The notes under the pieces were generated by a model that saw only the letters and a program-made list of their open reading frames with translations, searched no databases and was not told the origin of the DNA. The position numbers and the translations under genes are program-made. Positions 1-64,000 of a stretch of 64,000 nucleotides of DNA are shown here, one piece after another. The stretch comes from Myxococcus fulvus. GTDB taxonomy: Bacteria > Myxococcota > Myxococcia > Myxococcales > Myxococcaceae. The first letter of the stretch is position 1, and the number at the start of each line of letters is the position of its first letter. The stretch lies in assembly GCF_900111765.1 (NCBI RefSeq), contig NZ_FOIB01000001.1, positions 124,001 through 188,000 of the forward strand, written 5' to 3'.

Positions 1-307
1 CGTTGCCGAAGGTGCTGAAGCGGAACTCCGCCCAGAGCACGCCGAAGGCCACGGCGAACAGGAACGTCCCCAGGGTGAGCCACCACACCGTGCCCGTGGC
101 GAGTGACACCGTGGCGAGCAGCAGCAGCGCCACGCTCAACCCGAGCGACAGCTCGCGCAGCTTCTTCGACTCGCTGAAGGCCATCCCCATGGAGGCGACC
201 GCGAGCACCAGTAGGGCGACCACCAGGCTGTACGCCGTTCGTGCGTACAAGCCGGCGATGGAGAGCAGGAAGAGGCCGAAGCCGAATACCGCGAGTCCGC
301 CGTCCAT
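1..307 (-). CDS. Membrane protein, truncated by the left window edge
   Basis: An ATG at 307 on the minus strand opens a frame that runs off the left edge without a stop, about 102 codons visible. A strong ribosome binding site (GAGAGGAGG) lies seven bases upstream of the start, which fixes it. The product is very hydrophobic, with about four predicted membrane helices (near residues 5-22, 26-44, 53-71 and 73-94) and a short charged loop (SESKKLRE) between helices 2 and 3. No family can be named. It is divergent from the Mla operon, so the 308-622 interval should hold promoters for both. Confidence 0.75.
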   Translation of the reverse strand, partial: MDGGLAVFGFGLFLLSIAGLYARTAYSLVVALLVLAVASMGMAFSESKKLRELSLGLSVALLLLATVSLATGTVWWLTLGTFLFAVAFGVLWAEFRFSTFGN

Positions 308-622
308 GGAGCCTCCTCTCGAGGGGTGATGAGGAGAACCTGCGCACGCCGTCACTCCCCGGACCGGGACGGGCTGAATCCGACCGGGGACAGGGCGGAC
401 GGGCCACCCCTTTCCCCAGAGGGAATGCCACGGCAGTGTTCCGGTATCACGCACCTCGCGCGTGCAACCCGCGAGGTTCAGTGTCCGGTACCCACCATCC
501 AGGGGTGGGAGGAAGGGCGCGGTGGTGGACGTTCCAGTACACGGAATTTCTTGCGGCGGCGGCTGGGCTGTCGCATGACTTGCCCGCAAGGGCCGGACGT
601 AGATGCCGCGAAGAACGGTGCC
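308..622. promoter_or_regulatory. Divergent intergenic region, 315 bp
   Basis: This interval separates the divergent membrane protein (start 307) from the Mla operon (start 623). It must carry at least the promoter of each unit, but I see no convincing -35/-10 pair, palindrome or RNA structure. Frames that cross it in all directions have no family features. Confidence 0.4.
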
Positions 623-1126
623 ATGCCGAGGATGACGCTGCTGCTCGTGTTGCTTCTTGCCTCCTGCGTGGGCTGCCGCCGCGTGAGCTTCGAGGACTCC
701 GTGTTGTCCAAGCCGGACGTGCGCTACCGCGTGGGCGAGCTGCCCAAGCACTGGCGCCGCGTGTGGCTGGACGGCAACGACCTGGCCTTCGCCGAGGAGG
801 GCACCGGCCGCGCGCTCTCCATCAACGCCACGTGCGAGGGGCATGACGACCCGCCGCTCCCGGTGCTCACCCGCCATCTGCTGATGGGCTTCACCGAGCG
901 CCAGGAGGTGGCCCAGAGCGTGGTCGCCATGGACGGGCGCGAGGCCTTGCGCAGCCGCTACCTGGCGAAGATGGACGGCGTGCCGGTGGAGCTGGAGTTG
1001 GTGGTGCTCAAGAAGGACAACTGCGTGTTCGACTTCTCCTACGTGGCGCCGCCGGGGCTGGCGATGGAGCGCATGGCGGACTTCGACGCGCTCCTGGCGG
1101 GCTTCGAGTCGGAGCACGTCGGATGA
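623..1126 (+). CDS. Small lipoprotein, first gene of the Mla-type operon
   Basis: Predicted lipoprotein of 167 residues. The start at 623 gives a signal peptide (MPRMTLLLVLLLASC) ending in a lipobox LASC, so Cys15 would be lipidated; an internal Met at 632 is an alternative start. The mature part is soluble, about 150 residues, with no family I recognise. Its stop codon overlaps the mlaE start (ATGA at 1123-1126), which implies translational coupling and a shared job. In other Mla systems lipoproteins or periplasmic carriers accompany the MlaEFD core, so a role in lipid transport at the envelope is an inference from position only. Confidence 0.7.
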   Translation: MPRMTLLLVLLLASCVGCRRVSFEDSVLSKPDVRYRVGELPKHWRRVWLDGNDLAFAEEGTGRALSINATCEGHDDPPLPVLTRHLLMGFTERQEVAQSVVAMDGREALRSRYLAKMDGVPVELELVVLKKDNCVFDFSYVAPPGLAMERMADFDALLAGFESEHVG

Positions 1127-1935
1127 ACGCCTCGACCGAAGTGGACGCGGGCGAGCAGGCGGCGCCCCCCAGGCCCGGGCTCTGGGACAAGGCGAAGGAG
1201 CGGCTGGAGTCGCTGGGCGCGATGACGGTGATGACGGGGCAGGTGCTCCAGCGCGTGGTGCGGCCGCCGTTCGACGGCAAGACGCTCATCTTCCACATCG
1301 AGTCGCTGGGCGTGCGCTCGCTGCCCATCGCGCTGCTGACGGCGATGTTCGCCGGGCTCGTCATCTCGCTGCAGTTCGGCTACTTCCTGGCGCGCTTCGG
1401 GGTGCAGTACACGGTGGGGCGCGTGGTCATCCTCACGCTGTTCCGCGAGCTGGCCCCGGTGCTGACGGCGCTGACGGTGGGCGCCAGGCTGGGCAGCGGC
1501 ATGGCGGCGGAATTGGGCGCCATGACGGTGACGGAGCAGGTGGACGCCATCCGCGCGCTGGGGGCGGACCCGCTGCGCAAGCTGGTGGTGCCGCGCGTGC
1601 TGGCGTGCCTCTTGGTGATGCCGGTGCTCACGGTGTTCGCGGACGTGGTGGGGCTGGTGGCGGGCGCGGTGGTGGTGAACACGCAGTACGCCATCTCCTT
1701 CGACCTGTTCTTCCAGGGCGCGCTGGACGCCGTGTTCATGCAGGACTTCGTGTCCGGCGTGTTCAAGGGCGCGGTGTTCGGCTTCATCATCGGCCTGGTG
1801 GGGTGCTTCAAGGGGCTGACGGTGGAGGGCGGCACGGAGGGCGTGGGACGCGCCACCACGCAGACGGTGGCGATTACTTCCGTGGCGGTGTGTCTGGCCG
1901 ACTTCTTCATCACCAAGGTGACGCTGTACCTGTGA
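1123..1935 (+). CDS. mlaE: MlaE-family ABC transporter permease
   Basis: Integral membrane permease of an MCE/Mla-type lipid ABC transporter, 270 residues, the usual family size. It has several hydrophobic helices and the typical stretch ending in ELAPVLTALTVGARLGSGMAAE, followed by a cytoplasmic loop contacting the ATPase (MTVTEQVDAIRALGADP). In characterised systems MlaE with MlaF and MlaD moves phospholipids between inner and outer membranes. The start overlaps the preceding lipoprotein's stop, and mlaF begins six bases after its stop. Family assignment is firm; the transported lipid and direction cannot be told from sequence. Confidence 0.92.
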   Translation: MNASTEVDAGEQAAPPRPGLWDKAKERLESLGAMTVMTGQVLQRVVRPPFDGKTLIFHIESLGVRSLPIALLTAMFAGLVISLQFGYFLARFGVQYTVGRVVILTLFRELAPVLTALTVGARLGSGMAAELGAMTVTEQVDAIRALGADPLRKLVVPRVLACLLVMPVLTVFADVVGLVAGAVVVNTQYAISFDLFFQGALDAVFMQDFVSGVFKGAVFGFIIGLVGCFKGLTVEGGTEGVGRATTQTVAITSVAVCLADFFITKVTLYL

Positions 1936-1941
1936 CGTGCC

Positions 1942-2763
1942 ATGCCCTTCGCCTCTCGCCAGGAAGCTCCCACGTTCGAGTTCCAGCAGCCCACGCCGGG
2001 TGAGCAGCTCATCCACTTCCAGCACCTCCAGAAGTCCTTCGGCCCCAAGCGCGTCTATGACGACCTGGAGCTGGACGTACGGGCGGGGGAGACGCTGGTG
2101 GTGCTGGGAGGCTCGGGCACGGGCAAGAGCGTGCTGCTCAAGTGCCTCATCGGGCTGCAGCGGCCGGACGCGGGCCGCATCCTCTTCCAGGGGCGGGACG
2201 TGACGGGGTTCTCGGAAGGGCAGTTCATCCCGGTGCGGCGGCACGTGGCGATGGTGTTCCAGGGCGCGGCGCTGTTCGACTCGCTGAGCGTGGGGGAGAA
2301 CGTGGCGTATCCCCTGCGGGAACACTACCCGGACATGCCGCTGTCCGAGGTGCGCGACCGGGTGGCGGAGAAGCTGGAGCTGGTGAACCTGCCGGGCACG
2401 GAGCGGCTGATGCCGGCGGACCTGTCGGGCGGCATGAAGAAGCGGGTGGGGTTGGCGCGGGCCATCGCCACGAATCCGGAAGTCATCCTCTGGGACGAGC
2501 CCACCACGGGGTTGGACCCGGTGACCACGCAGTCCATCAACGCGATGATCAACTCGATGAAGACCAAGCTCGGCAGCACCTCCATCGTCGTGACGCACGA
2601 CCTGGTGAGCGCGTTCGCGGTGGGGGACCGGATGGCGATGCTGGCCAACAGGCGCATCGTGCAGGTGGGGACGCCGGGCGAGTTCCGGCGCTCGAAGGTG
2701 CCGGAGGTGCGGGCGTTCCTGGACGCGCGGCGGGTGGAGCTGGAGCCGGAGGCGGCGTCATGA
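1942..2763 (+). CDS. mlaF: MlaF-family ABC transporter ATPase
   Basis: ATP-binding subunit of the Mla-type lipid transporter, 273 residues. Walker A GGSGTGKS lies at about 56-63, the signature is LSGGMKKR near 161, and Walker B plus D-loop is DEPTTGLDP near 184. The signature LSGGM with following KKR is typical of the Mla/Ttg2A branch. It has about 25 extra residues before the ABC fold. Its stop overlaps the start of the MCE-domain gene (ATGA at 2760-2763), so the three subunits are translationally coupled. Confidence 0.93.
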   Translation: MPFASRQEAPTFEFQQPTPGEQLIHFQHLQKSFGPKRVYDDLELDVRAGETLVVLGGSGTGKSVLLKCLIGLQRPDAGRILFQGRDVTGFSEGQFIPVRRHVAMVFQGAALFDSLSVGENVAYPLREHYPDMPLSEVRDRVAEKLELVNLPGTERLMPADLSGGMKKRVGLARAIATNPEVILWDEPTTGLDPVTTQSINAMINSMKTKLGSTSIVVTHDLVSAFAVGDRMAMLANRRIVQVGTPGEFRRSKVPEVRAFLDARRVELEPEAAS

Positions 2764-4034
2764 GCCTGTTCACCTCGACGTCGGGCGAGAAGCGGCTGGC
2801 GCTGCGGGCCGGGCTGTTCGTGGCCATCGGCCTGGCGGTGGCGGGCGTGGTGGTGTTCTTCATCGGCCAGGAGTCGCGGCTGTTCCAGCGGCAGGTGATG
2901 TACCGCGCGTACTTCACCAACGTGCAGGGCCTGAGCGACCAGTCCCCGGTGTGGCTGGGCGGCCTGGAGGTGGGGAAGGTGACGGGCATCTTCTTCTCCC
3001 AGGACCCCAACGACCCGAAGCTGGAGGTGCAACTTCAAGTCTCCGCGCGGTACGCGGACCGCGTGAAGACGGACTCGCTGGCGCAGCTGAGCAGCATGGG
3101 TGTGCTCGGGGACAAGGCGGTGGACATCTCGCTGGGCACGCCCACGGCGCCGCCGATCGAGCCGGGCGGGGTGCTGGCGTCGTCGACGAGCGGGGATTTG
3201 TCCAAGCTCTTGAGCAGCGCGAGCGAGGTGATGGACAACTCGGTGGCCATCAGCAAGTCGCTCCTGAAGACGGTGGAGGCGTACGGGGACCCGAAGCTCG
3301 CCGGTGACGTGCAGCGGGGCATGGCGTCGCTCAGGGCGCTGCTGGAGCAGGTGCAGAACGGGGACGGGGTGCTGCACGCGCTCATCTACGACAAGGAGGC
3401 GGGGCGTGAGGTGCGCACGCTGATGGCGAACGCGTCGAGCGCGGCGAAGCGGGTGGATGGCGCGGTGGGGCACGTGGAGGCGCTCTTGCGCGAGGTGCGC
3501 ACGGGTGACGGCACGGCGCACGCGCTCATCTACGGCAACGAGGGCGCCACGGCGCTGCGCGAGCTGGGCGCGGCGGCGGGGCAGCTGGCGGGGTTGATTG
3601 AAGACGCGAAGAAGAGCCCGAACGGGGCGGTGCACCAGCTGGTGTACGGGGATGCGAGCGGGATGTTCGCGGACCTGGGCAGCGCGGCGGCGGACCTGAA
3701 GCAGATTACGGCGACGGTGGCGAAGGGCGAGGGCACGGTGGGCGGGCTCATCAGCGACCCCACGGTGTACGAGGACTTGCGCGAGGTGCTGGGCAACGTG
3801 AAGCGCAACCGCATCCTCCGCGCGCTGGTGCGCTTCTCGCTGAACAACCGCGAGGATTTGGAGCAGGTGGGGAAGGTCAAGCGCGTGGAGCCCAAGGCCG
3901 AGGCGCCCGCCTCGCCCGAGCAAGAGACGCGGCCGCCCGCCTCCGTGACGGTGGGGGAGTCGGTGACGCCGCCCGCGCCCGGGACGACGCAGACGCCCGA
4001 GCCGGCGTCGACTCCGGCGACCGCCGCGGAGTGA
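2760..4034 (+). CDS. mlaD: MCE-domain protein (MlaD-like) with C-terminal repeats
   Basis: Membrane-anchored MCE protein, 424 residues, much longer than E. coli MlaD (about 180). One transmembrane helix at about 16-36 precedes an MCE domain (about 45-125). The rest is predicted periplasmic and largely helical, and contains four spaced copies of a short motif: NGDGVLHALIYD, TGDGTAHALIYGNEG, SPNGAVHQLVYGDAS and KGEGTVGGLISDP. The last 60 residues are Pro/Ala/Thr/Glu-rich and probably disordered. The start at 2760 is chosen because it overlaps the mlaF stop and begins at the helix. Such long MCE proteins can form periplasm-spanning tubes in other families; whether this one does is inference. Confidence 0.88.
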   Translation: MSLFTSTSGEKRLALRAGLFVAIGLAVAGVVVFFIGQESRLFQRQVMYRAYFTNVQGLSDQSPVWLGGLEVGKVTGIFFSQDPNDPKLEVQLQVSARYADRVKTDSLAQLSSMGVLGDKAVDISLGTPTAPPIEPGGVLASSTSGDLSKLLSSASEVMDNSVAISKSLLKTVEAYGDPKLAGDVQRGMASLRALLEQVQNGDGVLHALIYDKEAGREVRTLMANASSAAKRVDGAVGHVEALLREVRTGDGTAHALIYGNEGATALRELGAAAGQLAGLIEDAKKSPNGAVHQLVYGDASGMFADLGSAAADLKQITATVAKGEGTVGGLISDPTVYEDLREVLGNVKRNRILRALVRFSLNNREDLEQVGKVKRVEPKAEAPASPEQETRPPASVTVGESVTPPAPGTTQTPEPASTPATAAE

Positions 4035-4349
4035 GTGTGTTCCGCTCCGGAGGCGAGCCTCCGGGGTGATGAGCCCTGGGCTGCTCGCCGCCGGATGTTT
4101 CACGGTGCGGGCCGTGTCTGGCTCTCCCTGCGGGAACGCATGGGCTTCATGGCGGCGCGTCATCGTCCCCGCATCTTCCGAGACGATGGACCCGCAGCCA
4201 GCGGTTCGACGGGCTCTGCACTGGAGTCGCGGTTGTCTGGGGTTTTGATGTCTTTATCTTGGTGCTCGTGACTGTGTTCACGGTGGAGCGGGCCTTGTCC
4301 CGACGTCCCTCCGCCGCGTGAATCGCCATCCGAGCGCCAGGAGGAAGAC
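4035..4349. other. 315-bp gap between Mla operon and terpene cluster
   Basis: No credible gene. It holds a hairpin just after mlaD (see 4045-4066) and, near 4235-4290, a more A+T-rich stretch (TTTTGATGTCTTTATCTTGG) that is the likeliest promoter zone for the first terpene synthase, although no clear -35/-10 pair is visible. Confidence 0.5.
4045..4066 (+). terminator. Candidate terminator hairpin after mlaD
   Basis: CCGGAGG and CCTCCGG (4047-4053 and 4058-4064) form a perfect seven-base-pair stem around a CGAG tetraloop, extendable by two outer pairs, eleven bases after the mlaD stop. There is no T-run, so intrinsic termination is uncertain. Confidence 0.45.
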
Positions 4350-5375
4350 GTGCTGCCCGCCGTGAATTTCCCCATGCCTTTTGTATCGCGCTGCCATCCA
4401 GACCTGGAGGCCGCTCGACAGCGCAATCTCGAGTGGGCCCGAGAGGTCGGCCTGGTGGTCAACGAGGCGGACGCCCGTCGTCTGCTCCTCTGGGACATGG
4501 CCGGCATCTTCGCCTACTGGCTCCCCCGGGCTTCGAGGGAGGGGCTCGACCTGGCCATCGATACCATCACCGTCGGAGTCTTCCTCGAAGAGCACATGGA
4601 AGCCTCCATCGACAAGCCGCCCGAGTTCGTCCGGGACGCTTGCGCGGAGATGTTCGCCGTCATCGAGCCCGGGGGGCTTCAGACTCCGTCCACGGTCCTC
4701 TCCGCCGCGTTCGTCACCCTGTGGGCGCGCCTGTGCGAAGGGGCTCCGCTCGAATGGAAGCGGCGCGTCGCGCTGCATTGGCGCTGGTTCATCGACGCGT
4801 ACATCGAGGAGGCACGCTGGCGGGGAAGTCGCGTCCCCCAGACGCTGGAAGGCTACCTGAAGCTGCGCCGGGAATCCGGTTTCACCCATGTGATGGTCGA
4901 CATGTCCGAGCGAGCCAATGGCTTCACGCTCCCCGACAGGGTCCGGGACATCCCCAGCGTGGCGCGAATCATCACCCTGACGGTGGACATCGTCGACGTC
5001 ATGAACGACGTCTGCTCGCTCGAGAAGGAGCTCGCGCTCGGCGACGTTCACAACGTCGTGCTCGTCCTGCAACACGAGCGTGGCCTGTCGCAGGAGGCCG
5101 CCATCGCGGAGTCCTACGAGATGATGCGGCGCTGGTGCGACGAAATCATCCAGCTCGAGGCCCTCATCCCCCAGGACTGCGTCCGGCATGGGCTCTCCCA
5201 GGTGGAGACCGAAAACCTGCTCCACTTCGTCCGCGCCCTGAAGGAGGGCATCGGCGGACAGCCGGACTGGTACAGGACCTGTGGACGCTACGAGAACGCC
5301 TCGAATCCCAGGGCCGTGGCCGTCGGCACCACGAATCCGATGCGCCCCCTCCTCGTGACACCCGCGCATCCCTGA
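4350..5375 (+). CDS. Terpene synthase 1 (bacterial class I), atypical Asp-rich motif
   Basis: Class I terpene cyclase of the bacterial geosmin/2-methylisoborneol fold, 341 residues. The NSE metal-binding triad is intact (N219, S223, E227 in NDVCSLEKE), the pyrophosphate-sensing Arg (LRRESG, near 174) is present, and a C-terminal Arg-Tyr pair is at 313-314. The first metal motif, normally DDxx(D/E), reads EEHME at 80-84, with Glu at every acidic position. GTG at 4350 is chosen because of the strong AGGAGGAA upstream. It is more divergent than the other two synthases in the cluster, lacks their conserved NDLMRP tail (it has NPMRP), and is separated from them by the HMG-CoA reductase. Product not predictable; sesquiterpene size is a guess. 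Confidence 0.88.
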   Translation: MLPAVNFPMPFVSRCHPDLEAARQRNLEWAREVGLVVNEADARRLLLWDMAGIFAYWLPRASREGLDLAIDTITVGVFLEEHMEASIDKPPEFVRDACAEMFAVIEPGGLQTPSTVLSAAFVTLWARLCEGAPLEWKRRVALHWRWFIDAYIEEARWRGSRVPQTLEGYLKLRRESGFTHVMVDMSERANGFTLPDRVRDIPSVARIITLTVDIVDVMNDVCSLEKELALGDVHNVVLVLQHERGLSQEAAIAESYEMMRRWCDEIIQLEALIPQDCVRHGLSQVETENLLHFVRALKEGIGGQPDWYRTCGRYENASNPRAVAVGTTNPMRPLLVTPAHP

Positions 5376-5595
5376 CACCGATTCGCTTCACGGTGCGGGG
5401 GACATGCTGTCCCGCGTGCGGGCGATGTCTGGGTTCAGGTGCGGGCATTGACACATCAGACGTCGACTTGTTGTGGCCAGACATGTTCAAGAAATCATCT
5501 GCGAGACGTTGTCTGACTGGTTATTGTTTTGAAACCATGTCGCGGCGGCTCGCGAGTTGGTTCCCGGCAAAGAAATACATCGAGGATGAAACCCC
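5376..5595. promoter_or_regulatory. A+T-richer leader of the HMG-CoA reductase gene
   Basis: The 220 bp before the reductase are clearly poorer in G+C than their surroundings, especially 5440-5590. There is a TTGACA-like box (ATTGACACATC near 5448) and several AGAC/GTCT half-sites, including AGACGTTGTCT near 5503. I could not find a good -10 at correct spacing. The composition suggests an internal promoter for mvaA and the two downstream synthases. Confidence 0.4.
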
Positions 5596-6933
5596 ATGGG
5601 CATCGATATCAGCCGTAGCATCTTTTCGGGTTTCCACCGGCTCTCGCTGGAGGAGCGCTGTGCGCGGGTCGCGGCCGAGCTGGGCCTGAGCGACGCGGAG
5701 CTGGCCGCGCTCACCGGCGAGGAGGGCCTGGGCGCGGAGAAGGCGTACTCGATGGTGGAGAACGCGCTGGGCTACTTCAGCCTGCCGCTGGGGCTGGGAC
5801 TCCACCTCCGGGTGAACGGGCGCGCGTACGTGGCGCCGATGGTCATCGAGGAGGCCTCCGTCATCGCGGCCGTGTCGTTCGCAGCGAAGCTGGTCGGCTC
5901 GGCGGGGGGCTTCATCGCGGAGGCGGAGCCGTCGCTGATGGTGGGGCAGATACAGCTCACCCGTTACGGCGACCCGGCGTGGGCCCAGGAGCACATCCTC
6001 GCCGCGCGCTCGGAGCTGCTGGACCTGGCCAACGCGCTGCAGCCCCAGTTGGTGCGCCGGGGCGGCGGCGCGAAGGACCTGGAGGTCCGCCTCCTCGACG
6101 CGCCCGAGGGCCCCCAGGGCGAGCCGCTCCTGGTGGTGCACTTCCTCATCGACACCCAGGAGGCCATGGGCGCCAACCTCATCAACACCATGATGGAGGG
6201 CGTGGCGCCCCGAATCGAGGAGCTCACGGGAGGCCGGGTCTTCCTGCGCATCCTCTCCAACCTCGCGGACCGGAGGCTGGCGCGCTCGCGGTGTGTCATC
6301 CCGGAGGAGCTGCTCTCCGACTACGGCATGCCGGGAGCGGACATCGCGGAGGGCATCGTCCAGGCGAGCCGCTTCGCGCAGGCCGACCCCTACCGCGCGG
6401 CGACGCACAACAAGGGCATCATGAACGGCATCGACGCCATCGCGCTCGCCACGGGCCAGGACTGGCGCGCCATCGAGGCGGGGGCGCATGCGTACGCGGC
6501 CCGCACGGGCCGGTACGGGCCGCTGTCCACGTGGAAGCGGGAGGACGGGAACCTGGTGGGCGAAATCGAGCTGCCGCTCGCGCTGGGCACGGTGGGCGGG
6601 CCGCTGCTGGTGCACCCCGGGGTGAAGGCCGCGTTCAAGGTGCTCGGGCAGCCGGGGGCCCGGGAGCTGGCGTGCCTGTTCGCCTCGGTGGGGCTGGCGC
6701 AGAACCTGGCGGCGGTGCGGGCCCTGGGCTCGGTGGGCATCCAGAAGGGCCACATGGCGTTGCACGCGCGCTCGGTGGCGGTGAGCGCGGGCACGCCGCC
6801 CGAGTGGGTGGAGACCGTCGCCGCGCGGCTCGTCCAGCAAGGCGAGGTGAAGGTGGACCGGGCCCGGCGCGTGCTCGGGGAGCTGAAGGGCGGCGTGCTG
6901 CCGTTCGTGTCGCCGCACAACGAGGACACGTGA
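5596..6933 (+). CDS. mvaA: HMG-CoA reductase, class II (degradative-type)
   Basis: Interconverts HMG-CoA and mevalonate. Length 445 matches class II enzymes such as Pseudomonas mevalonii HMGR (about 430). Catalytic residues are in place: Glu in IEEASV (85-86), the nucleotide/substrate loop EAMGAN (about 179-184), Lys263 in HNKGIMNG, Asp279 in ATGQDW, and the general acid His376 in KGHMALHA; GTVGG at 321-325 is the family signature. ATG at 5596 follows GAGGATGAAACCCC. Class II enzymes act in mevalonate breakdown in Pseudomonas but in biosynthesis in Gram-positive bacteria; lying between terpene synthases, 15 bp before the second, it most plausibly raises mevalonate supply for isoprenoids. Cofactor preference cannot be read reliably. 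Confidence 0.95.
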   Translation: MGIDISRSIFSGFHRLSLEERCARVAAELGLSDAELAALTGEEGLGAEKAYSMVENALGYFSLPLGLGLHLRVNGRAYVAPMVIEEASVIAAVSFAAKLVGSAGGFIAEAEPSLMVGQIQLTRYGDPAWAQEHILAARSELLDLANALQPQLVRRGGGAKDLEVRLLDAPEGPQGEPLLVVHFLIDTQEAMGANLINTMMEGVAPRIEELTGGRVFLRILSNLADRRLARSRCVIPEELLSDYGMPGADIAEGIVQASRFAQADPYRAATHNKGIMNGIDAIALATGQDWRAIEAGAHAYAARTGRYGPLSTWKREDGNLVGEIELPLALGTVGGPLLVHPGVKAAFKVLGQPGARELACLFASVGLAQNLAAVRALGSVGIQKGHMALHARSVAVSAGTPPEWVETVAARLVQQGEVKVDRARRVLGELKGGVLPFVSPHNEDT

Positions 6934-6948
6934 CAGCAGGAGGCCGCC

Positions 6949-7962
6949 ATGAATGTGGCCGTGAACTTTCCCATGCCCTTCGTGTCGCTCTGCAGCCCGG
7001 ACCGGGACGCCGCGCGACAGCGCAACTTCGACTGGGCCCGCAGGTTCGGTCTGGTGACCCATGACGCCGACGCGCGTCGCTATCGCGCGTGGGACATCGC
7101 GGACCTCACGGCCCGTTGGCTTCCCCATGCCTCGGGCGCCGCGCTCGACCTGGGCCTCGACGCCATCATCGTCGCGACCCTCATCGAGGAGCAGTTCGAC
7201 GGGGCCCAGGACCTGTCCCCTGAAAAGACGCATGAGGACTGTGACTCGTTGCTCGCCGTCCTCCAGGAGGAAGGTGCGGGCCCGGTCCCCGACGGAGTCC
7301 TCGCCACCGCGCTGGCGGACGTGTGGAAGCGCACCTGCCGGGGCGCCTCGCTCGAGTGGCGGCGGCGCGCGGCGCGGCACTGGCGCTGCTACATCGAGGC
7401 GTTTCCCGAGGAGGCCTGGTGGCGGCAGAGCGATGGCGCCCAGACGCGCGACGGCTATCTCGAGCTGCGCCGCAAGTCGGGCGCCGTCTACCTGATGACG
7501 GACCTGACGGAGAAGGTGAATGGCTTCGAGACCACCGAGCGGGCCCGCCAGGTCCCCGGCGTGCGGCGGTTGCTCGACCTGACCGCGGACCTCATCGACA
7601 CCATGAACGACGTCTGCTCGGTCGAGAAGGAGCTCATGCGTGGCGACGTGCACAACCTCGTGCTGGTGCTGCAGGCCGAGCGTGGCTGGTCCCGGGAGAG
7701 GGCCCTGGCGGAGGCCCACGACGACATGCGGCGCTGGTGCAAGGAGTTCCTCGAAATCGAAGCCGGCCTCGCGGAGGTCTGTGCCCGGCACCTGCTCTCC
7801 CGCGAGGAGACCAACGACCTGCTTCGCCTCACCCAGGGGCTCAAGGAGAGCATCGGCGGCCACCCGGACTGGTACCGCGTCACCGGGCGGTATGACCGAC
7901 TGATTCCGAAGGGAGAGCCCTCGTACCCCAACGACCTGATGCGCCCTGTCGCCAGGAGTTGA
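6949..7962 (+). CDS. Terpene synthase 2 (bacterial class I)
   Basis: 337-residue class I terpene cyclase, closely related to the next gene and more distantly to the synthase at 4350. The NSE triad is N220, S224, E228 (NDVCSVEKE), the sensor Arg lies in LELRRKSG (near 175), and a C-terminal GRY matches the family's RY pair. The Asp-rich motif reads EEQFD (80-84), with Glu in the first two positions where most enzymes have Asp. CAGGAGG precedes the start. It follows mvaA by 15 bp and precedes the third synthase by 3 bp, so mvaA and both synthases are surely one transcript. Confidence 0.92.
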   Translation: MNVAVNFPMPFVSLCSPDRDAARQRNFDWARRFGLVTHDADARRYRAWDIADLTARWLPHASGAALDLGLDAIIVATLIEEQFDGAQDLSPEKTHEDCDSLLAVLQEEGAGPVPDGVLATALADVWKRTCRGASLEWRRRAARHWRCYIEAFPEEAWWRQSDGAQTRDGYLELRRKSGAVYLMTDLTEKVNGFETTERARQVPGVRRLLDLTADLIDTMNDVCSVEKELMRGDVHNLVLVLQAERGWSRERALAEAHDDMRRWCKEFLEIEAGLAEVCARHLLSREETNDLLRLTQGLKESIGGHPDWYRVTGRYDRLIPKGEPSYPNDLMRPVARS

Positions 7963-7965
7963 GCC

Positions 7966-9006
7966 ATGTCCGCCTCGCTTGCCGCCGTGCCTCGCGTCGT
8001 GGCGTTCCCCATCCCCTTCGCGTCCCGCTGCAGTCCGGACCGGGACGCCGCTCGCCAGCGCAACCTCGACTGGGCCCGCGCGTCCGGCCTGGTGGCCAAT
8101 GAAGTCGACGAGCGTCGCTATGGCTCGTGGGACATCGCCGACCTCGCCGCCCGGTGGCTTCCCCGCGCGTCGGGCGCCGAGCTCGACCTGGCGGTCGACG
8201 CCATCATCGTCGGAACCCTCATCGACGAGCAGTTCGACGGCGCCCGGGACGTTCCCCCCGAGCAGGTCCGCGTGGACTGCGAGGCGCTGCTCGACGTCCT
8301 CCAGGTGGAGGGGCGGCCCCCGTCACCCGTCGGGGTCCTCGCCACCGCGCTGGCCGACGTGTGGGAGCGCACCTGTCGCGGGGCCTCGCTCGAGTGGCGG
8401 CGGCGCGCCGCGCGGCATTGGCGATGGTTCATCGAGGCATTTCCCGAAGAGGCCCGGTGGCGGCAGGGCTCCGCGCGACTGACGCGTGACCGCTTCCTCG
8501 AGCTGCGCCGCAAGTCCGGCCTCGTCTACATGATGATGGACCTCACGGAGAAGGCGAACGGCTTCGAGACGACGGACCGGGCCCGACAGGTCCCCGGGGT
8601 GCAGCGGTTGCTCGTCCTGACCGCGGACCTCGTCGACACCATGAACGACGTCTGCTCCGTCGAGAAGGAGCTCTCACGCGGTGACGTGCACAACCTCGTC
8701 CTGGTCCAGCAGGCCGAGCATGGCGGGTCCCGTGAGAGGGCCGTGGCGGAGATCCACGACAGCATGCGGCGCTGGTGCGAGGAGTTCATCCAGCTCGCAG
8801 CCGGCCTCCCGGAGGCCTGCGCCCGGGAGCAGCTCCCCCGCGCGGAGACCGACAACCTGCTTCGCCTCGTCCAGGGCCTCGAGGAGAACCTCGGCGGCCA
8901 CCCGGACTGGTATCGGACCACCCGGCGCTATGAGGGACTGATTCCGAGGGGAGAGGCCGCGTACGCCAGCGACCTGATGCGCCCGGTGGACCGGGTCTCG
9001 CGCTGA
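7966..9006 (+). CDS. Terpene synthase 3 (bacterial class I)
   Basis: 346-residue class I terpene cyclase, apparently a tandem duplicate of the preceding gene (shared blocks such as RQVPGVQRLL, the NSE region, and the DLMRPV tail). Its motifs are the most canonical of the three: DEQFD at 87-91, NSE triad N227, S231, E235, sensor Arg in RRKSG, and an RRY near the C-terminus. The start is preceded by AGGAG within the end of the upstream gene; only GCC separates stop and start. Product unknown. Confidence 0.93.
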   Translation: MSASLAAVPRVVAFPIPFASRCSPDRDAARQRNLDWARASGLVANEVDERRYGSWDIADLAARWLPRASGAELDLAVDAIIVGTLIDEQFDGARDVPPEQVRVDCEALLDVLQVEGRPPSPVGVLATALADVWERTCRGASLEWRRRAARHWRWFIEAFPEEARWRQGSARLTRDRFLELRRKSGLVYMMMDLTEKANGFETTDRARQVPGVQRLLVLTADLVDTMNDVCSVEKELSRGDVHNLVLVQQAEHGGSRERAVAEIHDSMRRWCEEFIQLAAGLPEACAREQLPRAETDNLLRLVQGLEENLGGHPDWYRTTRRYEGLIPRGEAAYASDLMRPVDRVSR

Positions 9007-9091
9007 CGCCCGCGGCTCCGGGTTCAAGCCGCTGTGCGTCGTGTCGGGTGGTGGCTGGTTGCCTCCGGCGCTCCGTGATAGCGATTGCGGC

Positions 9092-11305
9092 GTGCCCCGC
9101 TCCCGGCTCGCCGTCGCCCTGGAACCGTATCCACTGCGCCACCAGCTGGAGGAGGCGGACTGCGGGCCCGCGTGTCTGGAGATGATTTCGGCGTATCACG
9201 GCGCCACGCACTCGCTCGCCGCGCTCAAGGCGCTCTCCCACGTCCAGACGGTGGGCACCTCGCTGCCCGACCTCGCCAGCGCCGCGGAGAAGGTCGGCTT
9301 CAAGGTCCGTGGCTTCCACGTCGAGGACCCCACGGACCTCGAGGACGAGGAGGGCCAGGCGCTCCTCCCCGGCATCGCGCACTGGGATGACCACCACTTC
9401 GTCGTCCTCTACGCCGTCACCCCGAAGGAGGCCGTCGTCGGGGACCCGGAGCAGGGGCTGCGGCGCATCCCGCGCGCGAAGCTCGGCGAGCACTGGGACG
9501 GAATCCTCCTCTCGCTTGCGCCCACCGAGGCCCTCTTCCGTCCCGTCCCCACCGCGCCCGTCACGTCCCGCCGCTTCGGCGCGCTGAGACGCTTCGGACG
9601 CGGCCTGCTGCGCTACCGCCTGCTGCTGTTCCAGGTGTTCGTCACCACGCTGCTGCTCCAGGCGCTCGCGCTCGCCCAGCCCCTGCTCATCCAGGGGCTC
9701 GTGGACAAGGCCGTGGGCGGCCGGGACGTCTCCCTGCTCACCGCCGTGGGCGTGGGGCTCGCCGTGCTGCTCGTCGCGCAAATCGCGGTGTCCATCGCGC
9801 GCGGCGCGGGCCTCTTCCTGTTGTCCCGGGGGTTCTCCGCGCTGCTGCTCGCGCAGTTCTGGCGGCGCCTGTTGTCGCTGCCGGTGACGTTCTTCGCGCG
9901 CCGTCACCGGGGGGACCTGCTCAAGCGCATCGAGGACCACCAGCGCATCCGTCGCATCCTCCAGGGCGCGTCCGTGTCCGTGCTGTTGGACCTGGTGATG
10001 CTCGTGGGCTACGGCGCCGTGCTCTTCCTCTACGACCGCGCCGTCTTCGCCCTCTTCGCGGGTGGGGCCGCGGTGTACGCGGTGTGGACGCTCTTGCTGA
10101 TGCCGCGCCGGACGGTGCTGGACCACCAGCGCTTCCGCGTCGCGGCCGAGGCCAGCCGCCTGGAGATGCAGATGCTCGGCGGCATCCAGACGCTCAAGGC
10201 CTGCGGCGCCGAGCGACAGGCCCGCACGCGCTGGGAGAAGCTCCAGGCCCGAGAGGCCGAGGCCGCGCGGCGCATCTGGCTGCACGACACCGTGCACACC
10301 TCCGGCGCGCAGTTGGTCAATCAAGCCGTGTCCATGGGCATCCTCGTCTACGAGGCGCACCTGGTCCTCGAGGGCCGGCTCACGCTGGGACAGATGGTGG
10401 CCACGCTCGCGATTCTCGGCCTCGCGCTCGCGCCCATGCAGAACCTGGTGATGTTCATCCACCAGCTCCAGGACGTGGTCATCTCCCTGCGCCGCGTGGA
10501 CATCGTCTACGAGTCCACGCCCGAGCTGCGCGACGACAGCGCGCAAGGCACGGGCGCCCTCACCCACGCGCCCGAGCTGCGCCTGGACCACGTCACCTTC
10601 CGCTACGGCTCCCCCAACGAGTCGCCCGTGCTGGACGACGTGAGCTTCACGCTGCCCGCGGGGAAGATGACGGCCATCGTTGGCCGCTCCGGCGCGGGCA
10701 AGACGACGCTCACCCAGGTCCTCTACGGCCTGTATCGCCCCGAGCAGGGCCAGGTGCTCTACGACGGCCAGCCGCTGGAGACCTTCGACCCGGTGGCGCT
10801 GCGCCGCTCGGTGGCCTTCGTCTTCCAGAAGACCGACATCTTCGACGGCACCCTCGCGGAGAACATCGCCCTGGGCGACGACACGCCGGACGCGGAAAGG
10901 CTGCTGCACGCCGCGCGCACCGCGTGCCTGGATGAGCTGCTCGCGCTGCCCAACGGCCTCAAGACGCGCATCGGTGAAGCGGGCGTGCGGCTGTCCGGAG
11001 GCGAGGAGCAGCGGCTCCAGCTCGCGCGCGCCATCTATCGCAATCCGCGCGTGCTCTTCCTCGACGAGGCCACCAGCCACCTGGACGCGTCCCTGGAGCG
11101 CGCGATTACCGAGGCCCTGCAGCGCGAGGCCGCCGGACGCACGCTCGTCGTGGTGGCCCACCGGCTGTCCACCGTGCGCCGCGCGGACAAGATTGTCGTG
11201 CTCGACAAGGGCCGCGTCGTCGAGGAGGGCACGCATGACGAGCTGGTGCTCATCCCCGGCGGCCGCTACCGCGCGCTCGTCGAGAACCAGATGGAGCAGC
11301 GATGA
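9092..11305 (+). CDS. C39-peptidase ABC exporter for a double-glycine leader peptide
   Basis: Bacteriocin-type exporter, about 737 residues. An N-terminal C39 protease domain has Gln18 and Cys24 (Q-x5-CGPAC), His102 (HHFVVL) and Asp118 (VGDPEQG), the complete catalytic set. A six-helix transmembrane domain (about 160-440) follows, then an ATPase with Walker A GRSGAGKTT, signature LSGGEEQ and Walker B VLFLDEATSHLD. Such proteins cut leader peptides after Gly-Gly and export the core across the inner membrane. The frame is open from GTG at 9041; I prefer GTG at 9092 because it puts the catalytic Cys at the usual distance, but neither start has a good ribosome binding site. The neighbouring graspetide genes supply a fitting substrate. 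No HlyD-like adaptor follows. Confidence 0.9.
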   Translation: MPRSRLAVALEPYPLRHQLEEADCGPACLEMISAYHGATHSLAALKALSHVQTVGTSLPDLASAAEKVGFKVRGFHVEDPTDLEDEEGQALLPGIAHWDDHHFVVLYAVTPKEAVVGDPEQGLRRIPRAKLGEHWDGILLSLAPTEALFRPVPTAPVTSRRFGALRRFGRGLLRYRLLLFQVFVTTLLLQALALAQPLLIQGLVDKAVGGRDVSLLTAVGVGLAVLLVAQIAVSIARGAGLFLLSRGFSALLLAQFWRRLLSLPVTFFARRHRGDLLKRIEDHQRIRRILQGASVSVLLDLVMLVGYGAVLFLYDRAVFALFAGGAAVYAVWTLLLMPRRTVLDHQRFRVAAEASRLEMQMLGGIQTLKACGAERQARTRWEKLQAREAEAARRIWLHDTVHTSGAQLVNQAVSMGILVYEAHLVLEGRLTLGQMVATLAILGLALAPMQNLVMFIHQLQDVVISLRRVDIVYESTPELRDDSAQGTGALTHAPELRLDHVTFRYGSPNESPVLDDVSFTLPAGKMTAIVGRSGAGKTTLTQVLYGLYRPEQGQVLYDGQPLETFDPVALRRSVAFVFQKTDIFDGTLAENIALGDDTPDAERLLHAARTACLDELLALPNGLKTRIGEAGVRLSGGEEQRLQLARAIYRNPRVLFLDEATSHLDASLERAITEALQREAAGRTLVVVAHRLSTVRRADKIVVLDKGRVVEEGTHDELVLIPGGRYRALVENQMEQR

Positions 11306-11481
11306 CCTCCCCCCGTGACGACGAGGACCTGGACGCGGACCCGGCGATGACGGAGGAGCTGCGCGCGGTGATGCACCCGCGCCCCCACCGGCCGCTCCTG
11401 TTCACCGCCGCGCTGGTGTTGCTGCTCGGCGCGCTGGCGTGGGGGGCCTCGCGCACCGTGCTCGCCACGCTGTGGCGATAG
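11302..11481 (+). CDS. Small single-helix membrane protein coupled to the exporter
   Basis: 59-residue ORF whose ATG overlaps the stop of the C39 exporter (ATGA at 11302-11305), so it is almost certainly translated. The first 30 residues are acidic and hydrophilic (MTSPRDDEDLDADPAMTEEL), followed by one predicted helix (about 33-52, RPLLFTAALVLLLGALAW) and a short basic tail. It could be an exporter accessory, a remnant of the HlyD-type membrane-fusion subunit that usually partners C39 exporters, or an immunity protein. It has no Gly-Gly site and does not look like a second precursor. It ends seven bases before the convergent ATP-grasp gene ends. Confidence 0.65.
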   Translation: MTSPRDDEDLDADPAMTEELRAVMHPRPHRPLLFTAALVLLLGALAWGASRTVLATLWR

Positions 11482-11487
11482 CGCGTC

Positions 11488-12426
11488 TCAGCCGCCCCGC
11501 GCGTGCTTCGCCAGCGTCCGCGTGAAGTGCCCGGCGACGTCCGTGCCTCCTCCCGCGTCGAAGCCCAGGAACATGGGCGAGCCGTTCAGCTCCAGGAACT
11601 TCAGCTCGCCATCCAGGCCCCGCTTGAGGTCCAGCCCCGTCCAGCGCAGACCGAGCACCTCGCACGCCCTCACGCACTGCCGCGCCACCGCGTCCGGCAG
11701 CACCACCTGCTCGATGCGCTCCTCGTTCTGTCGGAAGTCCAGCGCGGAGGTGACGATGTGCAGGCTCGCGATGACCTCGCCATCCAGCACGAAGACGCGG
11801 ATGTCCTCGCCCGGGAGCAGCTCCTGGAAGGTGACGGGGGACGCGGCCAGCGCCGCGAGCCGCGCGTCGGTGAGGTCCTCCGGCAGGAGCTCCTGCGTGG
11901 CGGCCCCGCCCATGACGGGCTTGTAGGCCACGCGTCCGCCCGAGGCGAAGCGGCGCACCGCCTCCGGCTCGTTCGTCCACAGCGTGCGAGGCACCGGCAG
12001 CCCCGCTGCCGCCAGCGCGCTCAGCTGCACGGGCTTGTGCAGCACCCAGTCCGCCGAGGGCGGGTTGTACAGCGGCACCCCCAAGCGCTCCCACCGGCCG
12101 AGCACTCCCAACAAGAACGTGGCCTTCTCACGGAAGACGGTGAGCGTGGTGCGCCAGTCCTCCGCCATGGCCTCCGAGGCGTCGACCCCGTGCGCCAGGG
12201 GATGCGTGTGCAGCCCGCGCAGGTACGCCGCGGCGGGACGCCCCAGCTCGCGCCCGTCCACGCGGATGCCGGCCAGGTCCTCGGTCAGCGACATCCGCGT
12301 CTCGTCGGGGAACGTCAGCGTGTCCACCACGACGCTCGCCACGCCCAGGGCCTCGAGCCTCCGACCCACCTCCTGGATGTGGATGTCCTCCCGGGAGCCC
12401 ACCAGTGCCACCACGCCAGTCGTCAT
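11488..12426 (-). CDS. Graspetide-type ATP-grasp ligase (MvdC/MvdD-like)
   Basis: 312-residue ATP-grasp enzyme of the RiPP omega-ester/amide ligase family. Seen: a pre-ATP-grasp domain starting MTTGVVALVGSRED, the segment YNPPSADWVLHKPVQLSAL (Asn and Lys conserved in this family), YKPVMGG (ATP-binding Lys), FQELLPGEDIRV, TGLDLKRG and the metal-binding FLELNGSPMFLGFD. These are the diagnostic blocks of microviridin/plesiocin maturases, which phosphorylate Glu/Asp side chains of a precursor and close them onto Thr/Ser or Lys. ATG at 12426 matches the usual N-terminus; a GTG at 12474, four bases after the precursor stop, would add 16 residues. It lies directly downstream of the precursor gene on the same strand. 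Confidence 0.92.
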   Translation of the reverse strand: MTTGVVALVGSREDIHIQEVGRRLEALGVASVVVDTLTFPDETRMSLTEDLAGIRVDGRELGRPAAAYLRGLHTHPLAHGVDASEAMAEDWRTTLTVFREKATFLLGVLGRWERLGVPLYNPPSADWVLHKPVQLSALAAAGLPVPRTLWTNEPEAVRRFASGGRVAYKPVMGGAATQELLPEDLTDARLAALAASPVTFQELLPGEDIRVFVLDGEVIASLHIVTSALDFRQNEERIEQVVLPDAVARQCVRACEVLGLRWTGLDLKRGLDGELKFLELNGSPMFLGFDAGGGTDVAGHFTRTLAKHARGG

Positions 12427-12478
12427 GGACGCGAAGCGAAGCAGATGCCCGGTGGGAGCTCCAGGGACGCGCACCGCG

Positions 12479-12640
12479 TCAATCGCGAGTGCCGCTGTCC
12501 GGCGGCTTCGACTCCTCGCCCACCGCCATCGTGGTGATGGGCTTGGGGCCGCCGGGCTTTCCCGTCCCGGGCGGCTTCGGCCTCTCCCCCAGCTCCGTGA
12601 TGAACAGCTCCCGTCGGCGATGAATGTCTTTGCGCGTCAT
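12479..12640 (-). CDS. Graspetide precursor peptide, single TTxxxxEE core (plesiocin type)
   Basis: 53-residue ORF immediately upstream of the ATP-grasp ligase. GGAGGG stands six bases before the ATG. The N-terminal half is a charged helical leader (DIHRRRELFITELGERPKP), then a Pro/Gly linker ending in Gly30-Gly31, then a short C-terminal core with TTMAVGEE at 36-43 and a hydrophilic tail. Plesiocin, the group 2 graspetide from the myxobacterium Plesiocystis pacifica, is defined by repeats of TTxxxxEE whose Thr and Glu side chains are joined by the ligase; here there is exactly one copy. Gly30-Gly31 is a plausible cut site for the C39 exporter, although position -4 is Lys rather than the usual hydrophobic residue. 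Too short for default gene callers. Confidence 0.88.
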   Translation of the reverse strand: MTRKDIHRRRELFITELGERPKPPGTGKPGGPKPITTMAVGEESKPPDSGTRD

Positions 12641-12758
12641 GGTGTGCCCTCCACGGACATTCCACTTCGACTCCGAACCGCCGCGCCAGGGGCGGTTTGA
12701 CTATGGGTCAGCCTTTCGCGGAAAGTACTTATTCCCCGCATTTTCCGAGGAGTCGGGA
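12641..12758. promoter_or_regulatory. Divergent promoter region of graspetide operon and M43 protease
   Basis: 118 bp between the divergent precursor (start 12640) and metalloprotease (start 12759). It holds an inverted repeat AACCGCC/GGCGGTT (12676-12682 and 12691-12697) and an A+T-richer patch with the palindrome AAGTACTT (12723-12730). These are candidate operator and promoter elements; no clear -35/-10 pair was found. Confidence 0.45.
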
Positions 12759-13670
12759 ATGTCCAGTTTCGTCGCGCGTCGCAGTGGCCGTTTCTCCGTG
12801 GTCATCGGTGTCCTGGCGCTGCTGTCCGGCTGTTCGAGCGCCCCGGAGTCCCAGCAGCCCGAGCCCACGCCTCCGGCGGCCGAGGAGCAGCCCGGTCAGC
12901 AGGCCATCGAGGGGCGCGGCTGCGGCGTGAACCCGACGCACGAGGAGATGGCGGACATGGAGCGCCGCTTCCAGTCGGAGCGCGCGGTGTCGGCCTTCGC
13001 GCGGCCGGTCGGCTCGGTGAACATCCCCGTCTACTTCCATGTCATCAACAAGGGCACGGGCGTGGCGAACGGCGACATCACCACGGCGATGATTACCAAC
13101 CAGATTGCGGTGCTGAACGCCGCGTACGCGAGCACGCCGTTCAAGTTCACGCTGACGGCGACGGACCGCACGACGAACACCACCTGGTACAACCTGGGCT
13201 CGGGCTCGTCCGCGGAGCGCGCCATGAAGACGGCGCTGCGCAAGGGCGGCAAGAACGCGCTCAACATCTACTCGGCGAACCTGAGCGGCGGCCTGTTGGG
13301 CTGGGCGACGTTCCCCTCCAGCTACGCCAGCAACCCGACGATGGACGGCGTGGTGATTCTGTACTCCAGCGTGCCGGGCGGCAGCGCGTCGCCGTACAAC
13401 CTGGGTGACACGGGCACGCACGAGGTCGGCCATTGGCTGGGCCTGTACCACACGTTCCAGGGCGGCTGCTCCACCACGAACGACTCCGTCAGCGACACGC
13501 CGGCGGAGGCCTCGCCCGCGTACGGCTGCCCCACGGGTCGCAACACCTGCTCCGCCGCGGGCAACGACCCCATCACCAACTTCATGGACTACACGGACGA
13601 CTCCTGCATGAACAGCTTCACCACGGGCCAGGCGAACCGCATGGACTCGCAGGCGCTGACCTACCGCTGA
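12759..13670 (+). CDS. Secreted M43 (pappalysin-type) zinc metalloprotease, lipoprotein
   Basis: 303-residue predicted lipoprotein protease. The signal peptide ends in lipobox LLSGC, giving lipidated Cys23. The zinc site is HEVGHWLGLYH (HExxHxxGxxH of metzincins) and a downstream Met-turn NFMDYTDD is present; the spacing and Cys-rich segment between them (GGCSTT, YGCPTGRNTC, DDSCM) fit the M43 pappalysin/cytophagalysin family. ATG at 12759 is chosen for CGAGGAGTCGGG just upstream and because it begins the signal peptide. It is likely an outer-membrane or surface protease used in predation or nutrient acquisition, by inference. A terminator hairpin follows. Confidence 0.9.
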   Translation: MSSFVARRSGRFSVVIGVLALLSGCSSAPESQQPEPTPPAAEEQPGQQAIEGRGCGVNPTHEEMADMERRFQSERAVSAFARPVGSVNIPVYFHVINKGTGVANGDITTAMITNQIAVLNAAYASTPFKFTLTATDRTTNTTWYNLGSGSSAERAMKTALRKGGKNALNIYSANLSGGLLGWATFPSSYASNPTMDGVVILYSSVPGGSASPYNLGDTGTHEVGHWLGLYHTFQGGCSTTNDSVSDTPAEASPAYGCPTGRNTCSAAGNDPITNFMDYTDDSCMNSFTTGQANRMDSQALTYR

Positions 13671-13691
13671 GCGCGGACGTTTTGAAGTCTC

Positions 13692-13723
13692 GACGCCGGG
13701 GCCCTGCACATGGCCCCGGCGTC
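13692..13723 (+). terminator. Intrinsic terminator after the M43 protease gene
   Basis: GACGCCGGGGCC (13692-13703) and GGCCCCGGCGTC (13712-13723) form a perfect twelve-base-pair stem with an eight-base loop, followed by GTCGTTTTC. It lies 21 bases after the protease stop. Confidence 0.8.
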
Positions 13724-13771
13724 GTCGTTTTCAGTGACATCCTGTCGGCACCTGGGCTCCAATCCGCGCCC

Positions 13772-15067
13772 ATGTCCGCGCTGACACTGAGAGAAGACCG
13801 CTTCCTGGATGTGCTCCGCCGTCTCATCGCCCTGACGCCCCGGTTGCAGAACAACCTGGAGGCGGGGCTGGTGCCCCAGGAGCGGCTGGCCGCGCAGGTG
13901 GTGCTGGACACGCTGGCGCCGCACATCGCCAGTGGCTTCATCCACGCGGAGGCCCTCGCGTCCCAGGGCAACGAGTCGCGCGTCAGCCTGGTGCTCACCG
14001 TGAATGGCACGGGCGAGGGCGCGGTGGGCTTCGTGGGCGCGCACTTCGACGTCGTTCCGGCGGACCAGGTCGCCGAGGGCTGGGAGCGCAGCCCCTTCGA
14101 GCTGTGGGAGGGCCCGGACGGCGTGCTCTACGGGCGCGGCGTCACCGACTGCCTGGGCCACGTCGCGGTGGCCACGGACCTGCTCGCGCAGCTGGCCGAG
14201 GCCAACGTGCGCCCGCGCCGCACGCTCAAGGTCGTGCTCATCGCCAACGAGGAGGCGGGGGATTTGCCCGGCCTGGGCCTGAGCTACGTGGCCGAGCAGG
14301 GCCGGCTGAAGGATTTGGTGGGCCAGCCGGTGTACTGGTTGGACAGCGCCAACTTCGGCCCCACCGTGGGCACCGCGGGCAACAGCGTGTGGGAGCTGAA
14401 GGTGACGGGCGTGGGGGGCCACTCGGGCATGCCGCAGAACTGCGTGAACGCGCTGGAGCTGGCCATGGCCGCGTCGCTGGAGCTGGGCCGCTGGTTCCAC
14501 GCGCGCTACCCGCCCAACGAGGACGAGAAGCGCTGGGGCTTCCTCGCCACCTCCAGCCTCAAGGCCACCGTGATGGAAGCGGCCAACACCAAGGAGAACA
14601 AGATTCCCGGCGACGTGGTGGTGAAGGGCGATGTCCGCCTGACGCCCTTCCACGACATGGCCGAGGTGCGGCGCGCCACCGAGGACTTCGTGCGGGAGCT
14701 GGACGCGCGGCTGGAGCGCGGCGACGTCCCCGCCGGCTGGCCTCGCACGCGCACCGAGGACGGGCGGCGCGGCCGGCTCTCCTTGCGCTTCCAGGGCGGC
14801 GGCACCGAGGGCATCGCCTGCCGGCTGGACTCGCCCGGCCTCCAGGCACTGAAGGACGCGATGAAGGCCGTGCGCGGCGTGGACGCGCAGCCCTTCTCGC
14901 TCACCGGCTCGCTGCCCCTGGTGAGGGACCTGCAACGCCAGGGCTGCGACGTGCAGATAACGGGCTTCGGGGACATGAAGTACTACCACGCGCCGAACGA
15001 GCAGGCGCACCTGAAGGACTTCCGGCAGGGCTTCTCCATCCTGTGGGAGCTGCTCGCGCGACTGTGA
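13772..15067 (+). CDS. M20-family metallohydrolase (ArgE/DapE-like deacylase or peptidase)
   Basis: 431-residue zinc-dependent M20 enzyme. Metal-ligand segments are GAHFDVVPADQ (His and following Asp), GRGVTDCLGH and NEEAGD, with the dimerisation domain in between (VTGVGGHSGMPQN) and a late His in KYYHAPNEQA. These are the standard blocks of acetylornithine deacetylase, succinyl-diaminopimelate desuccinylase and carboxypeptidase G2. The substrate cannot be decided. The start at 13772 is the first Met of the conserved region; no strong ribosome binding site. The following aminotransferase lies 79 bp downstream and may share its transcript. Confidence 0.87.
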   Translation: MSALTLREDRFLDVLRRLIALTPRLQNNLEAGLVPQERLAAQVVLDTLAPHIASGFIHAEALASQGNESRVSLVLTVNGTGEGAVGFVGAHFDVVPADQVAEGWERSPFELWEGPDGVLYGRGVTDCLGHVAVATDLLAQLAEANVRPRRTLKVVLIANEEAGDLPGLGLSYVAEQGRLKDLVGQPVYWLDSANFGPTVGTAGNSVWELKVTGVGGHSGMPQNCVNALELAMAASLELGRWFHARYPPNEDEKRWGFLATSSLKATVMEAANTKENKIPGDVVVKGDVRLTPFHDMAEVRRATEDFVRELDARLERGDVPAGWPRTRTEDGRRGRLSLRFQGGGTEGIACRLDSPGLQALKDAMKAVRGVDAQPFSLTGSLPLVRDLQRQGCDVQITGFGDMKYYHAPNEQAHLKDFRQGFSILWELLARL

Positions 15068-15146
15068 GGGTGCCCCTGGGGGCCCCACGCGATACCGTGA
15101 CGCCCAACCGCTCGGAGCCCCCGAGCCCGCGAGGAGTGGTGACGCC

Positions 15147-16307
15147 GTGAGAGAACTGCTGATGATTCCGGGGCCGGTGGAGTTCGAGGAAGAGGTGCTG
15201 CGCGCCCTGGGCGCCCCCTCGCTCAGCCACACGGACCCGGCCTTCATCGTCACCTTCGGTCGGGCGCTGCAGCGGCTGCGCGAGGTGTGCCTCGCCCCTT
15301 CCGCGCAGCCCTTCGTCGTCTCCGGCTCCGGCACCCTGGCCATGGAGATGGCCGTGGCCAACCTGGTGGAGCCCGGCGACGCGGCCCTCGTGGTGAACAC
15401 CGGTTACTTCAGTGACCGGATGGCGAAGATTCTCGAGCGGCACGGCGCGAAGGTGACGCACGTGCGCGCCTCCCCGGGCGACGCGCCCACGGTGGAGGAG
15501 GTGAAGGCGCGGCTGGAGCGCGGCGGCTTCAAGGTGATGACGGTCACCCACGTGGACACGTCCACGGGCGTGCTGGCGCCGGTGGAGGGGCTGGTGAAGG
15601 CCGCGCGGGCGCTCGGCGTGCTGTCGGTGGTGGACGGCGTCTGCGCCACCGCGGGCGAGGTGTTCCACCAGGACGCGTGGGGCGCGGACGTGTACCTGAC
15701 GGCCAGCCAGAAGGCGGTGGGCGTGCCGCCCGGCCTCGCGCTCGTCACCGCGAGCCCCCAGGCGATGGCGGCGTGGAAGGGCCGCAAGGCGCCGGTGGCC
15801 AGCGTGTACTCGGACTGGGCGGAGTGGCTGCCCATCATGGAGGCCTACGCGGGCGGCAAGCCGTCGTACTTCGCCACGCCGCCCGTCAACCTCGTCAGCG
15901 CGCTGGACGTGAGCCTGGGGCAGATTCTGGCCGAGGGCATGGAGGCGCGCTTCTCCCGTCACCAGCGTCTGGCCCGCGCCTTCCGCGCCGCGTGGAGCGC
16001 GCTGGGGCTGCGCCTCTTGCCCGTGTCGGAGGCGGTGACGGCGAACACGCTCAGCGCCGTCTACTACCCGGAGGGCGTGGACGCCTCGCTCGTCGGACGC
16101 GTGAAGGCCGAGGGCGTGGTGATTGCCGGCGGGCTCCACCCGGACCTCAAGACGCGCTACTTCCGCGTGGGCCACATGAACCGCGTGGGCCCCGGCGACG
16201 TGCTCGTCACCGTGGGCGCCGTGGAGCGCGCCCTGCTCGCCGCCGGTCACCGGGCGGAGGCCGGCGCGGGCCTGCGCGCCGCCGAGTCCGTGCTCGCCGC
16301 CCGCTGA
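15147..16307 (+). CDS. Class V aminotransferase (alanine-glyoxylate/serine-pyruvate type)
   Basis: 386-residue PLP enzyme. It begins with the family's typical IPGPVEF segment; the cofactor pocket includes SGSGTLAMEMA, the Asp that pairs with the pyridine nitrogen in VVDGVCATAGE, and the Schiff-base Lys in TASQKAVGVPPG. C-terminal RVGHMNRVGPGDV matches the substrate-carboxylate Arg region. Family members transaminate alanine or serine with glyoxylate or pyruvate; some are cysteine or phosphonate enzymes. GTG at 15147 has GAGGAG upstream. Confidence 0.88.
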   Translation: MRELLMIPGPVEFEEEVLRALGAPSLSHTDPAFIVTFGRALQRLREVCLAPSAQPFVVSGSGTLAMEMAVANLVEPGDAALVVNTGYFSDRMAKILERHGAKVTHVRASPGDAPTVEEVKARLERGGFKVMTVTHVDTSTGVLAPVEGLVKAARALGVLSVVDGVCATAGEVFHQDAWGADVYLTASQKAVGVPPGLALVTASPQAMAAWKGRKAPVASVYSDWAEWLPIMEAYAGGKPSYFATPPVNLVSALDVSLGQILAEGMEARFSRHQRLARAFRAAWSALGLRLLPVSEAVTANTLSAVYYPEGVDASLVGRVKAEGVVIAGGLHPDLKTRYFRVGHMNRVGPGDVLVTVGAVERALLAAGHRAEAGAGLRAAESVLAAR

Positions 16308-16633
16308 CCCGCGCGCCTCGGAAGTCGGCCCTCGCCGCCCGCGGACGCCCCGGGCACCCCTCATCCCCGCACCTCCCAGGTCCCCCGCACCCCGGGGACC
16401 TCCCGGCTCGTGGCCTCCGAGAGGTCTATGTGCCTGGAATCCGGACGTTTCGTACGCTGGCGGAAGCCTGGCCCGGACCCCGGGGCCATCTCGAACCATT
16501 CGACAGGGGTAGAAAAATATGAGAGGGTTGGTACCTAGGAAGTGGGGGGAATCCGGCGAACACAGAAATACCTGAGCGAACGCCGGACGTGTCCCCTGAG
16601 CCGAGGCAGTGCGAGTCCCTCGGGGAGACGACC
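16308..16633. other. 326-bp gap without gene
   Basis: A C-rich stretch after the aminotransferase gene (16310-16420) is followed by an A+T-richer patch at 16495-16570 (AAAAATATGAGAGGG) that probably carries the promoter of the DUF2378 gene. No RNA or repeat recognised. Confidence 0.4.
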
Positions 16634-17242
16634 ATGTACGTGAGCTTGGATGTGAGCGGTGGTGGCGCGGCGTGGGAGCTGGAGCAGCGTCGATTGGCCG
16701 CGACCGAGGACGACCAGGCGCGCGGGATGTTCTTCCGCGGCGCGCTGCACGTCATCGCGTTCCTGGGCGGAGAGGGCTCCGTCGCGCGGTGCAAGGGCGT
16801 GGCGGGCGTGTGGGAAATCAACCCGTTCCAGCTCTACTCGGTGTCGCGCTACCTGCGCATGGTGTCCACGGCGGCGCGGCTCCTGGCGCCCCGACAGGGC
16901 GGCTTCGACGAGGTGCTCGAGCGCATGGGCGCGCAGGCCACGGTGGACTTCCTGGCGTCGCTGTTCGGCCGGGAGCTGCTGGCGGAGTCCGCGGGCAGTC
17001 CCCGGCTCCTGCTCGAGTCCTTAGGTGACGCGTACCGCATGGCGGTGAGCTACGGGGAGCGCTACCCGGTGTGGACGGGCGAGCGCAGCGCGCGCTTCAT
17101 CATGCGCCGCGACTTCATGCCCGCCGCGTACCACGAGGGCGTGCTGCGCGGCGCCCTGGAGGCGGTGGGCGCCCGCGACGTGCGCGTGAGCGGGCGGCAG
17201 GTGGCGCTGCTCGACAGCGAGTTCGAGCTGTCCTGGCGGTAG
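16634..17242 (+). CDS. TIGR02265/DUF2378 family protein
   Basis: 202-residue soluble protein of a family nearly confined to Myxococcales and greatly expanded there. Recognised by overall length and by blocks such as the early RGMFFRGALH, the Tyr/Trp segment YGERYPVWTGERS, and the closing GRQVALLDSEFELSWR, which parallels the end of the second family member at 50366. Function is not established. The ATG at 16634 begins a conserved MYVSLD; a short open extension upstream looks non-coding. It converges with the ferritin-like pair, eight bases separating the two stops. Confidence 0.75.
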   Translation: MYVSLDVSGGGAAWELEQRRLAATEDDQARGMFFRGALHVIAFLGGEGSVARCKGVAGVWEINPFQLYSVSRYLRMVSTAARLLAPRQGGFDEVLERMGAQATVDFLASLFGRELLAESAGSPRLLLESLGDAYRMAVSYGERYPVWTGERSARFIMRRDFMPAAYHEGVLRGALEAVGARDVRVSGRQVALLDSEFELSWR

Positions 17243-17250
17243 GGCCCTTC

Positions 17251-17964
17251 TCAGCCCGCGTCTCCGACGGCGAGGTCGGGCTCCGCGCCCAGTCCCTCGC
17301 CGCCGCCCAGCTCCTCGGTGGACGCGACGAAGGGGCGGGGCACCACGCGCGCGGCGTCGAGCGCGGGCGCCATCTCCAGGCGCGACTCGACGAGGGCCGT
17401 GAGCACCGCGAAGTGCTGCGCGTGGATGCCCTGGATGGAGGCGAGCACGAAGCGCGTGTTCGGCGTCTGGATGGAGGCGAGCACGCGGGTGAAGGCGATG
17501 ATGGAGCGGCGCTCCTCGTTGGCCGAGAGCTTCAGGACGTTGCCGACGGAGGGCTTGAAGCCCGCGGGCGGCTCGTAGGAGAGCAGGTCCTCGCTCACGG
17601 GGACGGCGCCCAGGTCCGTCATCGTCCGGGCGAGCAGCGCCGCGTGCGCGGCGTGGTGCTGCTGGAAGGCCCGCGCCAGCCCGAGCGCGAGCACGGCCAG
17701 CTCCCGCTCCGTCTGGGGGCGCGTCGAGTCATCGCGCGCGGCGACGAGGCGCGAGGTGGCCTGGGCGTAGGCGTCGACGAGCGTGTACTCGGCGGCGAGC
17801 AGCGTGTTGAGGGCGCCCACCTCCCGGGCGCGCTCGATGGGGTTCACCTCCTGGTTCGGCCGGTACTCCAGGGGGGCGTCGCAGGCCCCGAGCGCGTGGG
17901 CGCCCGTGGCGAGGCCCAGGCATTGGAGGACGCGGCGGCGGGCGAGGCGCGGGTTCGAAGTCAT
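17251..17964 (-). CDS. Tat-exported ferritin-like protein A, putative lipoprotein
   Basis: 237-residue protein with a twin-arginine signal (RRRVLQCLG) and a lipobox-like LGAC, so probably exported folded and lipidated. The mature part is a four-helix ferritin-like domain with candidate di-metal ligands on each helix: AAEYTLVDAY, QQHHAAHAALL, SANEERRSI and GIHAQHFAVL. The family includes exported ferritin-like proteins of unknown function; Tat export would fit cofactor loading in the cytoplasm. It is the downstream gene of a pair with 12 bp between them. Confidence 0.78.
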   Translation of the reverse strand: MTSNPRLARRRVLQCLGLATGAHALGACDAPLEYRPNQEVNPIERAREVGALNTLLAAEYTLVDAYAQATSRLVAARDDSTRPQTERELAVLALGLARAFQQHHAAHAALLARTMTDLGAVPVSEDLLSYEPPAGFKPSVGNVLKLSANEERRSIIAFTRVLASIQTPNTRFVLASIQGIHAQHFAVLTALVESRLEMAPALDAARVVPRPFVASTEELGGGEGLGAEPDLAVGDAG

Positions 17965-17976
17965 GGGAGGTCTCCT

Positions 17977-18669
17977 TCAGCGGGTCACGTCGTAGAAGGG
18001 CAGCCCGGTCTCGTCGTCGAGGCCCGCGCCGTCGTCCAGGCTGATGGCCAGCGCGCGCGGGACCCACGCGGCGGCGAGGCTCGCGAGCGCGTCCGCGGGC
18101 TGGTTCGCGGTGGCCGCGGGCGGCGTGGCGAGGCCGCGCGCGAGCAGGTTCAGCACGACGAAGCGCTGGGAGGCGACCGCGCCGAGGCTCGCGGCGAGCC
18201 CCCCGTTGGCGTCGAGCCTCAGGGACGTCTGCGCCTGGGTGCAGGTGATGGCGCACGCCTTCTCCAGGTTGGTCAGCAGGTCGAGCGCGTTCTGGAGGCA
18301 GGGCGCGAAGTCCTCGGGGAGCCTCGCCGTGCCCGCGCCCACGTCGTCGGTGCCCCGCTGCTGGACGAGCGCGTCCACCAGCCGTTCGGCGTGCTCCGCG
18401 TGCTGCTGGCGGAAGCGCGAGCGGAGCGCCTCGAACAGCCCCCGGAAGGCGAACAGCGCGTCGGTGGCGGGCGCGGCCGCGAGCACGCCGGCCAGGGCGT
18501 CATGCGTCGCGACGGCGTCTCGCTCGGCGACGAGCAGCGCGCGCAGCACCGGCAGGTCCTCCTTGAGGCTTCGCTGGGCGTGGGCGCGCGAGGCGGCCGT
18601 GAGCAGGCCCCACCCCGCGACGGCGGCGGCGTGCCCCAGCGCGGCACGGCGAGAGAGTGCTTCGGTCAT
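17977..18669 (-). CDS. Tat-exported ferritin-like protein B
   Basis: 230-residue paralogue of the adjacent protein. The N-terminus has a twin-arginine signal (SRRAALGHAAAVAG) with a likely signal-peptidase site after SRAHA. Helical segments carry LLVAERDAVATHDA, RQQHAEHAERL and NLEKACAITC, but the fourth-helix His seen in the partner (GIHAQHF) is replaced by SQRFVVL, so the metal site may be incomplete. Two Cys (ITCTQ region and PCLQN) could form a disulfide. It is first gene of the pair and thus preceded by their promoter. Confidence 0.72.
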   Translation of the reverse strand: MTEALSRRAALGHAAAVAGWGLLTAASRAHAQRSLKEDLPVLRALLVAERDAVATHDALAGVLAAAPATDALFAFRGLFEALRSRFRQQHAEHAERLVDALVQQRGTDDVGAGTARLPEDFAPCLQNALDLLTNLEKACAITCTQAQTSLRLDANGGLAASLGAVASQRFVVLNLLARGLATPPAATANQPADALASLAAAWVPRALAISLDDGAGLDDETGLPFYDVTR

Positions 18670-19112
18670 GGTGCCCCCCGGCTTGCGCGCGCGTGCTGGC
18701 GGGCCTCCATGGCCCCCTTCGGTCCTCGCGCGGGCGAGGCAAGGAGATGGGGGCGGGCCCTCTGGCGCGCACGTCGTGAAACACGGGGACGGTGTCTCCG
18801 AGACAGAGGATGTCGCACCCTTAGGTCTCGGGGGCGGGGGCCCCGTTCGCCCCCAAACGCGTATCGACTCCCAGCACCCGAGAGCCCGCGCGGTCGCTCG
18901 TTACCCAGCGTGCTTCACTGCTTCACGAGGAATCCCCAGATGCACACGGCGCCGTCGCCGCGTATTGGCCAATGCTCAACACCGCGCCGACAACACGACA
19001 CGAGCATGGGGCGGAGCGACTGCCTCCCGCCGAGACATGTGACGTATGCGTCGGTGGCGCGAGATAGTCTCGAGGCCGTCGGGTGGTGGGGCCGTGAGAA
19101 GGAGGCGAGTGC
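18670..19112. promoter_or_regulatory. 443-bp divergent region with palindrome
   Basis: It lies between the ferritin-like pair (minus) and a response regulator (plus). A perfect palindrome TGTCTC-C-GAGACA sits at 18793-18805, about 125 bp before the ferritin start, and GGGGGCG/CGCCCCC arms follow near 18831-18868. The right end carries AAGGAGG before the GTG of the response regulator. No gene seen. Confidence 0.45.
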
Positions 19113-19481
19113 GTGACTGGGCCGTTGCTGGTGGTGGACGACGACGCGGACCTGCGCGAGGCACTGGAGGAGGTGCTGCGCGACGCGGGCTATTCGGTGA
19201 CGGGGGCCGTCAATGGCAAGCACGCGCTCGACATCCTCGGGGACATGTCGGCGCTGCCCGTGCTCGTGCTGCTCGACATGATGATGCCCGTGCTGGATGG
19301 CGCCGGCTTCGCGCGGGCCATGCGCCAGGTGCCCGCGTGGCGTGACATCCCCGTGCTCGTCTTCTCCGCGTCCGCCAACGCCCGCCAGGTGGCCGAGGAG
19401 ATTGGCGCGTGCGGACACCTGCGCAAGCCCGTGGACGTGGACACGCTGCTGGACGCCGTGCGCAGACACCAGGCGGCCTGA
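19113..19481 (+). CDS. Stand-alone response regulator receiver domain
   Basis: 122-residue single-domain CheY-like receiver. The acidic pocket is VVDDDAD, the phospho-acceptor Asp lies in LLDMMMPVLDG, the switch Ser in VFSASAN, and the conserved Lys in HLRKPVD. No output domain follows. GTG at 19113 has AAGGAGGCGAGTGC upstream. Its kinase is not in this window; it may act through protein contacts. The antiporter gene starts 96 bp later with its own apparent promoter. Confidence 0.9.
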   Translation: MTGPLLVVDDDADLREALEEVLRDAGYSVTGAVNGKHALDILGDMSALPVLVLLDMMMPVLDGAGFARAMRQVPAWRDIPVLVFSASANARQVAEEIGACGHLRKPVDVDTLLDAVRRHQAA

Positions 19482-19512
19482 CGTCCCGCGCCTCCCCGCG
19501 CGCAATGTGCGT

Positions 19513-19550
19513 TTGACGCTTCGCGAGGTGGGCTGGTAAGTGCTCACTTA
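19513..19550 (+). promoter_or_regulatory. Candidate promoter with palindromic operator for the antiporter operon
   Basis: TTGACG at 19513-19518 is followed, after 17-18 bp, by GTAAGT/TAAGTG, which is part of a perfect palindrome TAAGTG-CT-CACTTA (19537-19550). The palindrome would cover the -10 site, 27 bp before the antiporter start, a layout typical of repression. The XRE-type regulator two genes downstream is the natural candidate to bind it. Confidence 0.5.
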
Positions 19551-19577
19551 ACAGGCGCATTGGCCGAAGGAGCCCGG

Positions 19578-21728
19578 ATGCATTTCAACCCGCTCACCCT
19601 GCTCATCACGCAGCTCATCGTCATCATCGGCGTGTCGAGGTTGATTGGCCGCGGCGCGCGCTGGTTGGGGCAACCGCTGGTCATCGCGGAGGTGGTGGCC
19701 GGCATCGTGCTGGGGCCGTCGCTGTTGGGGTGGCTGGCGCCGGACCTGATGGACGCGCTGTTCCCGGCCAGCTCCATGCCCGTGCTCAAGATGTTGAGCC
19801 AGGTGGGCCTGGTGTTGTTCATGTTCCTCATCGGCCTGGAGCTGGACCCGAAGATGCTCAAGGGCCGGGGCCACGCGTCGGTGGCCATCAGCCACACGAG
19901 CATCGTGGTGCCCTTCATCCTGGGCGCGGTGGCGGGCGCGCTGTGGCTCTACAAGTCGCTGTCGGACCCGAGCGTGCCGTTCTCCTCGTTCGTGCTCTTC
20001 ATGGGCGTGGCGATGAGCATCACGGCCTTCCCGGTGCTCGCGCGCATCCTCACGGAGCGGGGCCTGCTCCAGTCGCGCATCGGCGCCATCGCCATTACGT
20101 GCGCCGCGGTGGATGACGTCACGGCGTGGTGCCTCTTGGCCTTCGTGGTGTCCATCGTCCGCGCGGGAAGCCTGGCGGAGGCGGCGCTCACCACGGCGTT
20201 CGCGGTGGGCTACATCGCCTTCATGCTGCTGGCGGTGCGGCCGTTCCTCGCCCGGCTGGGCGCGCGGGTGGCCAGCCGCGAGGGCCTGACGCAGAACGTG
20301 GTGGCGGGCACGCTGCTGCTCCTGCTCGCGTCCTCGCTGGCCACGGAGCTCATCGGCATCCACGCGCTCTTCGGCGCGTTCCTCTTCGGCGCCGTCATCC
20401 CCAAGGAGGGAGGGCTGGCCGAGGCGCTGGTGGAGAAGCTGGAGGACACGGCGGTGGTGCTGCTGCTCCCCCTGTTCTTCGCCTTCAGCGGCCTGCGCAC
20501 GCAGATTGGCCTGCTCAACACGCCCGAGGCCTGGATGACCTGCGGGGTCATCATCCTGCTGGCCTGTATGGGAAAGTTCGGCGGCAGCGCGGTGGCGGCG
20601 CGGCTGACGGGCATGCGCTGGCGCGAGGCGGGCGCCGTCGGCATCCTGATGAACACGCGCGGGTTGATGGAGCTCATCGTCCTCAACCTGGGCCTGGACC
20701 TGGGCGTCATCTCGCCCACGCTCTTCACCATGATGGTCATCATGGCGCTGGTGACCACGTTCATGACCACGCCGCTCTTGCGCCTCATCTACCCGACGGA
20801 GGAGATGGCGCGGGACAAGCTGGAGCTGGCGCCCTCCTCGCCCTCGGGCCTGACGCCCTACACGATGCTGATGTGCGTCTCCCATCAGCAGGCCGGCCCG
20901 GGCATGGCCACGCTGGCCAAGGCGCTCTCCGGCGCGGAGGCCACGCAGCTGCACGCCCTGCACCTGGTGCATCCGGAGCGCGTGTCCCTGCGCGAGGCCG
21001 AGCCGCGCGCCGGGGCGTCCGAGGAGTCCGCCGAGGGCGAGGGCGCGCTGGCGCCGCTGCTCGGCCGGGCGCGGAGCCTGGGCCTGTCGGTGCGGCCGTT
21101 GTCGTTCGTGTCCACGGAGCCCGCGCAGGACATCCGCCGCACGGCCGAGGCCCGGCGCGCGGACCTGGTGCTGCTGGGCTGGCACAAGCCGCTGTTCAGC
21201 CAGACGGTGCTGGGCGGCACGGTGCACGAGGTGATGAAGGACGCGGCCGGCGGCACGGTGGCGGTGCTGGTGGACCGGGGCCTGTCCGACGTGAAGCGGG
21301 TGCTGGTGCCCTTCATCGGCAGCCGGCATGACCGGGCGGCGCTGAAGCTGGCGCGGCGGCTGATGAAGCAGGCGGGCGCGGACGTCACCGTGCTGCACGT
21401 GACGTCCCACGAGAACACCAACGCGCGCGCGCAGGTGGAGGAGCTGTTCCCCTCGGCGGAGGGCTCGGGCGTGCGGCTGAAGGTGGTGCGGCACGAGTCC
21501 CCCGAGGGCGCGGTGCTCGAGGAGATCCGCCAGGGCGGCTACGACCTGCTGGTGGTGGGCATGGGCGCGCAGTGGGGCCTGGAGGACCGTGTCTTCGGGC
21601 TGCACCGCGAGCGCATCATCCGGGACGCGCCGGGCTCGCTGCTCGTGGTGCACGACTCGGAGCCGGTGACCCAGGCCGTCGCCGCCGCGGAGCCGGTCCC
21701 CCATCAGACGGCGGCCTCGAGGAGCTGA
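19578..21728 (+). CDS. CPA2-family cation/proton antiporter with two C-terminal USP domains
   Basis: 716 residues. The N-terminal about 410 residues form a 12-13-helix Na+/H+ or K+/H+ exchanger domain; the ion-site motif AAVDDVTAW places Asp179-Asp180, the pair typical of electrogenic CPA2 proteins. After a linker, two universal-stress-protein-like domains follow: one starting near YTMLMCVSHQQ and a second starting VKRVLVPFIGSRHD and ending VVGMGAQWG and SLLVVHD. Such tails are thought to sense nucleotides or stress. ATG at 19578 has GAAGGAG upstream; a TTG at 19560 is in frame but less likely. It is co-transcribed with the EIIA-type regulator 10 bp downstream. Confidence 0.9.
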   Translation: MHFNPLTLLITQLIVIIGVSRLIGRGARWLGQPLVIAEVVAGIVLGPSLLGWLAPDLMDALFPASSMPVLKMLSQVGLVLFMFLIGLELDPKMLKGRGHASVAISHTSIVVPFILGAVAGALWLYKSLSDPSVPFSSFVLFMGVAMSITAFPVLARILTERGLLQSRIGAIAITCAAVDDVTAWCLLAFVVSIVRAGSLAEAALTTAFAVGYIAFMLLAVRPFLARLGARVASREGLTQNVVAGTLLLLLASSLATELIGIHALFGAFLFGAVIPKEGGLAEALVEKLEDTAVVLLLPLFFAFSGLRTQIGLLNTPEAWMTCGVIILLACMGKFGGSAVAARLTGMRWREAGAVGILMNTRGLMELIVLNLGLDLGVISPTLFTMMVIMALVTTFMTTPLLRLIYPTEEMARDKLELAPSSPSGLTPYTMLMCVSHQQAGPGMATLAKALSGAEATQLHALHLVHPERVSLREAEPRAGASEESAEGEGALAPLLGRARSLGLSVRPLSFVSTEPAQDIRRTAEARRADLVLLGWHKPLFSQTVLGGTVHEVMKDAAGGTVAVLVDRGLSDVKRVLVPFIGSRHDRAALKLARRLMKQAGADVTVLHVTSHENTNARAQVEELFPSAEGSGVRLKVVRHESPEGAVLEEIRQGGYDLLVVGMGAQWGLEDRVFGLHRERIIRDAPGSLLVVHDSEPVTQAVAAAEPVPHQTAASRS

Positions 21729-21738
21729 GCACACCGCC

Positions 21739-22557
21739 ATGCACCTGGGTGCGACGCTGCGACTGTTGCGGGTGGACGCGGGCCTGTCCCTCCGGGATTT
21801 GGCCCGACGCATCGGGGTGTCGAGCGCGTACCTGAGCCGGGTGGAGAACGGCGTGGACGCGCCGCCCACGGTGGAGCGGCTCACGGCGATTGCCCGGGAG
21901 CTGGACGTGCCCCCCGGGTTGTTGATGGACGTGGCGAACCGGGTCAGCCCCTACGTGTCCGAGTACCTGGAGGACGTACCGGGCTCCGGGACGCTCTTCC
22001 TGGAGCTGGCGCGGCGCCGGCTGTCGGGGGCGCAGCTGGCCCGGGTGCGCGACTTCCTGGACGCGGAGTTCCCGGTGCGCCGGGGGCTCTCGGACGCGCC
22101 CGTTCCGGCGCTGGCGCCGCTCCTGGCGCCCGAGCGGATGGTGCTCCAGCTCTCCTGTGAGGGCTGGGAGGACGTGCTGGACGTGGTGGCGGGGCGGCTG
22201 GCGGTGGAGCTGCCCGGCGTGGACGCGCCGCGCCTGGCGGAGAGCTTTCGCCGACGCGACATCACGTCCTCGTGCGCGGTGGGCGGCGAGGTGGCCGTGC
22301 CCCACGTCTTCGTGCCGGGCGCATCCCCCGTGGCGGCCCTGGTGACGCTGGCCAAGGGGCTGGCGGTGGACACGCCCGACGGCCGTCCGCTGCGGCTGGT
22401 GGTGGCGGCGGTGGATGGGGAGCTGGGACGCGTGCGGCTGGTGCGCATGGCGCATGTGGCCCGGCTCGCCGCGCGGGGGCTGTCCGCGCGGCTGAGCGAG
22501 GCGCGCCAGCCCTCGCAGGTGTTCTCCATCCTGGAGGAGCTGGAGGCGCTGCGCTGA
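21739..22557 (+). CDS. XRE helix-turn-helix fused to PTS EIIA (PtsN-like) domain
   Basis: 272 residues. Residues 1-65 are an XRE/Cro helix-turn-helix (LRDLARRIGVSSAYLSRVENG). Residues from about 125 form a PTS EIIA type-2 domain with the phospho-acceptor His in GGEVAVPHVFVPG and the following ALVTLAKGLAVDTPDG segment. EIIA-Ntr proteins in enterobacteria control K+ transport by protein contact, so a DNA-binding EIIA next to a cation antiporter suggests that PTS phosphorylation state tunes expression of this operon. That link is inference. It ends 10 bp before the convergent GNAT gene. Confidence 0.88.
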   Translation: MHLGATLRLLRVDAGLSLRDLARRIGVSSAYLSRVENGVDAPPTVERLTAIARELDVPPGLLMDVANRVSPYVSEYLEDVPGSGTLFLELARRRLSGAQLARVRDFLDAEFPVRRGLSDAPVPALAPLLAPERMVLQLSCEGWEDVLDVVAGRLAVELPGVDAPRLAESFRRRDITSSCAVGGEVAVPHVFVPGASPVAALVTLAKGLAVDTPDGRPLRLVVAAVDGELGRVRLVRMAHVARLAARGLSARLSEARQPSQVFSILEELEALR

Positions 22558-22567
22558 GGCTCAGTCC

Positions 22568-23317
22568 TCAAGCGCCGCGCGCCCAGTTCACCCAGTCCCC
22601 CAGCTCGCGGTAGCCGAGCTTGCGGTACACGCTCCGGCCCTGCTCGGTGGCCTGGAGCACGGAGGCCGTCAGGCCCCGGGCGCGGGCGTGTGACAACAGG
22701 CCCTTCATCACCTCCGAGGCCAGCCCCCGGCCCCGCGCCTCCGGCAGCGTGACGACCATGTACACGCCCGCGGTGTCGTCCACGTCCAGGCTGAAGCCGC
22801 ACGCCAGGGCGCGGCCCTCCTCGCGCGCGACCAGCGTGCGCACGGGCAGCCGGGGCGGCTGGTTCCACACGGAGAGGATGTCGTCCCACTTGCCCCAGAC
22901 GCGGATGTTGAGCGCCACCATCTCCTCCTGCGATTCGGTCTCCACGAGGGGGAAGGTGGGGCGCTCGTCCGGGATGTCCGCCAGCGCCAGCCCCATGGCG
23001 GGAATCCGGTTGTCGGGGCGATAGCCGTGCGCGCCCAGCAGCCTGGCCCCTTCGTCCTGGCCGGGCAGCACCGCCACGCGCCAGGCGGGGATGCCCTGGC
23101 GCCGGTAGAAGTCCTCCAGGGCGGGCAGTCCCTCGGCGAGCGCCTGGGGCGTCTGGAAGTAGGCCTGCTGGAAGTGGGACTCGGCCGGGTAGGTCGGCAG
23201 GCTGAAGGCGTCCAGGCCCGGGGCGCCGAGGTGGCGCAGCATGCCCCGCTCCCGTTGCAGGTGTTTGAAGAGGATGACGTTGGCGCGCAGGCGGTCGTTC
23301 AGTTCGGCATCGGTCAT
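22568..23317 (-). CDS. GNAT-family N-acetyltransferase
   Basis: 249 residues. The C-terminal half is a GNAT fold with acetyl-CoA loop LPEARGRGLASEVMKG, preceded by strand GVYMVVTL, and ends in a typical YRKLGYRELGDW. The N-terminal half (about 110 residues) is a divergent GNAT-like or helical domain. The ATG at 23317 (MTDAELNDRLRAN) is preferred over an upstream in-frame Met at 23419 because the extension reads as non-coding. Substrate unknown. Confidence 0.85.
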   Translation of the reverse strand: MTDAELNDRLRANVILFKHLQRERGMLRHLGAPGLDAFSLPTYPAESHFQQAYFQTPQALAEGLPALEDFYRRQGIPAWRVAVLPGQDEGARLLGAHGYRPDNRIPAMGLALADIPDERPTFPLVETESQEEMVALNIRVWGKWDDILSVWNQPPRLPVRTLVAREEGRALACGFSLDVDDTAGVYMVVTLPEARGRGLASEVMKGLLSHARARGLTASVLQATEQGRSVYRKLGYRELGDWVNWARGA

Positions 23318-23417
23318 GGGACGCCCCCAGCCTAGGTGGCCCGCGCCGGACGGCGAACATCGCACCGCGCAAAAGCGCGCACCCGTCCTCCAGGACGGGT
23401 AGGGTGCGCCCGCACTC

Positions 23418-23876
23418 ATGACGAGCCCGCGCTTCTACGCCTTCGACCCTCGCGTCCCCCGTATCGCGCTCTTCCTGGGCGCCTGCGTGCTGGCGGTATT
23501 GACGGCCTGGGCCCTGGCCAACGCCCAGGACGGCGGCGGTGTGCAGGAGATGGCCCGCGCGGGGGTGAGCGCGGGGCTGATGCTCGCCTTCCTCGTGGCC
23601 CTCCACCGGCTGCGCCCGCGCACCGGCTGGGGCGTCACCCTGGACGCGCGCGGCGTGCGCGTGGCCCGCCCCTTCAGCGCCAGCGAGCTGGATTTGCACT
23701 GGGGACAGATTGATTCGGTGCGCCGGCTCGGTCGGCGGGGGAACGTGCTCGGGCTGTTCCTCAAGGAAGAGGGAAGGGTGCTCGTCACCCGGCATCTCTT
23801 CGCCCGCAAAGCTGTTTTCGAGGAGTTGATCTCCGCGCTGGAGGAGCGCCTCCCGCCGCCGCGGTTCGACGCCTGA
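23418..23876 (+). CDS. Small membrane protein with PH-like C-terminal domain
   Basis: 152 residues. Two predicted helices (about 16-34 and 47-65) are followed by a soluble part with the strand pattern GVTLDARGVRVARPFSASEL, WGQIDSVRRLG and GLFLKEEGRVLVTRHLF, which resembles bacterial PH-like membrane domains. Function unknown. It starts about 100 bp from the divergent GNAT gene and is followed by a hairpin before gyrB. Confidence 0.68.
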   Translation: MTSPRFYAFDPRVPRIALFLGACVLAVLTAWALANAQDGGGVQEMARAGVSAGLMLAFLVALHRLRPRTGWGVTLDARGVRVARPFSASELDLHWGQIDSVRRLGRRGNVLGLFLKEEGRVLVTRHLFARKAVFEELISALEERLPPPRFDA

Positions 23877-23896
23877 ACCCCCACTTCCGGGGCACC

Positions 23897-23914
23897 GCCG
23901 CCCGAGGGGGCGGC
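23897..23914 (+). terminator. Candidate terminator before gyrB
   Basis: GCCGCCC and GGGCGGC form a seven-base-pair stem with a GAGG loop, followed nine bases later by a short T-run (CGATTTTC). It would end transcription of the small membrane protein gene. Confidence 0.55.
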
Positions 23915-26487
<2,573 letters not shown>

Positions 26488-26529
26488 TGCGGGCTCGCCC
26501 GGCGTGAAGCCGGGGATGCTCGTCCTCAT

Positions 26530-26570
26530 GGGGCGCGGTGCCGGAACAGGCGCCGCGCCCCGTGTCGTTT
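26530..26570 (+). terminator. gyrB intrinsic terminator
   Basis: GGGGCGCGGTGCC (26530-26542) pairs with GGCGCCGCGCCCC (26549-26561), thirteen base pairs with one G-U, loop GGAACA, then GTGTCGTTTC. It follows the gyrB stop by 42 bases and lies before the convergent lipoprotein gene. Confidence 0.8.
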
Positions 26571-26667
26571 CAGGGGCCCGTGGCGGGAAGCCGCCTCGGC
26601 CCGATTGGGGCGAGACGCCCAAGCCGTCTCGCCGCGTGGTGGCTTCGGCAGGCGAGCCTCCGAAGCT

Positions 26668-27702
26668 TCAGCGCCCACCACCGCCCGCGCCGCCACCGGG
26701 TCCACCGCGAGGTCCACCGCCCCGAGGAGGCTTGCCGCCGAACCCACCGTCACGGGGGCCGAGCGGACGCGCGGGCAGGGTGATGGCCTCGCCGTCGAGC
26801 GTGGCCTGTCCGCACTCCGGCCCGAACACCAGCGTGTTCGTGGTGCCCTCCTCATTCGTCCGCACCTGCGTACCGGCGATGGGCCACGCGCAGACGGACG
26901 GCGGCACCCGGACGATGCCCGTCAGCGTCACCGACGACGTGCTGCCATCCGCGAGCGTCGCGGTGAGCGTGCCGTTGCTGGTGCGCGTGGGCGTGTCCGC
27001 CTCCGCGTCGAAGCGCTCCTCCAGCGAGCCCGTGAGGTGCAGGCTGTCGAGCACCGCCCCCTCCGCGTCGAGGTGCGTGCGCGTCGTGTCGACGGTGACG
27101 GAGCGGCTGAGCGTCTGGCGAGCGCCAGGCACGCGCACGGACGTGGAGGCGATGCTGCCCGCCATCTTCGCGCTCAGGCCATCCTCCAGCGTGTGGGTGA
27201 TTTCGTGCGTGGACTGCTGCTCGAAGCGCAGCGGCGCGTCCTCACCGCACGCCTCGACCGGAGCGATGGCCGTCACCACCTCCACCGTGCCCGAGGAGAC
27301 CACGCCTGTGGCCTCACCGCGCTCGGAGTCCTCGGGCCTGGGGCCACCCCCGGGCGCGGGCGGTCGCTCCCATCCACAACCTCCGCCACGAGGCCCACGT
27401 GCGCGCGCCTCGCAGTCGGTCCAGGACAGGTGGAGCTCGGAGGGGAAGCTCTGACCGCAGACCTCCACCTCGGCGGTCTCCGGCGCGGCGTCGCACTGGA
27501 AGCCCTCGTGCTCCCAGCGACGCACTTCGAGCGGCAACCCCTCCAGGAACCGGGAGCCGAGGGGAACGTCCGCGGACTGCGCTTCGTTGATGGCTCCCGC
27601 GACGGCGACCACGGATTGCTGCTCGGTGGTGTCCTGCGTCTTCTCCGCGCCACAGCCCGCGCCAACCAGCGCGGCCGCCAACATGCCTGCCTTGAGCTTC
27701 AT
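26668..27702 (-). CDS. Lipoprotein with Gly/Pro/Arg-rich C-terminus
   Basis: 344-residue predicted lipoprotein (signal MKLKAGMLAAALVGAGC, lipidated Cys17). The central part is rich in Thr and Ser beta-strands with six or more Cys, likely disulfide-linked outside the cytoplasm. The last 30 residues are an unusual low-complexity tail of Gly, Pro and Arg (GGKPPRGGGPRGGPGG), probably disordered and positively charged. A longer upstream extension of the frame is non-coding. No family recognised. The start follows GGAGACACC on the coding strand. Confidence 0.75.
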   Translation of the reverse strand: MKLKAGMLAAALVGAGCGAEKTQDTTEQQSVVAVAGAINEAQSADVPLGSRFLEGLPLEVRRWEHEGFQCDAAPETAEVEVCGQSFPSELHLSWTDCEARARGPRGGGCGWERPPAPGGGPRPEDSERGEATGVVSSGTVEVVTAIAPVEACGEDAPLRFEQQSTHEITHTLEDGLSAKMAGSIASTSVRVPGARQTLSRSVTVDTTRTHLDAEGAVLDSLHLTGSLEERFDAEADTPTRTSNGTLTATLADGSTSSVTLTGIVRVPPSVCAWPIAGTQVRTNEEGTTNTLVFGPECGQATLDGEAITLPARPLGPRDGGFGGKPPRGGGPRGGPGGGAGGGGR

Positions 27703-27825
27703 GGTGTCTCCCCGCAACACACGTCGAAGCGCGCGCCGGCCCCGCGCACGAACCTCAAGGTAGGGGACAAACCTTGCGCGGTTCTTAAGCCCAGGTTGAC
27801 GCGGTGGCCCCACCCGAGGGACGCA

Positions 27826-28461
27826 ATGGGCATGTACATCCCCCGCCACTTCGAGGAACGGGACGCGGAGCGTCTCCTGTCGCTGATGACGCGGCACGCC
27901 TTCGCCGTGCTGGTGACGATGGGTGAGGACGGCGCGCCCTTCGCCACGCACCTGCCGTTCCTCGTCGAGCGAGACGCGACGGGCGAGCTGCGACTGCTCG
28001 CGCACATGGCCTTGCCGAACCCGCAGTGGCGCGCGTTCCCCGCCGAGCGCGACGCGCTGGTCATCTTCCAGGGACCCCACGCCTACGTGTCGCCCACCTG
28101 GTACACGACGGGCTCCCAGGTGCCCACGTGGAACTACGCCACGGTGCACGCATACGGCCGGCCGCGCATCATCGAGTCGCGCGACGAGGTGCTGCGCATC
28201 CTGCGAGACACGGCGGCGCGCTACGAGTCCGGCAACGCTCAGCCGTGGACGATGGAGCAGTCCCAGGAGTACGTGAACCGGCTGCTCGGCGGCATCGTCG
28301 CGTTCGACCTCCGGGTGACGCGACTGGAGGGCAAGTTCAAGCTCAGCCAGAACAAGGGCGAGGCGGACCGCAAGGCCGTCATCTCGGCGCTGGAGCGGAG
28401 CCCTTTTCCGGGGGACGGAGAGCTGGCGGCGCTGATGCGCTCACGCGAGGAGCCTGGATAG
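27826..28461 (+). CDS. PaiB-like FMN-binding split-barrel protein
   Basis: 211-residue flavin-fold protein of the PaiB/negative transcriptional regulator family. It begins MYIPRHFEERD, then has LVTMGEDGAPFATHLPFL, LLAHMALPNPQW, FQGPHAYVSPTWY and VPTWNYATVHAYG, which are the family's hallmark blocks, and ends KFKLSQNKGEADR. In Bacillus PaiB affects sporulation and protease expression, but most members are probably flavin or heme-handling enzymes. ATG at 27826 has GAGGGA upstream; Met at 27832 is an alternative. Confidence 0.92.
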   Translation: MGMYIPRHFEERDAERLLSLMTRHAFAVLVTMGEDGAPFATHLPFLVERDATGELRLLAHMALPNPQWRAFPAERDALVIFQGPHAYVSPTWYTTGSQVPTWNYATVHAYGRPRIIESRDEVLRILRDTAARYESGNAQPWTMEQSQEYVNRLLGGIVAFDLRVTRLEGKFKLSQNKGEADRKAVISALERSPFPGDGELAALMRSREEPG

Positions 28462-28739
28462 ACTCGTGGGCCCGGTGCCCTCCTCGGCTCCGCGCCCACG
28501 TGCCTTTCCCGTCTTGTCGAGCCGGGCCACGAGTACAGCGGGGCCCCGATAGCCCTTACGGCGGGAAGCTGTCATCTCGCCCCGCGCCCCTCGAAGCAGG
28601 GAGCGACAGGAACAGATTAGGCACTACGCCGAGGCCCGGGAATGCATCTCGCCGCCCCCCCGATGAACGGCTCCGGCTCATGCTCGCCGACCGGGAGGAG
28701 CACGGAGGGCTCGACCCGTCGCCTGCTACCCCGGGCCCA

Positions 28740-31556
28740 CTACCGCTCCGAGCGGCGCGAGCCCTTGAGCGCGGCGGCGCGCTCCTTGCGAGTCATCGCG
28801 GTGGCATCGACGATGTCCACCTCGAGCGCGCCCTGGTTGTCCTCGCGCTTCATGTCCGGGAAGAAGCAGCGCAGGTCCTCGGTGTCGGTAATCTGGTAGC
28901 GCTTGCCCGTCTCGAGGATGCGATGCGTGGCGCGCACCGAGGCCGGCTCCGTGCCCCGCTCTACGCACAGCATCTGCTGGATGCGTCCATTCGCCCCGGG
29001 GCGCACCTCCGCGAAGTCGTCGCGCACCGTGAACAGGTACGTCGCGCGCGGATTCAGGCCGCGCAGCACCACCTGGTGCTCGGGCTTGAGCTGCACGGCG
29101 TGCTCCTTCGCGTCGAACGTGAACGAGCGCGGAGGCACATACGCGGACTGTCGGAGGTTCACGCGCACCGTGCCGCTGTTGTCCTCCGGCCCGTTGTCAT
29201 CCACCGCGAACACATGCAGCTTGCGAGCGTTCTTGAGGGTCCGCGTGGACGCGCTCAACAACCCGAAGCTCGAGTCCGCCGGGCCCTCGCCCTCGATGAA
29301 GTACACCAGCGTCCCCGACGCGGTCCCCCGGCCCTCGGCCAGCGACGCGCTGCCCTGCGTCCACACCGAATAGGACAGCGAGGGGTTCAGGTCGATGGAG
29401 GCCGTCGAGTACTCGGGGATGGGCGCCGCGTTGTACTGGGGCCGCAGCACCAACAGCCGGGTGGGGTAGTCCACCTCATGGAGCGCCCGCCGCGACGCGC
29501 TCATCTTCTCGACGGCGGCCTGCTGCTCGACGGGCTTGCCCTCCGCCGCCACGGCGACCGTGCCCGCGTCGTCCGTCGCCACGCCGCCGCCATCCTGCTC
29601 GGCCCCGACGAGGGACACGACGTCGTCATCCGCCTTGTCGTCCACGGGGGCCACCGCGACGGGCGCGGGCTCCGGAGGCTTGAGCGCCTCCAGCTCCGCG
29701 TTCATCGGCTCCAGCAACACCGACGCCGGGGTGAAGCGGCGGATCCACGTCGAATACCCGGGCATCGTGAGCGCCAGGGTGTTGGCCTCGCCCACGCGCA
29801 CGCCCTCCAGCGTCACGGGCGTCTTGCCTGGCACATCCTTGCCGTTGAGGTTCACGCTGGCGCCCGCGGGCGTGGACGTGATTCGCAGCGTGGTGGTGTG
29901 GGAGACCACCGCCTCCGGGGGCGGGTCGGACTTGATGACGAAGTGGTAGAAGAGCGCGACGAACAGCAGGACGATGGCCGACCCGAACATGTAGAGGGTC
30001 ATCGTCCGCATGTCCTTCTGCCGCTTCGCCCCGCGCTCGGCCTCCTCGCGGGCCAGCTTCTCGCGAGCCTCGTCCGCCGCGGTGCGGAAGCCCGTCCCGG
30101 TGAACGCGCGCGCTGGCGGAGGCGCCACCGTCTGCGCGGTGACGACGGGGACCTCCACGGGCGTGTCCCGAGGGTCGTCGCCCATCGCGGCCACGGCGGC
30201 GGGGACGACGGTGGGGACGTACGTCTTGAGGATGTCGATGCCCGCGTCCGTGGCGGGCTCGTCCGGGAGCTCCGGGACGGGCGGACCGGGGCGCTCGTAG
30301 GCGCCGGACTTGCGGCCCGGGCCGGTGGTCTCCGCGCGAGGGATGCCGCTGTTCGTCGCACGGCGTCCGCCCGCGCTCGACACCTTGCGCATGTCGGGAT
30401 TGCTGCCCGGGGCGGAGCGTCGCGCGCCGTCACTCGGGGGCCGCGCGCCTCCCTCGCTGCCGGGCCTGGAGCGCATGCCGGCGCTCGAGGGCCGCGACAC
30501 GCTCCCCGAGGACAGGGGCCGGGCCCGGCCCTGCGACGGCTCCACGATGCCCGCCTGCCACAGCGCGACCTGCTCCTTGAAGGCGGCGGACACCTCCGCC
30601 TTGCGCCCCTCCGCCATCAGCTCCTCGGCGAAGAGGTACGCCATGAGCTGCGACAGCATCGTCGGCGTGAAGCGCGGGTTGTCGCGGTAGAGCAGCTCCA
30701 CCAGCGACTCGCTCAGCTCCTTCGCCGTCTGGTAGCGCGCCTCCCGGTCGATGGCCATCGCGTTGCCGATGACCACCTCCAGGTCGGGGCTCACCGTCGG
30801 GTTGTTCGCCGACGGCGGCAGACAGTCGCCCGTGAGGATGCGCGGCAGGACGGTGACGAACTCGCCCTCATAGGGGCGCTTGCCGCACACCATCTCGTAG
30901 AGCACCACGCCCGCCGCGTACACGTCCGTGCGGGCGTCCAAATCCTGCCGGCCCTGCGCCTGCTCCGGGGCGAAGTACGGGTACTTGCCCTTGAGCGTGC
31001 CCGGAGACGTCTTCGCCTCCACGGCGCTGGTGGCCTTGGCGATGCCGAAGTCGATGACCTTGACCTCGCCCTCGTAGGAGATGAGGACGTTGTCGGGCGA
31101 GACGTCCCGGTGGACCAGGCCCATCTCCACGCCGTCCTCGCCCACGTGGCGGTGCGCGTAGTCCAGGCCGTCACACAGCTTGCTGGCCACGTGCAGCGCG
31201 AGCGGCTCCGGGAAGAACCCCATGCCCGCGCGCTGCGCGCGCCGCAGCACCTTGGACAAAGGCTGACCCTGCACCAGCTCCATGGCGATGAAGTACTGGC
31301 CGCCCACCTCGCCGAAGTCGAAGACCTGCGCGATGTTGCTGTGGCTCATGCTGGCCACCAGCCGCGCCTCGCCGATGAACATCTCGACGAAGTCCGCCTC
31401 GTCCACGAAGTGGGGGAGGATCTGCTTGATGACGCAAGGCTTCGTGACGCCCGCGGCCCCCGTCATCCGGGCGCGGTAGGTGACGGCCATGCCGCCCGCG
31501 GCAATCTTCGAAAGAAGGACGTACTTGCCGAACTGCTGAGGGGGGGATTCCGCCAC
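28740..31556 (-). CDS. Transmembrane Ser/Thr protein kinase with PEGA domain
   Basis: 938-residue eukaryotic-like kinase. The kinase domain (about 10-290) has the Gly loop IAAGGMAVTY, Lys in VIKQIL, catalytic VHRDVSPDN, DFGIAKA and APEQAQG, all intact. A Ser/Arg/Pro-rich linker (about 350-505) leads to one transmembrane helix (about 518-541), a PEGA domain (TSTPAGASVNLNGKDVPG) and a 300-residue extracytoplasmic region of unknown fold ending in a basic KGSRRSER. It starts at GTG 31556 because the conserved FGKYVLLSKI follows at once; no clear ribosome binding site. Its ligand and substrates are unknown. PEGA-containing kinases are characteristic of myxobacteria. Confidence 0.92.
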   Translation of the reverse strand: MAESPPQQFGKYVLLSKIAAGGMAVTYRARMTGAAGVTKPCVIKQILPHFVDEADFVEMFIGEARLVASMSHSNIAQVFDFGEVGGQYFIAMELVQGQPLSKVLRRAQRAGMGFFPEPLALHVASKLCDGLDYAHRHVGEDGVEMGLVHRDVSPDNVLISYEGEVKVIDFGIAKATSAVEAKTSPGTLKGKYPYFAPEQAQGRQDLDARTDVYAAGVVLYEMVCGKRPYEGEFVTVLPRILTGDCLPPSANNPTVSPDLEVVIGNAMAIDREARYQTAKELSESLVELLYRDNPRFTPTMLSQLMAYLFAEELMAEGRKAEVSAAFKEQVALWQAGIVEPSQGRARPLSSGSVSRPSSAGMRSRPGSEGGARPPSDGARRSAPGSNPDMRKVSSAGGRRATNSGIPRAETTGPGRKSGAYERPGPPVPELPDEPATDAGIDILKTYVPTVVPAAVAAMGDDPRDTPVEVPVVTAQTVAPPPARAFTGTGFRTAADEAREKLAREEAERGAKRQKDMRTMTLYMFGSAIVLLFVALFYHFVIKSDPPPEAVVSHTTTLRITSTPAGASVNLNGKDVPGKTPVTLEGVRVGEANTLALTMPGYSTWIRRFTPASVLLEPMNAELEALKPPEPAPVAVAPVDDKADDDVVSLVGAEQDGGGVATDDAGTVAVAAEGKPVEQQAAVEKMSASRRALHEVDYPTRLLVLRPQYNAAPIPEYSTASIDLNPSLSYSVWTQGSASLAEGRGTASGTLVYFIEGEGPADSSFGLLSASTRTLKNARKLHVFAVDDNGPEDNSGTVRVNLRQSAYVPPRSFTFDAKEHAVQLKPEHQVVLRGLNPRATYLFTVRDDFAEVRPGANGRIQQMLCVERGTEPASVRATHRILETGKRYQITDTEDLRCFFPDMKREDNQGALEVDIVDATAMTRKERAAALKGSRRSER

Positions 31557-32015
31557 GTTTACAAGGCCAGGTCAGGTCGTTGTGAAACACCAAGCATACT
31601 CTTGTTCCATTGAAAGTCCCGGAACGGGCACGCGTCGCATGCGAAGGCGTCACGGGGGTGTTCCGTGCCTCGGGGCCTGGTGGAAAAGCGTGTGGAAAAC
31701 CGAGACCTGAGTCATCCCTCACCTCGCCCGGGTGGACTGTCTCGGGGGTGTGACAGCTCTCGGACTGAGGGGGCTGGGGGTCTCAGAATGATTCGTCGCG
31801 GTCGGGGGATAATCCGGGGTCCGGGGGATTGTGGCGAAGAGTCGCCGTGATTCCAGAGGGTTGCGGGAGCGACGTGCGAGACTGTCGGGTCGCTTCACAT
31901 TTCTTCACGGACGTGTCCGGCGCGCGCGGGGGAAGGGCGGTTATGTAGGCGGGCACGGCCGCGGGCCGGTGGTGGAGGGCGGTCGGCCTTCTTCCGGAGA
32001 AACGAGGCGACGCCG
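31557..32015. promoter_or_regulatory. 459-bp divergent region
   Basis: Between the kinase gene (minus) and an exported protein gene (plus). It is partly A+T-rich at 31580-31620 (ACACCAAGCATACTC) and at 31775-31860, where GGGGATAATCC could be a -10-like site for the plus-strand gene. No gene or RNA recognised. Confidence 0.4.
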
Positions 32016-33389
32016 ATGTTGTCCGAGCTGTCCTCCCGCTCGAGGCCCCTTGCCCTGGTGGTGATGGGCGCATTGCTCGCGTTGCCGATGCGTGGGCGGG
32101 CGCAGGAGCTGGAGGCGGTGAGACCCTCCGCGTTCGATCTGCTCGCCCGGAGTCCGGAGCTGGGCGGGTCGGACATCCCGAGAGACCTGCCAGGCCGCGT
32201 CACGGTGGGACCCGCGATGCGGCCGGCGGTGGATCCGCCCGAGGCCGAGACGTCCTCCCCGGACGAGCACATCGAAGGCGAGGCGGATTTCCCGCTGATG
32301 GTCCTGACCGACAGGGACCTGGAGAGCGGATCCACGGCGGCGCCGAGCGAGGGCGCGTTGACGCTGATGCCCGCGTCGTCGACGGGTGAGCCGCGCGAGT
32401 TCAAGGTGCTGCCCGCGGTGGTGTCGGTGGTGCCGGGGCTCCTGTTCCACGGGTTGGCGCCGGCGGTGGCGGGGGATGGGCACACGGCGAAGCGGCTGTT
32501 CGCGTTGGAGGGCACGGGGCTGGGGCTCATCGCGTTGGGCGGGGTGCCCATCGCGCTCACGGGCGCGTCGCGCAAGACCATCGCGCCGCTGTACGCGGTG
32601 ACGCTGGCGGGCTTCAGTGTGTTCGGCATCTCCGCGCTCGCGAACCTGTACTCGGTGGCGTCGCCCGCGTTCGACCCGGGGGTGCCTCCGCCGTCGTTGC
32701 CGCCGCTGGAGCTGGAGATGGGCTACCAGTACGTGAGCGACACGTCGTTCGACTACGACCACTTCGTGTCGTTGGGCGCGGTGGCGCGCTTCGACGAGGT
32801 GCAGCTCCGAGCCACCGCGAGGCTGGCGCCGGATGAGGGCAACACACAGGTGCGGGTGGGCGGGGCGTATCGGTTGCTCGGGGTGTCGGAGCGCAGGCTC
32901 GAAGGCTCGGACGGGTCCTCGCTGGACGCGGAGCTCATGGGGTTGTTCCACCGCTTCCCCACGGAGGGCTTCGCCGTCATCGGTGGGGACGTGGGGCTGC
33001 GTGGCCGCTACGCGATGGCGCGGGTGAGCCCGTCCCTGGCGGGTTCGTTCGCCGAGGTGAGCCTGGGCATGTCGATGCAGGGTTACAGCTACTTCGGCCC
33101 GGTGGATGACGGGAACCTGCACACGCAGCTGCTCTTCACCTTCGGCTACGGCGTGTGGCTGGGGCGCGGGGGCGGGCCGTTCAGGGGCGAGGCGATGCTG
33201 TACTACGACCACCGCAAGGATGACTTCGCGGGCGGGGTGCGCTCGTTGGGTGGCGGCGTGGTGGGCAACTTCGGTCTGCGCGGGCGCGTGCTGTTGACGG
33301 ACGCGTGGGGCGTGGCCGCGGAGGCGCAGGCGGGTGGTGCGCTCGTCGGACGCCTGTCGCTCATCTACGCGTTCGGAGGTGACCTGTGA
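32016..33389 (+). CDS. Exported protein, predicted membrane/beta-barrel C-terminus
   Basis: 457 residues. Signal peptide MLSELSSRSRPLALVVMGALLALPMRGRAQ, cleavage near RAQ. Residues 30-130 are hydrophilic and Pro-rich; 135-215 contain hydrophobic segments; from about 225 alternating-pattern strands (ELEMGYQYVSDTSF, AVARFDEVQLRATARL, RFPTEGFAVIGGDVG, LLFTFGYGVWLG) suggest an outer-membrane barrel. No family recognised. Its stop overlaps the start of the metallophosphoesterase gene, so the two are translationally coupled. Confidence 0.65.
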   Translation: MLSELSSRSRPLALVVMGALLALPMRGRAQELEAVRPSAFDLLARSPELGGSDIPRDLPGRVTVGPAMRPAVDPPEAETSSPDEHIEGEADFPLMVLTDRDLESGSTAAPSEGALTLMPASSTGEPREFKVLPAVVSVVPGLLFHGLAPAVAGDGHTAKRLFALEGTGLGLIALGGVPIALTGASRKTIAPLYAVTLAGFSVFGISALANLYSVASPAFDPGVPPPSLPPLELEMGYQYVSDTSFDYDHFVSLGAVARFDEVQLRATARLAPDEGNTQVRVGGAYRLLGVSERRLEGSDGSSLDAELMGLFHRFPTEGFAVIGGDVGLRGRYAMARVSPSLAGSFAEVSLGMSMQGYSYFGPVDDGNLHTQLLFTFGYGVWLGRGGGPFRGEAMLYYDHRKDDFAGGVRSLGGGVVGNFGLRGRVLLTDAWGVAAEAQAGGALVGRLSLIYAFGGDL

Positions 33390-34495
33390 TGCGGCTCGGA
33401 AGCGTGGGCGTGGTGTCGGCGCTGTTGCTGGCGGGATGTCTGCGCCCGGCGGAGAACCGCGCGATGCGCGACCTGAAGGTCGGGCAGGCCGAGGGCGGCG
33501 GGCTCTCGCTCGTGGTGGAGGACGGGCTCGCGGCGGTGCGTGGCGTGGAGCCCGGAGGCGTGACGTTGTGGGGCAATGCCCCGGTCTTCACCGCGCGCGC
33601 CACGCTGGACGCGGGCGCGACGACGAACTGGCTCATCACGGTCCGCAACGCGATGCCGGACGCACAGCTCGTCGCGGAGCTGGAGGACGGCGAGCTGCTC
33701 GCGGTGGAGCCCGTGCCCCAGTCGATTCGCACCGTGAAGGCCTGGCGCGTGGAGCTGCGCGCGGGCGCGGTGGCGAAGCTGCACGTGGCGCCGCCGGGCT
33801 GGGACTCCGCGGAGCCGTTCCGCTTCGCGGCGCTGGCCGACGTGCAGGAGGCGCTGCCTCGCGTGGGAGACATCTACGCGCGCCTGTCGAAGGACCCCAC
33901 GCTGCGCTTCATCCTCTTCTCCGGAGACCTGACGGAGAACGGCACGCGCGAGCAACTGCTGGAGTTCCAGGAGCGCCTGGAGGCAGGCTCACCCATCCCG
34001 CTGTACGCGACGCTGGGCAACCACGAGACCTTCTCGAAGGACGCCGAGGAGTACACGGCGCTCGTGGGCCGGGGCAATCAGAGCTTCGTCTTCCAGGGCG
34101 TGCGCTTCACCGTGGTGGACTCGAGCAACGGCACGCTGGACCCCATCGTGGAGGAGCAGCTCGACGGGTGGCTCGCGTCGTCGCGACACGGCACGCACGT
34201 GGTGTCGATGCACGTGCCGCCGCAAGACCCGGTGGGCCTGCGCGGTGGCGGCTTCGCGAACCGGGGCGAGTCCGCGGGCCTGGTGGGCAAGCTCGCGCGC
34301 GAGGGCGTGGACCTGACGCTCTACGGCCACATCCACTCGTACTACTCGTTCACCAACGCGGGCATCCCGGCCTTCATCTCCGGAGGCGGCGGCGCGATTC
34401 CCGAGACCTTCGATGGGGTGGGCCGTCACTACCTCGCGGTGGACGTCGGCGCGAACGAGGGGCTGCGCGAAGCGTCCCTGGTGCGCGTGGACTGA
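33389..34495 (+). CDS. Metallophosphoesterase lipoprotein
   Basis: 368-residue lipoprotein (lipobox LLAGC, Cys17) with a C-terminal calcineurin-like phosphoesterase. Seen motifs: GDLTENG, GNHE, HVPP and GHIHSYY, the usual metal ligands. The first motif, normally DxH, reads ADVQEAL, so His is replaced by Gln. The N-terminal 130 residues form a beta-rich domain. Substrate unknown. ATG at 33389 overlaps the preceding stop (TGATG) with GGAGG upstream. Confidence 0.85.
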   Translation: MRLGSVGVVSALLLAGCLRPAENRAMRDLKVGQAEGGGLSLVVEDGLAAVRGVEPGGVTLWGNAPVFTARATLDAGATTNWLITVRNAMPDAQLVAELEDGELLAVEPVPQSIRTVKAWRVELRAGAVAKLHVAPPGWDSAEPFRFAALADVQEALPRVGDIYARLSKDPTLRFILFSGDLTENGTREQLLEFQERLEAGSPIPLYATLGNHETFSKDAEEYTALVGRGNQSFVFQGVRFTVVDSSNGTLDPIVEEQLDGWLASSRHGTHVVSMHVPPQDPVGLRGGGFANRGESAGLVGKLAREGVDLTLYGHIHSYYSFTNAGIPAFISGGGGAIPETFDGVGRHYLAVDVGANEGLREASLVRVD

Positions 34496-34651
34496 CGCCG
34501 GAACGGCGGCACTGAACGAAGCGTCAGCCGGCGGTGTGTGGGAGGAAACGCGCGCGGGGCCGACAATCCGGCCTCGCAGCGTACCCTCTTGATCTGACAC
34601 TGAACACGTGAGCAGATGGTGGCCCTACCGCGAGGAGCCAGGAGGCCCGCC

Positions 34652-35170
34652 ATGTTCGATTCGAACGAGAACGACCCCATTTCCCCGGCGCTGCGTGCGC
34701 TGCTCGAGCTGTTCACCACGGAGCTGGCGGAGGTGCGCTTCCCGGACATGAGCGGGGACGTGCTGGACGACGCCGCCGCGCAGGTGCGAGCGAAGGCGGA
34801 GGCGGTGGCCAAGGCGCAGGCGGCGCTGGAGGCGGCGCGCCAGGGCTTGCAGGAGAGCCAGGACGCGCTGCTCCAGAAGGGCCAGCGCGCGCTGGCCTAC
34901 GCGCGGGTCTTCTCCGAGGAGAACCCGGAGCTCTCCACGAAGCTGGACGCCATCCACCTGCCGCGTCCGATGCGCAAGGGCCCGAAGGCGGAGGGCGCCA
35001 CGGCGGAGCCGGTGGCCGCGGCGAACGGCAACGAGGAGAACGCGCCGAAGCGCCGGGGCCGTCCCCCCAAGGCGCGTCCCGCGCAGGGCGCGTCCCTGTT
35101 CTCCGAGGGCGCCACCGCTGAAGCGCTGGCCATCGCGCACGAAGGCAACGGCGTGCTGCCCACCGCGTAG
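34652..35170 (+). CDS. AT-hook protein with coiled-coil segment
   Basis: 172 residues. Residues 40-75 are an Ala/Lys/Glu heptad-like coil (AAAQVRAKAEAVAKAQAALE), followed by a flexible Ala/Pro-rich region with one AT-hook (KRRGRPPKARP) near 130-140. AT-hooks bind the minor groove of A+T-rich DNA, and myxobacteria have several such proteins (CarD is the known example). A nucleoid or regulatory role is inference. ATG at 34652 follows GGAGGCCCGCC; an in-frame start at 34616 lacks support. Confidence 0.75.
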   Translation: MFDSNENDPISPALRALLELFTTELAEVRFPDMSGDVLDDAAAQVRAKAEAVAKAQAALEAARQGLQESQDALLQKGQRALAYARVFSEENPELSTKLDAIHLPRPMRKGPKAEGATAEPVAAANGNEENAPKRRGRPPKARPAQGASLFSEGATAEALAIAHEGNGVLPTA

Positions 35171-35226
35171 CGGAGGGAAGTCGCGTCACCCCAACGACGG
35201 CAGCACCTGCTGCCTTGAAAAACCGC

Positions 35227-35282
35227 GGCCCGGACGCGAGGCCTTCCCGGAGCCCCCCTCCGGAAGAGACCCGCGCCGGGCC
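35227..35282. terminator. Bidirectional terminator-like hairpin between convergent genes
   Basis: A long imperfect hairpin: outer arms GGCCCGGACGCG and CGCGCCGGGCC (one bulged A), inner arms CTTCCCGGAG and CTCCGGAAG (one bulged C). It lies between the AT-hook gene and the convergent beta-helix lipoprotein gene. No T-run. Confidence 0.5.
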
Positions 35283-35343
35283 ACGAGCCCGCCCGGCCTC
35301 CGCATTCACTCCGCGGACGCCGGACGGGTACACCCCAGACGAC

Positions 35344-36726
35344 TCAGTTCTGCGGGAACGCCGTCCAGCCGGCCATCCAGTTGGTCGTACCGAACGCGCC
35401 CACGAACCGCGCCGACGTGTCGAAGCCCGCGCCCGGCGTGGCCGCGTTGTCCGGGTTGAGCAGCGGCGAGCCCGCCTTCGGCAGGAAGTTCGGCGCCGTC
35501 AGGTTCGTCGCGTCCGTCAGCTGCGGGTCCTGCACCTTCACGCCGTTGGCGGCGACGAGAATCTTCTCCGCCTCGTTGAAGCGGCTCACGTCCGGGTCCA
35601 CCGTCACGCCACCCTCCACCTTCGGGTTCGGCGCGAACGGGATGGTGTCCGTCAGGTTCGCGTTGTCGAAGAAGAAGGTGTTGCGGATGGACAGCCGCGA
35701 GTCCCCCGCCTCGTTGAACAGCGCCGCGGAGGCCTCGCCGTCCACGTCCACCGCCTGGTCCTTGAAGTACGCGACCACCGCGTTGCGCAGGCGGATGCCG
35801 GCGCCGGTGTTGAACACCAGGCCCTCCTGCGAGGGGTTGCCACCCGGGTCCGCGTTGGAGCCGATGAAGCTGGCGTTCCAGATCTCCGGCGCGCTGATGG
35901 GCTCCTGCGTCGGCGTCGTCTTGTGGCTGGACGCCTCGATGGCGCGGTCACCCACGCGCGGGCTCTGCTGCACCACCAGGAACTGCACCTTGCCCGTGTA
36001 GCCCAGGTCGTAGTCCAGCGCGTCGTCGTCCGCCTGCGTGATGACGATGTGCTTGAGCGGCGCGGTGCCACCGAACATCTCGATGCCGTCGTCCAGGCCC
36101 AGGTGGACCTGCACGTAGTCGATGTCCGTCGCCGAGCCGCAGCCGCCCACGGTGAGGCCGTTGAGCTCGTTGTTCGGCGCCAGCTCGAAGCCGGCGAACT
36201 CGATGCGCGCGTACTTCAGCGTGCCGCAGTTGTGCGCGTCGTCCTGGCCGCCGTACTTCGTCTGCTCGTTGCCGCTGGTGGCGAAGAAGCCCTCGACGGT
36301 GGTCTCACCGCCGGAGACGTTCAGCCGCGCCTTGCCCAGCAGCACCACGCCGCCCCAGTTGCCCGCCTCGCGCTGACCGACCGGCTGGGAGGACGTGAAG
36401 ACGATGGGCTTGTCCGCCGTGCCCACCGCGTTGATGCGCGCGTTGCGGGTGATGATGAGCGCGCTGCCGTTCTCACCCTTCACCGTGGCGCCCGCCTCGA
36501 TGTTGAGCGTGCCGCTGTTGACGAAGACGTACTTCTTCAGCACGTAGGTGTTGCCCGCCTTCCAGGTGGTGTCCGCGGTGATGTCCTGGGAGACCTCCAC
36601 CGTCTCCGGGTTGGTGGGGTTCGGGTCCGGGTTGGTGGGAGGCGGGTCCTTGTCGTCGTCGCCGCAGCCGGCGGCACCAACCACCAGGCTGGACATGATG
36701 AAGAGGGAGGCGAACAAGCGCTTCAT
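35344..36726 (-). CDS. Beta-helix lipoprotein linked to the TonB receptor
   Basis: 460-residue predicted lipoprotein (signal ending VGAAGC, Cys21) with an Asp/Pro/Asn-rich spacer (DDDKDPPPTNPDPNPTNP) and a right-handed parallel beta-helix body (repeated patterns such as SGTLNIEAGATVKG and NGLTVGGCGSATDI). It may be surface exposed. It begins 26 bp after the receptor gene stop on the same strand, so they form an operon. In Bacteroidetes receptor-lipoprotein pairs bind substrate jointly; the analogy here is by position only. Start ATG at 36726 follows GGAAAGTCTCGTC. Confidence 0.82.
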   Translation of the reverse strand: MKRLFASLFIMSSLVVGAAGCGDDDKDPPPTNPDPNPTNPETVEVSQDITADTTWKAGNTYVLKKYVFVNSGTLNIEAGATVKGENGSALIITRNARINAVGTADKPIVFTSSQPVGQREAGNWGGVVLLGKARLNVSGGETTVEGFFATSGNEQTKYGGQDDAHNCGTLKYARIEFAGFELAPNNELNGLTVGGCGSATDIDYVQVHLGLDDGIEMFGGTAPLKHIVITQADDDALDYDLGYTGKVQFLVVQQSPRVGDRAIEASSHKTTPTQEPISAPEIWNASFIGSNADPGGNPSQEGLVFNTGAGIRLRNAVVAYFKDQAVDVDGEASAALFNEAGDSRLSIRNTFFFDNANLTDTIPFAPNPKVEGGVTVDPDVSRFNEAEKILVAANGVKVQDPQLTDATNLTAPNFLPKAGSPLLNPDNAATPGAGFDTSARFVGAFGTTNWMAGWTAFPQN

Positions 36727-36752
36727 GACGAGACTTCCTTTCGGGAGGGGAA

Positions 36753-39700
36753 CTACAGGGAGAGGCCCAGCGACGCGGAGAAAGCGAGGCCCGGGCGGAA
36801 CTCGACGAGGGCGATGTCGCCCTGCTGCAACTTGATGCGGGAGTTGAGGAGGTTGGACGCGGTCAGCTTCAGCTGCGTCGCCTCGGTGAGCTTCTGCGTG
36901 ACGGCCAGGTCCACGCGGTGGAAGGGCTGCTCGTAGACGTCCGGCAGGTTGTCCGTGCCCACCTCGGCGATGCGGCGGCCATACACGTTGTAGAGCAGCG
37001 CCACTTCCGTGCCGCTCTGCTGCCGCTCGTACCCGAGGTTGACGTTGATGACGTAGGGCGACTGGCCCTGCAGCGGGCGCTTGGAGTTGGTCTGCAGGCC
37101 CTGCACGTTGCCCAGGTCGATCTCCGACTGGATGAGCGTGAGGTTGGCGCCCACCTTGAACGGCTGCAGCGTGGGGGTGACGCGCCCCAGCGACGCGCGC
37201 GCCTCCAGCTCCAGGCCGTAGGTGTTGGCGGCCGGCGTGTTCTCGAAGTTCATGTCGCCGGAGCCCACGGAGTTGATGACGCGCTCGATGGGGTTCTGGA
37301 AGCGCTTGTAGAAGGCGCTGGCGGCGAGGACCTCGTTCTCCCCGGCGAACCACTCGACGCGGGCGTCCACGTTGTGGATGCGCGTCTGCACCAGGTCCGG
37401 GTTGCCGGAGATGTTGCGGCGGCGCACGAAGTCGTAGAACGAGAAGGGCGCCAGCTCCCGGAAGGACGGCCGCGCCAGCGTGTAGCTGTAGCCGGCGCGC
37501 AGGTTCACCGTGGGGGTGAGCGCGTAGATGGCGTTGAGCGAGGGCAGCCAGTCCAGGTAGTTGACGTCGTTGCGGGACGCCTCCACGTCGGTGAACTGGT
37601 TGAGCGCGACCAGCTCCTGGCGCGAGCTCTCCAGGCGCACGCCGCCCACCAGGCGCAGGGCCTCCGTCGGGGTCACGTCCGCGGTGACGTAGCCGGCGAA
37701 GATGCCCAGCGACGCGTCATACGCGTCCGAGTCCGGGCGGGTGCTCTCCTGGATGCGCATGCCGTTGCCCAGGTAGTCGCTGCTGAAGAGCACCTCGGGC
37801 GGCAGGAAGCGGTCCACGTCCGAGTTGGGGGCGATGCTGTAGCGGAAGCGGCGGGCGCGGAAGTCGCGGAAGGACAGCTGCGTGAGGCCACCCACCTTCA
37901 GGCGCACGTCGCTGAAGGGCACGGTGACGTTGAGGCTGCCGCCGAAGGACGTCTCGCCCAGGTCGGCGAAGAAGCGCTCGCCGCTGTTGGCCTGGTTGGG
38001 GAAGGACATGCCGCCGGAGGGGTTGCCCAGGTTGTCGCTGTAGAGCGAGTCGCGGGTGTCCGGCTCGTCGCGGTCCACGCGGGAGAAGTTGGCCTGCCAG
38101 TCCACCTCCGAGTCGCCGAACAGGCCGATGCGGTGGAAGCCGCGCAGCTGGTTGAAGGACAGCTGCCGGACGATGAACTGCAGGCGGCTGCCCTGGTAGA
38201 GGTCGCCCTTGAGCGAGTCCACGCCGTCGCTGGTGGTGGTGCGCGTCTCGGTGCCGCGGGTGTAGAGGCTGAACAGCGTCAGCTCGTTGTCGCGGTTCAG
38301 CTGGTAGCCCACGCTGGCCAGGCCGCTCAGGTTGGCGACCTCGGTGCCCAGCTGCGTCTGCGCGTCATCGTAGCTGACGAAGTCACCGCGCAGGTCGTAC
38401 GCGGCCTTGGTGTACTGGGTGCGCTGGGTGTTCTCGCGGTGGCCGTAGTTGATGGTGGCCAGGTAGCCCAGGCGCTTGTTCTCGAAGCGCAGCGTGTCGC
38501 CGAGCGACGCGCTCAGGCCCATGTTCGGCAGGGCGGTGGTGCGGCGCGCGTTCCACACGTTGTTGAAGCTGTTCCACTGGCGCGTCAGCTCCTCGCGCGA
38601 CTCGCCGCCGTTGCCCAGGGCGTGGTCGGTGGGGATGGCGGCGGGCAGGCGGCGGGTGTTGCCGGGGAAGCCGAGGAACTCCATGGCGCCGCCGCCGCGC
38701 TGGGCGTTGCGGCCCTGGAAGGTGGACTCGGTGTCGCCGCCGAAGGTGATGCGCGGCTTGAACTCGAACTGGCTGGGGTAGGTGTTGGTCTCGATGAGCA
38801 GCGTGCCGCCGCCGAAGGAGCCGGGCAGGTCGGCGGTGTAGCTCTTCACCACGTTGAGGTTGGCGAGCAGGGACGTGGGGAAGAGGTCCAGCGGGACGCT
38901 GGGCTCATCGGGCTCGGGGCTGGGCAGGAGCGCGCCGTTGAGGAGGGTGGTGGTGTAGCGGCCGCCCAGGCCGCGCAGCAGGACGTAGCGGCCGTCGACG
39001 ACGGTGGCGCTGACCACGCGCTTGACGGCGTCGGAGGCGCTGGAGTCGGGGGTGCGGGAGATTTCCTGGGCGCTGATGGCGTCGGAGACGGCGGCGGCCT
39101 TCTTGCGTTCCTGGAGCAGGGCGCCCTCGGCGCGGCGGTCCGCGCGGGCCTCGACGACGACCTCCTGCACGGCGCCCACGTCGGCGCTGAGCGCGACGTC
39201 GAGCTTGGTCGCCTTGCCCTGGGTGACGATGACGCCGGTGATGCGGCGGCCCTGGTACACGTCGTAGAAGACGCGCAGGTCGTACTTGCCGGGCGGCAGC
39301 GCGAGTCGGTAGTTGCCGTCCAGGTCCGTGAGCGCCTGCTTCTGCGCGCCCGTGACGACCTTCACGGTGGCCTCGATGAGGCCCTCCTGGTTCGTCTCGT
39401 CGACGACCTTGCCGTAGACGCCCGTGAAGCCCGCGGGAGGCTCGGAGGCCTCGGCCATCATCGCCTCGTCCTCGGCCGTCACGGCCTCGTCGGTCGCGAT
39501 GCCCTCGGTCGGGACTTCCTCGGCGCCCGGCGTCTGCACGGTGGCGGGAGCCTGCGAGCCGTCAGGCTGCACGGTGTCGGATTGCGGCGCGTTCGGCGCG
39601 GGCGAGGGCGGAGGTGTCTGTGATTGCGTCGTCCCCTCGGGCGAGGGCGCCATGCCGGGAGCGGCGGGGCGCAGCTCCTCGGACGGGGGCGCGGTGGGGT

Positions 39701-39893
39701 CCGTCACGGGCGGGACGACCTGCGTCTCCGTCCCGGACGGCGTGCTCTCCCCGCCGGGGGTGGAAGGGGTTTGACCGAGGGCCACCATGGCGGGAGCGAC
39801 GGGCTCCTGGCCGTTCGGCCGCGAGAGGGCGGGGGTGGTGATGAGGGTGAGCGCCGCCACGAGGGCGCGCGAAAAGCTTGCGGGAGACAACAC
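36753..39893 (-). CDS. TonB-dependent outer-membrane receptor
   Basis: About 1046 residues. No ATG exists at the N-terminus; AAGGAGA points to GTG at 39893 or TTG at 39890, while an earlier TTG at 39926 lacks a site. After the signal peptide comes a 120-residue Pro/Thr/Gln/Glu-rich linker, then a carboxypeptidase-regulatory-like domain (TGVYGKVVDETNQEGLI), a TonB-box-like EVVVEAR, a plug (SDAVKRVVSATVVDGR and LRGLGGRYTTTLLNG) and a barrel. The last residues are SASLGLSL, lacking the usual terminal Phe. Located after tonB-exbB-exbD-exbD on the same strand with a 125-bp gap, so it may also have its own promoter. Ligand unknown. Confidence 0.93.
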   Translation of the reverse strand: MLSPASFSRALVAALTLITTPALSRPNGQEPVAPAMVALGQTPSTPGGESTPSGTETQVVPPVTDPTAPPSEELRPAAPGMAPSPEGTTQSQTPPPSPAPNAPQSDTVQPDGSQAPATVQTPGAEEVPTEGIATDEAVTAEDEAMMAEASEPPAGFTGVYGKVVDETNQEGLIEATVKVVTGAQKQALTDLDGNYRLALPPGKYDLRVFYDVYQGRRITGVIVTQGKATKLDVALSADVGAVQEVVVEARADRRAEGALLQERKKAAAVSDAISAQEISRTPDSSASDAVKRVVSATVVDGRYVLLRGLGGRYTTTLLNGALLPSPEPDEPSVPLDLFPTSLLANLNVVKSYTADLPGSFGGGTLLIETNTYPSQFEFKPRITFGGDTESTFQGRNAQRGGGAMEFLGFPGNTRRLPAAIPTDHALGNGGESREELTRQWNSFNNVWNARRTTALPNMGLSASLGDTLRFENKRLGYLATINYGHRENTQRTQYTKAAYDLRGDFVSYDDAQTQLGTEVANLSGLASVGYQLNRDNELTLFSLYTRGTETRTTTSDGVDSLKGDLYQGSRLQFIVRQLSFNQLRGFHRIGLFGDSEVDWQANFSRVDRDEPDTRDSLYSDNLGNPSGGMSFPNQANSGERFFADLGETSFGGSLNVTVPFSDVRLKVGGLTQLSFRDFRARRFRYSIAPNSDVDRFLPPEVLFSSDYLGNGMRIQESTRPDSDAYDASLGIFAGYVTADVTPTEALRLVGGVRLESSRQELVALNQFTDVEASRNDVNYLDWLPSLNAIYALTPTVNLRAGYSYTLARPSFRELAPFSFYDFVRRRNISGNPDLVQTRIHNVDARVEWFAGENEVLAASAFYKRFQNPIERVINSVGSGDMNFENTPAANTYGLELEARASLGRVTPTLQPFKVGANLTLIQSEIDLGNVQGLQTNSKRPLQGQSPYVINVNLGYERQQSGTEVALLYNVYGRRIAEVGTDNLPDVYEQPFHRVDLAVTQKLTEATQLKLTASNLLNSRIKLQQGDIALVEFRPGLAFSASLGLSL

Positions 39894-40018
39894 GACTCTC
39901 CTTGCCAACGGTCGCGCCTTAAACAACGCGATACGGATGGCATTGGAATGGATGGCTTGTGACGATTCAGGCGGCGGATCGCAAACTCGAGGTCACGACC
40001 CGCCGCCGCGCGGAACAC

Positions 40019-40444
40019 TCAGTCCGCGAGCTTGTCAGGCAGCACGCCCACGGTGAGATTGCCTCCCCGGGCGAGGTCCAGCACTTCCATGGCGGCGCCG
40101 TAGGGCACGTCGTCGCCCGCGTCGAAGAACACGATTTTGTCCGGGCGCGCGTTGAGCATGCGCTGGAGCCGGGTGACCACCTGGTCCCTCGGCACCTCTT
40201 CCCGGTTGATGCGCAAGACGCCCGCGCGGTCCACCGTGAGCACCACCGGCGGCAGCGCGTCCGGAGGCGGAGGCGTGGTGTCCGGCTTGTCCGGCTTGGC
40301 CGGCACCGTCATCCACATCTGCTTGGTCATCAGCGGCGTGACGACCATGAAGATGATGAGGAGGACGAGCACCACGTCCACCAGCGGCGTCACGTTCATC
40401 GAGGGGCGAAGGCCGCCCTTGGCTCCACCGAGGTCGAATGCCAT
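40019..40444 (-). CDS. exbD: ExbD/TolR-family protein 1
   Basis: 141 residues: short cytoplasmic N-terminus, one helix with the essential Asp (MNVTPLVDVVLVLLIIFMV), a Pro-rich spacer and a periplasmic domain. With ExbB it forms the proton channel that energises TonB. Start follows GTAGGAG. It is the last gene of the tonB-exbB-exbD-exbD run. Confidence 0.93.
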   Translation of the reverse strand: MAFDLGGAKGGLRPSMNVTPLVDVVLVLLIIFMVVTPLMTKQMWMTVPAKPDKPDTTPPPPDALPPVVLTVDRAGVLRINREEVPRDQVVTRLQRMLNARPDKIVFFDAGDDVPYGAAMEVLDLARGGNLTVGVLPDKLAD

Positions 40445-40453
40445 GGCGTGCTC

Positions 40454-40861
40454 CTACGGGCCCTTCTTCTCGACGACCTGGAGGTTGATGCCCGGAAAGC
40501 CCATCTCCTGCATGCTCTTGAAGAGCCCGCGCACCTCGGAGTAGCGCACGCCGCGGTCCGCCTTGAGCACCACGGGCGAGTCCGGCTTCTTCTCGCGCAG
40601 CGCCTTGAGCTCCGCCATGAGCGCGTCCTTCTTGAGCTCCTTGCGGTCCAGGTAGAAGAACCCGTTGGTGGCCAGGCTCACCGTGGTGGGCTCCAGCTCC
40701 TTGTTCTCCTTGTCCGGGTTCGTCGCGGCGGGCAGCTCCACGGACGCGCCCGACTCGATTTGCGGCGTCACCACCATGAAGATGATGAGGAGGACGAGCA
40801 CCACGTCGACCAGCGGCGTGACGTTCATCTCCGGGGTGAGGCTGCTACGCCGGGCGGACAT
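40454..40861 (-). CDS. exbD: ExbD/TolR-family protein 2
   Basis: 135 residues, paralogue of the next gene: the same membrane segment MNVTPLVDVVLVLLIIFMVV with the channel Asp, and a periplasmic domain ending VVEKKGP. Its start overlaps the exbB 3' end by 17 bases, so translation is coupled. Two different ExbD proteins in one operon are common in delta-proteobacteria and Xanthomonas, and may give a mixed channel. Confidence 0.93.
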   Translation of the reverse strand: MSARRSSLTPEMNVTPLVDVVLVLLIIFMVVTPQIESGASVELPAATNPDKENKELEPTTVSLATNGFFYLDRKELKKDALMAELKALREKKPDSPVVLKADRGVRYSEVRGLFKSMQEMGFPGINLQVVEKKGP

Positions 40862-41597
40862 CGAGCCCCTCCCGGCGCGCCACCGTCTCCGGGCCCGTGG
40901 CCACGGCGCCGTTGTTGGCGCCCGGGCGCTTGTCCGTGGACATGTCCTCCAGGTGGTCCATCAGCTCGCTGCGCGCCGCGTCCAGCGACAGCTGGAGCGA
41001 GTCCGCGCGCGTCGACAGGAAGTTGAACATCAGCACCGCCGGAATCGCGACGAGCAGGCCCAGCGCCGTGACGACGAGCGCCTCGGCGATACCCGCGGAC
41101 ACCGCGCCCAGGCCGCCGGAGCCCTCCTTGGCGATGCCGGAGAAGGCCTCGATGATGCCGACCACGGTGCCGAGCAGACCGACGAACGGCGCCACCGAGC
41201 CCACCGTGGCGAGCACGGACATCCCGCGCCGCACGTCCGCGCTGACGCGCTCGTTGATGCGCACCAGCTCGCGGCGGGTGAGCTCCACCGGGCCCAGCTT
41301 GCCCGCGGGCAGCTTGGACTTGGCGAGGAAGGTCTTCATGCCACCGCCGAGCAGCATGGCCAGGTGGCTGCCCTTGGTGCCTTCCGCCTCCTTCACCAGC
41401 GCCTCGTGCTGCTGCTGCAGGAGGAGCTGACCGGCGCGGGCGGCGAAGACGCGGGACTTGCTGCGCGAACGGAAGAAGACGAACAGACGCTCGAAGAACA
41501 CCGCCAGGGACGCGACGGCGAAGAGCATCAGCGTCCAGGCGATGCCCAGGGCGAACACGCCCATGTGGTTGTAGATGTCCCGAAGATTGAAGTTCAT
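40845..41597 (-). CDS. exbB: ExbB/TolQ-family proton-channel protein
   Basis: 250 residues with three membrane segments (about 12-35, and two in the region SVAPFVGLLGTVVGIIEAF and EALVVTALGLLVAIPAVLMF), the classic MotA/TolQ/ExbB pattern. It starts at 41597; the in-frame extension upstream lies in the tonB gap and lacks coding features. Partners are the two ExbD proteins and TonB encoded on either side. Confidence 0.94.
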   Translation of the reverse strand: MNFNLRDIYNHMGVFALGIAWTLMLFAVASLAVFFERLFVFFRSRSKSRVFAARAGQLLLQQQHEALVKEAEGTKGSHLAMLLGGGMKTFLAKSKLPAGKLGPVELTRRELVRINERVSADVRRGMSVLATVGSVAPFVGLLGTVVGIIEAFSGIAKEGSGGLGAVSAGIAEALVVTALGLLVAIPAVLMFNFLSTRADSLQLSLDAARSELMDHLEDMSTDKRPGANNGAVATGPETVARREGLDVRPA

Positions 41598-41641
41598 GAC
41601 GAGGTGCTCCTGGGGGGCAGGTGCGGGGTGAGACAGACGAC

Positions 41642-42418
41642 CTACGACTTGAGACGGAAAGGAACCTTGAAGATGCGGAAGACCGCCGTGGGGCGGCCCT
41701 CGACGACGGCGGGCTTGAAGCGCCACGTGCGCACCGCGGACATCGCCGCGCTGGCGAACGGCTCGTCACCGCGCATGACCTTGAGCTGGGTGACGCGGCC
41801 ATCCACCTCGACGACGCCCTTGAGGATGACCATGCCCTCCTGACCGCGTGAGCGGGCGTCGGAGGGGTATTCGGGGATGAGGTTGGACTCGAGTGGCTCG
41901 GGCGGCGTGGCCGACTCGGGCAGGTTGATGGGGGCCGCGCGGCCTCCACCTCCCGCGAGTCCTTGGCCCGCGCCCGTGCCACCCACCACGCCACCGGGCA
42001 CCAGCGCGCCCGTGCCACCGACGGCGATGGGCGCGGCGGCCACGGTCTCGGTGGCGGCCTCGGGCGGCTTCTCGAGCGGCACCGCCTGCGGGGCGACGAT
42101 GGCGGCGGGCGCGACAAGGGGCGCGGCCGGAGGGGGCGCCTTGGCGAGCGCGGGCGGCGCGGCCTTGGGCGGCAGCCTGGCCTTGGGCGGCGGCGCGGGA
42201 GGCGGGGGAGGAGGCGGCTTCACCTCGACGACGGGAGGCGGGGGCGGACGGAAGACGACGTCCGTGCCCTTCTTCTCCTGGATGACCTCACGGACCTTGT
42301 CGGCGGCGGAGACCACCACGACGCCGATGAGCACGAAGACGGCGACGGACGCCGAAGTGGAGAGCGCGAACCTTCGCGCCGAGGCGACATCGGAGGCGCT
42401 GTCGAACGTTTCGAACAT
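41642..42418 (-). CDS. tonB: TonB family protein
   Basis: 258 residues. Short cytoplasmic N-terminus, one helix (about 19-40), a long Pro/Ala-rich periplasmic spacer (starting VVFRPPPPPVVEVKPPPPPP) and a C-terminal TonB domain (YPSDARSRGQEGMVILKGVV, TWRFKPAVVEGRP, KVPFRL). It transmits proton-motive force to outer-membrane receptors, here probably the co-located one. First gene of the operon on the minus strand. Confidence 0.94.
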   Translation of the reverse strand: MFETFDSASDVASARRFALSTSASVAVFVLIGVVVVSAADKVREVIQEKKGTDVVFRPPPPPVVEVKPPPPPPPAPPPKARLPPKAAPPALAKAPPPAAPLVAPAAIVAPQAVPLEKPPEAATETVAAAPIAVGGTGALVPGGVVGGTGAGQGLAGGGGRAAPINLPESATPPEPLESNLIPEYPSDARSRGQEGMVILKGVVEVDGRVTQLKVMRGDEPFASAAMSAVRTWRFKPAVVEGRPTAVFRIFKVPFRLKS

Positions 42419-42500
42419 GGCTGAGCCGCATATAGCGACGCCATGTTTCAGGGGTGTCCGGACCCCGTGACACTTTCAGGCCAGGAAGATGACGGAAGCG

Positions 42501-43763
42501 TCACGACGCCCGCATGCCACGCAGGGTGCGCGGCAGACGGGCCAGGGTGTCACCGGGCGTCATGGCCGACAGCGAGCCCTGCTTGCGCACCTGCCACAAC
42601 GCGGCGATCAGCAACGCGGTGTAGATGAGGGCGAAGGGGCGCATCAGCATCACGTCGTGCGACCAGTCGAACCCCAGGCCCTTGTCGGAGAACACGGTGC
42701 CGATGAAGGCGATCACCGCGATGAGGGTGAGGTTGCCGCGCACGCGCCCCTCGGTGGCCGCGCGCACCAGGGGCCACGCGAGCACGTAGTTGGCCCGCCA
42801 CGCCAACGGTGACAGGAGCGTCACGCCCAGGCAGCACAGGGCCAGCAGGTCCGCGGGGCCGGGCCGGGCCCACGCCACGGCCACCAGGAACACGGTGAGG
42901 GCGACCAGCTGCGCCAGGGTGATGGTGGCGCCAGGGGGCGTCTCCAGCGAGCCCGGGTAGAACAGGGAGATGAACAGGGTGGGCAGTCCCTGCGCGTTGG
43001 TGCTGAGCACCCAGGGCGGCGTGGTGCGCGCGAGCGTCTCGCTCCACATCTGGAACTGGGCGAGCGTGCCGTCCCAGCCATACCGCGCCAGGGTGGGCAG
43101 GCAGAGGAGCACGCCGAAGACGGCGGTGGCGCCGATGACCTTCCAGTGCCGGCGCCAGAGGAAGAACAGGCCGATGAGGGCCGCGGGGGGCTTGAGCAGG
43201 AAGGCCACGGCGAAGGCCGCGCCGGGGCGCCACACCTGCCCGCGCTCGGCGCCCAGGGCCGAGACGACGACGAGCAGGAGCATGACGACGTCGACCTGGC
43301 CGTAGAACAGCTCGAAGGTGAAGGCGGGGAGCAGGGCGATGGTGGCGAGCGCGGGTCCCCAGGACCAGGGTGGGGCCTCGCCGGCGCCGTGGGGGGCGCG
43401 GCGGGTGAGCCGGGCCACGGCGATGAGCGCGAGGATGGAGCCCACGTTCCACAGCGCCACGGCCATGCGCGAGGGCATGAGGGAGAAGGGGATGAAGAGG
43501 GGCGCGGTGATGGGCGCGTACTTGAACGGCATGGTGCCGTCGGAGACGCGGTAGAGGTCGCTGCCCTCGATGAAGCGCTCGGCCGCGGTGAGGTAGACGC
43601 GGAAGTCCACGCCCCGGCGGGGGTGCTGGCCCACGGCGACGGCGGCGACGAGGAGCACGGCGAGGACCAGCCACCACAGCCAACGGGCCCACCGGGTGGT
43701 GGTGTAGGTCGTCTGGCTGGAGGGCTCGCTGAGCGCACTCGCGGACTGGGACGAGGTCGTCAC
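42501..43763 (-). CDS. GT87-family (DUF2029) polyprenyl-phosphomannose-dependent glycosyltransferase-like protein
   Basis: 420 residues with about ten membrane helices. The first loop contains VDFRVYLTAAERFIEGSDLY, the D-x-x-V-Y segment typical of GT-C/GT87 mannosyltransferases, and MPFKYAPITAPLF. A later LLSPLAWRANYV is also typical. GTG at 43763 is preferred because CCAGGAGCCTGG precedes it; in-frame starts upstream (43844, ATG at 43817) add a hydrophilic stretch with no support. Donor is expected to be a polyprenyl-phosphate sugar; acceptor unknown. Confidence 0.82.
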   Translation of the reverse strand: MTTSSQSASALSEPSSQTTYTTTRWARWLWWLVLAVLLVAAVAVGQHPRRGVDFRVYLTAAERFIEGSDLYRVSDGTMPFKYAPITAPLFIPFSLMPSRMAVALWNVGSILALIAVARLTRRAPHGAGEAPPWSWGPALATIALLPAFTFELFYGQVDVVMLLLVVVSALGAERGQVWRPGAAFAVAFLLKPPAALIGLFFLWRRHWKVIGATAVFGVLLCLPTLARYGWDGTLAQFQMWSETLARTTPPWVLSTNAQGLPTLFISLFYPGSLETPPGATITLAQLVALTVFLVAVAWARPGPADLLALCCLGVTLLSPLAWRANYVLAWPLVRAATEGRVRGNLTLIAVIAFIGTVFSDKGLGFDWSHDVMLMRPFALIYTALLIAALWQVRKQGSLSAMTPGDTLARLPRTLRGMRAS

Positions 43764-44210
43764 GGGGCCAGGCTCCTGGTCGGGTGGACGGGCCCAGTCA
43801 CACGAGGTGAGGGCCATGGGCGGGGAAGGCCGTGGTGTCGGCACGGCCCCAGGACATCGACGTTCATCGCGGGGAATGAAGGGCGGGGGACGTGTTCACC
43901 ATTTCACGCCGGGGCCCTGCCGGGCAACGGCCTGTGTGTGGAGGAGGGGGCGGGCTCCACGAGCCGGGGCGCGCCATCCAGGACAGGGTGTCCGGCGGTG
44001 TGGGCCTGGCGTGGAGGGAGGTGTTTCACTGACCTGGCGGCACATGGGCCTGGCCAGGGAGCGTGCGGGCGCTCGAGGTCATGTCTCACGGGCGATGACG
44101 GGCCCGCCCGCGCGGCGAGGGCGCGCGGGAGTTGTCTGGGATTGTGCGCCCGGGCGCAAAGTCAGACATGCGTGCGGGCGCCGCGGCCTACGAGGTCCGG
44201 CGACGAGACA
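43764..44210. other. 447-bp gap without recognisable gene
   Basis: Separates two minus-strand genes. Contains short repeated G+C-rich words but no ORF with coding character, no RNA and no strong hairpin. The promoter of the GT87 gene should lie at its left end. Confidence 0.4.
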
Positions 44211-45602
44211 CTACAGCCCGTACTCCTCGAGCAGCCGCAGCCACACCTCGCTCATCGTGGGGAACGACGGCACCGCGTGCCAGAGCGTGTCGAGCGACAC
44301 CTCCCCCGCGACCGCGATGGTCGCCGCGTGCAGCATCTCGCCCACCTCCGGGCCGGTGAAGGTCGCGCCCAGGACGACGCGCCGCTTCTCGTCCACCACC
44401 AGCTTCGCGGTGCCGCCCAGCTTCTCGCCGAGCAGCGACGTGCCCGACACCTTGCCCAGGTCGTACTGCACCGTGCGCACGGGCAGCCCCTTCTCGCGCG
44501 CCTTCGCCTCGGTGAGCCCCACGCTGGCCACCTGCGGGTGCGTGAAGATGACCTGCGGCGTGGCCTTCGTATCAGCCCACGCGCTCGCCTTCTTCCCCGC
44601 GATGACGTCACCCACCAGGCGCGCCTGGTACTTGCCCATGTGTGTCAGCAGGTTTCGCCCGTTCACGTCTCCGCAGGCATAGAGCCACCCGCCCTCCACA
44701 CCCTTCGCGCGAAGCTGGTCATCCACCTGCACCGTCTCGCCGGGCTTCAGGCCCACCGTCTCCAGCCCCAGCTCATCCGTGCGGGGCACGCGGCCCATGC
44801 CCACCAGGAGCGCGTCCGCGCGAAGCTCCTCGCCCGTCGACAGCTTCACCGTCACCTCGCCCTGGCCTCCGGGCCGGCTCACGTTCGTGACGGTGGCTCC
44901 CATCACCACCTTCACGCCGTCCTCGCGCAGCGCGTGCTCCACCTGCTCGCCCACGAAGGACTCGAAGCGGGACAGGAGCGCCTTGCCGCGCTCCACCAGC
45001 GTCACCTCCGCGCCCAGCGAGCGCCACGCCTGCGCCAGCTCCACCGCGACCACGCCGCCGCCCAACACCAACAGTCGCTGGGGCACCTGCCTGGCCGCCG
45101 TGCCCTCGCGGTTGTCCCAGGGCCGCGCCTCCTTCAGCCCCGGGATGTCCGGGATGCGAGGCCGGCTGCCGGTGGCCAGCACCACCGCGCGCTTCGCCTC
45201 CAGCTCGCGCACGCTGCCGTCCTTCGCCTCCACACGCACCTTGCGCGGGCCCGCGAGCTTGCCGTGACCTCGCACCACCTTCAGCTTCGCGCCCTCCGCC
45301 CACTTCACCTGCGAGTCGTCCTTGTAGTAGCCGACCATCGCGTCGCGGTGCTCGAGCACCGCGCTGGCCACCAGCGGACCCTTGAGGGTCTCCCGCACGC
45401 CGGGCACCTGCTTCGCCATCCACAGCGCGTCTCCAGGACGCAGGAGCGCCTTGCTCGGGATGCAGGCCCAGTACGAGCACTCACCGCCGAGCAGCTCGTG
45501 CTCCACCAGGGCCACCGACATCCCGGCCGCGGCGGCTCGCGCTCCCGCGTTCTCGCCCGTGGGCCCACCGCCAATCACCACCACATCGAAGACTTCCGCC
45601 AT
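44211..45602 (-). CDS. FAD/NAD(P)-dependent disulfide oxidoreductase (Lpd/MerA-like)
   Basis: 463 residues. FAD loop VVIGGGPTGENAG, redox-active pair Cys42 and Cys47 in GGECSYWACIPSK, a NAD-binding loop LLVLGGGVVAVELAQ, second FAD segment YACGDVNGRN, and the C-terminal His-Glu pair in HAVPSFPTMSE. The active-site loop differs from lipoamide dehydrogenase (GTCLNVGCIPSK) and is of the type in many actinobacterial and myxobacterial oxidoreductases of unknown substrate; no MerA N-terminal metal domain is present. ATG at 45602 begins the FAD fold. Confidence 0.9.
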   Translation of the reverse strand: MAEVFDVVVIGGGPTGENAGARAAAAGMSVALVEHELLGGECSYWACIPSKALLRPGDALWMAKQVPGVRETLKGPLVASAVLEHRDAMVGYYKDDSQVKWAEGAKLKVVRGHGKLAGPRKVRVEAKDGSVRELEAKRAVVLATGSRPRIPDIPGLKEARPWDNREGTAARQVPQRLLVLGGGVVAVELAQAWRSLGAEVTLVERGKALLSRFESFVGEQVEHALREDGVKVVMGATVTNVSRPGGQGEVTVKLSTGEELRADALLVGMGRVPRTDELGLETVGLKPGETVQVDDQLRAKGVEGGWLYACGDVNGRNLLTHMGKYQARLVGDVIAGKKASAWADTKATPQVIFTHPQVASVGLTEAKAREKGLPVRTVQYDLGKVSGTSLLGEKLGGTAKLVVDEKRRVVLGATFTGPEVGEMLHAATIAVAGEVSLDTLWHAVPSFPTMSEVWLRLLEEYGL

Positions 45603-46181
45603 GTGTTCGCCCTCGCGCTCCTGCTGCGTAGGCAGCAAGGTGCGGGTGGGCCAATCCCACCGAGGGCTCCTCGTCGGATGGTGGAAAGAAGCGGTGGCCA
45701 CCAGCGGACATCCGCGCGGCTTTCTCCAGAAGCCGGAGCCGTGAGCTGTCCGCCAGGAGACGACGTCCCTCCCCACGAGGAGGGCACGAAGCCTCCGAGC
45801 ACCGTTGTCAGGACGGCGTCCACTTCATCGTCCGCGTCCGCCGTGGAACGCGGGCAGGCGATGAGCGCCTCCTCGCGTGAGACGTGAACCGGTCAGGTCC
45901 GCGGCGGATGCGTCCGTGCGCGGCGGGAGGTGTGCCATGGGGACTGCACTCAACGGTGTCTCGGGTCGCTTCGCGTCGTGCGCCTCCCTCGGAGACTGAG
46001 CCCCGCTTCCTCGTCGGCCCTCGCGGCCAGGTGGGACGAAGCGGGCCGGTTCCCGGACGGGACGGCAGGGCGCGCAGCCATTGTCACCGTGCAATCCGGC
46101 GACGTGACACGGGTGTGCTCGGGAGCGTGAGCCCCGACACCCCGTCGCACGTGGCCCGGCTGGGAATCCTTTCGTCCACTC
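45603..46181. promoter_or_regulatory. 579-bp divergent region
   Basis: Between the oxidoreductase gene (minus) and the rbfA-like gene (plus). Several open frames cross it but with irregular composition and no family features. No clear promoter or RNA structure was found. Confidence 0.4.
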
Positions 46182-46571
46182 ATGTCTTCTTCCAGGAATC
46201 GTCGTTCCCGCGCGCCGCGTCGGCGCGAGGGTGCTTCATCGTCGTCCTCTGAACTCCTCTCCGCGCACCACCTGCGCGTGCAGTCCTCGCTGTCCCACGA
46301 GGTGGCGCACCTCTTCCGCTCGGAGCTGTCGGACCCTTGCTTCGAGGGACTCCAGCTCGCGTCGTTCGAGCTGACGCCGGATGGTCGCCTCATCCACATC
46401 GGCTACACCCTCACGCCCGAATCCGAAGCCAGCCCCCGCGAGGTGCAGGACGCGCTGGCCAGGACCCACGGCTACCTGCGCTCGCTGCTCGCCGAGCACC
46501 TGAACCTCAAGCGCATCCCACGGCTGCGCTTCACGTTCATCGGTGTCACGGAGCAGGGAGGTGCGCGATGA
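46182..46571 (+). CDS. RbfA-like ribosome-binding factor coupled to rtcB
   Basis: 129 residues. After a basic Arg/Ser-rich N-terminus (MSSSRNRRSRAPRRREG) the KH-like RbfA fold is recognisable: HHLRVQSSLSHEVAHLFRSE, SDPCFEGLQLASFELTPD, IHIGYTL and LKRIPRLRFTFI. RbfA proteins bind the 30S subunit and help 16S maturation. It is probably a paralogue of the housekeeping copy, because true rbfA is normally beside infB or truB. The stop overlaps the rtcB start (ATGA at 46568-46571), which ties it to RNA repair. Confidence 0.8.
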   Translation: MSSSRNRRSRAPRRREGASSSSSELLSAHHLRVQSSLSHEVAHLFRSELSDPCFEGLQLASFELTPDGRLIHIGYTLTPESEASPREVQDALARTHGYLRSLLAEHLNLKRIPRLRFTFIGVTEQGGAR

Positions 46572-47725
46572 GCCCGCGCGTCCTCCCCGCCGAGCCCGGG
46601 TGCGTGCCCATCCTCGCCTGGACACGCCGGCTGCCACCGGGCGCCGAGGCGCAGCTGCGCCTCATCGCCTCCCAGCCCTATGTCGTCGAGCACGTGGCCG
46701 CGATGCCGGACCTCCACGTGGCCCGGCGCATCGCGGTGGGCTCCGTGTTCGCCACCGGGCATCACATCGTGCCCGGCGCGCTCGGGGGCGATTTGGGCTG
46801 CGGCGTGCGCGCGTACCGCTTCGCGTATCCCGCCGCGCTGCTCGGTCGAGACCTGCTGGAGTCGTTGCTCGCGCGTCTGTCCCGGGTCATCCCGGTGGGA
46901 GACGCCACGCATCGGGGCAAGGGGCTCGCGCTGCCCGTCGAGCTGGTGTCACCCCCGCTCTCCACCCAGCGGCTGTGCCGCGAGTGGGAGCGACTGGCGC
47001 CCCGGCACCTGGGCACGCTCGGCGGAGGCAACCACTTCGTCGAGCTGGACCGGGACGCGGGCGGAGACCTCTGGCTGCTCCTGCACTCCGGCTCCCGGGG
47101 CGTGGGCGCCACCATCGCGGACCACCACCTCCGCGTCGCCACGGCGCTCGGGGAGGGCACGCTGCCGGGCCTGAGCCTGCACACCCCCGAGGGCGCCGCG
47201 TGCCTCGCGGACACCCAGCTGGCCTGCCGCTTCGCCCGGGTCAACCGCGACGTGCTCGCGGCCCGCGCGCTGGAGGTGCTGTCCGACGTGCTCGGCCTCA
47301 CCCCCGACGCCGACGCCACCGTGGACGTCCACCACAACCACGTGGCCCCGGAGGAGCACTTCGGCCGCACGCTCTGGGTCCACCGCAAGGGCGCGGTGGG
47401 CCTGGAGGCCGGACAGCGCGGCCTCATCCCCGGCTCCATGGGCACCGCCTCCTATGTGGTGAAGGGCCTGGGCGAGCCCCGCTCGTTCCGTTCCTGCTCC
47501 CACGGCGCCGGACGTGTCCTCTCCCGGACGGAGGCGAGGGCCCGCATCCGTCCCGCCGCCCTGGAGCACGCCCTTCGCCGCGTGGTGCATGACGCCGGGA
47601 AGGCCGACTCCCTGGTGGAGGAGGCCCCCGCCGCCTACCGGGACATCGCCGAGGTGCTCCAGGACGAGGTCGACCTCGTCACCCCGGTGCGCCGGCTGAC
47701 GCCCATCGCCGTCCTCAAGGGCTGA
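46568..47725 (+). CDS. rtcB: RtcB-family RNA ligase
   Basis: 385 residues. Seen blocks of the RtcB active site: GDLGCGVRAY, THRGKG, GTLGGGNHFVEL, LLHSGSRGVG, VHHNHVAPEE, HRKGAVG, PGSMGTASYVVKG and SCSHGAGR, which carry the Mn and GTP ligands including the His that is guanylylated. RtcB joins 2',3'-cyclic phosphate or 3'-phosphate and 5'-OH RNA ends. No archease or RtcA gene is nearby; the partner is an RbfA-like protein, suggesting action on rRNA or stalled ribosomes. A terminator and tRNA-Gln follow. Confidence 0.92.
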   Translation: MSPRVLPAEPGCVPILAWTRRLPPGAEAQLRLIASQPYVVEHVAAMPDLHVARRIAVGSVFATGHHIVPGALGGDLGCGVRAYRFAYPAALLGRDLLESLLARLSRVIPVGDATHRGKGLALPVELVSPPLSTQRLCREWERLAPRHLGTLGGGNHFVELDRDAGGDLWLLLHSGSRGVGATIADHHLRVATALGEGTLPGLSLHTPEGAACLADTQLACRFARVNRDVLAARALEVLSDVLGLTPDADATVDVHHNHVAPEEHFGRTLWVHRKGAVGLEAGQRGLIPGSMGTASYVVKGLGEPRSFRSCSHGAGRVLSRTEARARIRPAALEHALRRVVHDAGKADSLVEEAPAAYRDIAEVLQDEVDLVTPVRRLTPIAVLKG

Positions 47726-47741
47726 AACACCCCGGAACGGG

Positions 47742-47766
47742 GCCCGGCGGCACGTTGGCGCCGGGC
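47742..47766 (+). terminator. Candidate terminator after rtcB
   Basis: GCCCGGCG (47742-47749) and CGCCGGGC (47759-47766) form an eight-base-pair stem with a nine-base loop, 16 bp after the rtcB stop; no long T-run (TTCC). Confidence 0.5.
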
Positions 47767-47877
47767 TTCCGCCGATACACCCGGAGCGATGTATTCACTC
47801 CAGGTGGAATTCGGCGCCCGGGGACGGCTCTTTCCGGGGTTGATCCACCTTGGCGTCGAACCTGACGTCAGAGTGGG

Positions 47878-47906
47878 TTCCCGAGGCCGTCCAGATGCCG
47901 TAGAAT
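47878..47906 (+). promoter_or_regulatory. Putative tRNA-Gln promoter
   Basis: A good -10 box TAGAAT at 47901-47906 stands 31 bases before the tRNA. The matching -35 position (47878-47883, TTCCCG) is weak. Confidence 0.45.
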
Positions 47907-47936
47907 CGGCCGCCAGAAGTACACGTGCGAACCTGC

Positions 47937-48007
47937 TGGGGCGTCGTCTAATGGCAGGACATCAGACTTTGACTCTGAGTATCAAGGTTCGAATCCTTGC
48001 GCCCCAG
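47937..48007 (+). tRNA. tRNA-Gln, anticodon TTG
   Basis: Cloverleaf fits: acceptor TGGGGCG paired with CGCCCCA, discriminator G, D-arm in GTCTAATGGCAGGAC, anticodon stem TCAGA/TCTGA around loop CTTTGAC with anticodon TTG (reads CAA, and CAG by wobble), T-arm CAAGG-TTCGAAT-CCTTG. The acceptor start U1-A72 is typical of tRNA-Gln. The encoded 3' end continues TCA rather than CCA, so CCA must be added after processing. Confidence 0.96.
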
Positions 48008-48073
48008 TCAATCCGCTCCGGGGGGACGCGGTAGCCAGCGCGTCCGTCCGCGTGCATGAAGGACGGTGGCCCG

Positions 48074-48601
48074 ATGCCGCAGAAGACACTCCTGCTGGTC
48101 TCCGTGGGAAGCCAGACGGCTTCCCTGTTGAAAGACCTCCAGGACCCGTTGGCGACCCAGATGGGGACCGCCTCGGTGGTGTCGAAGGTCGTCCTCACCA
48201 CGCCCGCCTACGCCTTCAACAAGGACCGGTCGCAGTACCACTGCAACGCCATCATGAAGCGGCTCACGCCGATGATGGAGCCGGGGCAGCAACTGGTGCT
48301 GGGGGTGACGGACGTGGACCTCTTCGTGCCGGACTCGCCGTTCGTCTTCGGTGAGGCGGACCGGGAGTCGCGCACGGCGGTAGTGAGCGTGTTCCGGCTG
48401 CGCCAGGGCGCGGACGGGGAGCACCTGCGCCGGCGCATCCAGGTGGAGGCCATCCACCAGGCCGGTCACCTGCTCGGGCTGTCCTACTGTGAGGACCCCC
48501 GGTGCGTGATGTTCTTCGCGCAGACGCCGCAGGACTGCGACCGCAAGCAGCTGTCGCTCTGCAACCAGTGTCGCAACGAACTCAACAAGCTCAACCGGTG
48601 A
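48074..48601 (+). CDS. Archaemetzincin-family protein with altered zinc-protease motif
   Basis: 175 residues. Family blocks are clear: VLGVTDVDLFVPDSPFVFGE, AVVSVFRLR and a C-terminal Cys cluster. The family consensus HExxHxxGxxHCx4CxM...CxxC reads here HQAGHLLGLSYCEDPRCVM...CNQC: the catalytic Glu is Gln and the third zinc His is Tyr, both single-base changes, while all four structural Cys of the zinc knuckle remain. It therefore probably lacks protease activity yet keeps its fold. ATG at 48074 follows GAAGGACGGTGG; an in-frame ATG at 48056 has no site. It lies 67 bp after the tRNA. Confidence 0.88.
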   Translation: MPQKTLLLVSVGSQTASLLKDLQDPLATQMGTASVVSKVVLTTPAYAFNKDRSQYHCNAIMKRLTPMMEPGQQLVLGVTDVDLFVPDSPFVFGEADRESRTAVVSVFRLRQGADGEHLRRRIQVEAIHQAGHLLGLSYCEDPRCVMFFAQTPQDCDRKQLSLCNQCRNELNKLNR

Positions 48602-48721
48602 GCGCGCGGCGCCCTCGCCCGCCTGCCCGTGAATGCCGTCGGATGCGTTGACGTCCGACCCCGTGCGCCCTGTAGTGCGGGGCTGCGGGACCGGGCCGGC
48701 TTACGTGGAGCGACGACTGTG

Positions 48722-49699
48722 ATGACGGGCATGCGGGTTTTCGTCGGTGGCGTGTTGGCGGTGGGGCTGTTGGGTGGGTGCGAGGCGCTCGACGACGCGG
48801 GTGGTGGTGGTGGCATCGGCGACGTGGACTTCCGCCGGGGCTTCGCCTTCGTTCGGGAGGACGACCGCAACGTCTACGTGGTGGATGACGCGGGGGACCC
48901 CAACAGTCCGCAGCGGCTGACGAGCGCGGGCGGGGCGTACTGGCCCTCGGTGTCGCGGGATGGCCGCAGCGTCGTCTTCGTGACGCGCGCCACCAACGGC
49001 GCCACCGCCCTGCAGACGGTGCCCACCACGGGCGGCACGGTGGCCACGCTGTTCGGCGCCAATGACCCGGCGTGCGCGCGCGGCTGCTCCAACTTCCGCA
49101 CGCCCACCTTCAGCCCGGACGGCCGCAGCGTCGTCTTCGTCTTCTCCCCGGGCAACAGCTCGCAGACGTCGCTGGGCCGGGTGAACACCGATGGCAGCGG
49201 CTTCCAGGAGCTCACCCCCAACACCACCATCGCCTACGGGGCGCCGTCGTTCGTGCCCAACGGGAGCGCGCTGGTGGCGCCCGCGGGCAGCGGCCTGCAG
49301 CAGCTCAACCAGGTGGCGTACGTGCCGCTGACGGGCGGCTCCATCATCTACACCTCGTCCCTGGGAGACGTCGTCGCGGTGGCCAACCGCGTCGTGGTGT
49401 CGCCGGACGGCACGCAGGTGGCGTTCGATGGACGCGGAGGCTCGGGCAGCGTGCGCACCTACGTGACGTCGCTGTCGAACGGGCGGCTGGGCGCGCCCCG
49501 GCGCGTGACGAGCTACGGCGGCGCGAGCGCCCAGGAGACGTGGCCCATGTGGACGGGCGCCAGCCAGGTGGGCTTCCTCTTCGCCGACTCGGCGGGCAGC
49601 GACCCGGGCATCTACCGCGCCACGGTGGCCGCCGCGCCCTCCAACTCCGTCACGCTCGCGGTGCCCAGCGCCGCCGAGCCCTCGTACGGCCCCCTGTAG
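48722..49699 (+). CDS. TolB-like beta-propeller lipoprotein
   Basis: 325 residues. Signal peptide with lipobox LLGGC (Cys20 or nearby), a short Gly-rich spacer, then repeated propeller blades of the WD40-like/TolB type: YWPSVSRDGRSVVFVT, RTPTFSPDGRSVVFVF and RVVVSPDGTQVAFDG. Such lipoproteins are often protein-binding; the partner is unknown. Start at 48722 or 48731. Confidence 0.85.
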   Translation: MTGMRVFVGGVLAVGLLGGCEALDDAGGGGGIGDVDFRRGFAFVREDDRNVYVVDDAGDPNSPQRLTSAGGAYWPSVSRDGRSVVFVTRATNGATALQTVPTTGGTVATLFGANDPACARGCSNFRTPTFSPDGRSVVFVFSPGNSSQTSLGRVNTDGSGFQELTPNTTIAYGAPSFVPNGSALVAPAGSGLQQLNQVAYVPLTGGSIIYTSSLGDVVAVANRVVVSPDGTQVAFDGRGGSGSVRTYVTSLSNGRLGAPRRVTSYGGASAQETWPMWTGASQVGFLFADSAGSDPGIYRATVAAAPSNSVTLAVPSAAEPSYGPL

Positions 49700-49762
49700 T
49701 CCCGGGGCGGGTGGCATCCACGCCCCCAAAGGCGCGATGCTCGCGAGCACGGAGGCTTCCAG

Positions 49763-50221
49763 ATGTCCCTCTTCGACGCCGTGCTCGCCAACGACAGCAA
49801 GTCCCTGAGCGCCCAGCTCGCCGCGGGCGCCGACCCCAACCCCTTCGATGACGAGGGGCTCACGCCGCTGATGGTGGCGGCGCGCGAGGGCCACTCCGAT
49901 TTGGTGGCGCTGCTGCTGGAGGCGGGCGGCGACCCCATCCTCACCAACGCCCTGGGCGAGACGGCCCTCGTGCTGGCCGCCACCTACGGCAACTCGGAGA
50001 GTGTCCGCCTGCTGTGGGACTCCGGCTCCCAGGCCGACCAGGACATGGCCCGCGCGCACATGGCCACCGGGCGGACGGGCACCTTGGCGCCCACCCAACC
50101 CGAGGGGTTTCGTCACAAGCTCGCGTCGGCCAGTGCGTACGTGGCCGGCAAGCTGGGCGATGACGGCCCCGCCGCGCGGCTGGAGCGGGCGCTGCGTTCG
50201 CAAAAGCAACGCAAGCCCTAG
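49763..50221 (+). CDS. Ankyrin-repeat protein
   Basis: 152 residues with about three ankyrin repeats in the first 90 (LFDAVLANDSKSLSAQLAAG, TPLMVAAREGHSDLVALLLE, TALVLAATYGNSESVRLLWD). The rest is helical and basic. No signal peptide, so cytoplasmic protein-protein interaction is likely. GGAGG precedes the ATG. Confidence 0.9.
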   Translation: MSLFDAVLANDSKSLSAQLAAGADPNPFDDEGLTPLMVAAREGHSDLVALLLEAGGDPILTNALGETALVLAATYGNSESVRLLWDSGSQADQDMARAHMATGRTGTLAPTQPEGFRHKLASASAYVAGKLGDDGPAARLERALRSQKQRKP

Positions 50222-50365
50222 CACGCGTCGGCGCGGCGACAGTCGCGCCGTTCACCACCGGCCACGCGCGTGTGGAGGCTGTCACCGACTCCTCCCGCGG
50301 GACATACGGTGGTCTGGAAGTGTGAAGCGAGACCCCGCGCGTCGGGTCCTCTATGGAGCGGCCAC

Positions 50366-50920
50366 ATGGAGACCCCTGAACCCAAGCTCGTCCAGGGCGG
50401 GACGGTCCACGGACTGTTCCAGATTGCGCTGAAGGACCGCCTCTCCGCCGCCGGCTGGGAGGCGCTGCGCGAGGCGGGCCTGGACCTGTCCAAGCCCCTG
50501 CTGCCCACCTATCCGCTGTCGCAGTGGCTGCGCTGGCAGCGCATCGTGCTCGCGGATGTGTGGCCGGACCTCCCGGAGGACGAGGCGTGGCGCCAGCTGG
50601 GCCACACGGTGATGCAGGGGCTGTTGGGCACGGTGTTGGGGAGGATGCTCGGCGTGGGGGTGCGCGCGCTGGGACCCCAGTTCGTGCTGTTCCAGCTCAA
50701 CCGCGGCTTTCGCGGCGCGGACAACTACGTGACGACCCAGGTGAAGGCGAGCGCACCGGGCCGCGTGGAGCTGTGGCTCAGCGACATCAACGAGCGGCCC
50801 ACCTACTACGTGGGCGTGCTGGAGTCGGTGCTCACGCTCTCCGGCGCGCGAATGCCCCGCGTCGCCATCCTCCGCCGCGAGGGCCCCTCCTGCACGTACC
50901 TCCTGGAGTGGGAGCCCTGA
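50366..50920 (+). CDS. TIGR02265/DUF2378 family protein, second copy
   Basis: 184 residues, a second member of the Myxococcales-specific family, sharing with the copy at 16634 the general length and an overall helical pattern. Blocks include VHGLFQIALKDRLS, YPLSQWLRWQRIV and a C-terminal beta-rich part ending TYLLEWEP. Function unknown. ATG at 50366 is preceded by GGAGCGGCC. Confidence 0.72.
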   Translation: METPEPKLVQGGTVHGLFQIALKDRLSAAGWEALREAGLDLSKPLLPTYPLSQWLRWQRIVLADVWPDLPEDEAWRQLGHTVMQGLLGTVLGRMLGVGVRALGPQFVLFQLNRGFRGADNYVTTQVKASAPGRVELWLSDINERPTYYVGVLESVLTLSGARMPRVAILRREGPSCTYLLEWEP

Positions 50921-50949
50921 GCCGTCCGCCGGACGCATGAAACGACGAA

Positions 50950-50982
50950 GGCCCGGGGCTCCTTGAAGGAAGCCTCCGGGCC
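50950..50982. terminator. Bidirectional terminator between convergent genes
   Basis: GGCCCGGGGCTCCTT and AAGGAAGCCTCCGGGCC form a stem of about 14 pairs with small mismatch around a short loop, midway between the DUF2378 stop (50920) and the convergent Fe-S oxidoreductase stop (51008). Confidence 0.7.
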
Positions 50983-51007
50983 CTCGCTCGAAGCGATTGC
51001 GGCGGTG

Positions 51008-53218
51008 CTACTCCGGCTTGGCGCTCAGCGTGGCACCAGGGGTGACACCGCCGGCCGGGCCACCGCGCGTCTCCATCGCGTCGGCGACCAGCTCGGTGAT
51101 GTCCTTGACCTTGATGTTCTCCTCGCGGCCGGTGTCGTTGACCGCGTCGCCGAGCATGGTGGAGCAGAAGGGACACGCGACGGCGACGATGCCCGTGCCG
51201 CCCTTCTCCTTGTAGTCACCCACCTGGCCGGGCTTCTTCTTGTCCGCGGCATCCGGGAACGGCGTCGTGGGGTCCTCGGCGTGCTTGAGCGTCAGCGCCA
51301 CCTCGTTCAACCGGTTGTGGTTGATGCGCGTGCCGATGTGCTCCTCCATCCACATGCGGCCGCCACCGGCGCCGCAGCAGAAGCCCTCGCGCTTGCTGCG
51401 CTGCATCTCCACCACTTCCAGCCCGGGGATGGCCTTGAGCACTTCGCGGGGCGCGTCGTACACGCCGTTGTGCCGGCCCAGGTAGCAGGGGTCGTGGTAG
51501 GTGAGCTTCGTGTTCATCACCGCGGAGAGCTTGATGCGCTTGTCGCGCAACAGCTCGTTGATGAGCTCCGTGTGGTTGATGACGCGGTACTCGCCGCCGA
51601 ACTCCGGGTACTCGTTCTTGATGGTGTTGAAGCAGTGCGGGCACTGGGTGATGACCGCCTTGACGCCCATCGAGTTCCACGACTCGACGTTCGTCTTCGC
51701 CATCGTCTGGTACAGGTACTCGTTGCCCATGCGGCGCGCGGAGTCGCCGTTGCACATCTCCTGCTTGGACAGCGTGGCGAAGCTCACGCCCGCCTCCCGC
51801 ATGATCTTCACCAGCGAGCGGCTGACCTTCTTCTGCTTGTCGTCGTAGCTGCCCGCGCAGCCCACGAAGAACAGGTACTCGTACGGGCCGCCGTCGTCAC
51901 CCCACGTGGGCAGCGCCAAATCTTCCGCCCACTCGTCGCGACGGTCCTGGCCCAGGCCCCAGGGGTTGCCCTGGCGCTCGATGCCCTCGAACACGCGCTG
52001 GATTTCGGGCGGGAAGTCCGCCTTCACCTGCACCTGGTAGCGGCGCATGTCGATGAGGCGCGGCACGTTCTCGATGAAGACCGGACACGCCTGCTCGCAC
52101 CAACCGCAGCTGGTACAGGCCCACACGGTCTCCGACTTGAGCGCGCTGCCGACGATCTCCGGCAGGGCCTCCTTCACGTGGTTGGGGCCGTAGCCCTCCT
52201 CCACCCACTGCTCGTTGTCCCAGAGCCAGTGCTTCAGGTCCTGGTTGACGGCCTTGTGCGTGAGCGGCTTGCCCGTGATGTACGTGGGGCAGTGCGTCTG
52301 GCAGCGGCCGCACTCGGTGCAGGAGTACAGGTCCAGGCCCTGCTTCCACGTCAGGTCCTTCACCGTCGCCGCGCCGAACTCCTCCTTCTCCAGGTTCGGC
52401 GTGGACAGCTTGCCGGTGGAGTGCGTGCGCTGGAAGAAGACGTTGGGCAGGCCGGTGATGATGTGGAAGTGCTTGCCGATGGGCAGGAAGTTCAGGAACG
52501 CCAGGACGATGACCAGGTGGATCCAGAACCCCGCCGTGCCCAGCACGTGCGCCGCGGTGGCGCCCAGGGGCATCATCGCCAGGCCCGTCAGGCTGGTGAA
52601 CGGCTCCCACCACACCAGCGCGGCCGGGGACGCGGGCACCTGCGTGGCGCCCACCGCCACCTGCGCCGCGGCGTTCGCGGCCACCATGTGGCTGCCGCCG
52701 AACATGAACTCGGACACCATCAGCCCGGAGATGAAGCCCAGGATGAGGTACGCCTCCCAGGACTGGGACATGCGGTCCGGCTTCACCTTCCAGCGCGTCC
52801 ACACGTAGTAGCCGCAGCCCACCAGCGCGAGCGCCGCCACCACGTCCTTCACCAGCAGGTAGACGCGGTAGAGCATCCCCACCCCGGCGTTCTCCAGCCA
52901 GAACGGGTGGTTCAAGTCGGTGAAGAGCTCCAGCGCGCCCGTGGAGAAGCCCATCGCGAACATCATGATGGTGCGCACCTGCAGCACCATGAACGCCGCG
53001 TAGATGAGCACGTGCATCAACCCGGGCGTGAACTCCTCCGGGTCCACCATGCGCTTCTGCCCGAGCCCGAAGAGCACGAGCCGCTTGATGCGCAGCGGGA
53101 TGTTGTCGAGCCGCCCCTCCTTCTTCATCGCGAGCAGCACGCCCACGCGACCGGACATGGTCATCACGAAGATGGGGATGGCAATGGCGAGCAAAAGGCC
53201 GGTGATGATGGGGCTCAT
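51008..53218 (-). CDS. Membrane-bound Fe-S oxidoreductase (heterodisulfide-reductase-like)
   Basis: 736 residues. An N-terminal NarI/cytochrome-b-like membrane domain of about six helices (1-260) is fused to two [4Fe-4S] binding motifs, CTECGRCQTHCP (near 296) and CTSCGWCEQACP (near 365), and then two CCG cysteine-rich domains (CPHCFNTIKNEYPEFG and CYLGRHNG with EGFCCGAGGGRMWME). This is the architecture of EtfD-type/DUF224 quinone-linked oxidoreductases that pass electrons from flavoproteins to the membrane quinone pool during fatty-acid or amino-acid oxidation. No etfAB genes are nearby, so the donor is open. ATG at 53218; single gene, with a 5' hairpin upstream. Confidence 0.88.
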   Translation of the reverse strand: MSPIITGLLLAIAIPIFVMTMSGRVGVLLAMKKEGRLDNIPLRIKRLVLFGLGQKRMVDPEEFTPGLMHVLIYAAFMVLQVRTIMMFAMGFSTGALELFTDLNHPFWLENAGVGMLYRVYLLVKDVVAALALVGCGYYVWTRWKVKPDRMSQSWEAYLILGFISGLMVSEFMFGGSHMVAANAAAQVAVGATQVPASPAALVWWEPFTSLTGLAMMPLGATAAHVLGTAGFWIHLVIVLAFLNFLPIGKHFHIITGLPNVFFQRTHSTGKLSTPNLEKEEFGAATVKDLTWKQGLDLYSCTECGRCQTHCPTYITGKPLTHKAVNQDLKHWLWDNEQWVEEGYGPNHVKEALPEIVGSALKSETVWACTSCGWCEQACPVFIENVPRLIDMRRYQVQVKADFPPEIQRVFEGIERQGNPWGLGQDRRDEWAEDLALPTWGDDGGPYEYLFFVGCAGSYDDKQKKVSRSLVKIMREAGVSFATLSKQEMCNGDSARRMGNEYLYQTMAKTNVESWNSMGVKAVITQCPHCFNTIKNEYPEFGGEYRVINHTELINELLRDKRIKLSAVMNTKLTYHDPCYLGRHNGVYDAPREVLKAIPGLEVVEMQRSKREGFCCGAGGGRMWMEEHIGTRINHNRLNEVALTLKHAEDPTTPFPDAADKKKPGQVGDYKEKGGTGIVAVACPFCSTMLGDAVNDTGREENIKVKDITELVADAMETRGGPAGGVTPGATLSAKPE

Positions 53219-53260
53219 TGGGACTCGGGGGACCTCTCAGGGGATGTTGCGGTAGGCCCG

Positions 53261-53277
53261 TTGCCGCGATGCGGCAA
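53261..53277 (-). promoter_or_regulatory. Hairpin in the 5' leader of the Fe-S oxidoreductase gene
   Basis: Perfect seven-base arms TTGCCGC/GCGGCAA around GAT, 43 to 59 bases before the start codon, suitable as an RNA leader hairpin or operator. Confidence 0.5.
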
Positions 53278-53307
53278 AACTTGAGTGCCCGTCAACCCTA
53301 ACAGGGG

Positions 53308-53321
53308 TGATTCTCGAATCA
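53308..53321. promoter_or_regulatory. Palindrome TGATTC-TC-GAATCA
   Basis: Perfect six-base arms with a two-base spacer, 90 bp upstream of the Fe-S oxidoreductase start and next to TTGACG on the minus strand (53290-53295). Its left part shares GTGATTCTCGA with the inverted repeats at 60636 and 63039. Confidence 0.45.
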
Positions 53322-53792
53322 AGCATCGAGCGGGCGGCGTGTCCGGGACTGAAGCACGGCTCGCCGCACTGGGCGAGCAAGCTGGCTCGCTACACCGATT
53401 TACCAACACCCGCACTCCGCGCTCACCAGCTTGAAAACGGCCGAGTGTTGACAGCTGTGTGCTTCCATCCGGCGGGGGTAGGCCCTACCTTGTACGATGG
53501 CGTCCTAGACTGTCCGCCACCAGATGTTGCCCCAACTGGCTGGATTTGTTGGCTTCGTGGCTGGAGGGCAGGCAGGGGAGCAGCGGAGCGAGGTAGGGCC
53601 CGAAACTTTGACGTCCCAAGGGCTTTACAACGCGGAGCGACATGGTCACCATGGCTAGTAAATCGGTCAACGAGTCGTAGCCGGGTACCGCATGGGGCGG
53701 GCCCACGAGGACCGGAAAAGGGGCGTCCGCGGGGAGGCGAGCCGGAAGGCCGTTCACCCTCGTCGAGCGGAGCGCCCGTGGAGGAGCCGGAC

Positions 53793-53957
53793 ATGGTTCA
53801 CGATGACACCACGTACATGGACGATGAGGGGCTGCCGTATGTGGACCTCGCGGAAGATGGCGAGTGCGAGAGCGTGACGCCCGTGGATGGCTCCGCAGGT
53901 GGCCGCAGGTGGGGCTACGCCGAGGAGTCGTGGGGTGGCTGGAACGCGGCGGAGTGA
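53793..53957 (+). CDS. Small acidic protein, possible peptide gene
   Basis: 54-residue ORF with GGAGGAG ten bases before its ATG and a strong terminator hairpin seven bases after its stop, which together argue that it is real. The N-terminal two thirds is very acidic (DDTTYMDDEGLPYVDLAEDG) and the end is Trp/Gly-rich (RRWGYAEESWGGWNAAE). No signal peptide or family. It could be a regulatory small protein or a RiPP-like precursor, but no modifying enzyme is adjacent. Confidence 0.6.
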   Translation: MVHDDTTYMDDEGLPYVDLAEDGECESVTPVDGSAGGRRWGYAEESWGGWNAAE

Positions 53958-54277
53958 CACGCGGCCCCCGCGGCTCGTGGATGCGCGGGGGCATTGCTGA
54001 GACGTCGGTCGGCTCGCGCGGTGGCCCCTTCGTGGTGGCTCCCGGGCCGGTGGGATTTCCCGGACAAGACTCGAATCGCGACGGTGTGCGTCGTCCGCCG
54101 CGTGGGGTGCGGACGGCCCCTCTTGCGTCCGGGGTGTGACTGCCGACATCCTCGACACGCTGGCCTCACCCCCGCGAGGCGCCCCCTGTGTGGTCCACGA
54201 GACTTCCGGCCTTGGCGGACGCCGTCCGCCTGGGGCAGTTCGCGGCAGAATGGTCGTGGGCTCGCACGGGAGCGCGG
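53958..54277. other. 320-bp gap with terminator
   Basis: Holds the terminator at 53964-53992; the rest shows no gene, repeat or RNA. The promoter of the VWA gene presumably lies here. Confidence 0.4.
53964..53992 (+). terminator. Terminator after the small acidic ORF
   Basis: GCCCCCGCG (53964-53972) and CGCGGGGGC (53984-53992) form a nine-base-pair stem with an eleven-base loop, followed by ATTGCTG. Confidence 0.6.
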
Positions 54278-55531
54278 ATGAAGCAGACGGCCTTGGCAGT
54301 GGAGCGGGACGCGGAGCACGGCCGGGAAGTGCTGCTGCTCGTCACGCTGGAGGCGAACGTCGACGCGCCTCGCGCCCCCGTGGCGGTGAACCTGGTGTTG
54401 GATCGCAGCGCCTCCATGCGCGGCATCCCCCTGCTCGCGGCGGTGCAGGCGGCGCAGGCGCTGGTGGAGCGCTCAAGCCCCCGTGACTACCTGGGCCTGC
54501 TCACCTTCGACGCGGAGCCGGAGCAGGTGCTGCCCGTGCGCGCGATGGACGTGCCCGCCAAGGCGGCGCTGCTCAAGGCGCTCTCCCGCCTGGAGTCCGG
54601 CGAGGGCACCGCGCTGCACGAGGCCGTCGAGCGGGGCGCGGACGCCGTGCGCCGCGTGCTCGTCCCCGGCGCGCGGCCGCAGGTGTTGCTGCTCACCGAC
54701 GGCGAGCCGTCCGTCGGCCCGTCGAACCTCTCCGAGTTCAAGACGCTGGGCGCGCGCGTCGTCGAGTCCGGCGTCGTCCTCCACGCGCTGGGCCTGGGGC
54801 GCCACTACCTGCCCGACATCCTGGAGGCGCTCACCAGTCCCTCCGGCACGGGCTTCGTGCACGTGGATGACCCGGAGGGACTGCCCGACGCGGTGGGCTC
54901 GCTGTCCGCGGAGCTGTTCGGCGAGGTGGGCTCGGACGCGCGCGTGTACGTGCTGCCCTCGGGCTTCCTGGAGCTGCGCTGCCGGCACCGCTACCCCGCG
55001 CGGGTGGAGGGGGACGCGATGAGCGCGTCGCTCGGCTCGGTGTCGCAGTCCTTCCCGCGCCGCGTGCTCTTCGCGGGACGTCCGGTGTCCACCGAGTGGA
55101 GCCTGGGCGTGACGACGTCCTTCGTGGAGGGCAGCGACACACGCCGGGGGCCCGTGTCCGTGACGCGCGTGGACACCGACAGCGACCCCGGCCGCTTCGT
55201 GCGCGCGGTGTCCGCGGAGCTGGAGCTGGTCGCCGCCGAGGCCGCCGCGTGGAAGTCGCTGGGACGCCGGCAGCAGTCCGCCGCGGAGCAGGCGCTGGAG
55301 TCCGCGGACCTGGCCCTCTACAAGCTCGCTCGACTGGGCGCGCCGGAGGTGCCCCCGCAGCGCCACCTGGAGCGGCTGGCGGACCTGCGCCGCATCGTCG
55401 AGCGGCGCGCGGCCCAGCCGCAGGCGCTGGTGATGCGCCGCGCGCACTCGGAGGCGTCCCGCATCACCCTGAGCCGCATCGGTCCGGCGCTGCCCCTGCC
55501 CGCCCTGGCGCCCTGGAAGTCGGAGGATTGA
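54278..55531 (+). CDS. VWA-domain protein
   Basis: 417 residues. A von Willebrand factor A domain (about 40-215) has a complete MIDAS: DRSASM, the Thr in GEGTALHEA and Asp in LTDGEPS. The C-terminal half has a beta-rich segment and a helical end. No signal peptide or membrane helix, so cytosolic. VWA proteins of this type often work with MoxR-type ATPases; none is seen here. ATG at 54278 follows CGGGAGCGCGG. Confidence 0.88.
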   Translation: MKQTALAVERDAEHGREVLLLVTLEANVDAPRAPVAVNLVLDRSASMRGIPLLAAVQAAQALVERSSPRDYLGLLTFDAEPEQVLPVRAMDVPAKAALLKALSRLESGEGTALHEAVERGADAVRRVLVPGARPQVLLLTDGEPSVGPSNLSEFKTLGARVVESGVVLHALGLGRHYLPDILEALTSPSGTGFVHVDDPEGLPDAVGSLSAELFGEVGSDARVYVLPSGFLELRCRHRYPARVEGDAMSASLGSVSQSFPRRVLFAGRPVSTEWSLGVTTSFVEGSDTRRGPVSVTRVDTDSDPGRFVRAVSAELELVAAEAAAWKSLGRRQQSAAEQALESADLALYKLARLGAPEVPPQRHLERLADLRRIVERRAAQPQALVMRRAHSEASRITLSRIGPALPLPALAPWKSED

Positions 55532-55714
55532 GGCTCGGCCGCCTGCCCCTCCCGGGTGGGCCACCCTCTTGTTGGCGCGGGTGTGTGTGCCTCGTTACCT
55601 CCCTGGACCCCAGCCGGGCGCGGGGAATGTCCGCCCGCCTGGGAGGTTCTGGCACGGACGTGGTCCCCACGCCGATGCTGGCGGGCCCGTCTCGGCTGGG
55701 TTAACGGGAGGCGC

Positions 55715-58018
55715 ATGAAGCACTCGGTGTCCAAGAGGTTCGCCCTGGTGGGCGGTATCGGTCTGTGGCTGACGGCGGCGGTGGCGCAGGCGGCGCTGCC
55801 TCCCTCCGCGGTGGCCACGGGCGCGCCCGACGAGGGCGACCCGCGCATCGAGGCGGCGCTGCTGGTGGACTCCACCCAGGTGAAGCCGGGCGACACCTTC
55901 CGCGTGGGTGTGCGCTTCCGTCTGGACCCGGGCTGGCATGTCTACTGGAAGAACCCGGGCGACTCCGGCCTGGAGACGGACATCGCGTGGGACACGCCCG
56001 GCTCCACCGTGGGCGCGCTCCAGTGGCCGTTCCCGAGCACCTTCCGCACCCCGGATGGCTTCATCACCACGCATGGCTACGAGGGTGAGGTGCTCCTGTT
56101 CGCGCAGGCGCGCGCCTCCGAGCAGGCCTCGGGCTCGCTCAACCTGTCGGCCGCGGTGAACGCGCTGGTGTGCGAGGTGCACTGCATCCCCGCGGACCTG
56201 ATGCTCACGCGCTCCATCCCGGTGGGGCCCGCGACGGTGGCGGACGCCGAGGCCGCGCCCACGTTCGACGCGGCGACGGCGCAGGTGCCTCGTCCGACGA
56301 AGGACACGGGCCACACGGCGGTGCTCGCGCTGGACGCGAAGGAACTCACCGCCGGCAAGGAGTTCACCGGCACCGTCACGCTGACGGGCGGCGCTGGCGT
56401 GCCCGCGACGGAGAAGGACTTCTTCGTCCCCGAGCGCAACCCCGGCGTGGACAAGGTCACGCTCACGCAGACGGCCCCGGGCCGCTACGCGTTGAAGGGC
56501 AAGGCGGAGCCGGACGCGCCGGAGGCCGAGCCGCGCCTCAAGGGTGTGCTGCGGCTGGGCACGAAGGCCACGGGCTATCAGGCGCTCGAGGTGGACCTGG
56601 CCCTGGCGCCCTTCGTGGCGGCGGCGCCGGGCCTGGCGCCGACGGTGGTGGCGAAGGCGCCCTCCATCAAGGACGCCATCGCCGCGGTGAAGCCGGTGAC
56701 GAGCGCCGCGCCGCCCGCGCCCCAGGAGGCGCCCATGGGCCTGGGCATGGCGCTGTTGTTCGCGTTCCTGGGCGGCGCGCTGCTCAACCTGATGCCGTGT
56801 GTGTTCCCGGTGCTGGCGCTCAAGGCCTACGGCTTCACGCGCATGGTGCGCCAGGAGCAGGGCCGGGTGGGCGCGCACGCGGCGGCGTACGCGGGTGGAA
56901 TCGTGGCCAGCATGCTGGCGCTCGCGGGCGCGGTGCTGGCGGTGCGCGCGGGCGGTGCGGGCGTGGGCTGGGGCTTCCAGTTCCAGGAGCCGCTCTTCGT
57001 CGCGGCGGTGAGCGCGGTGCTGGTGGCGTTCGCGCTCAACCTCTTCGGTGTCTTCAACGTGGGCCTGGACGGCACGGCGCTCGCGGGCAAGGTGGACCAG
57101 AGCCACGGGCTGATGCACAGCGCGGGCGAGGGTGTGCTCGCGGTGGTGCTGGCCACGCCCTGCTCGGCGCCGCTCCTGGGCACGGCGGTGGGCTTCGCCT
57201 TCGCGGCGGGTCCGCTGACGGTGCTCGCGGTGTTCACCGCGCTGGGCCTGGGGCTCGCGCTGCCGTTCTGTCTTTTGGTGCTGGTGCCGGGGCTGGCGCA
57301 GAAGCTGCCGAAGCCGGGCGCGTGGATGGAGCGCTTCAAGCAGGTGCTGGGCTTCGCGCTCCTGGGCACCACGGTGTGGCTGGTGTGGGTGATGGGCGGC
57401 CTTGCCGGCGTGGACGGCATGGCGCGGCTGCTCGCGTTCCTCGTGGCGGTGGGCCTGGGCACGTGGGTGTATGGCCAGTCGCAGCTGCAGGAGGGTGGCA
57501 AGCGCTGGGCGTCGCTGGGCATCGCGGCGGTGGTGCTGGTCGGCTCGGGCGTGGCGGCGCTGCGCTTCGATGAGGCGGCGGCTCCGGCGGCGAAGGCGTC
57601 CTCCACCGTGGCGATGGCGCAGCCGTGGAGCGATGAGGCGGTGGCCTCCGCGCTGGCGGCGGGGCAGCCGGTGTTCATCGACTTCACCGCGGACTGGTGC
57701 CTCACCTGCAAGTTCAACGAGCGCACGGTGCTGTCGCGCGAGGAGGTTCGCGCCGCGTTCACCGAGCACCAGGTGGCCTTCTTCGTGGCGGACTGGACGC
57801 GTCGTGACGCGCGCATCACCGCGCGGCTGGCGGACCATGGGCGCGCGGGTGTGCCCATGTACCTGGTGCTGAGCCCGAGCGCGCCGGACAAGCCGGAGGT
57901 GCTGCCGGAGCTGCTCACGGTGGACTCGGTGGTGGACTCGGTGAAGCGCGCGTCGGCGTGCTCGCCGCGTCCGGACGGCTCGAAGGTGTTGTGCGCCGCG
58001 CAGCTGCCGCGGCCTTGA
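55715..58018 (+). CDS. dsbD: DsbD-family thiol:disulfide interchange protein
   Basis: 767 residues, three-part reductant transporter. Signal peptide ends VAQAA; a periplasmic N-terminal domain has the pair Cys-x3-Cys in NALVCEVHCIP; the membrane domain (about 345-590) has redox Cys in NLMPCVFPVLALKAYG and ATPCSAPLLG; the C-terminal thioredoxin domain has DWCLTCKF near 662. It moves electrons from cytoplasmic thioredoxin to periplasmic proteins. The N-terminal domain is of the ScsB-like type. ATG at 55715 has GGGAGGCGC. The PRX-like gene 55 bp downstream is the likely electron acceptor. Confidence 0.93.
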   Translation: MKHSVSKRFALVGGIGLWLTAAVAQAALPPSAVATGAPDEGDPRIEAALLVDSTQVKPGDTFRVGVRFRLDPGWHVYWKNPGDSGLETDIAWDTPGSTVGALQWPFPSTFRTPDGFITTHGYEGEVLLFAQARASEQASGSLNLSAAVNALVCEVHCIPADLMLTRSIPVGPATVADAEAAPTFDAATAQVPRPTKDTGHTAVLALDAKELTAGKEFTGTVTLTGGAGVPATEKDFFVPERNPGVDKVTLTQTAPGRYALKGKAEPDAPEAEPRLKGVLRLGTKATGYQALEVDLALAPFVAAAPGLAPTVVAKAPSIKDAIAAVKPVTSAAPPAPQEAPMGLGMALLFAFLGGALLNLMPCVFPVLALKAYGFTRMVRQEQGRVGAHAAAYAGGIVASMLALAGAVLAVRAGGAGVGWGFQFQEPLFVAAVSAVLVAFALNLFGVFNVGLDGTALAGKVDQSHGLMHSAGEGVLAVVLATPCSAPLLGTAVGFAFAAGPLTVLAVFTALGLGLALPFCLLVLVPGLAQKLPKPGAWMERFKQVLGFALLGTTVWLVWVMGGLAGVDGMARLLAFLVAVGLGTWVYGQSQLQEGGKRWASLGIAAVVLVGSGVAALRFDEAAAPAAKASSTVAMAQPWSDEAVASALAAGQPVFIDFTADWCLTCKFNERTVLSREEVRAAFTEHQVAFFVADWTRRDARITARLADHGRAGVPMYLVLSPSAPDKPEVLPELLTVDSVVDSVKRASACSPRPDGSKVLCAAQLPRP

Positions 58019-58073
58019 TGCATCCGAAGTCATCCGCAGTCATGTCATGCAGTCCCCAACCTGGAGGAACGTC

Positions 58074-58655
58074 ATGAAGCAGGTCTTCACCGCTCTCGCG
58101 CTCGGCTCGCTGTTCGTGGGCATGCCCGCCCTCGCGGATGCCGAGGTCGGCAAGCCCGCTCCCGCCTTCACGCTGAAGGACGAGTCGGGCAAGGAGCACT
58201 CGCTGTCGAAGTACAAGGGCAAGGTGGTGGTGCTCGAGTGGACCAACCCCGAGTGCCCCTTCGTGAAGCGCCACTACGAGGCGGACACGATGACCCAGAC
58301 GCTCAAGGGCTTCGATGCCCAGAAGGTCGTGTGGCTGGCGGTGGACTCCACGGCACACAACACGCCGGAGAAGTCCGCGGCCTGGAAGAAGACGGAGGGC
58401 TTCGCCTACCCGGTGCTCCAGGACGCGAGCGGCACCACGGGCAAGGCGTATGGCGCCAAGACGACGCCGCACATGTACATCATCGACACCGAGGGCGTGG
58501 TCCGCTACGCGGGCGCCATCGACGATGACCCGCGCGGCAAGAACGACAAGAAGGTCAACCACGTGCAGACCGCCGTGGACGCGGTACTCAACGGCAAGCC
58601 CGTGCCCGCCTCCACCACCACGCCCTACGGCTGCTCGGTGAAGTACAAGAGCTGA
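58074..58655 (+). CDS. Exported thioredoxin-fold PRX-like protein
   Basis: 193 residues. Signal peptide cleaved near PALADA. Thioredoxin fold of the PRX_like1 type: VGKPAPAFTLKDESGK, WTNPECPFVKRHY with a single active Cys, YGAKTTPHMYIID. A further Cys near the end (PYGCSVKY) may resolve it. Periplasmic peroxide or disulfide reductant, probably recycled by DsbD from the same operon. ATG at 58074 has GGAGG; a terminator follows. Confidence 0.88.
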   Translation: MKQVFTALALGSLFVGMPALADAEVGKPAPAFTLKDESGKEHSLSKYKGKVVVLEWTNPECPFVKRHYEADTMTQTLKGFDAQKVVWLAVDSTAHNTPEKSAAWKKTEGFAYPVLQDASGTTGKAYGAKTTPHMYIIDTEGVVRYAGAIDDDPRGKNDKKVNHVQTAVDAVLNGKPVPASTTTPYGCSVKYKS

Positions 58656-58681
58656 AGACGCTGACCTCCGCGTGGCACCCA

Positions 58682-58711
58682 GGGCCCTCTTCCCAGCCGG
58701 GAGGAGGGCCT
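58682..58711 (+). terminator. Terminator after the dsbD operon
   Basis: GGGCCCTCTTCCC and GGGAGGAGGGCC pair over about 12 bases (one G-U) around AGCC, followed by TTCGTGTTTC; it may also serve the convergent MFS gene that ends at 58729. Confidence 0.65.
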
Positions 58712-58728
58712 TCGTGTTTCGGCGGGGC

Positions 58729-60198
58729 TCATTCGGGGCGACGTGTCAGCCGTGTGAGGGGTTCTCGAGCAGCGGGCCGCTCGTGGCGAGGCGGCCTTGG
58801 CTCCACCCGGCCCACATCGCGAGGCAGCATGAGGAGGGAGCACAGCGCTCCCACGCCACACAGGCCCGCGGAGACCCAGAGTGCCTCGCGCGTCCCCTGG
58901 AGGAACGCGTCCCCCGACTTGTTCGCGAGCCCTCCGAGCAACGGCAACAGCGCCACCGCGAGCAGGCCCGCGATGCGCGCCACCGCGTTGTTCACGCCCG
59001 AGGCGATGCCCGCGTGTCGGTCCTCCACCGCGCCGAGCACCACCGCCGTCAGCGGCCCCACGGTGAGGCTCAATCCCAGGCCCAGCACGAGGACTCCTGG
59101 CAGCACCGTGTCCACGTAGCCACCGCCACGGTGCAGCCGCGTGAGCAGCGCCATGCCGACGCCCGCGAGCAGCGGCCCCGCCGTCATCAACGGACGCGCG
59201 CCGATGCGGCCCGCGAGCCTTCCCACGAGCGGAGACAGCGTGAGCAACAGCACGGTGATGGGCAGCAGGGACGCACCCGCGGCGAGCGCCGAGTAGCCGA
59301 GCTGTTGCTGCAGCGCGAGGATGAGCAGGAAGCTCACGCCGCCCAGCGCGAAGTACACCGCGAGCGTGGTGAGGTTGGCGCCGGAGAACGTCCGTGAACG
59401 GAACAGTCCGAGCGGGAGCATCGGATGTTTCGCGCGTGCTTCGATGACGAGGAACGCGACCAGGAGCGCCACGCCTCCCACGGCGGCGAGCACGGGCGCG
59501 ATGGACCAGCCTCGCGAGGGACCTTCGATGAGCGCGTAGATGACGCCGCCCAGTCCGAGTGCCGCGGTGATGGAGCCCGCGAGGTCCAGCCTTCGGGTGT
59601 CTCGCGTGGGTCGGTCATCCGGCACGTAGCGGAGGGCCGCCCAGACGGCGAGCACGGCGATGGGGATGTTGAGGAAGAACACCCAGCGCCAGGACGCTGC
59701 GTCCACCAGCCAGCCACCGAGCAGCGGACCCAAGGCCGTGGTGACACCCGAAAGCCCCGCCCATGCGGCCACCGCGCGCTGTCGGTCCGCCTCGGGAAAG
59801 GAGGTGCGCAGGAGCGCGAGGCTCGCGGGCACCAGCAGCGCCGCGCCCATGCCTTGCGCCGCGCGGAAGAGGGCGAGCGTCCAGGCGTTGGGGGCCAGGC
59901 CGCACAGGACGGACATGAGCGTGAAGGCCACCAGGCCGAGCACGAAGACGCGCCGCTGTCCCCACGCATCGCCGAGCGCGCCGCCCGTGAGCACGAGCGA
60001 GCCGAGTGTGAGCAGGTAGGCATCCACGGCCCACTGGAGGCCGGCGAGGCCCGTGTGCAGCTCGCGACCGAGCGCCGGCAGCGCGACGTTGACGGCCGTG
60101 GAGTCGAGGAAGGCCATGCCGCTGCCGAGCACGCTGGCCAGCAGCACCCCGTGCCCGCGGGTGCTGGCGTAGGCCACGGACGTGGTGTCGGGAGGCAT
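58729..60198 (-). CDS. MFS multidrug transporter, DHA2 (EmrB/QacA) family
   Basis: 489 residues with about 14 predicted helices. Motifs: SGMAFLDSTAVNVALPALG (DHA2 motif D1), WAVDAYLLTLGSLVLTGG, GDAWGQRRVF (motif A) and, in the fifth helix, LGPLLGGWLVDAASWRWVF (motif C). Exports drugs or metabolites with proton exchange. The ATG at 60198 (MPPDTTS) is preferred over a longer in-frame extension. Divergent from the UBP zinc-finger gene with 149 bp between. Confidence 0.93.
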   Translation of the reverse strand: MPPDTTSVAYASTRGHGVLLASVLGSGMAFLDSTAVNVALPALGRELHTGLAGLQWAVDAYLLTLGSLVLTGGALGDAWGQRRVFVLGLVAFTLMSVLCGLAPNAWTLALFRAAQGMGAALLVPASLALLRTSFPEADRQRAVAAWAGLSGVTTALGPLLGGWLVDAASWRWVFFLNIPIAVLAVWAALRYVPDDRPTRDTRRLDLAGSITAALGLGGVIYALIEGPSRGWSIAPVLAAVGGVALLVAFLVIEARAKHPMLPLGLFRSRTFSGANLTTLAVYFALGGVSFLLILALQQQLGYSALAAGASLLPITVLLLTLSPLVGRLAGRIGARPLMTAGPLLAGVGMALLTRLHRGGGYVDTVLPGVLVLGLGLSLTVGPLTAVVLGAVEDRHAGIASGVNNAVARIAGLLAVALLPLLGGLANKSGDAFLQGTREALWVSAGLCGVGALCSLLMLPRDVGRVEPRPPRHERPAAREPLTRLTRRPE

Positions 60199-60347
60199 AC
60201 GCTTCAGCGTGGGACGTGCGTCGTCATCGTGCCACGGCGGGCTTCGAGGAGCCGTGAGCCTGTCTGCCCGGATGCCCAGCACATGGTGGAGCGAAGGCCC
60301 CGTGCACACCCTGTCCGCGGACAACGTGTTTCGAATGGAGACGAGCG

Positions 60348-60641
60348 ATGGCGACCGAGTGCAAGCACATCGAGCAGGCGGGCAACCCCGAGCCGCGGAC
60401 CAACGGCTGCGAGGAGTGCATGAAGATGAATGCCCAGTGGGTCCACCTCCGGCGCTGCCTGGAGTGCGGGCACGTGGGGTGCTGCGACTCGTCGCCGAAC
60501 AAGCACGCGACGAAGCACTTCCATCAGACGAAGCACCCCGTGGTGCAGTCGTTCGAGCCGGGTGAGACGTGGGTGTGGTGCTTCGAGGACCGGCTCTTCC
60601 TGGACGACAGGCCCCAGCAGGAGGAAGGCTCTCGCGCCTAA
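60348..60641 (+). CDS. UBP-type zinc-finger protein
   Basis: 97 residues, almost entirely one zf-UBP domain with Cys and His ligands in order: ECKH, NGCEECMKM, LRRCLECGHVGCCD, HATKHFHQTKHP. In eukaryotes the domain binds the C-terminus of ubiquitin; bacterial stand-alone versions are of unknown function. GGAG precedes the ATG. Its last codons and stop overlap the left 27-bp inverted repeat (60636-60662). Confidence 0.93.
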   Translation: MATECKHIEQAGNPEPRTNGCEECMKMNAQWVHLRRCLECGHVGCCDSSPNKHATKHFHQTKHPVVQSFEPGETWVWCFEDRLFLDDRPQQEEGSRA

Positions 60642-60662
60642 ACCAACGATCGTGATTCTCGA
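60636..60662 (+). repeat. Left 27-bp inverted repeat of a 2.4-kb segment
   Basis: GCCTAAACCAACGATCGTGA followed by TTCTCGA (60636-60662) matches the reverse complement of 63039-63065 at 24 of 27 positions. Both copies overlap the end of a gene (Ala codon and stop) and face each other. Sequences beyond the 27 bp are unrelated. Confidence 0.8.
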
Positions 60663-60668
60663 ACGGCC

Positions 60669-61183
60669 TCAGGCGATGAGCCTGCGGTCGGTGCGGCGCA
60701 AGGCAGGACGACCAGTTGCTGCCCAGGTCGCTCTCCCATCAGGGGCGCGGCAAGAGCCTGGGCTGGGCCTGTGGGTTGTCTTGAGCGCCTCAACACCACG
60801 CTGCCTGATGTGGCCCTCGCGCCGCGTGCATGAGAACACCAGCGACGTCTCGATGCGGCTCACCTCCGGCCGGCTCGTGAAGGACAGGATGGTCAGCCGC
60901 CGCAGGTGCGCGGTGTCCCGGCACACCACGTGGACGACGAAGTCCGTGGTGCCGCCGAGGCAGTAGCCAGCCACCGTCTCCGGCAGAGAGCGCAGGGGGG
61001 CTCCGATGTTGCCGAAGGCCTCACCCACGTGGAGGCGGAGCTGGACGGCGATGAGCGCCTGCAGGCATCAGGCACGACGAGGGGGGCGAGCCACACCTGC
61101 GCGGCCAGTTCCTTGTTGGACAGCCGAGCATTGTTCTGGAGGGCGGTGAGAATCGCGCGATCGATTCGGTCGAGCTGGGGCAT
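60669..61183 (-). pseudogene. Broken Lrp/AsnC-family regulator
   Basis: The first frame from ATG 61183 encodes a good Lrp N-terminus (MPQLDRIDRAILTALQNNAR, LSNKELAAQVWLAP). At a run of six C the frame must shift by one base to continue as SSCL, as in intact Lrp proteins. The next part of the wing and linker (roughly 25-30 residues) is missing, and a further frame change is needed to reach a normal effector-binding domain: LQALIAVQLRLHVGEAFG, SLPETVAGYCLGGTTDFVVH and SRPEVSRIETSLVF. One frameshift could be a sequencing error, but not the deletion. Frame after the domain stays open to a stop at 60669. It is divergent from the hydrolase gene, whose regulator it may once have been. Confidence 0.8.
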
Positions 61184-61201
61184 CGAGGTCTCTCGGACGA
61201 A

Positions 61202-61240
61202 TTCTATTCGATGGAAGGGCGGCAGACCGAACTTCTATTC
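61202..61240. promoter_or_regulatory. Direct repeats TTCTATTC in the Lrp/hydrolase divergent promoter
   Basis: TTCTATTC occurs at 61202-61209 and 61233-61240, 31 bp apart (about three helical turns), in an A+T-rich 64-bp divergent spacer. Same-face spacing fits Lrp-type operator binding. Confidence 0.4.
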
Positions 61241-61247
61241 TGCGTTC

Positions 61248-62786
61248 ATGGCAAAGAACAGAATCGGTGCGTTCGTCATGGGTGCAGTGATTCTCCCTCT
61301 GGTGGGTGTCGCCTGGAAAGCCCACGCCGCGGATGTGGCCGGCTCTCACAAGGCCGGGGACATCGTGCTGGAGACCGGCTCCGGGAAGACCCCAGAGGGT
61401 GAGACGGTTCCATTCGAGCTCGGCACCTTGTTCGTTCCGGAAAACCGGGCGGCGCCTCGTAGCCGGCTCATCGGCGTGGGTTTCGCCCGCATCCGGGCGG
61501 CGAGCCCCACTGCAGGCCCACCGGTATTCCTTCTGCCCGGCGGTCCTGGCGCCAGCGCTCTCAATGCCTTTACCGACAGCGATGCTGCTTCACAGCGTCA
61601 GTTGGCGAATTTCGTCAGGTTCAGCGCAGCGGGCGACCTGGTGGTGATCGATCAGCGCGGCTATTCGAAGCGCGGCGAAGTCTTGGAAGCCGCGGCTCCG
61701 GAGCAGCCACTGGAGCACCCACGAACCCTGGCCGCGGATGCTGCCGACATGGTGAAGGTGGCCAAGGCCGCGATTGCGGCCCACCCCGACAAGGATCTCG
61801 CCGGGTACACCATCGACCAATGCGCCGAGGACGTGAACGACCTGCGGCGGGCGCTCGGTTACGATCAGATCTCCCTGTACGGCAACAGCTTCGGATCGCA
61901 GTGGAGCTTCGCGGTGATGCGGCTTCACCCGGAGATCGTGGCGCGAGCGCAGCTCGGGGGCGTGGAGCCACTCGACTACGCCTATGACATGCCGTCGCAC
62001 GTCCTCGCCGCGCTGCAGCGGATTGCCTGGGATGCGGATCGGGATCCCGGACTTTCGCCCTACCTGCCCAAGGGCGGAGTGATGGAGGCGCTGCGCGTGG
62101 TTCGCGACCGCTTCGCCAGCGGGCCCATCAAGGTCAGGGTCGAGGATGAGACGACGGGCAACCCCCGGACCGTCGCGCTCGGGCTGCAGGATCTCCAGGA
62201 CTCACTTCTCATGTCACCGGACGTCTGGCCGGCTTTTGTCCTCTCCCTCTACTACCGCCACTACGACGACTGGGCGCGGCACGTCATCAAGCAGCGGACG
62301 AACCCCGCGCGGCAGGTCACGCTCATTGGCCCGCTGATCGACAGCAGCCTGGGGGTGTCGTCCGCGCGTGAACACCTCCTGCGGACTGACCCAGGCACTG
62401 CCTTCATCGGCATGGGGAACTTCGATTCCAACATCGCCTCCGCGCCGATCTGGCCGGGGCCGGACGCTGGCGACGCATTCAGGCTCGCGGTTCCGAGCTC
62501 GATTCCCGTGCTGTTCCTCCATGGGGACTGGGACACGTCCACGCCCATCGAGAACACGTTGAACATCCTGCCCTACTTCCCCAACGGCCGAGCGATCCTG
62601 GTTCACCGAGGCACTCACGGCCTTCGCCCCGACCTGCGCGAACAACATCCAGAGGTCTGGGCGCAGACCATCGAGTTCCTCAGAACCGGTGACACACGAA
62701 ACCTTCCGGTCAGCGTGACGCTGCGCGCTCCTGTGTTCCAGCGGCCATCGTTCCCGGCGCCCGTCCGAAGGCTGGAAGCGCGTTGA
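61248..62786 (+). CDS. Exported alpha/beta hydrolase (TAP/prolyl-aminopeptidase-like)
   Basis: 512 residues. Signal peptide MAKNRIGAFVMGAVILPL ending near AHAAD. The alpha/beta fold has the oxyanion loop LLPGGPGAS, nucleophile Ser in YGNSFGSQW, Asp in LHGDWDTSTP and His in THGLRP, the triad of the tripeptidyl/prolyl aminopeptidase group. Codon use is visibly less G/C-biased than in neighbouring genes. Together with the flanking inverted repeats and the dead divergent regulator this suggests acquisition. ATG at 61248 is taken; a long in-frame extension to 60906 runs through the Lrp remnant and is not coding. Confidence 0.87.
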   Translation: MAKNRIGAFVMGAVILPLVGVAWKAHAADVAGSHKAGDIVLETGSGKTPEGETVPFELGTLFVPENRAAPRSRLIGVGFARIRAASPTAGPPVFLLPGGPGASALNAFTDSDAASQRQLANFVRFSAAGDLVVIDQRGYSKRGEVLEAAAPEQPLEHPRTLAADAADMVKVAKAAIAAHPDKDLAGYTIDQCAEDVNDLRRALGYDQISLYGNSFGSQWSFAVMRLHPEIVARAQLGGVEPLDYAYDMPSHVLAALQRIAWDADRDPGLSPYLPKGGVMEALRVVRDRFASGPIKVRVEDETTGNPRTVALGLQDLQDSLLMSPDVWPAFVLSLYYRHYDDWARHVIKQRTNPARQVTLIGPLIDSSLGVSSAREHLLRTDPGTAFIGMGNFDSNIASAPIWPGPDAGDAFRLAVPSSIPVLFLHGDWDTSTPIENTLNILPYFPNGRAILVHRGTHGLRPDLREQHPEVWAQTIEFLRTGDTRNLPVSVTLRAPVFQRPSFPAPVRRLEAR

Positions 62787-63038
62787 GCCCCTTGGAGTCG
62801 CGTCAGTTTCGTCGAGTCCACTCAAACTCATGCAGGCACCTCCGGTAGGTGAGCGGGCAGCCACTCTTCGCTGCCCACCGAAGCAGCGCCTGGCGCTGCT
62901 TCCTCTTCAACCACTGCCTGCCTTTGCCCTCGGGCAGGGCCTTCTCGCTCTCAGGTCTTCTGCGCACACAGAGCCGAACGGGAGGTGCCCCTGCTCCCTC
63001 TTCCCGCTCGCCACGCGCCCGCCTGCTCTCCAACCTGA

Positions 63039-63065
63039 TCGAGAATCACGAACTTCGGTTTAGGC
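63039..63065 (-). repeat. Right 27-bp inverted repeat of the 2.4-kb segment
   Basis: On the minus strand it reads GCCTAAACCGAAGTTCGTGA then TTCTCGA, differing from the left copy at three positions. It overlaps the stop of the tiny membrane protein gene that ends at 63060. Confidence 0.8.
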
Positions 63066-63194
63066 CCTGTCGTGGTCCTCGCGGAAGAGGCTGGCGAAGC
63101 AGCCCATCAGGAGCATCGCCAGCAGCAGCGCCGCCAGGATTCCCGAGAGGTGGAGCCAGAGGCCGGTGATGAGCTGATGCGTGGACGGGCTCAT
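63060..63194 (-). CDS. Tiny membrane protein downstream of the GspG-like gene
   Basis: 44 residues, MSPSTHQLITGLWLHLSGIL then a hydrophobic helix (ILAALLLAMLLMGCFASLF) and a charged tail. Its ATG overlaps the stop of the GspG-like gene (ATGA at 63191-63194), so it is translationally coupled. Function unknown. Confidence 0.65.
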   Translation of the reverse strand: MSPSTHQLITGLWLHLSGILAALLLAMLLMGCFASLFREDHDRA

Positions 63195-63631
63195 GGCGTC
63201 GGCCCGCCTTCGGGCGCTGGCGCCACGGGGAAGGTCAGCTCGAGGTCCGCGTCGTTGCCATCGCCGCCGAGGTCTCCATCGGCGCCGAGGCTGCGCAGCA
63301 GCACCTGTCCGTCGCGCACCGTGTACTCGTAGGCGTTGTGCCACGGGTCCATCGGCAGGACTTCGAGCGCGTGATGCTCGACGAGCAGCATGAGCCCTTC
63401 GGCCTCTGTGGGGAGACGGCCTTGTGCCTCCTGGTGAAGCAGGAGCGCTCCCTGGATGGAGCGCAGGTCGAGGGCCGCGCGGTCCCGACGTGAGCCCTCC
63501 GTGTTGACGGAGACGGCCACGAGCAGCGTGAACAGCAGCAGGAGCACCCCAATCACCGCGACAACGATGACGGCGAGGCCGGCTTGTCGGAGTGCTCGCG
63601 AGAGTGGGCGGCGAGGGATGGATTCGGTCAT
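63191..63631 (-). CDS. GspG-like pseudopilin-related protein without prepilin site
   Basis: 146 residues. After a basic N-terminus and one helix (about 22-45) the C-terminal domain has the type II secretion GspG pattern: GRLPTEAEGLMLLVEHHALE, LPMDPWHNAYEY, LRSLGADGDLGGDGNDADL, which in GspG binds Ca2+. The N-terminus lacks the prepilin peptidase motif (G-F-T-L-x-E), so it should remain an ordinary membrane-anchored protein. Start at 63631 (MTESIPRRPLSR) rather than 63649. Confidence 0.8.
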   Translation of the reverse strand: MTESIPRRPLSRALRQAGLAVIVVAVIGVLLLLFTLLVAVSVNTEGSRRDRAALDLRSIQGALLLHQEAQGRLPTEAEGLMLLVEHHALEVLPMDPWHNAYEYTVRDGQVLLRSLGADGDLGGDGNDADLELTFPVAPAPEGGPTP

Positions 63632-63704
63632 CGCCGCCCCGCGTTTCAAGCCACGTGCCGAGGAGGCGCTCCCCTGGCTCCGACGGACTCGCGTCCTTCG
63701 ATGT

Positions 63705-63750
63705 CTGTCATTCCGTCAAGGCCACGGGTCCGCACCGGCCGGAATGACAG
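63705..63750. repeat. Inverted repeat with 11-bp arms
   Basis: CTGTCATTCCG (63705-63715) and CGGAATGACAG (63740-63750) flank a 24-bp spacer, upstream of the GspG-like gene. It could be an operator or part of a complex terminator with the next hairpin. Confidence 0.5.
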
Positions 63751-63751
63751 C

Positions 63752-63786
63752 CGTGGCTCCGAGGCGCGCTCTGCCCCGGAGCCACG
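63752..63786 (-). terminator. Hairpin after the PDZ protease gene
   Basis: CGTGGCTCCG (63752-63761) and CGGAGCCACG (63777-63786) form a ten-base-pair stem seven bases beyond the stop of the minus-strand gene ending at 63793. No T-run. Confidence 0.5.
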
Positions 63787-63792
63787 CCGTGC

Positions 63793-64000
63793 TCACGCGG
63801 CCACCGGCTCGATGCGTGGACGCGTGCGCGCCGCGACCGTCTTGCGCCGTCCCTTGCGCAGCACCTCCAGCGAGACTTCGTCATCCGTCGCCAGGGCCAT
63901 CAGTCGCTGGAGGTCGTCCACGCTGCTCACCGGCCGTCGGTTGATGGCGAGCAGCAGGTCATCCGGCTGGAGCCCCGCGTCATCGGCGGGAGTCCCACCC
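63793..64000 (-). CDS. PDZ-domain protein, C-terminal fragment (HtrA-like protease)
   Basis: The last 68 codons of a minus-strand gene cut by the right edge. The visible part is the end of a PDZ domain: GGTPADDAGLQPDDLLLAIN, RRPVSSVDDLQRLM and VSLEVLRKGRRKTV, followed by a short basic tail. This arrangement is usual for trypsin-like DegP/HtrA proteases, whose catalytic domain would lie outside the window. Confidence 0.75.
   Translation of the reverse strand, partial: GGTPADDAGLQPDDLLLAINRRPVSSVDDLQRLMALATDDEVSLEVLRKGRRKTVAARTRPRIEPVAA

Follow-up and report, generated by a model that had tools for sequence, protein, structure and literature searches.

A group 2 graspetide locus of Myxococcus fulvus whose C39 exporter may serve precursors encoded elsewhere in the genome

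We describe a group 2 graspetide system in Myxococcus fulvus in which one ligase would act on two pools of precursors and the exporter encoded beside the ligase would serve a remote pool with Gly-Gly (GG) leaders; we put the probability of this reading at about 0.7. With somewhat less confidence, we favor the fuller version, in which the product of the linked, GG-less precursor bypasses the exporter, between one and four remote GG precursors rich in Cys use it, and the same ligase modifies both. In the proposed scheme, the ligase would bind an LF(I/V)x(D/E)L leader motif and tie two Thr to two Glu residues of each TTxxxxEE core, forming two side-chain esters, as plesiocin suggests; in plesiocin there are two esters per repeat (in the available parts of PMC12291112 and PMC9484694). 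The first pool would be the linked 53-amino-acid (aa) precursor, whose leader seems to have lost its site for C39 cleavage. The product of this precursor would be independent of the exporter and would be matured or kept via another route, for which another exporter, a general protease, or an intracellular role are candidates. The second pool would be the remote precursor, which the C39-ABC exporter of the ligase locus would cleave behind its GG and export, and the exporter would be kept or lost along with the remote precursor genes.

Gene content of the locus and its ligase

The window analyzed here is a 64,000-nucleotide stretch of a 10.8-Mb Myxococcus genome. Four open reading frames (ORFs) were confirmed at positions 9041 to 12640, where an exporter and a 59-aa protein on the plus strand converge on a ligase and a 53-aa precursor on the minus strand. 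No Rfam match was found at positions 6500 to 16500. Scans of positions 8800 to 13000 returned no promoter and one terminator-like site, within the exporter gene, which is about the number expected by chance.

The ligase gene (11488..12474, minus strand) encodes a RimK-like ATP-grasp protein (Pfam/NCBIfam) that also matches the GRASP_SAV_5884, MvdC, and MvdD models, each below the curated cutoff. Its best match among solved structures was 7drm (phmmer, E = 1.1e-94 over residues 16 to 319), which is PsnB, the plesiocin ligase, according to the available text of PMC10452190. The second-best solved match, the microviridin-type ligase 5ig9, had an E value of 1e-9. The plesiocin-type ligase proposed in the first-pass annotation was upheld by this result, and the protein groups with a RiPP enzyme (PsnB) rather than with non-RiPP ATP-grasp enzymes. 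Because similarity to PsnB and to most orthologs starts near residues 16 to 22, translation more likely begins at the ATG at 12426. At E ≤ 1e-55 the ligase was detected in 26 of 195 genomes of the phylum, all in one family, and 17 of 27 Myxococcus genomes carry it; at E ≤ 1e-30, 60 of 145 genomes of the order had a match, mostly to distant ligases of about 35% identity.

The exporter gene (9041..11305, plus strand) encodes Peptidase_C39, ABC_membrane, and ABC_tran domains (Pfam), and its closest NCBIfam model, NHLM_micro_ABC1, matched below the cutoff. A convergent C39-peptidase ABC exporter with an intact catalytic site had been predicted, and both points held: Q, C, H, and D, at what we take to be the positions of the C39 site, are present in 18 of 18 aligned exporters. 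By these domains and residues the protein is a C39 (PCAT) exporter. The first-pass start at 9092 is a plausible later GTG. Downstream, the gene for the 59-aa membrane protein (11302..11481, plus strand) overlaps the 3' end of the exporter gene by 4 bases, a translational coupling in agreement with the coupled small membrane protein reported before, and the encoded protein has one hydrophobic stretch near residues 32 to 49. At E ≤ 1e-150, 17 exporter orthologs were found in 16 of 96 family genomes, all 16 of them ligase bearing. Sixteen of the 17 converge on the ligase, and the gene for the small membrane protein stands in between; the seventeenth, in G047, lies away from the ligase of that genome and comes with a GG precursor of its own (L084). 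The 59-aa protein stands beside all 16 ligase-convergent exporters and was not recognized behind the remote exporter of G047. It is a possible exporter partner.

An M43 metalloprotease gene at 12759 to 13670 was considered as a cluster neighbor encoding a leader peptidase or a target, and was rejected as incidental. The gene lies next to the cluster, in one of two orientations (5/5 A1 genomes and 6/7 A2 genomes). The adjacency is regarded as incidental because M43, M20, and aminotransferase genes occur together without the cluster in all six ligase-less Myxococcus loci fetched (L078 to L083), and because no M43 match at E ≤ 1e-30 was found in the five exporter-less genomes that retain the linked precursor.

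The linked precursor and its leader

The linked precursor gene (12479..12640, minus strand) lies upstream of the ligase gene. The 53-aa product carries the leader motif LFITEL at residues 12 to 17, which resembles the ligase-recognition motif, followed by a Pro/Gly-rich linker and the single core T36-T37-MAVG-E42-E43. The 53-residue precursor with a TTxxxxEE core noted earlier is thus present, as TTMAVGEE, and is conserved in close relatives within Myxococcus. Residues L12, F13, T36, T37, E42, and E43 are invariant in an alignment of 23 rows, and the LF(I/V)x(D/E)L motif is common to related precursors. This motif, the TTxxxxEE core of the ligase-adjacent precursor, and a PsnB-like ATP-grasp ligase (by phmmer to 7drm) are the marks of graspetide group 2; as judged from its predicted proteins, the locus is a group 2 (plesiocin-type) graspetide system. 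The several core repeats per precursor of plesiocin proper were not found, and each of the 47 precursors collected across the family (27 GG and 20 non-GG) has a single core. The layout had been called potentially new for its convergent exporter and single-core precursor. With convergence in 16 of 17 exporter orthologs and single cores throughout, that suggestion could not be sustained.

A precursor with a TTMxVGEE core adjoins the ligase in 15 of the 17 ligase-bearing Myxococcus genomes, and the pN/pS ratio of the eight-residue linked core is about 0.16 (five genome pairs, few substitutions). Because of this adjacency and this ratio, the position of the linked precursor beside the ligase is more than chance. 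These observations also bear on whether the GG-less linked gene is a decaying copy, with the remote precursor alone mattering, which we regard as extremely unlikely. Decay would fit the loss of the linked precursor from 2 of the 17 genomes (G098 and G108, where none was found near the ligase and the only profile match is remote) and the pN/pS of the linked leader, 0.67 against 0.12 for the more constrained remote leader, values drawn from small substitution counts and overlapping genome pairs. However, the linked core is conserved in the other 15 genomes, its pN/pS is low, and in five genomes the linked precursor is the only one found. For the remote core, pN/pS is 0.27, a value derived from very few changes.

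The first-pass annotation had the exporter cutting the linked leader at Gly30-Gly31 and exporting a single-core graspetide. The position of the cut needs correction in any case: the cut made by C39 enzymes falls behind the second Gly, and PCAT substrates are marked by GG, GA, or GS together with hydrophobic residues upstream, at -4, -7, and -12 (as set out in the available text of PMC10885120). Even with cleavage placed after Gly31, we consider this model very unlikely. The exporter gene is physically linked to the precursor gene, its C39 site is intact, and a GG does precede the linked core. However, residues -4, -7, and -12 from this GG are K, G, and R, none of them hydrophobic, and the GG stands in the wrong register: at the GG position of the LF-motif register, the window precursor has K22-P23. 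Moreover, 2 of the 15 linked Myxococcus precursors have GG, GA, or GS before the core, and the other 13 have none there. The leader score was -14.1 at the linked GG30-31 compared with 44.6 for the remote precursor of the same genome, in a scoring that used 13 hand-typed leaders, the remote leader itself among them, and covered 11 of these 15 linked precursors. The distribution of the genes also argues against cleavage of the linked leader, since five Myxococcus genomes retain the ligase and the linked precursor without the exporter, two (G098 and G108) have the ligase, exporter, and remote precursor and no linked precursor, and the presence of the exporter matches, genome for genome, that of a remote precursor whose leader is canonical for C39.

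In the related genus g3, the in-cluster precursors carry a GG site in the LF register in five of five cases (LFVQDLARIEGG and similar). Because of these precursors, the C39 site seems to be ancestral and to have eroded in the linked Myxococcus gene. What remains of the register might still permit export of both products, the remote one after the canonical cut and the linked one either intact or after a cut at a noncanonical place. In the linked precursor, L12, E16, and L17 still fit the C39 register, the linked precursors as a set keep L at -12 and L or W at -7, and 10 genomes have the exporter linked to the GG-less precursor. Nevertheless, the retained residues are also part of the presumed ligase-binding motif, the same residues are retained in the five exporter-less genomes, and -4, -2, and -1 are not retained; we judge export of both products to be unlikely. 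Judging from the leaders, the remote precursor is the likelier exporter substrate of the two.

Remote precursors and the distribution of the exporter

The remote precursor of the window genome (G000:C14:55367-55540) is 57 aa long. Its leader reads LFVKDLARIHGG and its core TTQACCEEKNDPCC, and it is encoded on another contig, no less than about 190 kb away from the ligase as reckoned from contig ends. Residues -4, -7, and -12 from its GG are I, L, and L, with a further L at -15, as in C39 substrates. All 12 exporter-bearing Myxococcus genomes encode such precursors away from the ligase, between one and four each, and their leaders are of the LFVKDLARIHGG type; their cores are TTxACCEE or TTLACGEE, one core to each precursor, and are Cys rich, unlike the linked precursor. 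No GG precursor was found in the other 15 Myxococcus genomes with either of two profiles: A1, built from linked precursors without the Myxococcus remote ones and run on 145 genomes, and A2, which includes remote precursors (19 rows for 27 GG precursors). The searches scored the best 46 or 69 precursor candidates and the best 11 exporter candidates per genome. Strong nonlinked matches to profile A1 had E values of 1e-20 to 1e-8. Weaker matches (E = 1e-5 to 1e-3) mostly adjoin the distant ligases (35% identity) that other genomes encode.

Neither a ligase nor a C39 domain was found in the remote-precursor loci L117 to L132 (9 to 13 kb each). A second graspetide ligase for the remote precursor in its own genome was also considered and rejected; the sole other match there is RimK-like, with 30% identity. 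In G104 and G109, whose assemblies place ligase and remote precursor on a single contig, the two are separated by 0.66 to 0.71 Mb (site I) or about 1.5 Mb (site II). Site I consists of an upstream gene, in some genomes ArsA-like genes, the precursor, a CBS-domain gene, and a Rieske gene (CBS and Rieske by Pfam). These flanks enclose a precursor at all 11 occupied loci compared; the contig-end locus L131 also shares the site I flanking genes. Among the 15 exporter-less Myxococcus genomes, 12 were compared (5 ligase bearing, 7 not), and all 12 have the upstream and CBS genes, with no GG precursor found between or near them.

Across the family, the exporter and the GG-register precursors occur together. 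Of the 26 ligase-bearing genomes, 16 have both and 10 have neither, and among all 96 family genomes the exporter ortholog and a GG-register precursor were found in the same 16. Five further family genomes have EGK or EGD leaders and no exporter. The association gave a Fisher P value of 2e-7, which is only descriptive because the genomes are related and the test ignores kinship. The signal rests on few independent losses on the ligase tree, namely, those in five Myxococcus genomes (G100, G103, G107, G115, and G118), four genus g8 genomes, and G076, all of which have the ligase without an exporter ortholog. As the ligase tree, which is midpoint rooted and has some weak forks, nests the five genomes within Myxococcus, loss of the exporter appears to be the simpler reading for them. 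The exporter adjoins the ligase and the linked precursor in 10 Myxococcus genomes, and because it has stayed there, some tie between the exporter and these genes is suggested.

Relation to known graspetide systems

The system resembles that of plesiocin (PsnA2/PsnB, group 2) in its single PsnB-homologous ligase, LF(I/V)x(D/E)L leader, and TTxxxxEE core. It differs in having one core where plesiocin has four repeats, a linked leader without a GG in the C39 register, and a second, remote, Cys-rich precursor. A smaller group 2 peptide, Gra-5, with one donor-acceptor set fewer than plesiocin, has been made (available text of PMC9576775). Plesiocin and microviridins inhibit proteases, as an extract of PMC13097080 states; for the products predicted here, protease inhibition is only an analogy.

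One enzyme with several substrates, some of them unlinked, is also seen in the RiPP synthetase ProcM of the prochlorosins, which has many precursors, some encoded away from the enzyme gene. ProcM belongs to another enzyme class, however, and the substrates here fall into GG and GG-less pools, with exporter presence following one of them.

C39-type exporters of group 2 have already been reported, and the remote precursor is the new part. In the available portions of the two surveys concerned, group 2 is among the graspetide groups for which co-occurrence with an NHLM-type transporter is high (PMC13097080), C39-ABC tops the table of ATP-grasp-associated families, and precursor candidates are limited to the first and second neighbors of the ligase (PMC8939145). 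The present locus shares the ligase and C39 exporter with the clusters described in those portions but differs from them in that its exporter tracks a precursor outside the cluster. Our literature search, with most subscription journals outside its scope, returned no report of remote graspetide precursors and, among the matches listed for graspetides with Myxococcus, nothing on the subject.

Graspetide mining usually seeks precursors beside the ligase, whereas the precursor that matches the exporter here is encoded elsewhere, and ligase-adjacent searches can miss a second, remote product. If the proposed reading is true, cluster-only mining would assign the wrong substrate to the exporter, and for group 2 the tally of products and the assignment of exporters would both be incomplete. 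The system would also offer natural tests of one ligase taking two leader types and of exporter loss following the loss of a cleavage site.

Remote precursors in Myxococcus genomes

Beyond the precursor linked to its ligase, the source genome encodes a second graspetide precursor on another contig (G000:C14:55367-55540; positions 6368-6541 of fetched locus L117), with a CBS-domain gene on one side and an unnamed gene on the other. Neither a ligase nor a C39 domain was detected in the 13 kb fetched around it. Four other Myxococcus genomes (G114, G109, G104, and G095) each carry three or four remote graspetide precursors with a C39-type GG leader, distributed over two sites. The first site, which is flanked by CBS-domain and Rieske genes (loci L123, L125, L127, and L129), holds two or three of these precursors in tandem; the second corresponds to loci L122, L124, L126, and L128.

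Genes near the exporter and ligase

All 16 exporters convergent with the ligase were accompanied by the 59-aa coupled membrane protein (11302-11481 in the window), for which no Pfam or NCBIfam match was found. Directly upstream of the exporter lie three tandem terpene synthase genes (4359-9006) that are ~50 to 73% alike; no terpene synthase appeared among the matches listed for 26 neighbour regions (L037-L062). At 12759-16307, the M43 metalloprotease gene is grouped with genes for an M20-type peptidase and an aminotransferase; this neighbourhood was also present in Myxococcus genomes without the ligase. In the A2 genomes, one of two groups in which an M43 gene adjoins the cluster (in 6 of 7 A2 genomes), the M43 gene is oppositely oriented (~54% identity).

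Plesiocin-like and distant relatives

At a deltaproteobacterial MAG locus (L036), a ligase (50% identical) occurs together with a plesiocin-like precursor (5557-5919) with three TTxxxxEE motifs, one STILGGEE motif, and the leader LFIEDLGQVQGG; the C39 exporter there is co-directional (36%). More distant ligases showed 33 to 40% identity (e.g., L064-L076), and several were adjoined by weak TTxxxxEE matches on the opposite strand. In genome G135, eight weak core matches fall within ~550 bases (C100:8113-8664), a region that likely encodes a many-repeat precursor.
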